From: Oscillospiraceae bacterium
Lineage (GTDB): Bacteria; Bacillota; Clostridia; Oscillospirales; Oscillospiraceae
Direction of reading: 5' to 3'
Assembly (NCBI GenBank): GCA_017408915.1
Contig: JAFQTS010000079.1
Coordinates: forward strand, 1-32,381
Length of the DNA: 32,381 nucleotides
Positions 1 to 32,381 of this stretch are shown in pieces; positions within the stretch are counted from its first letter, which is position 1; every line of letters begins with the position of its first letter. The translations under genes were made by a program, and so were the position numbers. A model generated the notes under the pieces. It was not told where the DNA came from, did not search any database, and was given only the letters and a program-made list of their open reading frames with translations.

Positions 1-228
1 CCCGCCGCCAGCCGTGCTGCCGCCGCTGCCGATGCCAAGAGAGCCGAAGGTCTGCTGTCCGGCAATACCGTCCACGCCCAGTCCCTGTGCGCTCTGATAC
101 TGGCGCACCGCGTTTCGCGTCTCTGCGCCGTACACGCCGTCCGCCGCGATGTTGTAGCCTGCCTTCCGCAGCGCCTCCTGCAGCGCACGCACGTCGCTGC
201 CGCTGCTGCCGTATGCAAGGTTTGCCAT
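1..228 (-). CDS. Peptidoglycan-binding domain protein, 3' part cut by window edge
   Basis: The 76 visible N-terminal residues begin MANLAYGSSGSDVRALQEAL and continue with GVYGAETRNAVRQYQ and VDGIAGQQTF. This is the PG_binding_1 three-helix repeat. A Gly/Ser linker (GSGGSTAGGG) then runs off the window, so a second domain, probably catalytic or another binding unit, is likely but unseen. A GGAGGGG ribosome-binding site lies just upstream of the ATG. It follows the endolysin by 18 bases on the same strand, so it belongs to the lysis module and probably helps anchor or cut cell wall. The family is clear; the full function is not. Confidence 0.8.
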   Translation of the reverse strand, partial: MANLAYGSSGSDVRALQEALRKAGYNIAADGVYGAETRNAVRQYQSAQGLGVDGIAGQQTFGSLGIGSGGSTAGGG

Positions 229-246
229 TCTCCTTCCCCTCCTTCT

Positions 247-1203
247 TTACTCGTTGCCGTTACCCGTGCGGAAGATCTTCACCGCTTCTTCCACGCGGGC
301 GCACAGCATGTCCGCCGAGGTGCGCACCGCCGTCAGCTCCGTCTGCAGCTTAGCGTCCCCCGCCTTGTTAGGCGCGTTGACCAGCGCCGTCCACGTGGCG
401 GGGCCCACAATCTTGTCCGGCGTCAGGCTGTACTCGATCTGAAACTTTTCCACAGCTGCCTCCGTGCCGGCGCCAAAGTCGCCGTCGATGCCCGCTTTGC
501 CGCAGGGATAGCCCGTGGCCTCCAGCAGCTTCTGCAGCAGCATCACGTCCTTGCCCCGCGCGCCTCTTTTCAAAGTAGGATACATTTCCTTTTCCTCCTT
601 CTTCTGTTCTGTCACCGTCACCGTAACCTCGCCGTTCATGGCGTTGGCAACGTCTTTGCGGAATCCGTCCATCGTGTAGCCCGTACCCAGCTGATCCCAG
701 TAGTGCTCGGGGTCGCTGTGATCGCTGGCAAGGCCGTGGTCATCGTGTGCCTCGTTGTGGCTGTAGATGTCCTCCAGCGGGTTCAGGTTGAACCGCAGGC
801 ACAGGTACGCGAACAGCTCCACCGCGCTCATGTACGTCACCTTGGCGTGGGCCAGTGCCGCCGCATGGTTGATGATGTTAAAGCGGTCTGTCTGACCGAT
901 GTACTTGATGTAGCTGCTTTCGCAGAGCTCCACGCCGATGGCGTTGTTGTTCAGCCAGCTGCCGCCGGCGTGAGGTGCCCGCCAATCCCACGGCATCGTC
1001 TGATACACCACGCCGTTGTTGGCGTCAATGAAGGCGTGGACACAGGCGCGGGTGTAGGTGGGCTTGTTCCAGTTCTTCAGGAATACCGCCGCATTGGGCT
1101 GTCCCACCCCCACGCTGTGGAGCACCAGCTTCTCCACCGTGATCTTCTCCGCCCTCTGGTAGTAGATGTTCTCCGTGAGAAATGCTTCCTTGATGGTCAG
1201 CAT
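247..1203 (-). CDS. Endolysin: N-acetylmuramoyl-L-alanine amidase with peptidoglycan-binding domain
   Basis: The 318-aa protein has an Amidase_2 (PGRP-like) N-terminal domain at about residues 20-175. LHSVG (H29) is a likely zinc ligand, and the block SHNEAHDDHG...DHSDPEHYW (149-169) supplies the other likely ligands (H162 and an acid). A Glu/Lys linker (200-207) leads to a PG_binding_1 domain (VMLLQKLLEATGYP...IDGDFGAGTEAAVEKFQ, about 210-275) and a short helical tail. The enzyme should cleave the amide bond between N-acetylmuramic acid and L-alanine at the end of the lytic cycle. The start has GGAGGGAGAAGA before the ATG. There is no signal peptide, so export should depend on the holin genes directly upstream in the operon. 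Confidence 0.92.
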   Translation of the reverse strand: MLTIKEAFLTENIYYQRAEKITVEKLVLHSVGVGQPNAAVFLKNWNKPTYTRACVHAFIDANNGVVYQTMPWDWRAPHAGGSWLNNNAIGVELCESSYIKYIGQTDRFNIINHAAALAHAKVTYMSAVELFAYLCLRFNLNPLEDIYSHNEAHDDHGLASDHSDPEHYWDQLGTGYTMDGFRKDVANAMNGEVTVTVTEQKKEEKEMYPTLKRGARGKDVMLLQKLLEATGYPCGKAGIDGDFGAGTEAAVEKFQIEYSLTPDKIVGPATWTALVNAPNKAGDAKLQTELTAVRTSADMLCARVEEAVKIFRTGNGNE

Positions 1204-1215
1204 TCTTCTCCCTCC

Positions 1216-1488
1216 TTACTCAGCGGGCTTGTCGTAGCCCAGTGCGCGGGTGCTGTCGCTGATGCCCTTGGTGGTAGGATCGGTGATGGCGTTGACCACA
1301 GAGATGACCACAGATACCACCACAACGGGGTTCTTGACGATCTCCAGCAGCAGCTTACCAAGAACCGCCCACGTGGTCATGTCCTCCCACGTCATACCAA
1401 AATAGGTCAGCGCAGGAACAACGATCGCCACGGCGATCTGTACCCAAAACACAGGATTCTTAAAGCGTACTTTCCAGTTGATCTTCAT
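1216..1488 (-). CDS. Holin, phi LC3 family (Phage_holin_1)
   Basis: This 90-aa protein has the family layout: a basic N-terminus (MKINWKVRFKNPVFW), a first membrane segment at about 14-30 (VQIAVAIVVPALTYFGM), an amphipathic stretch (TWEDMTTWAVLGKLLLEIVKNP), a second hydrophobic segment (VVVVSVVISVVNAI, about 55-68) and the conserved tail TDPTTKGISDSTRALGYDKP. It forms membrane lesions that release the endolysin at the time of lysis. It sits immediately upstream of the endolysin in transcription order (12-base gap), as expected. The TDPTT-x-G-x-SDS tail is very characteristic. Confidence 0.93.
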   Translation of the reverse strand: MKINWKVRFKNPVFWVQIAVAIVVPALTYFGMTWEDMTTWAVLGKLLLEIVKNPVVVVSVVISVVNAITDPTTKGISDSTRALGYDKPAE

Positions 1489-1522
1489 AGTCTTTTTCCT
1501 TTCCGGCTCTCATAGCCTGTCC

Positions 1523-1840
1523 TTATTCTTCGTGTCCGTGGTGTGCGGTGGGATATTCTCTGCCCTCCATGCGGTCAATGCGCAGGTGGGCCTGTTTCGC
1601 GCTGGCCTCCACCTTTGCCAGTCGCTCCGTGTGATCAGCGTTTACCTTCCGCTGCTCCTTCTGCTCATTCTTGATTTCGTCCGTGTTGGCTTTGATGTAC
1701 CCGATCTCCGTCAGCATGATGCCGTCCTGCTTGCCGTCGCTCTTGTCGTCCTTTGTTTTGTTTCGCGAGAACGTCGCGTAGCTAATCCCAAAGCCAATCA
1801 ACCCGCTGACCAAACCGATTACAAAATCAGCGATGTCCAT
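1523..1840 (-). CDS. XhlA-like / holin-associated membrane protein
   Basis: The 105-aa product has one N-terminal membrane segment (about residues 4-22, DFVIGLVSGLIGFGISYATF). A long charged, probably coiled-coil cytoplasmic region follows (EIGYIKANTDEIKNEQKEQRKVNADHTERLAKVEASAKQ), then a His-rich tail. The topology recalls haemolysin XhlA-type proteins that act with holins, but here the membrane segment is at the N-terminus, whereas XhlA has it at the C-terminus. It lies just upstream of the phi LC3 holin. GAGGGAGGAAAGGC precedes the ATG. A role in lysis timing is inferred from topology and position only. Confidence 0.65.
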   Translation of the reverse strand: MDIADFVIGLVSGLIGFGISYATFSRNKTKDDKSDGKQDGIMLTEIGYIKANTDEIKNEQKEQRKVNADHTERLAKVEASAKQAHLRIDRMEGREYPTAHHGHEE

Positions 1841-1966
1841 AGTGCCTTTCCTCCCTCTTTTTAAGTTAAGAACGTAAATTTCATTTCAGAAATCAAAATT
1901 TTCATCCTCAGTTGTAAACCGGCCGTTAGCAAATAAACTTTTTCATGTTTTACACCTTACCCTTCT

Positions 1967-2650
1967 TTAATCTGTGACCAGCGAGAAGTAGTTGCCCACC
2001 AGCTCGTGAGGCAGGAAGTGCAGCACTACCGTACCGCCTGCAGCTTCACCAGTACGCTCACAGAGGTAAATACCACCGGACTCGGGGCCGGGGTCGAGGT
2101 AATACTTGCCGTACTCGAACTCCATGCCCCGCTCTGCGGGAATGGGGTCATCGACAGTGCCAGCGTGAGCCACATCTACCACAACCCACATATTAGGCGT
2201 CGCTTCGGGAGGCCAATCCTCCTGCGTTGTGTGGCTCAAGCGGCATTTGTAGAGGAGACCACTGGTCTTGCCCCGCACCCATGTCTGACGATGCTCTTTA
2301 TCAGTGCCATCGTAGACTGGGATGCTGTTGCCGCTCCACTCGCCAAACAGTCCCTTGTGCTGCAGGGCAGTATTCTCGTCGATATTGCCCGCCTCCGCCT
2401 GTTCCACAAATACCTGCGCCGCAGTGAGGTGGTCGCCGGAGATGTCTACATCGTTTTCCTCCACCACCGTCACCACATCAAGTCCGCCCATCTCGATTTT
2501 ACTTTCCAGCTGGTATGGCACGCCGCCGAAGGCTACGCCCTGCGCCTCTGCCTCAGAGCATAAGCCGTAGCATCCGTTGTCCTGCAGCTTAATGTAGTTA
2601 AGTGCGCCCGTGATCCCCACGGTAGCACCATCTTTAATAATCCTGTACAT
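1967..2650 (-). CDS. Tail-associated carbohydrate-binding protein (CBM5/12-like)
   Basis: The 227-aa protein has an N-terminal segment starting MYRIIKDG, of the kind seen on small phage tail and baseplate proteins. Its middle (about 105-165) holds YDGTDKEHRQTWVRGKTSGL, LYKCRLSHTTQEDW and PNMWVVVD, which fits the chitin-binding-like CBM5/12 pattern of aromatic residues around an LYKC strand. A Glu/Gly-rich C-terminal domain follows. It probably binds host surface glycan as part of the adsorption apparatus. Its ATG overlaps the end of the preceding 46-aa gene, with GGGAGG five bases upstream. It lies between the DGR cassette and the lysis genes. Confidence 0.72.
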   Translation of the reverse strand: MYRIIKDGATVGITGALNYIKLQDNGCYGLCSEAEAQGVAFGGVPYQLESKIEMGGLDVVTVVEENDVDISGDHLTAAQVFVEQAEAGNIDENTALQHKGLFGEWSGNSIPVYDGTDKEHRQTWVRGKTSGLLYKCRLSHTTQEDWPPEATPNMWVVVDVAHAGTVDDPIPAERGMEFEYGKYYLDPGPESGGIYLCERTGEAAGGTVVLHFLPHELVGNYFSLVTD

Positions 2651-2774
2651 TGTCGCCTCCCATTGCTTTCTCGAATTCCTGCAGCAGCGATCGTCGTTGC
2701 TGCTCGTCCTGTACCAACGCGAGTGCCTCTTCTACGATTCGGCACAGCGCCTCGATCACTTCTATACTGCTCAT
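2634..2774 (-). CDS. Small acidic helical protein, 46 aa, unknown function
   Basis: I chose the start MSSIEVIEAL at 2774, with TGAGG upstream. The longer frame reaching 2957 only extends into the neighbouring gene. The product is short and helical (EALCRIVEEALALVQDEQQRRSLLQEFEKAMGGDN). Its 3' end overlaps the start of the carbohydrate-binding protein by 17 bases, which suggests translational coupling. Position and size recall the small XkdX-type genes near tail fibres, but the sequence does not carry a recognisable XkdX motif. The function is unknown. Confidence 0.65.
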   Translation of the reverse strand: MSSIEVIEALCRIVEEALALVQDEQQRRSLLQEFEKAMGGDNVQDY

Positions 2775-2784
2775 TTTGTTTTCC

Positions 2785-3171
2785 TCACTTGACGAGCTTT
2801 GCCATGTGGCGCAGATCCTCCAGCCTCGCGCTGTAGAAACTGTGCGCCCATACCCAGTGTTCGGGGTGATCCTCGCGGCGATAGCCGTTTGCGATCTGAT
2901 CGCCCCACAGTCTATCCCACCGCCCTTGATGCCCTGCACCTTTCCGCTGTGTAGCACGCAGGATCCCCTCTATCAGATGCCCCCGCTCTGCGCCGCAGCC
3001 GTCCGTGTTTTCCACAAAGTACCTGTGGCACATTTCCGAAGTGACGGCGCATAGTGCCACACCTTCGTAGACGAGAAAACCGCCCACAACCGGCAGCACC
3101 GTCCCGTAGGGGAGGTTTACCGCCCGCGTCATGCCCATAAACTTTGCCCGTTTTCGTGTGATATAGGTCAT
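2785..3171 (-). CDS. DGR-linked hypothetical protein, translationally coupled to the reverse transcriptase
   Basis: The 128-aa product starts MTYITRKRAKF. Its ATG overlaps the reverse transcriptase stop codon as ATGA (3171-3168), so translation is probably coupled. Visible features are a basic N-terminus, a small beta-rich part (NLPYGTVLPVVGGFLVYEGVALCAVTS) and a Trp/Tyr/His-rich C-terminal half (GRWDRLWGDQ, YRREDHPEHWVWAHSFYSA). No membrane segment or known catalytic motif is visible. My recollection is that proteins of this type recur downstream of DGR reverse transcriptases in gut Firmicutes phages; I cannot check this here. It could be a DGR accessory protein or simply the next tail gene. 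Confidence 0.75.
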   Translation of the reverse strand: MTYITRKRAKFMGMTRAVNLPYGTVLPVVGGFLVYEGVALCAVTSEMCHRYFVENTDGCGAERGHLIEGILRATQRKGAGHQGRWDRLWGDQIANGYRREDHPEHWVWAHSFYSARLEDLRHMAKLVK

Positions 3172-4295
3172 TGCCCCTTCGCGCTCCTTTCGCACTGCTT
3201 GTAGTAACCGTAAAGCCGTTGTACGCGCCCGTGGTCGTGATGCTTGGCGTAGTAGGCCGTGTGAGCCACCAGTGCGTCACGCGCCGCCTGCGCCTTTTCC
3301 TGCGCCCACAACAGCCGTATCTTGCGCCTGCCACGCTTGGCGCTGTCGCGGAAAGCGTGGCGTTTCACGCCGCCCGCCGCTGTCAAGCAAAACTGCACCT
3401 TGCAGAAGCGGAACGGCTTACCCATCGGCACGATCTGCACCTTGTTTTCATTGACGGTAATACCCAGCCTTCCAAACCGTTCCACGAGCTCGTCTTTCAG
3501 CTCACGCAGTTCACCGACATCATGACTTCCTACATAGTAATCGTCCATGTAGTGCCCTGCCATTTTGTAGCGTCGCTGGCATTTAAGCCAGTTATCCACC
3601 GCCGATGGCAGTGCGATCATCTCCTGCTGGCTCGGCTCCATTCCCAGCGGCATCCCCCTGCCCGACGATGTCTCCGGAGCCGCCACTACCACACGGTCTG
3701 CCAGTTCTCGCGCACTGGGAGAGAGGATAAGCTCTTGGTGCCGCTTCAGAATTTGATCTTTTGGCGCATTGGGAAAGAAGGTCTTTAGATCCAGCAGCAG
3801 AACTCCACCCTGTAGGCCGTGTCGGCGATAATGATTGCGTAGTTGCTCCGAGAGCCGTCTGTAGGCAAGGTGCAACCCTTTCCCCGTCTGCGATGCGCCG
3901 TTGTCGTAGATCATGGAGGGTTTGTAGCAAGGTTCTAAGATATCCTTACTCACCAGCTTTTGTACATGGCGGTCTTCTACATGAGGCGCATCGATGGGGC
4001 GTACCTTGCCCCGCTCGCACAGGGTGAAGTGCGACGGCTTATGCCGCTGCTTCCATGTGCCGTCCAGGATCTCCCGCCGCCGCGCCGCTGTGAGAGAAAA
4101 GAGGTGCCGCTCAAAGTTCTGTATGCTCTGCTTATACCGCACCCCTTTGCAGCACGCTTTTCCAAGCCGATACAGCCGTCGGTAGGTGCACCATTGTTCC
4201 GCAGCGCCCAGCTGCATTCCTCGTTGCTGCAGCTTCGCCTTGCGGGCAGCTTTCCTCCGCTGATACCGCGCCTCTCGGCGTTCGTCGTTTGTCAT
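3168..4295 (-). CDS. Diversity-generating retroelement reverse transcriptase
   Basis: The 375-aa protein starts MTNDERREARYQRR at 4295, with GGAGGG eight bases upstream. An upstream extension of the frame to 4394 lacks such support. In order it shows a basic N-terminus, RT motif 1-2 (GKVRPIDAP, about 96-103), motif 3 with catalytic Asp (VLLLDLKTFFPNA, D169), the DGR-diagnostic motif 4 LGMEPSQQ (217-224, where most RTs have QGxxxSP), and the catalytic YMDD at 249-252. A thumb region and a short basic C-terminus follow. It should copy the TR RNA into cDNA with errors at adenines, using the Avd-like partner. No maturase or endonuclease domain is present, which argues against a group II intron RT. 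Confidence 0.97.
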   Translation of the reverse strand: MTNDERREARYQRRKAARKAKLQQRGMQLGAAEQWCTYRRLYRLGKACCKGVRYKQSIQNFERHLFSLTAARRREILDGTWKQRHKPSHFTLCERGKVRPIDAPHVEDRHVQKLVSKDILEPCYKPSMIYDNGASQTGKGLHLAYRRLSEQLRNHYRRHGLQGGVLLLDLKTFFPNAPKDQILKRHQELILSPSARELADRVVVAAPETSSGRGMPLGMEPSQQEMIALPSAVDNWLKCQRRYKMAGHYMDDYYVGSHDVGELRELKDELVERFGRLGITVNENKVQIVPMGKPFRFCKVQFCLTAAGGVKRHAFRDSAKRGRRKIRLLWAQEKAQAARDALVAHTAYYAKHHDHGRVQRLYGYYKQCERSAKGQ

Positions 4296-4537
4296 AGTAG
4301 TGGCCCTCCGTACAGTCTTGTTGTCGGGGCGGGGTTCTAACTGCGTAGACCAAGGACATGAAGCAGGGGTTGCCGCCGACTCCCCGCCATGCACGCAAGC
4401 GTCCGTCCGTAGCCATCAGAGGGCGATTTTGAACCCTTTGCGGGGCCGCAGGAAGCACATCTCCTCTCGCGTAAGGTCTTTCTTTCACCAGCGGTTACTT
4501 TTGCGACCCACCCGCCTTTTTGGCAGGCTCGTGAGAT
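4296..4537 (-). ncRNA. Spacer between TR and reverse transcriptase, probable 3' part of the DGR template RNA
   Basis: No supported gene is seen in this 242-base stretch. Open frames across it lack ribosome-binding sites and look like GC-rich shadows. In the Bordetella phage BPP-1 DGR, the template RNA extends from avd through TR into the TR-RT spacer, and this spacer is needed for priming. By analogy this segment should be the spacer part of the template RNA. The only clear signal is the GGAGGG site for the reverse transcriptase at the left end. I did not resolve a specific fold. Confidence 0.5.
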
Positions 4538-4656
4538 CCGGGGCGCAGCCAAGCGAATTGTTCGCATTGTTGTTGTTCGCCGTGCCGTCCGTATTCACAA
4601 TGCAGAAGTTGTTGGAGTTCGACGCATTGACCGAGCGCAGCCACGCATTGACTGCC
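4538..4656 (-). repeat. DGR template repeat (TR)
   Basis: This aligns without gaps to the VR at 5268-5386 (offset 730). There are 15 mismatches in 119 bases, and every one is a template A on the minus strand. The TR contains 29 such adenines, so 15 of 29 are changed and 0 of 90 other bases are. Translated in the target frame, TR is rich in AAC/AAT codons (NNNN and NN runs). 11 of 12 Asn codons are replaced in VR, by Gly, Phe, Asp, Tyr, Ser or Ile. The GC-rich 3' end (GGCTGCGCCCCGG) is identical in both copies and is the likely IMH-type initiation segment. TR lies between the Avd-like gene and the reverse transcriptase, the classical order. Confidence 0.98.
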
Positions 4657-4714
4657 CACTCCGCACTGCTACACGGCACTGTTTCAGATGTGCACCTAAG
4701 AAAAGCCTCTCGGC

Positions 4715-5173
4715 TTATCTCCGTTTCTTGTCGCTGTTGATGACAGCCTTCAGCAGCTCATATTCCCGCGAGATCGCCTCGCCGGTACGCTGCGCCATAG
4801 CGTCCAGCTTTTCCGCAGCCTTCTTACCCGCCACAGTTTTCCCGCCTGCCGTCTGAAGCGCACCCTCGGGATTTCGGCTCAACAGCTCATAGATCACTTC
4901 CAGCCCATCGTCCAGCGCGTGGAGATTCGCCCACGCTTCCGCGAGATACGCTTCTCGTTTGGCTCTCTTTACCTCTGTGTTTGGGTATGTTTCTTGCGCT
5001 TTGATGCAGTTGATGCGCACTTGCCGCGCAAGATGGATGGTATCAGCCGCCAGCAGCCGCTGATACCGCGCCGATAGCTTCGTGCAGAAATCCAGCGTAC
5101 CGTGAAAGATCTCGCCCGCTAATCTTACGAACTCGGCGCGACTTACGCTCCTGTCCTTCGCCAGTCTGCTCAT
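4715..5173 (-). CDS. Avd-like DGR accessory protein (four-helix bundle)
   Basis: The 152-aa protein is almost entirely helical and ends in a basic tail (INSDKKRR). Segments such as AEFVRLAGEIFHGTLDFCTKLSARYQR and AWANLHALDDGLEVIYELLSR fit helices of a bundle. Avd proteins are pentameric, positively charged four-helix bundles of about 125 residues that bind the reverse transcriptase and template RNA. This one is slightly longer. The middle is rich in Lys/Arg (NTEVKRAKREAYLAEAW, GGKTVAGKKAAEK). The assignment rests on size, helical content, charge and exact placement between the VR gene and TR. AAGGTGAGGCT precedes the ATG. Confidence 0.85.
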   Translation of the reverse strand: MSRLAKDRSVSRAEFVRLAGEIFHGTLDFCTKLSARYQRLLAADTIHLARQVRINCIKAQETYPNTEVKRAKREAYLAEAWANLHALDDGLEVIYELLSRNPEGALQTAGGKTVAGKKAAEKLDAMAQRTGEAISREYELLKAVINSDKKRR

Positions 5174-5236
5174 AGCCTCACCTTCTTTCTTCTACCGTTC
5201 TGCTCGCTTCCGCTCGCAGATAGTCTCTCGATCTAT

Positions 5237-5251
5237 GGCCCCTGCGGGGCC
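5237..5251 (-). other. Hairpin/cruciform just downstream of the VR
   Basis: GGCCCC-n3-GGGGCC forms a 6-bp inverted repeat with a 3-base loop, 16 bases beyond the VR on its 3' side and just after the target stop codon. DGR systems with this architecture often carry a short GC-rich stem-loop a few bases downstream of the VR that raises retrohoming efficiency. It lacks a U-run, so it is unlikely to be a terminator. Confidence 0.65.
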
Positions 5252-5253
5252 GA

Positions 5254-6288
5254 TTAAGCCGCGAAAGCCGGGGCGCAGCCAAGCGAAATGCTCGCAAAGC
5301 TGTAGCTCGCCGTGCCGTCCGTATTCACAATGCAGAAGGAGTAGGAGTCCGACGCAAAGACCGAGCGCAGCCACGCACCGACTGCCGTTGTGCGGGCATC
5401 GTGGCGGTAGTGGATCTTGGCATTTCCGGCCTTATAGTACTGGTACTGCTGTTGGTTGTTCTGCTCGGCGCTGTTGGCATAACTGCGCGTGCCAAAAACC
5501 TCAAACTCTGCCAACAACCAAAAGTAGTCTGTTGTAGCGGTCACATAGCTTGCGGTATTACTGCCGCCGCCCGTATTGTCGCTGTACTTGGCAGTGGCCT
5601 TCAGCACCGAGCGCAGCTCTGCGCTGATGCAGGCCATAAGGCTGCCGCTCAACGGCGAGCTTGGGCCATTGTTGTTGCCCAACAGCGTCACGCGCATGTA
5701 GCTGTTCTTCCAGCCACCGCTATTGGTGGCAGAGCTATTCATGTGGAACATAGTGCCGCTGCCCGAGCTGTTGTAGCTGCTGTCGCAGAAGGCAATCTGC
5801 GTGCCGCTGATTTTGCCGAACTTGAAGTGGATGCGGTTCGCGCCCTCCTTGCCGCTGTTGTGGTCAAATCCGATAATGTACGCGCCCACCGTAAGACCGG
5901 ACACATTGAGGATGCCCCATGTGCCGCTCAGCGTCTCGTTTTTGATGTCTCCCACGCTCCACCAATTGGCCGCCTGTCCCGCGTCGCTGATCTCTCCGAT
6001 GACGCTCCAGCTGTTGTCGTTCAGCGTAGACGAGACATAGGTCACATTGATGGTCATCTCGTCCACGAACTCCCGCGTATAGGTTTGGCTGTAGCTGCCG
6101 AGGCTCGCCGTGATCGTCCACGTGCCTGCCTCCAACCCCTTAAAGACCCACACGCCATTATTCTCTGCGGCGGTCTTTACCTCGCCGTCCTTCGTTGCCG
6201 TTACGGTAGAACCCGCAGGGGCATTAACGGTAAGGGTGTTGCCCTTACCGCCGCCACTCCCGCCGCCAAGTCTCATAATATTTGCCAT
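5254..6288 (-). CDS. DGR target: variable receptor-binding tail protein (DUF6273/CLec-like C-terminus)
   Basis: The 344-aa protein starts with a Gly-rich segment and an Ig/PEGA-like domain (about 15-90: NTLTVNAPAGSTVTATKDGE, then VWVFKGLEAGTWTITAS). The C-terminal domain (about 95-344) has SWSVIGEISDAGQAANWWSVGDIK, YIIGFDHN, a Ser/Asn-rich core and the terminal WLRSV...LGCAPAF. This matches the DUF6273 / C-type-lectin-like (formylglycine-enzyme) fold commonly used as a DGR display scaffold. The last 40 residues are the VR, so ligand-contact residues are being rewritten. It follows the collagen-like fibre by 2 bases and is probably displayed at its tip. The protein ends 13 bases past the VR. 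Its ligand is unknown. Confidence 0.92.
   Translation of the reverse strand: MANIMRLGGGSGGGKGNTLTVNAPAGSTVTATKDGEVKTAAENNGVWVFKGLEAGTWTITASLGSYSQTYTREFVDEMTINVTYVSSTLNDNSWSVIGEISDAGQAANWWSVGDIKNETLSGTWGILNVSGLTVGAYIIGFDHNSGKEGANRIHFKFGKISGTQIAFCDSSYNSSGSGTMFHMNSSATNSGGWKNSYMRVTLLGNNNGPSSPLSGSLMACISAELRSVLKATAKYSDNTGGGSNTASYVTATTDYFWLLAEFEVFGTRSYANSAEQNNQQQYQYYKAGNAKIHYRHDARTTAVGAWLRSVFASDSYSFCIVNTDGTASYSFASISLGCAPAFAA
5268..5386 (-). repeat. DGR variable repeat (VR), 3' end of the target gene
   Basis: This is the diversified copy of TR (4538-4656), encoding the segment from V of AVGAWLRS to the end of LGCAP in the target protein. Variable residues read G, F, D, Y, S, then S, Y, S, F, S, I. 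The invariant scaffold is AWLRSV-AS-S--FCIVNTDGTA----A--SLGCAP. The Asn in IVNTDGT is the only TR Asn left unchanged. The identical GC-rich 3' end marks the likely IMH. Confidence 0.98.
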
Positions 6289-6290
6289 AC

Positions 6291-8810
6291 TTAGTCACCT
6301 CGCTTAATCACACGGATGGGGATGTCGATGGTGGGCACATCGCCATAGGCTTTCAAGGTGATGTTGCCCGCAGCCTGCCCGCCGTCTTGGATGTTCGCCG
6401 CCTGCAGCGCCTCCAGCTGCTCTGCCGTGATATCCACCGCAGGCAAAATCTCTTGGTTGCTGGTGGTCGTTACGCCGTCCACCGTGAGGATGTATGCGCC
6501 GTTGCTCCATCCGTTAGCTGCAAGAGTAGCGGTGATGATGCTTGCCTTTTCCGCCGCCCCAATATCCGCAGGGCTCAGCGCATCGCTGCCGCCCGTCATG
6601 TGGCTTGCCTTATGGGCAGAGGGAGGCATGGTCGCAGGAAGCTGACCCGTGGGCACTTTGCCATCGTCGCCGAGGCTTGCCACGCCGCCTGCTGCGCCCT
6701 TCTGCGAGGCGGGAAGCATGGCGTCCCACTTCTGTCGCTCTGCCGCCGTAATGTGCTTGGTGGTGTCGCTGATGTGGTCGGGTACAGCCGCCAGTGCGTT
6801 ATTCAAGCCCGTCTCCGTGCCCGTGTAGCCGCCGTCCACTGCTGCTTGGAACGCACTCTTTCCGTCTGCACCCGCGGGGCCGGTTGCGCCCTGCGGGCCT
6901 TCGGGGCCGATTTCGCCTTGGGGGCCAACAGGGCCTTGGATGCCCTGCGGGCCTTCGGGGCCCGTTGCACCCGTTTCACCCTTGGGGCCCTGCGGGCCAG
7001 TTTCACCGGTGTCGCCCTTGGGGCCTGTTGCGCCCGTGTCGCCCTTGGGGATAACGAAGTCAAATACAGCTGCGTTTTCCGTGCCGCTGTTGGTCACTTC
7101 CGCCGCGCTGCCCGCCGCGCCCGTGGTCACCTTGCCTACAGATACGGTAGCCGCCTCACCCTGTACGCCCTGCGGGCCTGTGTTTCCCTGTACGCCCTGT
7201 TCGCCTTTCGGGCCCGTTTCACCCTGCGGGCCCTGCGGGCCTGTCTCGCCCTGCAAACCCTGCACGCCCTGCGGGCCCACGGGGCCTGTGTCGCCTGTAT
7301 CGCCTTTGGGGCCCTGCGGGCCTTGGGCACCGGTATCACCCTTGTCGCCCTTTGGGATCACAAAGTTCAGCTTTGCCGCGCTGGGCGTGCCGCTGTTGGT
7401 CACCTGTGCCGCGCTGCCTGCTTCACCCGTAGTCACCGTGCCGATTTCCACAGTACCTGCGGGGCCCTGTACGCCCTGTGCGCCCTGCGGGCCCTGCGGG
7501 CCTGTTGCGCCCTGCAGCTTGCCAACGCTGACCCAGTCGTTCTCGTTCTCCGACCACACGTAGCACTCGCCGTTTTCCTCCACCATGTACATCAGCGTGT
7601 TGCCGTTGGGGATGGCGTTACGCAGTGCCGCCAGCGTGGGGTACACATCCTCAACGTAGAGGCTGCGTCCGTCTTTACCGTCTGCGCCTGCCACGCCCTG
7701 CGGGCCCATCGGGCCCTGTGCGCCCACTGGGCCTGTTGCGCCTGTGGGGCCTGCGGGGCCCTGTTCACCTCTGTCACCCTTTGCACCCGTTGCGCCCGTG
7801 TCGCCCTTGTCGCCTTTCGGGCCTGCGGGGCCTGTCTCGCCTTGCGGGCCTTGTACGCCCTGCAAACCCTGCGGGCCTTGGATGCCCTGCGGGCCTTGCT
7901 GCCCTGCGGGGCCAGTCTCACCCTGCGGGCCTTGGTCGCCCGCAGCACCTTTTGCGCCTGCGGGGCCTTGGGGGCCTGTTGCGCCGGCAGGGCCGCGCAG
8001 TGCTTCCAGCTGTTCCGCCGTAAAGTCTGCGTAGGTGAAGGGCTCACCCTTTTCGCCTTTTTCACCCTTAGCACCTGTTGCGCCCGTTGCGCCTGCAGGG
8101 CCGGTTGCACCGGCAGGGCCTGCTTCGCCCTGCGGGCCTTGGATGCCCTGCGGGCCAGCCATGCCTTGAATACCCTGCGGGCCTCGCACGCCCTGCGTAC
8201 CAGCAGGTCCCTGTACGCCCTGCGGGCCCTGCGGGCCGCGCACCGATACGCTGGGAGGCGTGATAGCCGTGTCCATGATAGTAAAGCTCATGACGCCCGT
8301 ATCGGGGTCGATGCTGGGCACAACAGACGGGCCAACGGGGCCAATGGGGCCAACGGGGCCCGTCGCGCCTGTCTCGCCCTTTTCGCCGGTGTCACCCTTA
8401 TCGCCCTTCATGCCCGTTACGATGGTGTTCACGCCGTCATCCGTCACAGTGCCGTTGGCAAACTTCATGCGGCTGCGCTGGGGCATAATGTTGTTGTTGG
8501 CATCGAGAATGAGGTGGCCCGAAGATCCGGTAGCCTCATAATTGTTGCCGTCCGTACTCACTTCCAGCACATTGTCCCCATTGAGGCGAATGTACTGGAT
8601 GCTGTCATCGCCACGTTTGAGGATGACTTCCACGCCGCTCGATACCAGCTCATCCACCAAATCGTTGAACTTTTCCGCCACCGCCTCGCGGATCAAGCGG
8701 TCAAAGAGTTTCTTGGTTTCCTTCGGATCTCCCGTCACCACATCCGGCGCCGCCGATACACCTTTGGTCTCAATGTCGTTCTGCGTGATTTTGTAGTTGT
8801 CAAGACTCAA
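6291..8810 (-). CDS. Collagen-like tail fibre protein
   Basis: The 839-aa protein has an N-terminal head of about 130 residues ([20 protein letters not shown], then helical [23 protein letters not shown]), probably the virion attachment part. Long Gly-X-Y blocks ([26 protein letters not shown]) run from about 140 to 680. They are broken by two near-identical inserts ([19 protein letters not shown]...[14 protein letters not shown] and [19 protein letters not shown]...[14 protein letters not shown]) and by a [21 protein letters not shown] module. The C-terminus carries a globular domain with [17 protein letters not shown], common in phage fibres. It should form a trimeric shaft. The G-X-Y coding makes the DNA highly repetitive and open in other frames. 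Confidence 0.92.
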
Positions 8811-8823
8811 TGTGATCGCCTCC

Positions 8824-10692
8824 TTATCGTTTGTATTTTCCGCCGTTCTCCCGCCACATTACCGCGAAGGCGTACAGGCCGAAGGGCTCGTTCATCTCTG
8901 CGTTCTGCAACCGGAAGCGGACTTTGTCCACTTTCTTGATCTTGATCTTGCTGTAGAGTGTGCGGGGCGTCCGGTCGTTGGAGAAGCTCAGCTTGGCAAA
9001 GTCGATGTACGACCAATCGAAGTATCGTGCTTTCGCCTCGGCGTCGTATACATCGTCCCACGCACCTCGGCGCTGGGCGAAGATCTTCACGCCCGTTTGG
9101 ATCGCCGCCGCGAGGCGCACCGCCAATCCTGTGAAGGTCTTGGAGTTATAAAACGCCTGCCCGTCGAAGTCCGCCGTCTCCCAATAGGCATCGATGGCCG
9201 CCCCGTCGTCGTTGTAGCTGGCAGGGGACTCCGCGTCCTCATAAAAGGCCCGCAGCTGCCCTTCCGCCGTGGCGAAGTACAGCACGTTGTCCTCCACCCA
9301 CAGTGCCGTCGCCGCGATGTCGGGGAAGTAGTAACACTCGTATTGATAGGAGCTGTAGGGACTGTTCTTTTCATACGCCTTCTGCTGCATGTCGAGGAGG
9401 TACAGTGTCCCATCCAGCGCCAGCACGTAGAAGTCGCGGAACACCGTCGCGTGTGCCTCCGTCAGTCCCTCGGCCTCCGTGATGGCGCTCTTGATGTAGT
9501 AGCTCCGCTCCTGCGAGTATTTCTCGCCTGTCAGCTCCTCCGCCGTAATGGCGTATACGCCCCGCTCCGTCAGGAACAGCGGTTCTTTGTCCGTCCGGGC
9601 AAAGCTGTCGGTAGACACCGCGTCCTGTCCAATGAGGGTGTTGCTGATCCGAAAGAGAGCCTCGCCGTCCTCGTCCAGCGATCCCGTCCGCACCACCACG
9701 TTGCGCCCGTCTGTAGATCCTTTCAAGAAGGCCGCCAGCGCGTTATTCAGCACCGCATAGCCCACGATCTCCGCCCCGTCGCGGCTCAGCTTCGTGTATC
9801 CTGTATCGGGGAAAAACGCGGGATCTTCAAAGCCGGAGTAGTAGTCCATGCCGGGCTTATCGGGGTTGCCCGTGAGGAACACTCTGTCCGGTGCGCCGCC
9901 CACGCCGAACACCGCCGCCAGCGTGCACCCGTTGATGGTCTCGGCGTAGCCTTCCCGCGTCTTTGCCGCCGTGATTTTCACATTATCCATGCCCGTCACG
10001 GGGCTCTGCCCCGGTGCCGTGGCAAAGGTCACTGTTCCTTCGGCGCGATCCACAGTGAAGTCTGTGCCTTCGGTCTTGGTGACCCATTCGCCGTCGCTGT
10101 TCAGCACCTCCGCCGTCACCTCGTCCTCGTCCAGCTCTTGTGCCGTCAGCTGATAGACCGTGTCCTCCGCCGTGCCGAGGAAGGTCTCTGTCCACTTCCT
10201 GCCCAGCAGGTTCAGCGCCTCATAAGTGGTGCCGCCTCCCGTGGGCTCACGGGAGATGATCACCGTGGGGACATAGGCGCTCTCGCTCACGCTTGCCAGC
10301 GTTTCCCCGTCATACACTTGGTAGTTTTCTCCATCCAAGAGATAGAGCTTCTCGTCGAAGATGAAGCTGCGGCTTCGTGCCGCCGCCATCTCTCCCAATG
10401 CCTCAAAGCCTTCGCCCCCGTCCCAGCGGTACAGCTGCTCACCTGCGTGTACCAGCGTTTCCTCGCCGAGACGGTGCACGGCCCATACCTTCGCTCCCTC
10501 CGGCGCCGTGCCGAGTGTGTGGTATCCCGTCCTTTTGCGTACCTTGCCCACCTGATCGCGGATCATGTTGGGCGCAGCAGGGGAGCGGGACTTATCCACA
10601 TTGGAGGGGCTGTTGTTAAGATCCACGCCCCGGAAGTATTCCACCTTGGCGCTGTATTCCTTTGCCTGCGTCGGCACTGCAAACTGTGCCAT
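8824..10692 (-). CDS. Tail hub/nozzle protein (podoviral tubular B or gp10-like, beta-propeller)
   Basis: The 622-aa protein begins with sequence typical of short-tail hub proteins ([44 protein letters not shown]). Repeated beta-rich units follow, such as [44 protein letters not shown] and [20 protein letters not shown], which resemble propeller blades. The C-terminal part has a mixed fold ([21 protein letters not shown]). In T7 and P22 relatives this protein caps the tail tube or plugs the DNA channel. It sits between the connector gene (3-base gap) and the fibre, which fits. Calling it a nozzle rather than a stabilisation protein is inference. Confidence 0.72.
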
Positions 10693-10695
10693 GGT

Positions 10696-11349
10696 TTACC
10701 ACCACCCCGTCGTATTCCGACGCATGGCCACCGCGTAGCCACCGCCGCCGCTCTCCGTCCATGCCGCGCGGATCTTCTGCAGCCCGTCTTCATACTCGTT
10801 CCGCAGCACCGTGGCAAGGGCGAGGTCATCGTCTTTATAGATCTCCGCCGCCATGTAGATGGGCACCAAGGAGGCGCACTCCTCGTGTACGTCCAGCACC
10901 GTCTCGTCCGCCGTGTCGCGGCTCACCGGCGTGGGATACGCCTTGTAGATCACCGTGTACACACCTGCCACGTCACCCGGCAGCACCAGCACGTCGTCGC
11001 CCACCACGCGGTAGTCCTCTGCGTCGCCGTAGATTCCGTTGCTGTCCAGCATCAGCTGATGCAGTGCGCGAAAATCGGGGAGGTATTCCTTCAGCCGTAC
11101 CTGCACCGTGCCATCGGCAACACCCGGCCACCAGCCGATGGCGTCGCCCTCGTCTGCATCCACACCCACGGCGATCTTCGCCTCTTTCAGGAGCGGTCTG
11201 CCCACCAGCGACAGCTGCATCATGGCCTCGTTGGCCTTGCCGGGCATGGCGTTCAAATATTCCTCTGTGCTGTCATCCTGCAAAATGGTCACGCCCTCGT
11301 TGGCGTACATGGTCTGCAGGCAGATCAGCTTCGCTTCGCCCCATTTCAT
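10696..11349 (-). CDS. Head-tail connector / tail tubular A-like protein
   Basis: The start is set at ATG 11349 (MKWGEAKLICLQTMYANEG), with AGGAGG eight bases upstream. The frame can be extended to a TTG at 11370 but that lies in the ribosome-binding region. The 217-aa product has an N-terminal helical part (STEEYLNAMPGKANEAMMQLSLVGRPLL), a beta-sandwich middle (VQVRLKEYLPDFRALHQL, YRVVGDDVLVLPGDVAGVYTVIYKAYP) and a C-terminal helix that includes ECASLVPIYMAAEIYKDDDLALATVLRNEYE. The C-terminal pattern is typical of gp4/gp11-like adaptors that bind below the portal. Position between the capsid and hub genes supports this. Confidence 0.7.
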   Translation of the reverse strand: MKWGEAKLICLQTMYANEGVTILQDDSTEEYLNAMPGKANEAMMQLSLVGRPLLKEAKIAVGVDADEGDAIGWWPGVADGTVQVRLKEYLPDFRALHQLMLDSNGIYGDAEDYRVVGDDVLVLPGDVAGVYTVIYKAYPTPVSRDTADETVLDVHEECASLVPIYMAAEIYKDDDLALATVLRNEYEDGLQKIRAAWTESGGGGYAVAMRRNTTGWW

Positions 11350-11368
11350 TGCTCTTTCCTCCTTTGGC

Positions 11369-11403
11369 AAAATAGAGCCCGCAGGCGCGGGCTCTATTTT
11401 TTT
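11369..11403. terminator. Strong symmetric hairpin between capsid and connector genes
   Basis: A perfect 14-bp stem (AAAATAGAGCCCGC / GCGGGCTCTATTTT) encloses a 4-base loop. On the plus strand it is followed by three more Ts (seven in total). On the minus strand the stem itself ends in four Us, and the connector's AGGAGG comes five bases later. For the minus-strand late operon it probably acts as a leaky terminator that lowers expression after the major capsid gene. On the plus strand it could stop antisense transcription. Confidence 0.7.
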
Positions 11404-11443
11404 CGTATAACCTAACCGAATCGTTACAGCCTAACCTTTGCCC

Positions 11444-12457
11444 TTACAGAGCAGTGCCGCCGGCCACGCCGCCGGCCGCCGCGAAGCGCCAATCCACGAA
11501 ACCACCGGTGAAGCGGGCATAGCCCTTCCACTTGTTGTTGTCGTTGTTGTCGTCGATCTCGGAGCTCAGCTCCAGCTTCACGCGATCCTGCCAAATGGCG
11601 CCGTCGTTCTCCTGAATGAACTTGCTGTCCAGCAGGATCCAAGGTGCGGTCGCCACGCCCAGCTGCTGCAGGGCCATGGTGAGATAGGGATCCACGATCA
11701 CGTTCCAGCGGCCGAACTGGAAGTTGAATCCGTTGTCGCCGCTGTCGGGATCCTTGTCAGCGCCCACCACCGTAAAGACCTTGCGCTTCAGCGCGGCGTC
11801 GTTGGGGATGAGGATGGTGTCGGGCGCGATGGCCAGCAGCTCGCCGTTGTCGCCCTTGGTGTTCTGCATCATGGTCTCCACAGCGTCGAGATTGGCTGCG
11901 GTGAACTCACCTGCGAAGGCGTTGGACTGAGTGTTGCCCTTCACCTTGGCGACGTGATTGGTTGCGAACAGCTTCTTGCCGTCGGCAGAGGCGGTGGAGA
12001 ACTTCTTGCCGCCAATCTGCACCTCGGTACCCAGCAGGCCGCCGGCGTACAGGCTGCGGCCGAACATCTCGCGGGTGCGGTAGTAGGAGGTCATCAGCTT
12101 GTTGGCGCGCTGCTTCATCTTGCCCAGCTGGGCGTCGTCCACCAGCTCACGGGTGATGGCGAAGCTCTGCTTCCACGTCTCGTTCACGAGGGTCTTCTGA
12201 AAGCTCTCCTCGAAGCCGGTCAGAGGATAGCTGCCGCCCTCACCCACGGGGACGAAGTTTTCCATAGCGGTCTCGCCGCCGTACTGCTCAGCCCAGTGAC
12301 GGCTGTTCTCCATGCGGAACAGCTTGGGCAGCAGGCTCTCCTGCTCAAAAGCCTCGGCGCGCTTCATCACATAGCTGCGGATGGGCGCCTGATAATTGCC
12401 GTAGATGGAGTCCACCACACGGCTGGAAATCGAAATAACGATAGAACCGGTATTCAT
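11444..12457 (-). CDS. Major capsid protein
   Basis: The 337-aa protein starts MNTGSIVISISSRVVDSIYGNYQ. HK97-fold features include an N-terminal helical arm, a central segment (VGEGGSYPLTGFEESFQKTLVNETWKQSFAITRELVDD) resembling the E-loop/P-domain region of gpT-like capsid proteins, and a C-terminal beta part (WNVIVDPYLTMALQQLG, WILLDSKFIQENDGAIWQDRVKLELSSEIDDNN). It follows the scaffold and decoration genes, the usual order, and a strong hairpin follows it. The Gly/Ala-rich tail is probably flexible. Confidence 0.85.
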   Translation of the reverse strand: MNTGSIVISISSRVVDSIYGNYQAPIRSYVMKRAEAFEQESLLPKLFRMENSRHWAEQYGGETAMENFVPVGEGGSYPLTGFEESFQKTLVNETWKQSFAITRELVDDAQLGKMKQRANKLMTSYYRTREMFGRSLYAGGLLGTEVQIGGKKFSTASADGKKLFATNHVAKVKGNTQSNAFAGEFTAANLDAVETMMQNTKGDNGELLAIAPDTILIPNDAALKRKVFTVVGADKDPDSGDNGFNFQFGRWNVIVDPYLTMALQQLGVATAPWILLDSKFIQENDGAIWQDRVKLELSSEIDDNNDNNKWKGYARFTGGFVDWRFAAAGGVAGGTAL

Positions 12458-12481
12458 CTTGTCTTCACTCCTTTCTTGATC

Positions 12482-12871
12482 TTAGAAGCGCACGTGCACA
12501 ACGCTGCCCACCGTCTGACCCTCGATGGCCACGATCTCGGCCACGCCGGAGGTGGTGGTAGCGGTCACCTGCATGCCGTCGGTGGCAATGGTCACCTTGG
12601 TGCCAGGAACCAGCGTCACGCCCTCGCCGGGTGCTGCGCTGAGGGTGGTGCCAAAGACCATGTACTTCTGCACGCGCACACAGGGCACGTTGCCGTCCTT
12701 GGCAGGGCCTGCGCACACCAGCGCAGGTGCGGTGGTGCCGCTGCACTTGGTCACGGCGCCGGATGCGATCTTCAGTGCCTCGCCCACGGCATACGCCTCG
12801 TTGGCCGTGGCGGGCATATACTCGATGGGAGGGGTAATACCCGTGTCCATCTGATAGAGCTTAAAAGCCAT
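12482..12871 (-). CDS. Capsid decoration-like protein
   Basis: The 129-aa beta-rich protein starts MAFKLYQMDTGITPPIEYMPA and contains EAYAVGEALKIASGAVTKCSGTT, then VRVQKYMVFGTTLSAAPGEGV and IATDGMQVTATTTSGVAEIVAIEGQTVGSVVHVRF. Such proteins (a short N-terminal arm plus a small beta-barrel) commonly lie between scaffold and major capsid and cement the shell. No catalytic motif is visible. The assignment is by size, predicted fold and location. Confidence 0.68.
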   Translation of the reverse strand: MAFKLYQMDTGITPPIEYMPATANEAYAVGEALKIASGAVTKCSGTTAPALVCAGPAKDGNVPCVRVQKYMVFGTTLSAAPGEGVTLVPGTKVTIATDGMQVTATTTSGVAEIVAIEGQTVGSVVHVRF

Positions 12872-12890
12872 ATTGTTTTCCTCTCTTTCT

Positions 12891-12909
12891 CCCGCCCTTC
12901 TTCGGCGGG
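12891..12909 (-). other. Short GC hairpin between scaffold and decoration genes
   Basis: CCCGCC-n7-GGCGGG gives a 6-bp stem just after the scaffold stop codon. It has no U-run, so it is more likely an mRNA-stability or processing element than a full terminator. Confidence 0.35.
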
Positions 12910-12916
12910 TATCTCG

Positions 12917-13900
12917 TTACTTGCGAATGCATTTCAAATATGCCGCGTATTCTTTTGCGATCTCTGCGTCTGTCATGCCCGGCGTGACCTCACGGTAGCT
13001 CCGCGCCACGTCGGCGGGGACGATCACAGGTTCTGCGCCACTGGCTGCCGGCGCGGGGGAGAGGTGCTGTTTGCTTGCTCCCGCCGCAACGCCCTTTTGG
13101 TAGGCCGCCGCGGCGCGCCGTTTGTCAATGGCCTCACGGTTTGCGAGGTAGAAGGATTCCTCGAAGCTGTTGCCCTTCTGCAGCAGGTCGTTGAACTTGC
13201 CCACCGTGGGCATGGCGAGGATGTCGTCAAAGGACTGGATGGATGGGTCATAGAGTGCTGCGATGCTCTTGGCCGCCGCCTCCTTGGCTTCCTCCATTCT
13301 GCGGTTATATTCCGCCGCCTGCGCCTCATACCGCTGGGCCTGCTCTGCCCGCATCTGCTGCTTCATGGGGGCCACTTCCTGCTGCACCATCTGCTGGATG
13401 AGCGAGGGGTCGATGCCCGCCTTCTGCAGGGCGTTGTTGGTGCTCTGCTGGGCCTTCATGGCCTCATAGGCTTCATATTCCGCCTGTGTGGTGATGGGCT
13501 TTCCCGTAAAGGGGTTGATCTGCCCGCCCAGCAGCTTTGCGTAGGCGGCATCCACCGCCTGCTGCGTCTTGTTCTGCCACTCCTGCTGCTCCCGCGCTCT
13601 GCGCAGTGCCGCCTGTCTGTGGCGTTCCTCGGCGCTCTGTACCGGATTCTCCGTACCTGCACCCTCTTCTGCGGGGGCAGGCTCGGCAGGCTCTGCACCG
13701 CCTTCTGCGCCTTCTGCGCCTTCTGCTCCGCCTTCATCCATGGGTGTGCCCTCTGCGTTTTCCACAGGGGCAGCCTCTTCCGTGGTGGTCGTGGTAATAG
13801 GCTCTCCGCCGCCCGCCGGCTCTCCGGTGGTGGCGGTGGCGGTGTCCTCTTCATATTCGCCAAAAACGGCGACGTATTCCTCGTGAGTGGGATATTCCAT
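12917..13900 (-). CDS. Head scaffolding protein
   Basis: The 327-aa protein is acidic and low-complexity at the N-terminus (about 15-90, Glu/Ala/Thr/Gly with EGAEGAEGG). A long helical middle follows (EERHRQAALRRAREQQEWQNKT; MKQQMRAEQAQRYEAQAAEYNRR), with a C-terminus that includes PADVARSYREVTPGMTDAEIAKEYAAYLK. This is the usual scaffold design, and the gene lies between portal and capsid. Residues 129-140 carry NPFTGKPITTQA followed by a Y..Y helix. The same motif occurs in the membrane protein at 29509-29982 (see findings). The gene is Gln/Glu-rich, and open frames on the other strand are shadows. Confidence 0.85.
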   Translation of the reverse strand: MEYPTHEEYVAVFGEYEEDTATATTGEPAGGGEPITTTTTEEAAPVENAEGTPMDEGGAEGAEGAEGGAEPAEPAPAEEGAGTENPVQSAEERHRQAALRRAREQQEWQNKTQQAVDAAYAKLLGGQINPFTGKPITTQAEYEAYEAMKAQQSTNNALQKAGIDPSLIQQMVQQEVAPMKQQMRAEQAQRYEAQAAEYNRRMEEAKEAAAKSIAALYDPSIQSFDDILAMPTVGKFNDLLQKGNSFEESFYLANREAIDKRRAAAAYQKGVAAGASKQHLSPAPAASGAEPVIVPADVARSYREVTPGMTDAEIAKEYAAYLKCIRK

Positions 13901-13998
13901 AGTGATCGTTCCTTTCTTCGATTTTTACCCTGTTCGATGGGAGGTGTTTGTTTCCCGATTTTTCCCCTGTTCGGCTGGGTGTGGTTGTCTAAGAGCCC
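13901..13998 (-). other. Leader of the scaffold gene with near-duplicate segments
   Basis: Two copies of an 18-base unit differing at one position lie at 13919-13936 and 13956-13973 (plus-strand CGATTTTTMCCCTGTTCG). The second continues with CTGGGTGTGGTTGTC. A diverged version of that longer block occurs at 14177-14210, upstream of the 47-aa gene. No gene is seen here. The repeats may be mRNA processing or translation-control elements for head genes. Confidence 0.45.
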
Positions 13999-14142
13999 TT
14001 ACTTGCTCTTCTTTGTGCGCAGATCCTCGCCGCGCTTGATCTGACTGCCCTTGTTGGTGTTGCCGCCACTGAAGGGAGCCTTCACGTTCTGCGTGCCGCC
14101 GGACTTGATCTTGCCGGCGTAGCCGCCGCCCTGCTTCTTCAT
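13999..14142 (-). CDS. Small basic head-module protein, 47 aa
   Basis: The product starts MKKQGGGYAGKIKSGGTQN and ends in KRGEDLRTKKSK. AAAGGAGGATGAGGCT gives a strong ribosome-binding site eight bases before the ATG. The peptide is rich in Lys, Gly, Ser and Asn, with no hydrophobic core, so it is probably disordered. It may be a DNA- or scaffold-binding internal head protein. It lies between the 58-aa zinc-ribbon gene and the scaffold. The good Shine-Dalgarno and conserved head-module position are the reasons for calling it; homology is unknown. Confidence 0.7.
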   Translation of the reverse strand: MKKQGGGYAGKIKSGGTQNVKAPFSGGNTNKGSQIKRGEDLRTKKSK

Positions 14143-14332
14143 AGCCTCATCCTCCTTTCCCGTGGTCGCTTACCGCATTTTTCCCCATTGCGGTGCTGGG
14201 CTCGGTTGTCATTTGGTGAGCCGTCGGCTCCACACAGCGGGGAAGCCGAAACTTCCCACGCCGTTGAGGAGGTCAATAGCGCCCGCAGCCCCATGGCAAA
14301 GGCTTGCGGCGCTCTGTGCGGCCGACGGCCGC
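14143..14332 (-). other. Intergenic stretch before the 47-aa head gene
   Basis: No supported gene is seen. A GCGGCCG-T-CGGCCGC-type palindrome overlaps the stop of the 58-aa gene (14319-14333). A diverged copy of the scaffold leader block lies at 14177-14210. A 51-codon frame starting MGLRALL lacks a ribosome-binding site. Confidence 0.4.
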
Positions 14333-14509
14333 TTAGCACGCTTGTGTGGTCTTCATCTCCGCCGCCGCAAAGGCGGTCTTTCTCCGCATCCGCTCGTCGA
14401 AGCGGGGGCAGCGCTTGTTGCCGCAGACGTATTCCCGCGTCACCGCGCCACCCTCTCCGCTCTTCGCACTGTAGAGGAACATCTCTAATCCGCAGGCAGG
14501 GCACTTCAT
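14333..14509 (-). CDS. Small zinc-ribbon protein coupled to the portal gene, 58 aa
   Basis: The product starts MKCPACGLEMFLYSAKSGE and continues YVCGNKRCPRFDERM. The pair CPxC ... CGNKRC gives four cysteines (CxxC-n-CxxxxC) in a ribbon-like arrangement. Its ATG overlaps the portal stop as ATGA (14509-14506), with GGGAGG nine bases upstream, so it is almost certainly translated. The C-terminus is basic and helical (RMRRKTAFAAAEMKT). The role is unknown. Its place in the head module, next to a portal that itself carries a zinc-ribbon insert, is suggestive. Confidence 0.8.
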   Translation of the reverse strand: MKCPACGLEMFLYSAKSGEGGAVTREYVCGNKRCPRFDERMRRKTAFAAAEMKTTQAC

Positions 14510-16488
14510 ACCAAGCCACCTCCCATGAGGGGCATGTCACCCATGCCGCCCGCCGCAGGAGCTGCAGGCGTCATCATGCCGCCCATCTGCGCCTGTGCCT
14601 GCTGCATCTGTGCCATTTCCTCCTGCTCCTTTTCAAGGCTCTTTACCATGTCGCCCGCCATGGGGTAGGCAAGGCGCTCCATCTGCCGCCAAAACCGCAG
14701 CTGCGTCTTGATCTCCTGCGGTTTGCCCATGGTGCCCTGCTGGAAATTCATCCGCGTCTCCTGCCACATGGCCTGTTTGTCCGATGCCAGCGGCGCCGCC
14801 GTGTCGCAGGTGAAGATGAAGTCGGTGTTGTACTTCCAGTTGCCCGCCTCGTCCTGATACAGGAACTCGTAGCGGTTGAACTGGCTGTACTCCGGCTTAC
14901 CCTCGCCGTCATAGCCACGGAGGGGACGGGGCTCGTCTGCGTAGGCCAGCATGAACTTAAAGATGGCCTCAAAGAGGTCGGCGTACAGTGCCCGCTTCAT
15001 GGCGTGCTTGCTCTCCAAGCGGCCTGCTGCCTGTGCCGCGCTGAACTCCTTGGCCTTGCCGGAGGTAGCGGTTGTGTCCCGTCTGCCTTGGAAGGAGTCG
15101 GTGATGCCGATGGCCTCGCGGCCCTCTTCGTAGATCTGCGTCCGCAGCACAAGGTCGTTGCCTACGTCCACCTGCGTGTTGTACACGCCGATCTTCTCTC
15201 CGTCCGCCACGCTCTCCAGCTCCACCACCAGCCCGTCCTGATCCGTGACGCTCCAGCGCATCCCCTTGGGGATCGTGATGAAGCTGCCGCCGCCCAGCAC
15301 TTTGGTCATCAGCTTGGTGGACACTTTGTTCAGGGCGTTCTGCTGATCTGCCACCGCGTCCATGTCGCTGCTGCCGAGGAACGCGCCGTCTTTACTCACG
15401 TTGCGCCGCAGCAGGACAGGGAACATGTCGGGCTTGTAGTAGGGGATGCGGGTGGGCTCCATCACCACCTGCGGCTGCATGACGGGTAACGCCATACCCG
15501 CCGCCGGCGTGGTCTGCGGCATAAGGGGCGAGTTTTCCACAGAGAGCATCTCCACCATCACCTGCCCGTACTCGTCCCGCTTGGGGCTCATGACGGGGAT
15601 GGTTCTGCCGTCCGAGAGAGGGATGTCCTCCGTCAGCTCCTCGTACTCCTGCACCTCTTCGTCGAAGTTTTTGTTCCCGCAGTATTCGCAGGGCGTCTTT
15701 CCCGCCCCGCGGCTCACGGCGCCGCACTTGGTGCACCGCTTCACTCTCCGCGCCTGATAGTCGTCGATGTCCTCCAAGAGGATCTCCGTGCCGTCCACCC
15801 AGCGGATGCGCCCGATCTTTCCCTCGTCGTCTCGGTGGAACACCGTCACCACCGTCAGGATCTCCCCCGTGGTGTCCGCCACCGCACCCATGGCGCGGAC
15901 TTCGGGATCTGCCTCCACCTCGTCTCCCTTGGGCACGTCCACGCCGTAGCTGGCCTTGATCTGACGGCGTGTCATGGGCGTCACCACGGCGATGAAGTCC
16001 ATCTCCTCGATCTCGTACACGCCCGCCTGCGGCACCATCTTTCTGCCGCCCAGCAGCGTCACGCTCAGATCGCCCATCCAGCCCTTGCCGCCGCGGGAGG
16101 CATCCCAGTCCAGCAAAATGCCGTGTCCGCCGAGAATGGGGCACACCCGCTCCGCCTTGTCGTTCAGGCGCACCATGGGCAGACGGTCGCACACATTGCG
16201 GATCATGTCCTCAATGATCTTGGCGAGGTGCTCGTCCCCCTTCCGTACCGCCGTCACCTTCGGCGCGGGGATGTTGCTGTCCACCTGCGTCTCCACCATC
16301 TCAAACCCGATGTTGCGCACGTGGGTGGCCTTCCGCGTGGTGGGTCTGCCCTCCACGTCGTAGATGGTGTTGTCGCCGTCATAGATCTTCTGCCAGCGCT
16401 CCATGGCCGACATCTCCTTCTTGTACTCTTCTCTTGCCTGCTCGTAGCGTTCCTTCCACTGCTGCAGGCGCTCCTTGTTCTTTTTCAT
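14506..16488 (-). CDS. Portal protein with an internal zinc-ribbon insert
   Basis: The 660-aa protein is the dodecameric DNA-entry ring of the head. Its N-terminal region (RWQKIYDGDNTIYDVEGRPTTRKATHVRNIGFEMVETQVDSNIP) is typical of the large portal families of gut Clostridia phages. A wing/clip region follows, and an aromatic helical C-terminal crown region includes FQGRRDTTATSGKAKEFSAAQAAGRLESKHAMKRALYADLFEAIFK. The Met/Gln/Pro-rich tail ends MPLMGGGLV. Residues 252-270 read CTKCGAVSRGAGKTPCEYC, a CxxC-n11-CxxC ribbon that is unusual for a portal. It starts 12 bases after the small terminase and overlaps the next gene. Confidence 0.88.
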   Translation of the reverse strand: MKKNKERLQQWKERYEQAREEYKKEMSAMERWQKIYDGDNTIYDVEGRPTTRKATHVRNIGFEMVETQVDSNIPAPKVTAVRKGDEHLAKIIEDMIRNVCDRLPMVRLNDKAERVCPILGGHGILLDWDASRGGKGWMGDLSVTLLGGRKMVPQAGVYEIEEMDFIAVVTPMTRRQIKASYGVDVPKGDEVEADPEVRAMGAVADTTGEILTVVTVFHRDDEGKIGRIRWVDGTEILLEDIDDYQARRVKRCTKCGAVSRGAGKTPCEYCGNKNFDEEVQEYEELTEDIPLSDGRTIPVMSPKRDEYGQVMVEMLSVENSPLMPQTTPAAGMALPVMQPQVVMEPTRIPYYKPDMFPVLLRRNVSKDGAFLGSSDMDAVADQQNALNKVSTKLMTKVLGGGSFITIPKGMRWSVTDQDGLVVELESVADGEKIGVYNTQVDVGNDLVLRTQIYEEGREAIGITDSFQGRRDTTATSGKAKEFSAAQAAGRLESKHAMKRALYADLFEAIFKFMLAYADEPRPLRGYDGEGKPEYSQFNRYEFLYQDEAGNWKYNTDFIFTCDTAAPLASDKQAMWQETRMNFQQGTMGKPQEIKTQLRFWRQMERLAYPMAGDMVKSLEKEQEEMAQMQQAQAQMGGMMTPAAPAAGGMGDMPLMGGGLV

Positions 16489-16499
16489 CTTCCGACCTC

Positions 16500-16970
16500 C
16501 TAAAATTCACGGCCTCCGCCGCCATCTAACGTGTCCTCATAGGAGCCGCCGCCCTCGTCCTCATCTTCCATCTCCGGCAGCATCTCCAGCATCATGGCGA
16601 GGGCTTTCAGCGCACCCTTGGTATCGAACTGCCATTCCCCCGACTCGATCCACTCCCGCGTTGTGCTGTTCCATTCCATCACGGGCTTCTTCTGCATGCA
16701 CCGCTCGTAGATCTCCCACACGCGGGAGGCGATGGAGTGGCGCGTCACGCCGAGATCTTCAAAGGCTTCTGCCATCAGTGCATCGCGGTAGCTTCTGATT
16801 TCCGTGCGCCGCATCAGCCGCGAGGCCGTCTGCGCTGCGCTCTTTTCGCTGTACCCCGCCGCAATGGCCGCGCGTGTGGCGTTCATGTCCACCATCCACT
16901 CCTGCACGAATTTGCGGTACTGGGGATTCAAGTCCCGTCCCAGCTCCGCCGCCGTCTTTTTCCCGTCCAT
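16500..16970 (-). CDS. terS: Terminase small subunit
   Basis: The start is ATG 16970 (MDGKKTAAELGRDLNPQYRKFVQEWM), with AGGAGG eight bases upstream; a GTG at 16979 is possible but sits in the ribosome-binding site. The 156-aa protein has the Terminase_2 signature: NPQYRKFVQEWMVDMNATRAAIAAGYSEKSAAQTASRLMRRTEIRSYRDAL, an HTH DNA-binding domain, then helices and an acidic C-terminus (MEDEDEGGGSYEDTLDGGGG). It recognises phage DNA for packaging. The large subunit is not adjacent but 2.4 kb upstream. Confidence 0.92.
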   Translation of the reverse strand: MDGKKTAAELGRDLNPQYRKFVQEWMVDMNATRAAIAAGYSEKSAAQTASRLMRRTEIRSYRDALMAEAFEDLGVTRHSIASRVWEIYERCMQKKPVMEWNSTTREWIESGEWQFDTKGALKALAMMLEMLPEMEDEDEGGGSYEDTLDGGGGREF

Positions 16971-17054
16971 TTCCTCCACCTCCTCGCTGTGGAAAACTTC
17001 CTCATGCTAAAAGTCTAAAACACTTCGACCTCCCGTTATTGTCAAAATGAGATA

Positions 17055-17087
17055 CCCCCAAAGCCGCATGAATAAAGGCTTTGAGGG
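17055..17087 (-). other. Hairpin in the leader of the small terminase gene
   Basis: CCCCCAAAGCC / GGCTTTGAGGG (17055-17065 and 17077-17087) form an 11-bp stem on the minus-strand RNA with one G-U pair. The 11-base loop contains the sequence shared with the integrase end. A TTGACA hexamer (minus, 17045-17040) lies just downstream, with only a weak -10 (TGTTTT) 17 bases on. A late promoter here is plausible but not strong. Confidence 0.4.
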
Positions 17088-17130
17088 CATTTTGAATTTT
17101 CAGAATCTTTTTCGTGTGCAAAAAATTGGC

Positions 17131-17171
17131 AGGGGAGTGGAAGCCGCGTAAGCAGCACAATCCACTCCCCT
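17131..17171 (-). terminator. Terminator-like long hairpin after the ArpU-like gene
   Basis: AGGGGAGTGGA / TCCACTCCCCT form a perfect 11-bp stem (17131-17141, 17161-17171). An inner GCUGC-UUAC-GCGGC helix lies inside. On the minus strand the stem is followed by GCCAATTTTTT, giving six Us after a 5-base gap. It separates the HUH/ArpU-like genes from the packaging and head operon, so it is a natural place for late gene control. Confidence 0.65.
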
Positions 17172-17239
17172 TGGGTATAGGAGAAACCCATGACCGGAGG
17201 CTTCGGGCTCGTGCACCCTCTGCCTCGTATGTGACGGCG

Positions 17240-17503
17240 TTACCACGCCTTGTAAAAAGCTCTGCGGAATCGGTACAATTGCTCCTCGCTGACATAGTGT
17301 GCCAGTGCGATGGCGGTGATGGATTTTTTCGTGCACATCACGTCGAAGAGCGCAGCAGAGTAAGCCCCTGCGCATCGTAGGCACAGGCGCTGGATCTTCC
17401 GTTGTACTCTCGGCGGTTGGCTCTCGTAGGTCAAGCAGGTATAGCGGATCAGACCCTGCTTCTCCTCGCTCAGAGGCACGCCGCTGAGCTTCTTAAAGCC
17501 CAT
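17240..17503 (-). CDS. Small ArpU/sigma-like HTH protein, probable late transcription regulator
   Basis: The start is ATG 17503 (MGFKKLSGVPLSEEKQG), with AAGGAG upstream, overlapping the HUH stop by 11 bases. The 87-aa protein is helical. Its C-terminal half (CTKKSITAIALAHYVSEEQLYRFRRAFYKAW) looks like an HTH of the sigma-region-4 / ArpU type. An internal CLRC pair is present. Such small regulators lie just before the terminase genes in many Firmicutes phages and activate late genes. The strong hairpin and TTGACA hexamer directly downstream fit this. The family call is by pattern only. Confidence 0.6.
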   Translation of the reverse strand: MGFKKLSGVPLSEEKQGLIRYTCLTYESQPPRVQRKIQRLCLRCAGAYSAALFDVMCTKKSITAIALAHYVSEEQLYRFRRAFYKAW

Positions 17504-18320
17504 CGTCGTCTCCTTCCTCACCCAGTTTCGACAGCGTCATTTCCTTGTGTCCGCCCACCTGACGGGCGGGATTCTTCTTGCGGGGCACATAACGCACGAT
17601 GTTCTGCCCCTTCTCAGGGTCATACTTGGTACCGGGCAGCTCCGTGGCACCTGTGGGCAGCCGCAGCTGCGCGCCACTATGTACGATCTCGCGGCGCACC
17701 ACAGGCTTTTCCATGTTGCGGCTGACGGAATACTTCTTCTCGTCGGGCACGTTGCGGCTTTGGCTGATGATGTACTTTGCCAAGGGATAGTAATCGTCCT
17801 GATGCCGCAGGAACTGTACGTCCACGCTGCCCTTGCCCCAAATCTTTTCCACATCCTCGTCAAACAGGCGCAGCACACCGTCAGCGAAGGAGAATCCCTC
17901 GCCGTTCATGATCACGTGGACATGAGGGCGTACCAGCTCACCTGTCTCGCCGTCGATCTCGCTGGGTGCGATCACCCACTTTGTCACCACGCCCTGCTTT
18001 TTTCTGCGGTACACGACGCGGTCAACAAACTTCTTCGCCTCTGCCTTGGCATCTTCAAAGGTACCGCCGCAAGCAGTAAGGGCTTCGTCGGAGAAGGTGA
18101 GGGTCAGCCACACGTCATTGGCCTTCATGTTGCAGTTGAGGGTGCGGGTCAGCTGGAGAACTGCATACTCGCGGTTTCCCTCGATCTTGCGCTCCGAGCT
18201 GTTGCCGCGGATCCGTCCGCCCCGCTTGCTGGGTCTGCGCATAAGGCGGCTTTTTCTCCGTTCCTTCACCTTGCCGGAGATAATGGTCGTGACCATGTAC
18301 AATCCCTCCTCCTTCTTCAT
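17493..18320 (-). CDS. HUH endonuclease, rolling-circle replication initiator-like
   Basis: The 275-aa protein has the three HUH motifs: motif I WLTLTFSDE (71-79), motif II PHVHVIMNG with H133 and H135 binding metal, and motif III YYPLAKYIISQ with Y183 as likely nicking Tyr. It resembles the ORF2/G2P-type replication proteins of small phages and plasmids. A basic N-terminus (about 18-45) may bind DNA, and the C-terminus is Lys/Gly-rich. It should nick one strand at an origin and stay joined to the 5' end. Two in-frame ATGs (18320 and 18296) each have a GGAGG-type site, so either could be used. A structured non-coding region lies directly upstream. Confidence 0.85.
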   Translation of the reverse strand: MKKEEGLYMVTTIISGKVKERRKSRLMRRPSKRGGRIRGNSSERKIEGNREYAVLQLTRTLNCNMKANDVWLTLTFSDEALTACGGTFEDAKAEAKKFVDRVVYRRKKQGVVTKWVIAPSEIDGETGELVRPHVHVIMNGEGFSFADGVLRLFDEDVEKIWGKGSVDVQFLRHQDDYYPLAKYIISQSRNVPDEKKYSVSRNMEKPVVRREIVHSGAQLRLPTGATELPGTKYDPEKGQNIVRYVPRKKNPARQVGGHKEMTLSKLGEEGDDDGL

Positions 18321-18647
18321 GATGCTGTCCTCCCCGTGCTTATATTACAATCAAAGACACGCACACGCCTTCGCGCGAGCAGCCTTAACATCCCTTCACA
18401 TCTCACCGATCAGAGCCAAGAGATCCTCTTCGGCATCGATGGTGCGGCGTCTTTTCCGCCTCACATCGAGCCCCTCTTGTCTCTTCCCTCTAAACTTAGA
18501 CGCTTAAGAACTCCGCAGATACGCGCGTGCGCGCGTATCAAATATAAGAGCCACTATTTCGTTCCGCCGGCAGCCTCTTCCTATATAGAATAAGAAGAGG
18601 CCGTCGGCGCAGCGTCGGAAAACTTTTCCGAAAAAGCTACATTCTTC
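18321..18647. other. Non-coding structured region upstream of the HUH gene, candidate origin
   Basis: No supported gene is seen in about 330 bases. Three palindromes are clustered: GATACGCGCG-TG-CGCGCGTATC at 18518-18539 (perfect 10-bp arms); a long hairpin at 18565-18609 with a 16-bp stem (one mismatch, one wobble) and a 13-base AT-rich loop CTATATAGAATAA; and CGGAAAA-C-TTTTCCG at 18616-18630. None is followed by a U-run, so they are not terminators. HUH initiators nick at stem-loops that are often near their own gene. This makes the region a candidate double-strand origin. Confidence 0.55.
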
Positions 18648-18676
18648 TTGACAAATACGCTCATTGAGCGTATAAT
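18648..18676 (+). promoter_or_regulatory. Consensus promoter with embedded operator for the antisense cassette
   Basis: TTGACA (18648-18653), a 17-base spacer and TATAAT (18671-18676) form a perfect sigma-A consensus. A perfect 19-base inverted repeat, ATACGCTCA-T-TGAGCGTAT (18655-18673), fills the spacer and enters the -10. A protein bound here would block RNA polymerase. The second gene of the cassette encodes an HTH protein, the likely autorepressor. Confidence 0.92.
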
Positions 18677-18719
18677 GTAACCATAGATAACAAACCATAA
18701 ACTTTTTGGAGGTAACATT

Positions 18720-18980
18720 ATGACAGTCAAGGAGCTTAACAAAATGCGCAGCGAAATGTACCAAGTTGCCATGCAGTACGAAGATTTTGCTGAAGCAATT
18801 AACAACGAAGGACGCGCGATTGTCTACGAAATCGCACTGGGCGATAAGCACGCTGTAGTCGTTCTGACCAGAGAATCGCAGATGAATTATGCGTTTATTG
18901 AGTCTCTTGGGTTTGACCAAAATGCGAGAGTAGAACGGCTGTTTACCGCCACACGCGCCACGAAGACGATCTATTTTTGA
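18720..18980 (+). CDS. Unknown 86-aa protein, first gene of an antisense acr-aca-like cassette
   Basis: The product starts MTVKELNKMRSEMYQVAMQY and ends FTATRATKTIYF, with GGAGGTAAC upstream of the ATG. It is a small soluble mixed alpha/beta protein: an N-terminal helix rich in Glu/Met, then YEIALGDKHAVVVLTRESQMNYAFIESLGF. No known motif, membrane segment or catalytic pattern is recognised. It is transcribed from the consensus promoter at 18648, against all surrounding genes, and followed 12 bases later by an HTH gene. This gene order, small unknown ORF then HTH repressor, is like anti-CRISPR operons. A toxin-antitoxin pair is the main alternative. Confidence 0.85.
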   Translation: MTVKELNKMRSEMYQVAMQYEDFAEAINNEGRAIVYEIALGDKHAVVVLTRESQMNYAFIESLGFDQNARVERLFTATRATKTIYF

Positions 18981-18992
18981 GGAGGCATAACG

Positions 18993-19364
18993 ATGACCAT
19001 TAAAGACATTTGCGAAAACTTCAATATCACTCAGACAGAGCTTTCCAAGCGCTTTAACATCCCCCTGCGGACGGTACAGGGCTGGTATCTCGACGAGCGC
19101 AAGCCTCCGGAATATGTGGCACTGATGATTGCCGAGGCTCTCTCCCGTGACAGCGGTGCATCTGTGTATAAATACGTTTGCAACTGCTGTGGGCACAAGT
19201 TCGAGAGCGACTTGCCTGATCTCAACGTGTACGGCTTCCACAACGAGATTTTTTGTCCCCACTGCGGCGCCTTGGATGTGTACTCCGACAGCAAGGATGG
19301 TGCTGCTAAATCCGTGGCAAACTTGAACCGCTACGAGGCAGAAATTCTTGACTTCGACAGCTAA
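18993..19364 (+). CDS. HTH plus zinc-ribbon regulator, probable cassette autorepressor
   Basis: The 123-aa protein has an N-terminal HTH (about 1-50: TIKDICENFNITQTELSKRFN, then IPLRTVQGWYLDERKPPEYVALMIAEAL). A zinc ribbon follows (YVCNCCGHKFESD... and IFCPHCGALD; cysteines at about 63, 66, 88 and 91). GAGGAGGCATAACG precedes the ATG. The HTH with RTVQxWYxxxRxPPEYV is widespread in Clostridia. The protein most likely binds the 19-base palindrome in its own promoter. A strong terminator follows the stop codon. It could act as an Aca-like repressor or as an antitoxin. Confidence 0.88.
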   Translation: MTIKDICENFNITQTELSKRFNIPLRTVQGWYLDERKPPEYVALMIAEALSRDSGASVYKYVCNCCGHKFESDLPDLNVYGFHNEIFCPHCGALDVYSDSKDGAAKSVANLNRYEAEILDFDS

Positions 19365-19377
19365 CTTCATATCCCTA

Positions 19378-19405
19378 ACGGGCGGCGTAAGCCGCCCGTC
19401 TTTTT
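19378..19405 (+). terminator. Rho-independent terminator of the antisense cassette
   Basis: ACGGGCGGC-GTAA-GCCGCCCGT forms a perfect 9-bp GC-rich stem with a 4-base loop, followed by CTTTTT. It points along the plus strand. The terL stop codon overlaps the U-run, so the two transcription units converge here. Confidence 0.92.
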
Positions 19406-21089
19406 ATTTCCACCTCTCACGCAGCATGGCCCGCGTGGCCTCGTCCGCCGCGTTGTAGTCCTCCCACATGTCCTTCGTCCAGCTGCGCTTGCCCTCGGTC
19501 TTCTCCACCTCGTAGCGCTGCTGATCGCGTATGGCGTAGGTAATGGCCGCCGCCAGCACAAGGTCGTCGTGGGCGTTCTCCGCCGCCGCAGCTCTGCCGT
19601 TCTCGTCCTTCACAAAGGTCTGCATTTCCCCCACAAGGGCAAAAGACCGGATGCACTCCGGCGCCTCCGCCACCACCGTGTGCAGGGCCTGCAGAGCAAG
19701 GGGCCGCGTCTTTGAAGTGGTGTTCCATCCAAATGCCTTCACCAGCTTGCCCGTGAAAGTGTCCACCCGCTCTCGTTGGTAGAGCTTGGGATAGTGCCAC
19801 TCCTCCAGCTTCTTCTCAGGGTAGGTGGAGAAGTTTACCTCCACGCCGATCAGGGCATTGTTGTAGTAGTAGCCGAGACAATAGATCTGTCGTGCGTACT
19901 CCAGCTCACTCTTCTCCATCTTCAGCTCCGCCACCTGCTCTCCCGTGCGGTTGTCCATCACGTAGGCGGTAAAGCTGTCGCTGCCCTCGCCCGCCGTGTC
20001 GCCGCCGATCACGTAGGGCACGCCCTTCTCCGGTTCGCGGAAGATGGTGACGATCCCGTTCTTTTCCTCTTCCAGCTTCCAGTTGTAGGGGGCGCCGCCC
20101 TCCTCCGCGGGGTCGTAGGTAAACCGTCCCCGCCACGGCTTCTGTCCCCGCAGCCGCTTCAGCAGTGCCGCCACCGCGTCCTGCGGGAAGAAGGGTCTGC
20201 CCGACAGCAGGAAGGCTTCCTCCGGCGTGTTGGGGTACTCTTGCCGGAAGGTGGCCTCGTCGCCGCCGCAGTTGGCGGCAATGCACCATCTGCGCCAGCT
20301 CAGCTGCTCCTCGTCCAAGCCGTAGAGTTCCTGCAGCTTCCGCTCCTCCTCTGTCCACTCTGTCCCCGGCGCCACCGGTTTTCGGTAGTGCTCTTCCAAA
20401 TACCACGGCAGGAACACCGGCCGCCAGCCGTTTGTCCCCGCCACCGCGCCGTCCCACAGCTCCTTGAAGTATTCAAAGCCGTTTGCCGTGGTCTCGATCA
20501 CCACCATTGTGAAGGGGTCATCGGGCACTGCCTGCATAATACCCAGCAGCAGCTCCTTCTTGTTGTTGCCCCAAAAGGCAAACTCGGAAAGGTGCACGTT
20601 GTTGAAGGTGTCGCCTCGTCCAACGGCCTTGCCGCCTGCCGTAGCGCAGCGGATAGAGGAGCGGAGACCGGGTCTTCGCTTCTTCTTTTTCTTATCTCTC
20701 GTGGGGTTTTCAAACACCAGCTCTCGTGCGTTGGATGCCTTCAGCATGGGCTGCAGCCACGGGGGAAGGCAGTCGTAGAAGAGCTTGTTCATCTTAAAGA
20801 GGTTGTCCGTAGAGTCCGACTGGTGTGCCACGATCAAGGTTTTCACGCCCTTGCGTGTGGCGCTGTCTTGGAACATCAGCGCCTCAGTCATGGTGGAGAT
20901 GCCCTCCTGTCTGCCCTTCAGGATGAGGAGGCGCACAGGCCGCCCCGCCGCTGCTTCCTCCTTGATGATGCCGTAGAGGTTCATCTGCGCCGGATTTGGC
21001 TCCAGCTTCACCAAGCGGCTCTTTTTATCTCGTATGTAGAGATAGGTGCGGATGTACTCCAGCGGATTTCTGATGTTCACTTTTTCCAC
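19404..21089 (-). CDS. terL: Terminase large subunit
   Basis: This is the packaging motor ATPase and nuclease, 561 aa from GTG 21089 (nine bases after AGGAGG); a GTG at 21095 is only three bases from that site. Walker A is LKGRQEGIST (about 57-66), an atypical form common in this family. Walker B is NNVHLSEFAF (about 163-172). The RNase H-like nuclease has IGGDTAGEGSD (first Asp about 364), IGVEVNF (Glu about 417) and NAHDDLVLA (Asp about 508). The length is normal. The ORF starts inside the ribosome-binding area after the DUF3102/PcfJ-like gene. Terminase small subunit and portal lie 2.4 kb downstream, after the cassette and HUH genes. Confidence 0.95.
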   Translation of the reverse strand: MEKVNIRNPLEYIRTYLYIRDKKSRLVKLEPNPAQMNLYGIIKEEAAAGRPVRLLILKGRQEGISTMTEALMFQDSATRKGVKTLIVAHQSDSTDNLFKMNKLFYDCLPPWLQPMLKASNARELVFENPTRDKKKKKRRPGLRSSIRCATAGGKAVGRGDTFNNVHLSEFAFWGNNKKELLLGIMQAVPDDPFTMVVIETTANGFEYFKELWDGAVAGTNGWRPVFLPWYLEEHYRKPVAPGTEWTEEERKLQELYGLDEEQLSWRRWCIAANCGGDEATFRQEYPNTPEEAFLLSGRPFFPQDAVAALLKRLRGQKPWRGRFTYDPAEEGGAPYNWKLEEEKNGIVTIFREPEKGVPYVIGGDTAGEGSDSFTAYVMDNRTGEQVAELKMEKSELEYARQIYCLGYYYNNALIGVEVNFSTYPEKKLEEWHYPKLYQRERVDTFTGKLVKAFGWNTTSKTRPLALQALHTVVAEAPECIRSFALVGEMQTFVKDENGRAAAAENAHDDLVLAAAITYAIRDQQRYEVEKTEGKRSWTKDMWEDYNAADEATRAMLRERWK

Positions 21090-21103
21090 CCGCACTCACC
21101 TCC

Positions 21104-21931
21104 TCACGCCGTCGCCCTCTCGGCTCCGGTCTTCCGTTGTTTTCTCTCCTTGGGTCTGCCTTCTTTGTCCCGCGGCGAGCCCCGCTTTACCCAGTCCTTC
21201 CATCCATCGAAGAAGTCCTTGTACAGCACCTCCGGCGGCAGCTTCATGGGATTTTCCTCGCACGCCTCACGCTCGTTGCGGAAGCCGTGCACCTGTACGA
21301 TCCGCTGCCCCATGATCTCAATGGTCACCAGCGGCCTGTCGGGCTTATCTGCCCGCCGCAGGAACAGGATGGTGGTCTTTCCGTTAAGGTGCCGCTCGGC
21401 ATAGCCGCCCACGCAGTGCTTCAGGATCGCTCCCTCGCGCTTGATCTCCGCCACGCCCTTGGCCACACGGATGAAGTAGCCGTCCTTTTCGTAGTTGTAC
21501 TGCTTCTCCAGCTTGGGCAGCAGTCCCTCCCGGAAAGGCTTTTCCTTCTCCGCGTTCTGCATGGCAGCGTAGGCGCCCGTGGCGGTGTCGTGCTTTTCGT
21601 GGAGATTCTTCGGCATGCGGATCAGCGGATTTTCCATGTCGTAGCCAATGGCCTCCGCCGCCTTTAAGTAGTCGATCAGCATCTGCACCGTGGTGCTGAG
21701 CCTGCCTTCTCCGCTCTCCCGCCGCAGATAGGCGAGGAGCTTTCCCGCGCTGATGCCCCACGCTTTCAGCTTTCCCTGCAGCCACCCCAGCCACTCGCCG
21801 TGAGGAAGCTGCGCCTTCGCCTCATTCAGTCTCTTTCCGATCTCCAAGATCGCGGCGCCTGCCTGCGCCTTGTAGAAAAGGATCTCCTCTGTAATGGCCT
21901 CAATAGGCCGATAGTTTGCCATCTCGTTCAT
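21104..21931 (-). CDS. DUF3102 / PcfJ-like hybrid protein
   Basis: The 275-aa protein joins two recognisable parts. Residues 1-75 look like DUF3102 (EILFYKAQAGAAILEIGKRLNEAKAQLPHGEWLGWLQGKLKAWGIS). From about 85 on it resembles the C-terminal part of PcfJ-like proteins (DYLKAAEAIGYDMENPLIRMPKNLHEKHD; ILKHCVGGYAERHLNGKTTILFLRR; IVQVHGFRN). PcfJ is encoded by the conjugative plasmid pCF10 and its role is unclear. A much larger PcfJ is usual, so this is a short or fused form. The C-terminus is very basic (KEGRPKERKQRKTG). AGGAGG lies eight bases before the ATG. It may bind nucleic acid or help DNA transactions before packaging. Confidence 0.7.
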   Translation of the reverse strand: MNEMANYRPIEAITEEILFYKAQAGAAILEIGKRLNEAKAQLPHGEWLGWLQGKLKAWGISAGKLLAYLRRESGEGRLSTTVQMLIDYLKAAEAIGYDMENPLIRMPKNLHEKHDTATGAYAAMQNAEKEKPFREGLLPKLEKQYNYEKDGYFIRVAKGVAEIKREGAILKHCVGGYAERHLNGKTTILFLRRADKPDRPLVTIEIMGQRIVQVHGFRNEREACEENPMKLPPEVLYKDFFDGWKDWVKRGSPRDKEGRPKERKQRKTGAERATA

Positions 21932-21953
21932 GGTCTTGACCTCCTAAAATTTG

Positions 21954-22137
21954 TTGTAGGGGTCGATGCCTACGCCCAACGGAAGTCCCCTTAGGGGACA
22001 TCGACCCACTGGCGGCACCGCCGCCCTCGGCTCCCTCTGACGAGGGCAAGACTCTCCCCAGTGGGGAGAGGTGGCACGGCGCAAGCCGTGACGGAGAGAG
22101 GGGAGGGCGCTGTCAGCGAAGCTGACTGAGGGAGAGA
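21954..22137 (-). repeat. Composite palindromic intergenic repeat, copy A
   Basis: It shares with copy B (27643-27743, same orientation) the blocks TTGTAGGGGTCGATGCC, CATCGACCC, GGCGGCACCGCCGCC, GGCTCCCTCTGACGA, GCTGTCAGC and GCTGACTGAGGGAGAGA. Copy A is longer and carries extra hairpins (CTCTCCCC-n3-GGGGAGAG; CACGGC-n4-GCCGTG; GTCCCC-n2-GGGGAC). No gene is present. It looks like a non-autonomous mobile or REP-like element of the host chromosome that entered the phage. Confidence 0.85.
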
Positions 22138-22142
22138 TACCT

Positions 22143-22766
22143 TCACGCCATCAGCTCTCCCATCTTCCGCAGCACGCTGTCGGCGTACCACCCCTCGTCA
22201 TCGCCGCTGTAGCGGCACAGGGCGGCGCGGACGCTGCCTTCATTCTTGATGTGCTGCCCCAGCATGCAGCAGCCCACCCGCAGGCGGTTCTCCTCCGTGT
22301 CGAGGTTATCGATGCCGCACAGCGCCATGTACTCCGGCGCGTACTTGTCGCACACCGCCATCATCCCGTAGTAGGTGCGGACTTCTCCGTCCGCCATTTC
22401 CACAGGGGTCACAAGGTTTCGATATTGGGTCTCCCGCCAGCACACTGCCACCGCCAGCTCGTAGGGCACGCCCCACTCCATAGCGGCGCTGTACAGCGTC
22501 TCCTGCAAGTATTTGTCCAGCGGGATCTCCTGTCGGTAGAAAAAGGGGTTGGGGTGATCCGTCCTTACGGCGATCTCCGCCTTCAGCTCCTCGATGGACA
22601 CCGCAGGCGGATTCACAGGGAAGTGGATCTCTTCCACCGCCGCCTCTTTCTGCCCTTGCCGTTCCACCGCCCATACCAGCGTCACAGCCCATGCCAGCAC
22701 CGCCGCAATGAGGATCACCCACGTGGCGATCCACTGCCGCCTGCGCCTGCGCTCAAGTCGCGTCAT
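22143..22766 (-). CDS. Membrane-anchored lytic transglycosylase (SLT-like)
   Basis: The product is 207 aa if the second ATG (22766) is used; the first ATG (22769) sits very close to the GGAGG. An Arg-rich N-terminus is followed by one membrane segment (about 12-34, WIATWVILIAAVLAWAVTLVWAV), a linker and a catalytic domain. That domain shows YLQETLYSAAMEWGVPYELAVAVCWRETQY (catalytic Glu in WRETQ), YYGMMAV in place of the usual GLMQI, and AALCRYSGDDEGWYADSVL. It should cut glycan strands near the membrane. It lies in the early region, not with tail or lysis genes, and beside a PcfJ-like gene, which is unusual. Confidence 0.8.
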   Translation of the reverse strand: MTRLERRRRRQWIATWVILIAAVLAWAVTLVWAVERQGQKEAAVEEIHFPVNPPAVSIEELKAEIAVRTDHPNPFFYRQEIPLDKYLQETLYSAAMEWGVPYELAVAVCWRETQYRNLVTPVEMADGEVRTYYGMMAVCDKYAPEYMALCGIDNLDTEENRLRVGCCMLGQHIKNEGSVRAALCRYSGDDEGWYADSVLRKMGELMA

Positions 22767-22779
22767 CATTTGCCTCCTC

Positions 22780-23067
22780 TCAAATCAGCTCCATCACCAC
22801 GTCATACTCATCCAGCATAGCCTGAATGTCCGCCCACGAAATGTATCCGCGGTTGATGCTGTCCGTGATGTAGTCCACGTCTTTCCCAAGGGATACGGCC
22901 TCCTCACGATCCATACCCCGCTTCTCGATCAAAGCGTACAGCAGCAGCCGCACGCCTCTCCCAAGCCCCAAGTCCACGCCCTCATGATAGGCTTTGTCCC
23001 TGTCCGCTTTGGAACACGGGATCTTCTTCGGACTTGGCTTTTTGCTGCTTTTCTTACCCTTGCTCAT
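22780..23067 (-). CDS. Early-region protein, 95 aa, unknown
   Basis: The start is ATG 23067 (MSKGKKSSKKPSPKK), with AAGGAG seven bases upstream. The frame open to 23172 overlaps the previous genes. A Lys-rich N-terminal tail precedes a helical domain (DKAYHEGVDLGLGRGVRLLLYALIEKRGMDREEAVSLGKDVDYITDSI) and an acidic end (AMLDEYDVVMELI). The function is unknown. It overlaps the NrdR-like gene by 14 bases. Confidence 0.75.
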   Translation of the reverse strand: MSKGKKSSKKPSPKKIPCSKADRDKAYHEGVDLGLGRGVRLLLYALIEKRGMDREEAVSLGKDVDYITDSINRGYISWADIQAMLDEYDVVMELI

Positions 23068-23212
23068 TCTTTTTCTCCTTCTTCGATACCACTTCCTTTG
23101 TGGTAAACCGCTCCTTGCAGTTATTGCACGCATACCGCCGCCAGCGGCAGGACGGGAATTGTCGGGTATCATACACCTTGGTGTTATAGCTCCCGCAGTA
23201 TGGACAGATCAT
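23054..23212 (-). CDS. Zinc-ribbon protein similar to the NrdR N-terminal domain, 52 aa
   Basis: The product starts MICPYCGSYNTKVYDTRQF and contains RRYACNNCKERFTTKEVV. CPYCGS...KVYDTR...CNNCKERFTT matches the DNA-binding zinc ribbon of NrdR repressors, but the ATP-cone domain is missing. It could therefore bind DNA alone, possibly at host nrd operators, or have another role. The ATG comes one base after the stop of the 35-aa membrane peptide, so translation is probably coupled; its own ribosome-binding site is weak. Confidence 0.8.
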   Translation of the reverse strand: MICPYCGSYNTKVYDTRQFPSCRWRRYACNNCKERFTTKEVVSKKEKKNEQG

Positions 23213-23213
23213 G

Positions 23214-23321
23214 TCACAGCCCCCACAGCTGATATTTGAAGGAGTAAACCAGCATGATGACCACCGCAGCCACGCCCATCCACACAAACACCTTCATTTC
23301 CTTTGCCATTTTCTTTTTCAT
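23214..23321 (-). CDS. Small single-span membrane peptide, 35 aa
   Basis: The product reads MKKKMAKEMKVFVWMGVAAV then VIMLVYSFKYQLWGL. A basic N-terminus precedes one membrane helix (about 11-27). AGGAGG lies four bases before the ATG. The ATG overlaps the stop of the 71-aa gene as ATGA, and its own stop is one base before the NrdR-like start. The close packing supports a real gene. The role is unknown; membrane targeting of phage or host factors is possible. Confidence 0.75.
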   Translation of the reverse strand: MKKKMAKEMKVFVWMGVAAVVIMLVYSFKYQLWGL

Positions 23322-23533
23322 TTTTCCTCCTCTCGATGACCGACCACAAATGCGCCCTGAACCGGCGTCACAAATCTCCCGTTCCCAAACGAAGCGAGCT
23401 CACCGTCTGTAAGGCAAACGCAGTTGCTTTCTACCTCACCATTGACTTTCATGTGGTAGACGCCCTCAAAGCTGAACACATCTCCCGCCCGCAGCGCACC
23501 AAACATCATTGACTTATCTCCGTGAATTACCAT
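23318..23533 (-). CDS. Small beta-rich early protein, 71 aa
   Basis: The product reads MVIHGDKSMMFGALRAGDVF then SFEGVYHMKVNGEVESNCVCLTDGELASFGNG. This pattern (LRAGDVFxFEGVYxMK...CLTDGELxxF) is one I associate with short Clostridia phage proteins of unknown function. It is probably a small beta-barrel. Its stop overlaps the start of the 35-aa membrane peptide. Confidence 0.8.
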   Translation of the reverse strand: MVIHGDKSMMFGALRAGDVFSFEGVYHMKVNGEVESNCVCLTDGELASFGNGRFVTPVQGAFVVGHREEEK

Positions 23534-23539
23534 CTTCCC

Positions 23540-23929
23540 TCACTCCTCCTTCTTCGCCATTTTCCTCACGGCTTCTTCCGCCTCTTCCTTCGTGCCAAAG
23601 ACATTTACGCCCCATTCACCGCGGCACACGTTCTTAACGCAGATGCAAAGGCGCATGTCCTCTCCGAAATACATCTGATAGACCTCCCCCTGCTTCACGA
23701 CATTGCCCAAGTTACATCTCTTGATGCCCCATGCGGTGTCGCCCAATTTGCACGGCAGCACCGTCACGCCATTGGCGTCGAGGTGGTCGGCAATTTGGGA
23801 AATAAGGCAATCATTCGCATAGCACTTTCCGCAATCGTGCGGCAGCCATTCGTCACAGCTTTCCGACCAAGTGTCGCACACCTTTTGAGCAATCAGCTCC
23901 ACCAGCTTTTCACGAATGTTGTCCATCAT
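23540..23929 (-). CDS. Cys-rich early protein, 129 aa
   Basis: It starts MMDNIREKLVELIAQKVCDT, with GGAGGG three bases before the first ATG, so 23926 is the likelier start. It has SCDEWLPHDCGKCYANDC, ISQIADHLDANGVTVLPCKLGDTAWGI, and a C-terminal FGTKEEAEEAVRKM. The opening helix resembles that of the DUF551 protein at 25020-25361 (IREKLVEL / IRKKLVEL; ADHLDANGVTV / ASCLIANGVTV). The two thus share an N-terminal module joined to different C-terminal parts. Zinc binding is likely. The biological role is unknown. Confidence 0.8.
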   Translation of the reverse strand: MMDNIREKLVELIAQKVCDTWSESCDEWLPHDCGKCYANDCLISQIADHLDANGVTVLPCKLGDTAWGIKRCNLGNVVKQGEVYQMYFGEDMRLCICVKNVCRGEWGVNVFGTKEEAEEAVRKMAKKEE

Positions 23930-24200
23930 TTGCCCTCCTGTTCCATGCCTCGATAGCTTCTTCTTCGCTTGGGAACGCCTTTGTCACTCTGCCGATACAT
24001 GAGCTGTCCATACACCTCGGAACCCATTCAGCATTTGAATACTCGTAGCGCTTATGGCCATCGGGATACTCTATTGTCCTTTCGAGTTTCCCGTTTTTTG
24101 GTATCGACTTCTTGCTATCGGCAAAAAAGCGGCAAGAAGAACGGCGTCTATGTGTTTCAGATTCGCCCTCACAAAACGGGCAAGGTTTTAACTCAGCCAA
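23910..24200 (-). CDS. Lar-like zinc-ribbon protein (restriction alleviation family)
   Basis: The 96-aa product starts from a TTG at 24200, with AAAGGAG seven bases upstream. It shows ELKPCPFCEGESE, then RCMDSSCIGRVTKAFPSEEEAIEAWNRRAND. PCPFC...C...EEEAIEAWNRR is the Lar_restr_allev signature. Lar of the Rac prophage lowers host restriction by modulating EcoKI, but most family members are untested. It overlaps both neighbours, as part of the early operon. Confidence 0.85.
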   Translation of the reverse strand: MAELKPCPFCEGESETHRRRSSCRFFADSKKSIPKNGKLERTIEYPDGHKRYEYSNAEWVPRCMDSSCIGRVTKAFPSEEEAIEAWNRRANDGQHS

Positions 24201-24381
24201 CGTTTTCTCCTTTCACGTTCCGCACAGCTTTGAGCAGTTCCTCTACACACTCTTCGCAAAGGTCAACATCGTGTCTTACTTTTCCGTACCGAAGGGTACA
24301 AATACCGGCAACCTCGCCAAATACATCATTGTCAGCACAAAGAACCACTTTCCCACAGGTGTCACACACATACGCTCTCAT
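24193..24381 (-). CDS. Zinc-ribbon early protein, 62 aa
   Basis: The product reads MRAYVCDTCGKVVLCADNDV and later VDLCEECVEELLKAVRN. CDTCGK and CEEC form a two-knuckle ribbon common in small phage proteins. AAGGAGG precedes the ATG. It overlaps the 55-aa gene by 20 bases. No specific role can be assigned. Confidence 0.8.
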   Translation of the reverse strand: MRAYVCDTCGKVVLCADNDVFGEVAGICTLRYGKVRHDVDLCEECVEELLKAVRNVKGENVG

Positions 24382-24529
24382 CGTCTACCTCCTTAAAGCA
24401 ATCCTCGCCGTAAACAAGGATGCAGTTCATCCGCACCATAGAGCGTGGAATGTTTGCGTCACTGCAACGCTTTCTGCACTTATCACGATCCCCACACTCC
24501 ACACACGGCTTAATGTTGGTCAAGTCCAT
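24362..24529 (-). CDS. Cys-rich small protein, 55 aa
   Basis: The product starts MDLTNIKPCVECGDRDKCRK and has eight cysteines (CVECGDRDKCRKRC plus later C36, C44 and C54). GGAGGTAACCA before the ATG is a strong ribosome-binding site. It overlaps the genes on both sides (20 bases each), as is usual in this operon. It probably binds zinc. The function is unknown. Confidence 0.75.
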   Translation of the reverse strand: MDLTNIKPCVECGDRDKCRKRCSDANIPRSMVRMNCILVYGEDCFKEVDDESVCV

Positions 24530-24794
24530 TGGTTACCTCCAAATCCATCTTTGCGCCGCAGTTGGGGCAGTATCTTACATTGCAGTTGTTGATAATTTCC
24601 CATTCCCAACAACAATGACACTGTGAACAGTAAGCCCACTCTTCATTATCGGGAAGTCGCTCCCACCGTCCGTGCTTCACAACCTCTACATCAGCGGCAG
24701 GAGCGCGTCCAACGGGGCAAAGGCTTTTGTCAACGCACACCTTTTGGTTTTTGCAATCACTGCACACAGCCTCTCGCTCGATATACTCATCCAC
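24510..24794 (-). CDS. Double zinc-ribbon phage protein, 94 aa
   Basis: It starts from GTG 24794 behind a GGAGGAG site. The N-terminal part has CSDCKNQKVC and SLCPVGRAPAADVEVVKHGRWE, and the C-terminal part CSQCHCCWEWE with RYCPNCGAKMD. The HGRWE...CPNCGAKMD ending is very common in Clostridia phages and elements, with no proven role. It overlaps the 55-aa gene by 20 bases. Confidence 0.82.
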   Translation of the reverse strand: MDEYIEREAVCSDCKNQKVCVDKSLCPVGRAPAADVEVVKHGRWERLPDNEEWAYCSQCHCCWEWEIINNCNVRYCPNCGAKMDLEVTNGLDQH

Positions 24795-24795
24795 C

Positions 24796-25017
24796 TCACT
24801 CCTCCTTCAGCACAATCGCAATGGTCACAGATTTTCCGTCGGGCGCGTACTGCCGCATCAAGCGGAAAGAGTTGACCATCCGCCCCACAAGCTCACCCTT
24901 GTACTGCTCCATTTCCTCTTCGAAGCGCTTCTTCTGTACCTCGATCTCCTTGTCGGCCTGCGCTTTGATGGCCCGCGCGACCATCTCCTGCACCGACTCC
25001 ATGAATTTATCTTCCAT
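24796..25017 (-). CDS. Coiled-coil early protein, 73 aa
   Basis: The start is ATG 25017 (MEDKFMESVQEMVARAIKAQ), with AGGAGGGGTAACC upstream; the longer open frame lacks support. A long charged helix (DKEIEVQKKRFEEEMEQYKGELVGRMVNSFRLMRQY) ends in a short beta strand (KSVTIAIVLKEE). It may form dimers through a coiled coil. It overlaps nothing upstream and is followed one base later by the next gene. The function is unknown. Confidence 0.75.
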   Translation of the reverse strand: MEDKFMESVQEMVARAIKAQADKEIEVQKKRFEEEMEQYKGELVGRMVNSFRLMRQYAPDGKSVTIAIVLKEE

Positions 25018-25019
25018 GG

Positions 25020-25361
25020 TTACCCCTCCTGTTTCGGCGGCGTGGGCAAATGCGCCCAATGGGTCGGCTTGCAGGGGAGACCCATGCACAGCCAACATTT
25101 GGCAGGCTCACCATAATTTCCGATGTCCACGCCAAACTCAGGCACATACACGAGGTAGTTGATCATTTCCCCGTTGTCTCTTCGCCACTCCTTGGGCGGC
25201 TCACTCACAGTGATCCACTCCTGCACCGTCACGCCATTGGCAATAAGACAGGATGCCATATCATCAAGACTAAGAACATCCTTTCCCTCGGACGTACTCG
25301 TCACCGCGTCCCCAATCGCTTTGCCAAGCAGCTCCACCAGCTTTTTACGAATGTCGATCAT
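25020..25361 (-). CDS. DUF551-containing protein
   Basis: The 113-aa protein has an N-terminal helical part (IRKKLVELLGKAIGDAV) and a DUF551 C-terminus: EWITVSEPPKEWRRDNGEMINYLVYVPEFG, ending THWAHLPTPPK. DUF551 occurs widely in phages and its function is unknown. GGAGGAAGCAT lies before the ATG. It overlaps the previous gene by 17 bases. The N-terminal module is shared with 23540-23929. Confidence 0.87.
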   Translation of the reverse strand: MIDIRKKLVELLGKAIGDAVTSTSEGKDVLSLDDMASCLIANGVTVQEWITVSEPPKEWRRDNGEMINYLVYVPEFGVDIGNYGEPAKCWLCMGLPCKPTHWAHLPTPPKQEG

Positions 25362-25635
25362 ATGCTTCCTCCTCTGCTTTTATCTTCTCGATCAATTTAT
25401 CCATCACAATCGGATGCCCTAAGATCCACCCGTTCGAGTGGATCACATAGATCTTCCTGCTGGGCACATACTTCATGCCGTAGCGCTTCAACCATTTCTT
25501 GTTGATGCGCCGCTTCTTGTGCCGCCGCGCCTGTACCTGCTCCACGCAGTTCTTGTCGGAGATAGCCTTATATCCGTGCCATATCAGGAAGTTGCACAGC
25601 GCATTCGCGGTGTGGCCTTCCTCGTAGATTTGCAT
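25345..25635 (-). CDS. Basic early protein, 96 aa, unknown
   Basis: The ATG (25635) shares its A with the stop of the upstream gene (TGATG), so the two are coupled. The sequence has a helical N-terminus (EEGHTANALCNFLIWHGYKAI), a very basic centre (ARRHKKRRINKKWLKRYGMKYVPSR) and a helical end (IVMDKLIEKIKAEEEAYDRH). It probably binds nucleic acid. The family is not recognised. Confidence 0.78.
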   Translation of the reverse strand: MQIYEEGHTANALCNFLIWHGYKAISDKNCVEQVQARRHKKRRINKKWLKRYGMKYVPSRKIYVIHSNGWILGHPIVMDKLIEKIKAEEEAYDRHS

Positions 25636-26159
25636 CACAGACCCTCCTTGATCTCCCGCAGCTTGTCGGCATATCCGCTGAGATCGCGGGAGTTGTCGGC
25701 GTCCCTCCTCTCCCCGTAGGAGCAGAAGTCGTCACCTCTCATTACTGCATCATGGTAGCTTACACTGTGGCGAGTACAGCCGACACAGTCGGCCGAATAC
25801 AGTTGCTTTTCGTATTTGTTTAATTCTCTGCTGTGCAAGCACTCCTTGCACCGCACAACTTCCACAGCATCAACGGTGGGTGCATCTTTAATAGCGCAAG
25901 ACATTACAACTGCGTTAAATCCGCCTACCAAAGGCTCTCCGTTATCCAGCATTCCATGAAATATCCGCACCCTTGTATATTTCAGCGCATTCGCATCAAT
26001 CAGCCGCCGCTCTCCTGCAGGAGCTACCTCTTTCTCCTCTCTGCGCATCACCTGCTCCGAGCCAATGCGGCACGACGCCACGCCGCCCAGCAAGCACCCC
26101 TTGTCGGGATCATTCATGCTGCAAATTCTGTTGCAGCGATTCACTTCTCTGTCGGCCAT
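25635..26159 (-). CDS. Cys-rich early protein with DALxx...VVRCKEC pattern, 174 aa
   Basis: The start is ATG 26159 (MADREVNRCNRICSMNDPDK), with GGAGGG nine bases upstream; the frame open to 26348 lies over other genes. The N-terminal part has NRCNRICSMNDPDKGCLLGGVASC. The centre has RRLIDANALKYTRVRIFHGM and DAPTVDAVEVVRCKECLHSR, and the end DFCSYGERRD. This LIDANAL/PTVDAVEVVRCKxC/FCSYGER design is typical of zinc proteins in gut Firmicutes phages. The function is unknown. Confidence 0.8.
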   Translation of the reverse strand: MADREVNRCNRICSMNDPDKGCLLGGVASCRIGSEQVMRREEKEVAPAGERRLIDANALKYTRVRIFHGMLDNGEPLVGGFNAVVMSCAIKDAPTVDAVEVVRCKECLHSRELNKYEKQLYSADCVGCTRHSVSYHDAVMRGDDFCSYGERRDADNSRDLSGYADKLREIKEGL

Positions 26160-26332
26160 GCACTCATACCCTCCTTGACTTCCACCCGCCATCCACAGGC
26201 GCAGCTTCTTTTGAAGTAGCCTCTTTTGGTGTCGATCTCGATCTCGCCGTTCTCTTCTCCGACGTTCTCTTCTCCGCACACAGGGCAAGAGGCGTACATC
26301 TTCATCATTTGGATCACTTCCTTGAGTTTCAT
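26141..26332 (-). CDS. DUF3797-like zinc-ribbon protein
   Basis: The ATG (26332) shares a base with the stop of the upstream gene. The 63-aa product has MYASCPVCGEENVGEENGEI and TKRGYFKRSCACGWRVEVKE. CPxCG...VG...G.IEI...FKRxCxCGW is the DUF3797 pattern, a small zinc ribbon of phages with unknown function. Confidence 0.82.
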   Translation of the reverse strand: MKLKEVIQMMKMYASCPVCGEENVGEENGEIEIDTKRGYFKRSCACGWRVEVKEGMSAWPTEK

Positions 26333-26628
26333 CACTCCACCTCCTCAATGAGCCCCAGCGCCTCCAGCTCCGTCATGGGGACGATGATGGTGTCCACCCA
26401 GTCGCCCATGCGGTAGATGCTCAGCTGCCCGCCCTGACGGAAAAGGGACTGGTTGCGCATCAGCGCCAGCGTGGCGTTGCCGCCCCGCCACCGGAGGGCG
26501 AGGCCCACGCCGCCGCCCCACGGCAGGATCTCCACATCCTGCATCTTGGGCATCTTCGTGTGGCGGCTCACAAGGTTGTAGAATCCACGCTTGCTGCCCG
26601 TCGTTCCCTTCAAAAACTTCATTGCCAT
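26332..26628 (-). CDS. Early protein, 98 aa, unknown
   Basis: It starts MAMKFLKGTTGSKRGFYNLV, with AGGAGG eight bases upstream. It is beta-rich with a hydrophobic Gly-rich core (ILPWGGGVGLALRWRGGNATLALMRNQSL) and an acidic helical end (MTELEALGLIEEVE). No motif is recognised. Its stop overlaps the DUF3797-like start. Confidence 0.78.
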   Translation of the reverse strand: MAMKFLKGTTGSKRGFYNLVSRHTKMPKMQDVEILPWGGGVGLALRWRGGNATLALMRNQSLFRQGGQLSIYRMGDWVDTIIVPMTELEALGLIEEVE

Positions 26629-26640
26629 GTCGTTGACCTC

Positions 26641-26985
26641 CTAAATTTTCGCCCGCTCCTCGCGGTAAAATCTCCTTATCTCTCTTGCCGCCGCTGCCTT
26701 GGCCGTCCTTGCCGCCTCCTCGCGGTAGGTGCGCTCACTCTCAAGGCACAGCGTGCACAGCACGCCCTCTCGGTTGAAGATCCGCCCGCACTTGGGGCAG
26801 ACGTTGCGGACGTAGGTGCTGCGCCCGATCTCCTCGCACTTGCTGGCCACCAGCCGCCACGGGATACGGAAGGCTTTTGCCGCCTCCACCGTGGCCTGCT
26901 CCCAGTTGTCCGCCGCCACGTAGCACTCGCCAAAGCCCTCGGCGCGGATGTGCCACAGCGTGCCCGTTCCTTTCTTCGTCGCCAT
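26641..26985 (-). CDS. Zinc-ribbon early protein with basic helical tail, 114 aa
   Basis: The start is ATG 26985 (MATKKGTGTLWHIRAEGFGE), with AGGAGGTGAGGCTG upstream. It has an AEGFGECYVAADNWEQATVEAAKAF segment, a CPKCGRIFNREGVLCTLC ribbon and a long Arg/Ala/Glu helix at the end. Nucleic-acid binding is possible. It is part of the tightly packed early operon. Confidence 0.8.
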   Translation of the reverse strand: MATKKGTGTLWHIRAEGFGECYVAADNWEQATVEAAKAFRIPWRLVASKCEEIGRSTYVRNVCPKCGRIFNREGVLCTLCLESERTYREEAARTAKAAAAREIRRFYREERAKI

Positions 26986-26990
26986 CAGCC

Positions 26991-27230
26991 TCACCTCCTA
27001 AATTGCGCCGGTGCCCGGCAGGTGGCCCAGTGGGGCACAAAGCCCACCTCTGCACCCTCGCCCGATTCCACCGCCTTTCCGCGGAATACCTCGCCCTCAT
27101 CGGTGAGGAACACTTCCGTTCCGTCTTCCGCCGCCAGTACGAATACCGGTTCGGGGTCGATGGGCATGTTCTTGCCCGCAGGGGTCTTGATCCACTCGAT
27201 CTCCGCCCCGCAGCCTTTGCATCTGCTCAT
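26991..27230 (-). CDS. Small zinc-binding protein, 79 aa
   Basis: The product starts MSRCKGCGAEIEWIKTPAGK and ends HWATCRAPAQFRR. CKGCGAEIxWIKTPxGKNMPID...HWATC is a pattern I associate with small phage/prophage proteins of unknown function. Cys4, Cys7, His68 and Cys71 could bind zinc. GGAGGCGGGG lies before the ATG. It overlaps the upstream gene by four bases. Confidence 0.83.
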   Translation of the reverse strand: MSRCKGCGAEIEWIKTPAGKNMPIDPEPVFVLAAEDGTEVFLTDEGEVFRGKAVESGEGAEVGFVPHWATCRAPAQFRR

Positions 27231-27496
27231 CCCCGCCTCCTTTGGTTAATGGCCACGAGGACGTGCTTCTTCCCGGCGGCCTTCGCCCTCCGCGCTTGGG
27301 TCTTTCCGCGGCCATCTCGGTCATACCGCTCCATAATGGCCTCCGCCGAGTTCTGATACGCCCTGTATTCCGCGTCCGCCTTCTCGTAGGCTTCCCCGTA
27401 CTTCTTGCACCGCCACGTGCCGTCCTCGTTCTTCCCGTGGCAGCCGATATACCGCTCCTCGCACTTGAGGCAGGGGTTGGGTTTCAGTTCTCTCAT
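27227..27496 (-). CDS. Cys-rich early protein with basic tail, 89 aa
   Basis: The start is ATG 27496 (MRELKPNPCLKCEERYIGCH), overlapping the stop of the upstream 36-aa gene as ATGA; the longer frame to 27664 crosses a repeat. CLKCEERYIGCHG...WRCKKYGEAYEKADAEYRAYQN suggests a zinc site followed by a helix. The Arg/Lys-rich C-terminus (RGKTQARRAKAAGKKHVLVAI) may contact DNA or RNA. Confidence 0.78.
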   Translation of the reverse strand: MRELKPNPCLKCEERYIGCHGKNEDGTWRCKKYGEAYEKADAEYRAYQNSAEAIMERYDRDGRGKTQARRAKAAGKKHVLVAINQRRRG

Positions 27497-27603
27497 CTTC
27501 TGCGCCCCTTCCGCGGCCTCTCCAGCCTGTCGATCACCTTCATGAGCTCCACGCTCACCGCCAGCGCCCCGATGATCACCATCAATGCCGTAAACCAGTG
27601 CAT
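27493..27603 (-). CDS. Small single-span membrane peptide, 36 aa
   Basis: The product reads MHWFTALMVIIGALAVSVEL and ends KVIDRLERPRKGRRR. One membrane helix (about 4-20) is followed by a basic cytoplasmic tail. GGAGGTTATGGT lies before the ATG, and the stop overlaps the next start as ATGA. This is a second short membrane peptide in the early operon, besides the one at 23214-23321. The role is unknown. Confidence 0.77.
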   Translation of the reverse strand: MHWFTALMVIIGALAVSVELMKVIDRLERPRKGRRR

Positions 27604-27642
27604 ACCATAACCTCCTTCGTTGTTGTGCCGCCCCTTGGCCTG

Positions 27643-27743
27643 TTGTAGGGGTCGATGCCCACATCGACCCGCGGGCGGCACCGCCGCCCCTTGGCTCCCT
27701 CTGACGAAGGAGCTGTCAGCCGCAAGGCTGACTGAGGGAGAGA
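27643..27743 (-). repeat. Composite palindromic intergenic repeat, copy B
   Basis: This is the shorter version of the element at 21954-22137. It keeps TTGTAGGGGTCGATGCC, CATCGACCC, a GGCGGCACCGCCGCC palindrome and the pair CTCCCTCTGACGA / GCTGACTGAGGGAGAGA. The two ends of the last block pair (CTCCCTC / GAGGGAG), with GCTGTCAGC lying between. No gene is present. It lies between the HTH gene and the 36-aa gene. Confidence 0.85.
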
Positions 27744-27746
27744 AAT

Positions 27747-27986
27747 TTAATACCGCAGCGCGCTCCGCAGCTCCTCGATGGGGATGTGTAGCGCCCTTCC
27801 CAGTGCCAGCAGCTCCCCCAGCGTGAAGTCCTCCGGCTTCTTCTTCCGGCGGCTCATGGTCGCCGGATCCATCTCCACCTTGCGGGCCACCGCCGATGCG
27901 CTGGTCTCCTGCAGCGCCATCGCGCCCCACAGCAGCGTCACCATGGCCTCGCCCTTCTTCTCGATCAACGGTTTTACCCTCGGCAC
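27747..27986 (-). CDS. XRE-like HTH protein, 79 aa
   Basis: The start is GTG 27986 (encoding MPRVKPLIEKKGEAMVTLLW), with GGAGG seven bases upstream; an ATG at 28031 lacks a good site and would overlap the promoter of the plus-strand gene. The HTH is ETSASAVARKVEMDPATMSRRKKKPEDFTLGELLALGRALHI. It probably controls early transcription or binds phage DNA. It is the first gene after 28435 in the early operon. Confidence 0.8.
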   Translation of the reverse strand: MPRVKPLIEKKGEAMVTLLWGAMALQETSASAVARKVEMDPATMSRRKKKPEDFTLGELLALGRALHIPIEELRSALRY

Positions 27987-28002
27987 CGCCGCCCCTCCTC
28001 TC

Positions 28003-28031
28003 TTGCTTTTCCCCTCCTGCGGTGGTATCAT
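28003..28031 (+). promoter_or_regulatory. Promoter for the plus-strand gene at 28056
   Basis: TTGCTT (28003-28008), a 17-base spacer and TATCAT (28026-28031) make a reasonable sigma-A promoter, 25 bases before the ATG. It lies inside the region just upstream of the opposing HTH gene. Confidence 0.45.
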
Positions 28032-28055
28032 TGCCCCATTGGAGGTGAATTTGTT

Positions 28056-28241
28056 ATGAATTCTTGTGTTGTCTCCGCTTCTGAGTTGTTCCAGCGTGCC
28101 AAGGAAATGCTCAACGACGGAAACACCTATGTGGAAATCGACTTTATTGAGCCGGATGGCGAAATCCCCGCCATGCTCGGCTTCTCCGCTTGGAAAAATG
28201 GTGGTATGGAGGTCGGCTACGACCCCATCGAAAGCGTTTGA
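28056..28241 (+). CDS. Isolated plus-strand small protein, 61 aa, unknown
   Basis: The product starts MNSCVVSASELFQRAKEMLN and ends WKNGGMEVGYDPIESV. GGAGGTGAATTTGTT precedes the ATG. It is acidic, with a helical first half and a beta-like second half (TYVEIDFIEPDGEIPAMLGFSAW). It is transcribed against the early operon from its own promoter and ends two bases from the convergent gene at 28244. An independent moron-type gene, such as an anti-host or anti-repressor factor, is possible. No family is recognised. Confidence 0.75.
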   Translation: MNSCVVSASELFQRAKEMLNDGNTYVEIDFIEPDGEIPAMLGFSAWKNGGMEVGYDPIESV

Positions 28242-28243
28242 CC

Positions 28244-28435
28244 TTAATCCTCGATCTTTACCTTATAGGCCATCTTAGAGCGCCCGTCGTGCAGTCGGCG
28301 GGCGTTCTGCTTATACAGCAGCCCCTTGATCTCCTTGTAAAGCTCCCGCGCCTCCTGCGCTGTCTCTCCGGTACATTCAATGTGTACGCTCACAAAGCCC
28401 GGGCTTCGGTATTCGGTTTGCTTGAAATCTTTCAT
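28244..28435 (-). CDS. Early protein, 63 aa, unknown
   Basis: It starts MKDFKQTEYRSPGFVSVHIE, with AGGAGGAACT before the ATG. The sequence predicts a strand (FVSVHIECTG), a helix (AQEARELYKEIKGLLYKQNARR) and a strand (MAYKVKIED). It is a small alpha/beta fold of unknown role. It is the second gene after the Cro-like gene in the early operon. Confidence 0.8.
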   Translation of the reverse strand: MKDFKQTEYRSPGFVSVHIECTGETAQEARELYKEIKGLLYKQNARRLHDGRSKMAYKVKIED

Positions 28436-28444
28436 AGTTCCTCC

Positions 28445-28711
28445 TCATCGACTTCGGCGCTGAGTGATAAGCCCCCGCCGCATCCCGTGATTGCTCCGCC
28501 TCTTCCGGCGGGGCTTTCTTTTTTGGATCATGATCTTCTTGATGGTTACGCGCCCGTCCCTGTGCCTGTGGACTTCTGTCCTCACACCGCCCAAGCCCGC
28601 CGCGATTATCATCTTTGCACACTCAATCCCCGTAATCGGAGAATTGAGCTTTACTAAATCTGCATCCGTGCAATTTTCGAGAAACTCTTTCAGCTCTTCC
28701 TTTGCGGTCAT
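28445..28711 (-). CDS. Early protein with basic tail, 88 aa, unknown
   Basis: It starts MTAKEELKEFLENCTDADLV, with AGGAGGGG upstream of the ATG. A helical N-terminus precedes LNSPITGIECAKMIIAAGLGGVRTEVHRHRDGRVTIKKIMIQ. The tail is highly basic (KRKPRRKRRSNHGMRRGLITQRRSR) and may bind nucleic acid. It is the first gene after the operator at 28735. Confidence 0.75.
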   Translation of the reverse strand: MTAKEELKEFLENCTDADLVKLNSPITGIECAKMIIAAGLGGVRTEVHRHRDGRVTIKKIMIQKRKPRRKRRSNHGMRRGLITQRRSR

Positions 28712-28734
28712 ACCGCCGCCCCTCCTCTCTAAAA

Positions 28735-28753
28735 GGTTTAGTTAAACTAAACT
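28735..28753. promoter_or_regulatory. Repressor operator, site 2
   Basis: GGTTTAG-n5-CTAAACT is an inverted repeat with one imperfect base. It overlaps the 3' end of the Cro-like gene and lies 24 bases before the next gene. It has the same form as the operator at 29006-29024, so the CI-like or Cro-like protein probably binds both. Confidence 0.75.
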
Positions 28754-28986
28754 AATACCGCAAAAAAATAGCTCGGAATCTCACCGTATCTGATGCCAAG
28801 GAAGTTGCAAATGCTGCACATCTCATCCTGCGTAAACTGGCTTCCGCCGTTTAACTTGATGCTGTACGTGCTGGGGGTAATATTTGCCGCCTCGGCCACC
28901 ATTCTATCGGTCTTTCCAAGCTGTACCGTTCTCGCTTTCAGCTGCGAGTAGTCATATTTTCTCTTCTGATCGCTCTTGGTCTTCAT
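28747..28986 (-). CDS. Cro-like HTH protein (DUF739-like), 79 aa
   Basis: The start is ATG 28986 (MKTKSDQKRKYDYSQLKART), with GGGGAGG nearby. KYDYSQLKARTVQLGKTDRMVAEAANITPSTYSIKLNGGSQFTQDEMCSICNFLGI is a compact HTH of the DUF739/Cro type. The C-terminus is hydrophobic (YGEIPSYFFAVLV). It is the first gene of the minus-strand early operon, transcribed divergently from the CI-like gene, and should favour lytic growth. Confidence 0.85.
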   Translation of the reverse strand: MKTKSDQKRKYDYSQLKARTVQLGKTDRMVAEAANITPSTYSIKLNGGSQFTQDEMCSICNFLGIRYGEIPSYFFAVLV

Positions 28987-29005
28987 CACTTTTTCCTCCC
29001 CTCGT

Positions 29006-29024
29006 GGTTTAGATTAACTAAACC
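29006..29024. promoter_or_regulatory. Repressor operator, site 1
   Basis: GGTTTAG-ATTAA-CTAAACC is a perfect 7-bp inverted repeat with a 5-base centre. It overlaps the -10 of the minus-strand early promoter (29022-29027), so binding would shut off the Cro-like operon. Confidence 0.88.
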
Positions 29025-29050
29025 ATAGCACAACATCTTGTGATAGTCAA
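29022..29050 (-). promoter_or_regulatory. Early lytic promoter
   Basis: On the minus strand, TTGACT (29050-29045), a 17-base spacer and TATGGT (29027-29022) drive the Cro-like gene and the long early operon. The operator at 29006-29024 covers its -10. Confidence 0.75.
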
Positions 29051-29102
29051 TAGGGAAATTTCTATTTTTATAAACTTTTTTTCGATTTCCCTCAATTTCG
29101 TA

Positions 29103-29131
29103 TTGATTTATCTAAACCGTGGGTATATAGT
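29103..29131 (+). promoter_or_regulatory. Repressor-maintenance promoter
   Basis: TTGATT (29103-29108), a 17-base spacer and TATAGT (29126-29131) lie 33 bases before the CI-like start. A CTAAACC half-operator (29112-29118) sits in the spacer, which suggests autoregulation. Confidence 0.68.
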
Positions 29132-29164
29132 AAAGGTATCTCATCCAAAAAAGAGGTGATTTTT

Positions 29165-29491
29165 GTGGCTAACAAAGTAAGCTGCGCCAGCAGAATCAGC
29201 GCCGGACTTTCTGTCAGAAACATGACCCAAGCTGATCTCTGCCGCAAGACAGGTATTCCAAAAAGTGCTATGAGCCAGTACGTGAACGGTGGCCTTGTCC
29301 CGCGGCAGGATCGCACATTTTTGATTGCCGCCGCTCTCGATGTCAACGAGGCGTGGCTCATGGGCTTTGATGTCCCCATGGAACGCTCCGAGGCAAAACA
29401 AGCGTTGCTTAAATACATTGACTCTCTCAGCGATGATCAGGCCTCCTTTTGCCTCCGCGTCCTTAAGGCTGCCTTGGAAGAAAAGAAATAA
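29165..29491 (+). CDS. CI-like phage repressor (XRE family), 108 aa
   Basis: The start is GTG 29165 (encoding MANKVSCASRISAGLSVRNM), with AGAGGTGAT upstream. The N-terminal HTH is NMTQADLCRKTGIPKSAMSQYVNGGLVPRQDRTFLIAAALDVNEAWLMGFDVPM, typical of Firmicutes phage repressors. A short helical C-terminus (KQALLKYIDSLSDDQASFCLRVLKAALEEK) probably dimerises. There is no LexA/CI-type peptidase domain, so induction must work by another route, such as an anti-repressor. Confidence 0.9.
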   Translation: MANKVSCASRISAGLSVRNMTQADLCRKTGIPKSAMSQYVNGGLVPRQDRTFLIAAALDVNEAWLMGFDVPMERSEAKQALLKYIDSLSDDQASFCLRVLKAALEEKK

Positions 29492-29508
29492 GAGGGGAGG
29501 CGGATTTT

Positions 29509-29982
29509 ATGAAAGAGAAACTTGGCAACATTTTGTTGTTCGTCCTGTTTTTCACCGGACTTCTTGGTGGAGGATTTAGTGTTTACCGTTTTCTCGATTT
29601 TATCCACTGCCCTGAAATTATCTCTGATGTTGTCGGTCTTGCCTATGTTTGTGCTTACGGCCTCATTTTTGGCAAAACATCTCTCGGCGGAAAAACTGCC
29701 GAGGAACGAGCATACGATGAAGGTTTTGCAGACGGTCAGGTAGAGCAAGAGGAGCGCAATCTTTTGAGTGTTGCCGGTGCTTCCCAATCTCAGTATAAGC
29801 GTGGCTATGACGAAGGGTTTGCCGCAGGCACCAAGGATGCACAGGCCCGCGTAGATCAGGTCTATGTGGAGCTGCTGCGCATGCAAAAGAATCCTTATAC
29901 CGGCATCCCTATTACCACGCAGGCGCAGTATTATCAGTACCTCGAACAGAAGAAGGCCGCTCTCACCGAAGCCGCCGAATAA
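29509..29982 (+). CDS. Lysogeny-module membrane protein carrying a scaffold-like motif
   Basis: The 157-aa protein follows the repressor by 17 bases, with GAGGGGAGG upstream. Two membrane segments (about 7-27 and 40-56) are followed by a soluble part. That part has two related units, RAYDEGFADGQVEQ (68-81) and KRGYDEGFAAGTKDA (97-111), a helix (ARVDQVYVELLRMQ) and NPYTGIPITTQA (128-139) followed by QYYQYLEQKKA. The last block matches NPFTGKPITTQA-EYEAYEAMKA in the phage scaffold (12917-13900). As it would be expressed in the lysogen, a superinfection-exclusion or capsid-assembly decoy role is conceivable. The function is unproven. Confidence 0.85.
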   Translation: MKEKLGNILLFVLFFTGLLGGGFSVYRFLDFIHCPEIISDVVGLAYVCAYGLIFGKTSLGGKTAEERAYDEGFADGQVEQEERNLLSVAGASQSQYKRGYDEGFAAGTKDAQARVDQVYVELLRMQKNPYTGIPITTQAQYYQYLEQKKAALTEAAE

Positions 29983-29987
29983 ATCAA

Positions 29988-30012
29988 AACAGCCCGGCAT
30001 AGCCGAGCTGTT
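29988..30012 (+). terminator. Hairpin at the end of the repressor operon
   Basis: AACAGC...GCTGTT with an inner CGGC/GCCG forms an interrupted 10-bp stem right after the membrane-protein stop codon. Only a short U-stretch follows (TTCTGAT), so it may be a weak or bidirectional terminator between convergent genes. Confidence 0.5.
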
Positions 30013-30019
30013 CTGATCA

Positions 30020-30202
30020 CTAAGCAGGTCGTCGTTCATCCGCCAAGACACACGGCGACTCCGCTGTCGTTTCTGCTGTAATGGTTGGCAGTCCTTCTGC
30101 TGCCAGTTTTGCGTTGATCTGCGGAAGGCGAAGGAAAATGCGTTGGATCTCTTCGGGGGTAAGTGCCTCAATAAAGGCTCTAAGTTCGTCTTTCGCGCTC
30201 AT
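30020..30202 (-). CDS. Small acidic protein, 60 aa, unknown
   Basis: It starts MSAKDELRAFIEALTPEEIQ and continues RIFLRLPQINAKLAAEGLPTIT. AGAGGG lies upstream, and the ATG overlaps the stop of the next-upstream gene as ATGA, so the pair is coupled. The helical pattern FIEALTPEEIQRIFLRLP is amphipathic. It lies between the repressor operon and the integrase-side HTH gene. The role is unknown. Confidence 0.7.
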   Translation of the reverse strand: MSAKDELRAFIEALTPEEIQRIFLRLPQINAKLAAEGLPTITAETTAESPCVLADERRPA

Positions 30203-30360
30203 ACATCGTCCCTCTGTTTTCGTCCATCTAATTTTTCCAGCAGCTTTGCTGCCCCTTTGTCCTGATCGTCCTGCATCTCCTCTTCCATAAGGCGGAGCAG
30301 CTGCTCGTTGGCGAAGGCCAGCAGTTCCATCACGACCTTTTCAGCTAATTTGTTACCCAT
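30199..30360 (-). CDS. Small helical protein, 53 aa, unknown
   Basis: The start is ATG 30360 (MGNKLAEKVVMELLAFANEQ), with AAGGAAGG upstream; the frame to 30405 lacks a better site. The sequence is one or two helices rich in Glu and Leu (LLRLMEEEMQDDQDKGAAKLLEKLDGRK). It forms a two-gene unit with the 60-aa gene, oriented against the repressor and HTH genes on either side. Confidence 0.68.
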   Translation of the reverse strand: MGNKLAEKVVMELLAFANEQLLRLMEEEMQDDQDKGAAKLLEKLDGRKQRDDV

Positions 30361-30637
30361 AGTTTCATACCTTCCTTTTTGTGGTGTAGAGGGTGTCCCT
30401 CTCACCTATAGGTGCGAAACTTTGGTTTGTTGCCCCGAAATGGGCAACACTTTCAAAATTTTTGAAAAAATTTTTATTTTTTAATTGATGCCCGGCCACC
30501 GTGCCACCAGTGACCGGGCGTTGCCGCCGGTGAGTCGTGTCCCTTGCACGTTTTCCAAGCGTTTATCCAGTCCTCGACTGTGATTGGATTCTATCATTTC
30601 ACCGAATGATTCGCCAGCGGAACATTTTGCCACAATA
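30361..30637. other. Intergenic region with two hairpins
   Basis: No gene is seen. GTTGCCC-n6-GGGCAAC lies at 30429-30448, and an interrupted 9-bp stem (one mismatch; GCCCGG.CAC / GTG.CCGGGC) at 30490-30519. An AT-rich stretch (30455-30485) separates them. They may terminate minus-strand transcription or mark a regulatory or attachment region near the integrase unit. Confidence 0.45.
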
Positions 30638-30671
30638 TACACAATCGTGAAATGCTGATCACTTTTGTGTA
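30638..30671 (+). promoter_or_regulatory. Inverted-repeat operator upstream of the HTH-integrase unit
   Basis: TACACAATCGTGA and TCACTTTTGTGTA (13-base arms, 11 of 13 matching, 8-base centre) lie 49 bases before the HTH gene. A weak TTGTGT / TATAAA pair overlaps the right arm. It differs from the GGTTTAG operators, so the HTH protein at 30720 is the likely binder. Confidence 0.6.
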
Positions 30672-30719
30672 TTCTTCTTGAAAATTTTTATAAAAACAAT
30701 ACAACGGAGGATTTTTTCT

Positions 30720-31190
30720 ATGCCTTTCCGCTCTATTTCACAGTTTGAAGAAAAACCCTACAACCGCTGCATTGATTGTATCCATATCGGCGTCCACTGT
30801 GACGGCCCCAATTTCTTTGCCATGGAAATAGCCCGCATTGCCGAGTGGTGCCGCCTCCGCAAAGACTATCTTCACCACAAAGATTCCAAGTGGACGAATG
30901 AATATATTGCCGAGCAGGCCGGCGTTTCTTACACAACCGTTTGCAAAGTCATGTCCGGCAACATCGACGATCTCCGCGTGTCTACCCTCGCGGCCATTCT
31001 CCGCGTCTTGATCAACGGCACATGGGGACAATACCCCTGCGCCCTTGCCTCCGGCGAGATCGACTACCAGCCCGAATGTCAGCGCCTACAGGAGCTGCTT
31101 GACTCAGAAAGAGCCAAGACCAATTACTTGAAGAAACAAATCGAGTTTAAGGACGAGCAGTTCAAAGCCTTGATGTCTCGTCTGAAATAA
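30720..31190 (+). CDS. HTH regulator upstream of the integrase, 156 aa
   Basis: The start is ATG 30720 (MPFRSISQFEEKPYNRCIDC), with CGGAGG upstream; the frame open to 30678 lies in the leader. Layout: a Cys/His N-terminal segment (CIDCIHIGVHCDGP), an XRE-like HTH (KWTNEYIAEQAGVSYTTVCKVMSGNIDDLRVSTLAAILRVLI), and a C-terminal coiled coil (CQRLQELLDSERAKTNYLKKQIEFKDEQFKALMSRLK). It lies ten bases before the integrase and probably controls integrase expression or directionality. Confidence 0.85.
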   Translation: MPFRSISQFEEKPYNRCIDCIHIGVHCDGPNFFAMEIARIAEWCRLRKDYLHHKDSKWTNEYIAEQAGVSYTTVCKVMSGNIDDLRVSTLAAILRVLINGTWGQYPCALASGEIDYQPECQRLQELLDSERAKTNYLKKQIEFKDEQFKALMSRLK

Positions 31191-31200
31191 GGAGCATCTC

Positions 31201-32358
31201 ATGATCTGTAAAAGCTGCCGCAAGAAGATCCCCGAAGGATCTGCCTTCTGCAATCACTGCGGTGTTCGCCAAGGGCGCGCGCCCAAGCAAAAGGACGAGA
31301 TCCGCGTCCCTGAGCCCAAGAAGACCCCCAGCGGCAAGTGGCGCATCCAGCTTCGCGCAGAAGGGGAGTCCGTCACCGAGGACACCCCCGCCCTCGCCGT
31401 TGCCAAGGCCCGTGCCATCCGCGCCGGCTTCATCGAGCAGAAGAAAAAGTTGGGTGCCAAGCTGTCCCTCGGTGATGCCATCGACAAGTACATTGACGAG
31501 ACCGATAATCTCTTTTCTCCCGCCACCCGCCGTGGATACAGTATTATCCGCCGCAACCGCTTCCAATCCTACATGGACGTGGACATCAAGACCTTCACCG
31601 ACTGGCAGGCCATGGTCAACGATGAGAAAAAGCTCTGCTCCACCAAGACCCTCCACAATGCGTGGGGCCTTGTGGGCGCTGTCCTGCGCGCCAATAATAT
31701 TACCCCGCCAAAGGTAAAGATGTCCCAAGTCACCGTCCCCGATCAGCCGTGGCTCACCTACGAGCAGATCCCCCTGTTCTGCAAGGCCATCTACGGCGAA
31801 CCCTGTGAGCTGGGCGCCCTGCTGGCGCTGTCCAGCCTCCGCCGCTCTGAGCTTTGTGCCGTCACGCCCGACCATGTGGCCGAGGACGGCAGCTCCGTCT
31901 TGGTCTCCGGCGCCATCGTCCCTGACGAGGAGCACAAGTTTGTCCACAAGGAAGAGAACAAGACCAAGCAGTCCCGCCGCACCGTCCCCGTGTTCATTCC
32001 CCGCCTAAAGGAGCTGCTGCTGCAGATAGACCGCACCTCAGATGACTTCATTGTCCAGTGGAATCCCGATGCCTTGACTTACCGTGTCAACGTCCTGTGT
32101 GAGCGCGCCGGTCTCCCCAAGGTTGGGCTCCACGGTCTCCGCCGCAGCTTCGCCTCCTTGGGCCACCACTTGGGCCTCAGTGAGCAGGAAGTCATGGCCA
32201 TCGGCGGCTGGGAGGACTATCAGACGGTTCACAAGCATTACCTCAAATTGTCCGCCAAAGACCACCTCCGCGGGCAAAAGAAAATGGAGCGTTATTACAC
32301 CAAAAACGCAAATTTACTCTCGGATTTTCACTCGGACTCCGCAAACCCGCATGAATAA
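31201..32358 (+). CDS. int: Site-specific integrase, tyrosine recombinase with N-terminal zinc ribbon
   Basis: The 385-aa protein starts with a zinc ribbon (CKSCRKKIPEGSAFCNHCG; C3, C6, C17, C20), then an AP2-like arm-binding region, a core-binding domain (about 85-165) and a catalytic domain. Catalytic residues visible: R214/R215 in SSLRRSEL, Lys256 in NKTKQSRR, H311-x-x-R314 in LHGLRRSF, H344 in QTVHKHY and the nucleophile Y347. It inserts and excises the prophage. It is at the right edge of the phage genes, so the attachment site should lie just beyond 32358. AGGAGCATCTC precedes the ATG. Confidence 0.96.
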   Translation: MICKSCRKKIPEGSAFCNHCGVRQGRAPKQKDEIRVPEPKKTPSGKWRIQLRAEGESVTEDTPALAVAKARAIRAGFIEQKKKLGAKLSLGDAIDKYIDETDNLFSPATRRGYSIIRRNRFQSYMDVDIKTFTDWQAMVNDEKKLCSTKTLHNAWGLVGAVLRANNITPPKVKMSQVTVPDQPWLTYEQIPLFCKAIYGEPCELGALLALSSLRRSELCAVTPDHVAEDGSSVLVSGAIVPDEEHKFVHKEENKTKQSRRTVPVFIPRLKELLLQIDRTSDDFIVQWNPDALTYRVNVLCERAGLPKVGLHGLRRSFASLGHHLGLSEQEVMAIGGWEDYQTVHKHYLKLSAKDHLRGQKKMERYYTKNANLLSDFHSDSANPHE

Positions 32359-32361
32359 AGG
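32347..32361. repeat. 15-base repeat at the integrase 3' end, matching 17064-17078
   Basis: CCGCATGAATAAAGG occurs here, across the integrase stop codon, and at 17064-17078 in the small-terminase leader. In both places one frame reads PHE-stop. About one exact 15-base match is expected by chance in a window this size, so significance is uncertain. Confidence 0.4.
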
Positions 32362-32381
32362 GTGGTACGCCGCGTTCCGAG

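Follow-up and report, generated by a model that had tools for sequence, protein, structure and literature searches.

A complete phage DGR in an Oscillospiraceae contig, with a template-RNA spacer matching the Rfam family RT-2

DGRs are a natural means of diversifying proteins in a targeted way; how their cDNA is primed has, to our knowledge, been established chiefly in BPP-1. The locus described here raises two questions: whether it holds a complete DGR that has been at work, as an earlier note on this DNA had claimed, and how copying of its template would begin. The window (the whole stretch analysed, 32,381 nucleotides) is a complete contig of a draft Oscillospiraceae genome (GCA_017408915.1, JAFQTS010000079.1). 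Its genes include those for an integrase, both terminase subunits, a P22-type portal and a major capsid protein; the window is accordingly all or most of the genome of a temperate phage. The P22-type portal suggests a short-tailed phage. We also noted a replication initiation protein of small-phage type (17493-18320, minus strand; phrog_3584, PF23343 REP_ORF2-G2P), whose gene sits between those for the terminase subunits in this dsDNA phage, and a PcfJ-like gene with a DUF3102 part (21104-21931, minus strand).

The features of the locus are listed in Table 1. Downstream of gene B on the same strand lie a small phrog_1863 gene, then a holin gene and then an amidase gene.

Table 1. Features of the DGR locus, in minus-strand order
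Feature	Positions	Strand	Details
Collagen-repeat tail-fibre-type protein	6291..8810	minus	upstream of target; PF01391, PHROG tail families
DGR target	5254..6288	minus	344 aa; Ig-like N-terminal domain and DUF6273
Variable repeat (VR)	5268..5386	minus	119 bp; 3' end of target gene
Perfect 6-bp GC hairpin	5237..5251	minus	GCA loop; just past target stop codon
Candidate target-site hairpin	5200..5219	minus	usual distance; 8-position stem, two adjacent G.A mismatches, GGAA loop
Avd by predicted fold (small helical gene)	4715..5173	minus	152 aa; phrog_30516
Template repeat (TR)	4538..4656	minus	119 bp, 29 A
IMH* boundary base	4537	minus	TR A4537, VR C5267
TR-side helix strand	4530..4536	minus	immediately 3' of boundary base
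RT-2 RNA (RF03077), template-RNA spacer	4283..4512	minus	122.6 bits; reaches RT start codon
Spacer-side helix strand	4465..4472	minus	
DGR reverse transcriptase (RT)	3168..4295	minus	375 aa; PF00078 56 bits, phrog_1423
Gene A	2785..3171	minus	phrog_29409; ATG overlaps RT stop
Gene B	1967..2650	minus	conserved N-terminal part; weak CBM5/12 match

TR and VR align without gaps over 119 bp. When recomputed, the earlier count proved exact: 15 differences, at 15 of the 29 TR adenines and at none of the 90 other bases (A to T eight times, A to G six times, A to C once), a placement with a probability of 1.9e-11. As had also been reported, 11 of the 12 AAY Asn codons of TR are altered in VR, to Gly, Phe, Asp, Tyr, Ser or Ile, and substitution of A turns no TR codon into a stop. 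Searching the 1.85-Mb draft genome with TR returned two matches only, TR and VR themselves (E = 4e-57 and 6e-37). Extension past the 3' end adds the TR A4537/VR C5267 difference and one C/T difference; under looser criteria the pair grows to 127 bp, with 17 of its 18 differences at A. TR and VR thus differ at template adenines, and an IMH/IMH* boundary lies at their 3' ends. The contig comes from a draft bin and the region is repetitive, as ordinary repeat divergence or an assembly error would have it, but all 15 differences fall on 29 of 119 positions (p = 2e-11) and relatives show the same pattern; an origin other than adenine-directed transfer is hardly credible.

The RT carries the motifs LGMEPSQQ and YMDD that had been read from its sequence. 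In a profile search its nearest PDB sequence match was 8ub7_A, the BPP-1 RT (titled as a DGR RT; E = 5e-25), with group II intron RTs ranked lower (3.5e-13), and comparison with BPP-1 Brt in hhalign gave a probability of 99.1. On these profiles the enzyme is assigned to the DGR type. The adjacent small gene had been called Avd-like from its position and size; the predicted fold of its product is that of Avd, and on this model we assign it as the Avd accessory protein. Pfam, NCBIfam and PDB sequences gave no sequence link to Avd, nor did a profile comparison against that of BPP-1, and a search of the genome contigs with the protein returned no relative. Among phages, Avd homologues are reported in Mushu and Lagaffe only (PMC5883640), a gap that the predicted fold addresses.

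The target gene, which ends in VR, encodes an Ig-like domain (residues 1-85) followed by DUF6273 (PF19789; 31.9 bits, cut-off 23.5), a domain described as C-lec-like (PMC10743442). Its AF2 model has a pLDDT of 90.4, and structure comparison gave 9qa6 as top match, with Ig domains next. The system had been called a tail-tip one. That label derives from the neighbouring collagen-type tail-fibre gene and exceeds the evidence; the portal points to a short tail. The target is probably a receptor-binding part shown together with the collagen-type fibre.

In order to place the locus in its class, relatives were collected with the RT, the target and gene A as queries. Related RTs were found on 44 contigs, 12 labelled Oscillospiraceae and 5 Selenomonadaceae, and Faecalibacterium phages were among the named phage relatives. 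Ungapped repeat pairs were sought with a script that scores non-A mismatches negatively, and 130 loci yielded one. Requiring at least 80 bp, at least 75% of differences at A and a TR lying downstream of its VR left 105 loci, with 79 unique pairs among them. TR adenines, with the last 12 bases excluded, appear in VR as A 1242, G 545, T 341 and C 279 times, and 33 of 6356 non-A positions are altered; both finder and filter favour A differences, so these counts describe the class and are not an independent test. Among the 97 unique pairs present before the 75% filter, which include repeats in other proteins, 1414 of 1739 differences lie at A.

Comparison of VRs between related strains, which had been set as a check on the claim of activity, came out in its favour: near-identical relatives vary almost solely at TR-A positions. 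Between L097 and L098 the flanks show 0/400 and 0/1000 mismatches, and the VR differences fall on 16 of 31 TR-A positions and on 0 of 98 others. The corresponding values are 17/31 and 0/92 for L139/L140, 15/27 and 3/99 for L106/L107, 21/32 and 2/94 for L081/L082, and 23/37 and 0/64 for L136/L137. With flanks about 10% diverged (L002/L006), the VRs differ at 17/33 TR-A positions and 1/89 others; in more diverged pairs (L031/L044, L059/L063) non-A VR changes number up to 5. Such VR differences between relatives with the same flanks show that members of the clade are, or recently were, active. In both L136 and L137 the RT and gene A frames are broken despite the VR diversity; these loci either diversified before the break or have frames broken through sequencing error. 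L035 shares 1400 identical flank bases with L097 and L098, and the TRs still differ at 6 positions. In three of ten target loci (L015, L017, L020) the contig ends inside VR or no more than about 50 nt behind it, presumably the assembler behaviour expected at hypervariable sites.

For the window itself, past adenine-directed transfer in this lineage is supported by the TR/VR pattern and by the VRs of relatives. The claim that the system has been active holds in this sense, and is confined to past transfer because no sibling was found. The sole megablast match among phages spans 47 bases and lies in mycobacteriophage tail genes. The target, searched against 32 genus genomes, found weak relatives only; a virion protein found only the window itself in the same genomes and nothing among viral contigs; and the TR-junction pattern led to one contig, which has no BLAST similarity to the window.

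Behind VR, a search of the window for repeats of 20 nt or more reported no hairpin, and the two shown in Table 1 deviate from the norm, which is the main ground for doubting the full efficiency of this DGR copy. DGR target-site hairpins are described with 7- to 10-bp stems and GRNA loops, and homing of BPP-1 falls when the stem is shortened or the loop altered (PMC3240598). Across the 75 unique loci with enough sequence to scan, a stem of at least 7 bp occurs within 80 nt behind the boundary in 55, against 1.4% of shuffled sequences, and a G..A tetraloop in 58, GRNA in 39 of these. The DGR may thus once have worked and now be decaying, its VR frozen and its target-site hairpin damaged: a stem of just 6 bp closes a 3-nt loop in the window's perfect hairpin, and two mismatches interrupt the stem found at the usual distance. 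However, RT and the Avd-like protein are encoded in open frames that retain their motifs, the RT-2 match is strong, TR is still rich in AAY codons, and 12 of the 75 loci, some with diversified VRs, likewise lack a perfect stem of at least 5 bp within 80 nt. Decay is unlikely.

The sequence between TR and RT proved to be a structured RNA. The RT RNA families reportedly go back to Weinberg 2017. The spacer matches one of them, RT-2, over its full length (model positions 1-222 of 222; gathering score 40), and the Rfam 15 paper names RT-2 among families with improved structures. We scanned 32 additional loci and found RT-2 above the gathering score in 19 (83 to 175 bits), all of which bear the cassette of this DGR clade; it was absent from the other 13, namely L089, L166 and L157, which have no DGR, and ten loci chosen for RTs of other clades. 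In 19 of the 20 loci (window included) where both could be placed, RT-2 starts 1 to 25 nt beyond the TR end. In 245 order-level genomes there were 5 RT-2 matches over the cut-off and 3 weaker ones, each directly preceding an RT detected there. A second family, RT-18 (RF03021), matched 4 of the 245 genomes, with a TR before it and an RVT_1 gene after it in 4/4; the differences of these TRs lie at A in 15/15, 17/17, 15/15 and 13/15 cases, as counted with the same pair finder, which penalises non-A mismatches. No statement linking RT-2 to DGRs was found in the literature searched; it may already be in print. One phage contig (L123) carries two RTs, at 203-1441 and 4167-5378, one after RT-18 and the other after RT-2. 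Locus L008 has three type II hammerhead ribozyme matches close to its DGR (9561-9626, 9800-9864 and 10885-10950, minus strand).

Further inspection of the spacer together with some 30 nt of the TR end, aligned from 26 loci and folded, revealed a helix that joins the bases just past the boundary base to an element preceding a GGAG...CTTCC hairpin. In the alignment, 95.5% of cells form the six pairs of this helix, and 38 changes are two-sided. The covariation is 0.669; shuffles give 0.237, none of 500 reaching the observed value, and sliding the strands gives no more than 0.21. Across 46 unique strand pairs, positions 4-7 are paired in 91% within a locus versus 61% across loci, a value reached in 0 of 2000 permutations. 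The motif could not be placed in 7 of the 105 loci. In the window, 4536-4530 forms six pairs and one A.C mismatch with 4465-4471 of the spacer, and A4465, unchanged in all 26 alignment rows, is a candidate priming adenine.

Just 5' of this helix lies the boundary base. Wherever TR has A there, in 68 unique pairs with L061 and L062 among them, VR invariably has C. Eight other pairs have C in both copies as read by the finder, some belonging to other clades or being misplaced, and 3 pairs lack the motif. To judge from these alignments, A4537/C5267 is a clade-wide fixed difference rather than a product of mutagenesis. Since copied adenines give A, G, T and C in VR and the boundary is constant, we infer that the boundary base is not copied and that the cDNA starts 5' of it. 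L008 has an unusual TR (3766-3889, paired with 4639-4762), with just 18 adenines, 2 differences from VR and, at the boundary, the C typical of VR; VR may have overwritten it, or the assembly may have confused the two.

BPP-1 served as a control. A 7-bp complementarity between TR123-129 and Sp48-54 lies in the same place, two bases ahead of Sp A56, which we take to be the primer; longer complementarities outranked it in the same scan. The last TR/VR mismatches of BPP-1 begin at TR120, just beyond G117, presumably the cDNA start. BPP-1 cDNA is described as primed within IMH* by an internal spacer adenine (PMC12875486). RT-2 might instead be an RNA with a regulatory role of its own, for example as a leader for the RT gene, and not the priming part of the template RNA; it does extend to the RT start codon, and its Rfam type is sRNA gene only. 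Its start so close behind the TR end in 19 of 20 loci, the covarying helix that joins it to the TR end and the same placement of the BPP-1 priming spacer (PMC12875486) make a separate RNA very improbable. A leader role and a primer role could be compatible.

Gene A follows the RT closely in this clade. It is present in 13/13 and 43/44 RT loci, the lone exception being truncated. Conversely, an RT lies upstream in 77 of the 80 viral gene-A loci kept (out of 122 confirmed); in two of the three others (L078 and L148) the upstream sequence is too short to judge. In the 245 order-level genomes, gene A was strong in 6, of which 5 have the close RT clade. DUF6273-type genes followed by gene A, without avd, TR or RT, occur in L196 (6828-10104), L089 (2703-5790), L023 (4521-6680) and L166 (894-1808); these may be orphan loci or a pre-DGR arrangement. 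In L016 and L018 the reverse holds, with a DGR present and a gene A match absent. A role of gene A as a DGR accessory factor is disfavoured by these six loci. Gene A without a DGR, and a DGR without gene A, favour gene A as a partner of the lectin protein.

Together, the alignment, the RT profile, the spacer RNA, the predicted Avd fold and relatives of the same layout support a complete DGR in the classical order target(VR)-avd-TR-RT, as first proposed. It is very probably a complete phage DGR, ordinary in its class, and would work as follows. A transcript spanning avd, TR and spacer would be bound by RT and Avd. The spacer would fold back onto the TR 3' end and offer an internal adenine as primer, and the cDNA would start just 5' of A4537. 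The RT would misread template adenines, and the cDNA would replace VR as far as the boundary, aided by the hairpin behind VR. The outcome would be a DUF6273 lectin-like protein whose C-terminal surface varies.

We further consider it likely, taking the RNA and cassette findings jointly, that the orphan families RT-2 and RT-18 are spacer halves of DGR template RNAs, that the RT-2 clade keeps a BPP-1-like priming duplex and that it carries a DUF6273-gene A cassette. In this joint reading, the TR 3' end pairs with the spacer and sets an internal adenine at the start site; the cDNA begins directly 5' of the fixed A/C boundary; the clade resides in phages with unlike structural genes, with an Avd beyond sequence recognition; and the DGR core is a cassette, flanked by a DUF6273 lectin-like gene on one side and by that gene's partner, gene A, on the other. 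Of these results, those on the RNA most deserve to be followed up: a catalogued RNA structure in the template RNA probably starts copying. The covarying helix, the fixed boundary and the Rfam identity of the spacer make priming testable across a large phage clade. For annotation, an RT-2 or RT-18 match next to an RT flags a DGR and its TR end.

Several known systems resemble this one in part. The tentaclins described in PMC10743442 likewise combine a DUF6273-type variable domain with an Ig-like domain in a DGR target; the domain order is opposite to that found here, where the Ig-like domain is N-terminal and DUF6273 C-terminal. The Faecalibacterium phages FP_Taranis, Pioen and Roos have RTs 50-51% and targets 46-47% identical to those of the window. 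FP_Taranis matches it in gene order, small helical gene, RT-2 spacer and genes A and B, and the targets of Pioen and Roos are DUF6273 proteins like that of the window (PMC11792537). Where annotated, these phages have tail genes of myovirus type (FP_Taranis; PMC5883640), unlike the window with its P22-type portal and separate collagen gene. Of the Rfam families RF03077 (RT-2) and RF03021 (RT-18), the first is matched by the spacer over its whole length; its model begins beyond the TR end, without the TR-end/spacer helix. The BPP-1 DGR may differ in its target (Mtd there, a DUF6273 protein here); it does differ in an Avd without sequence link to that of the window and in a spacer of 144 nt, compared with 242 nt here (4296-4537). 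The two systems have in common the order target-avd-TR-RT and homologous RTs, and are alike in Avd fold, as predicted here, and in TR-end/spacer complementarity.
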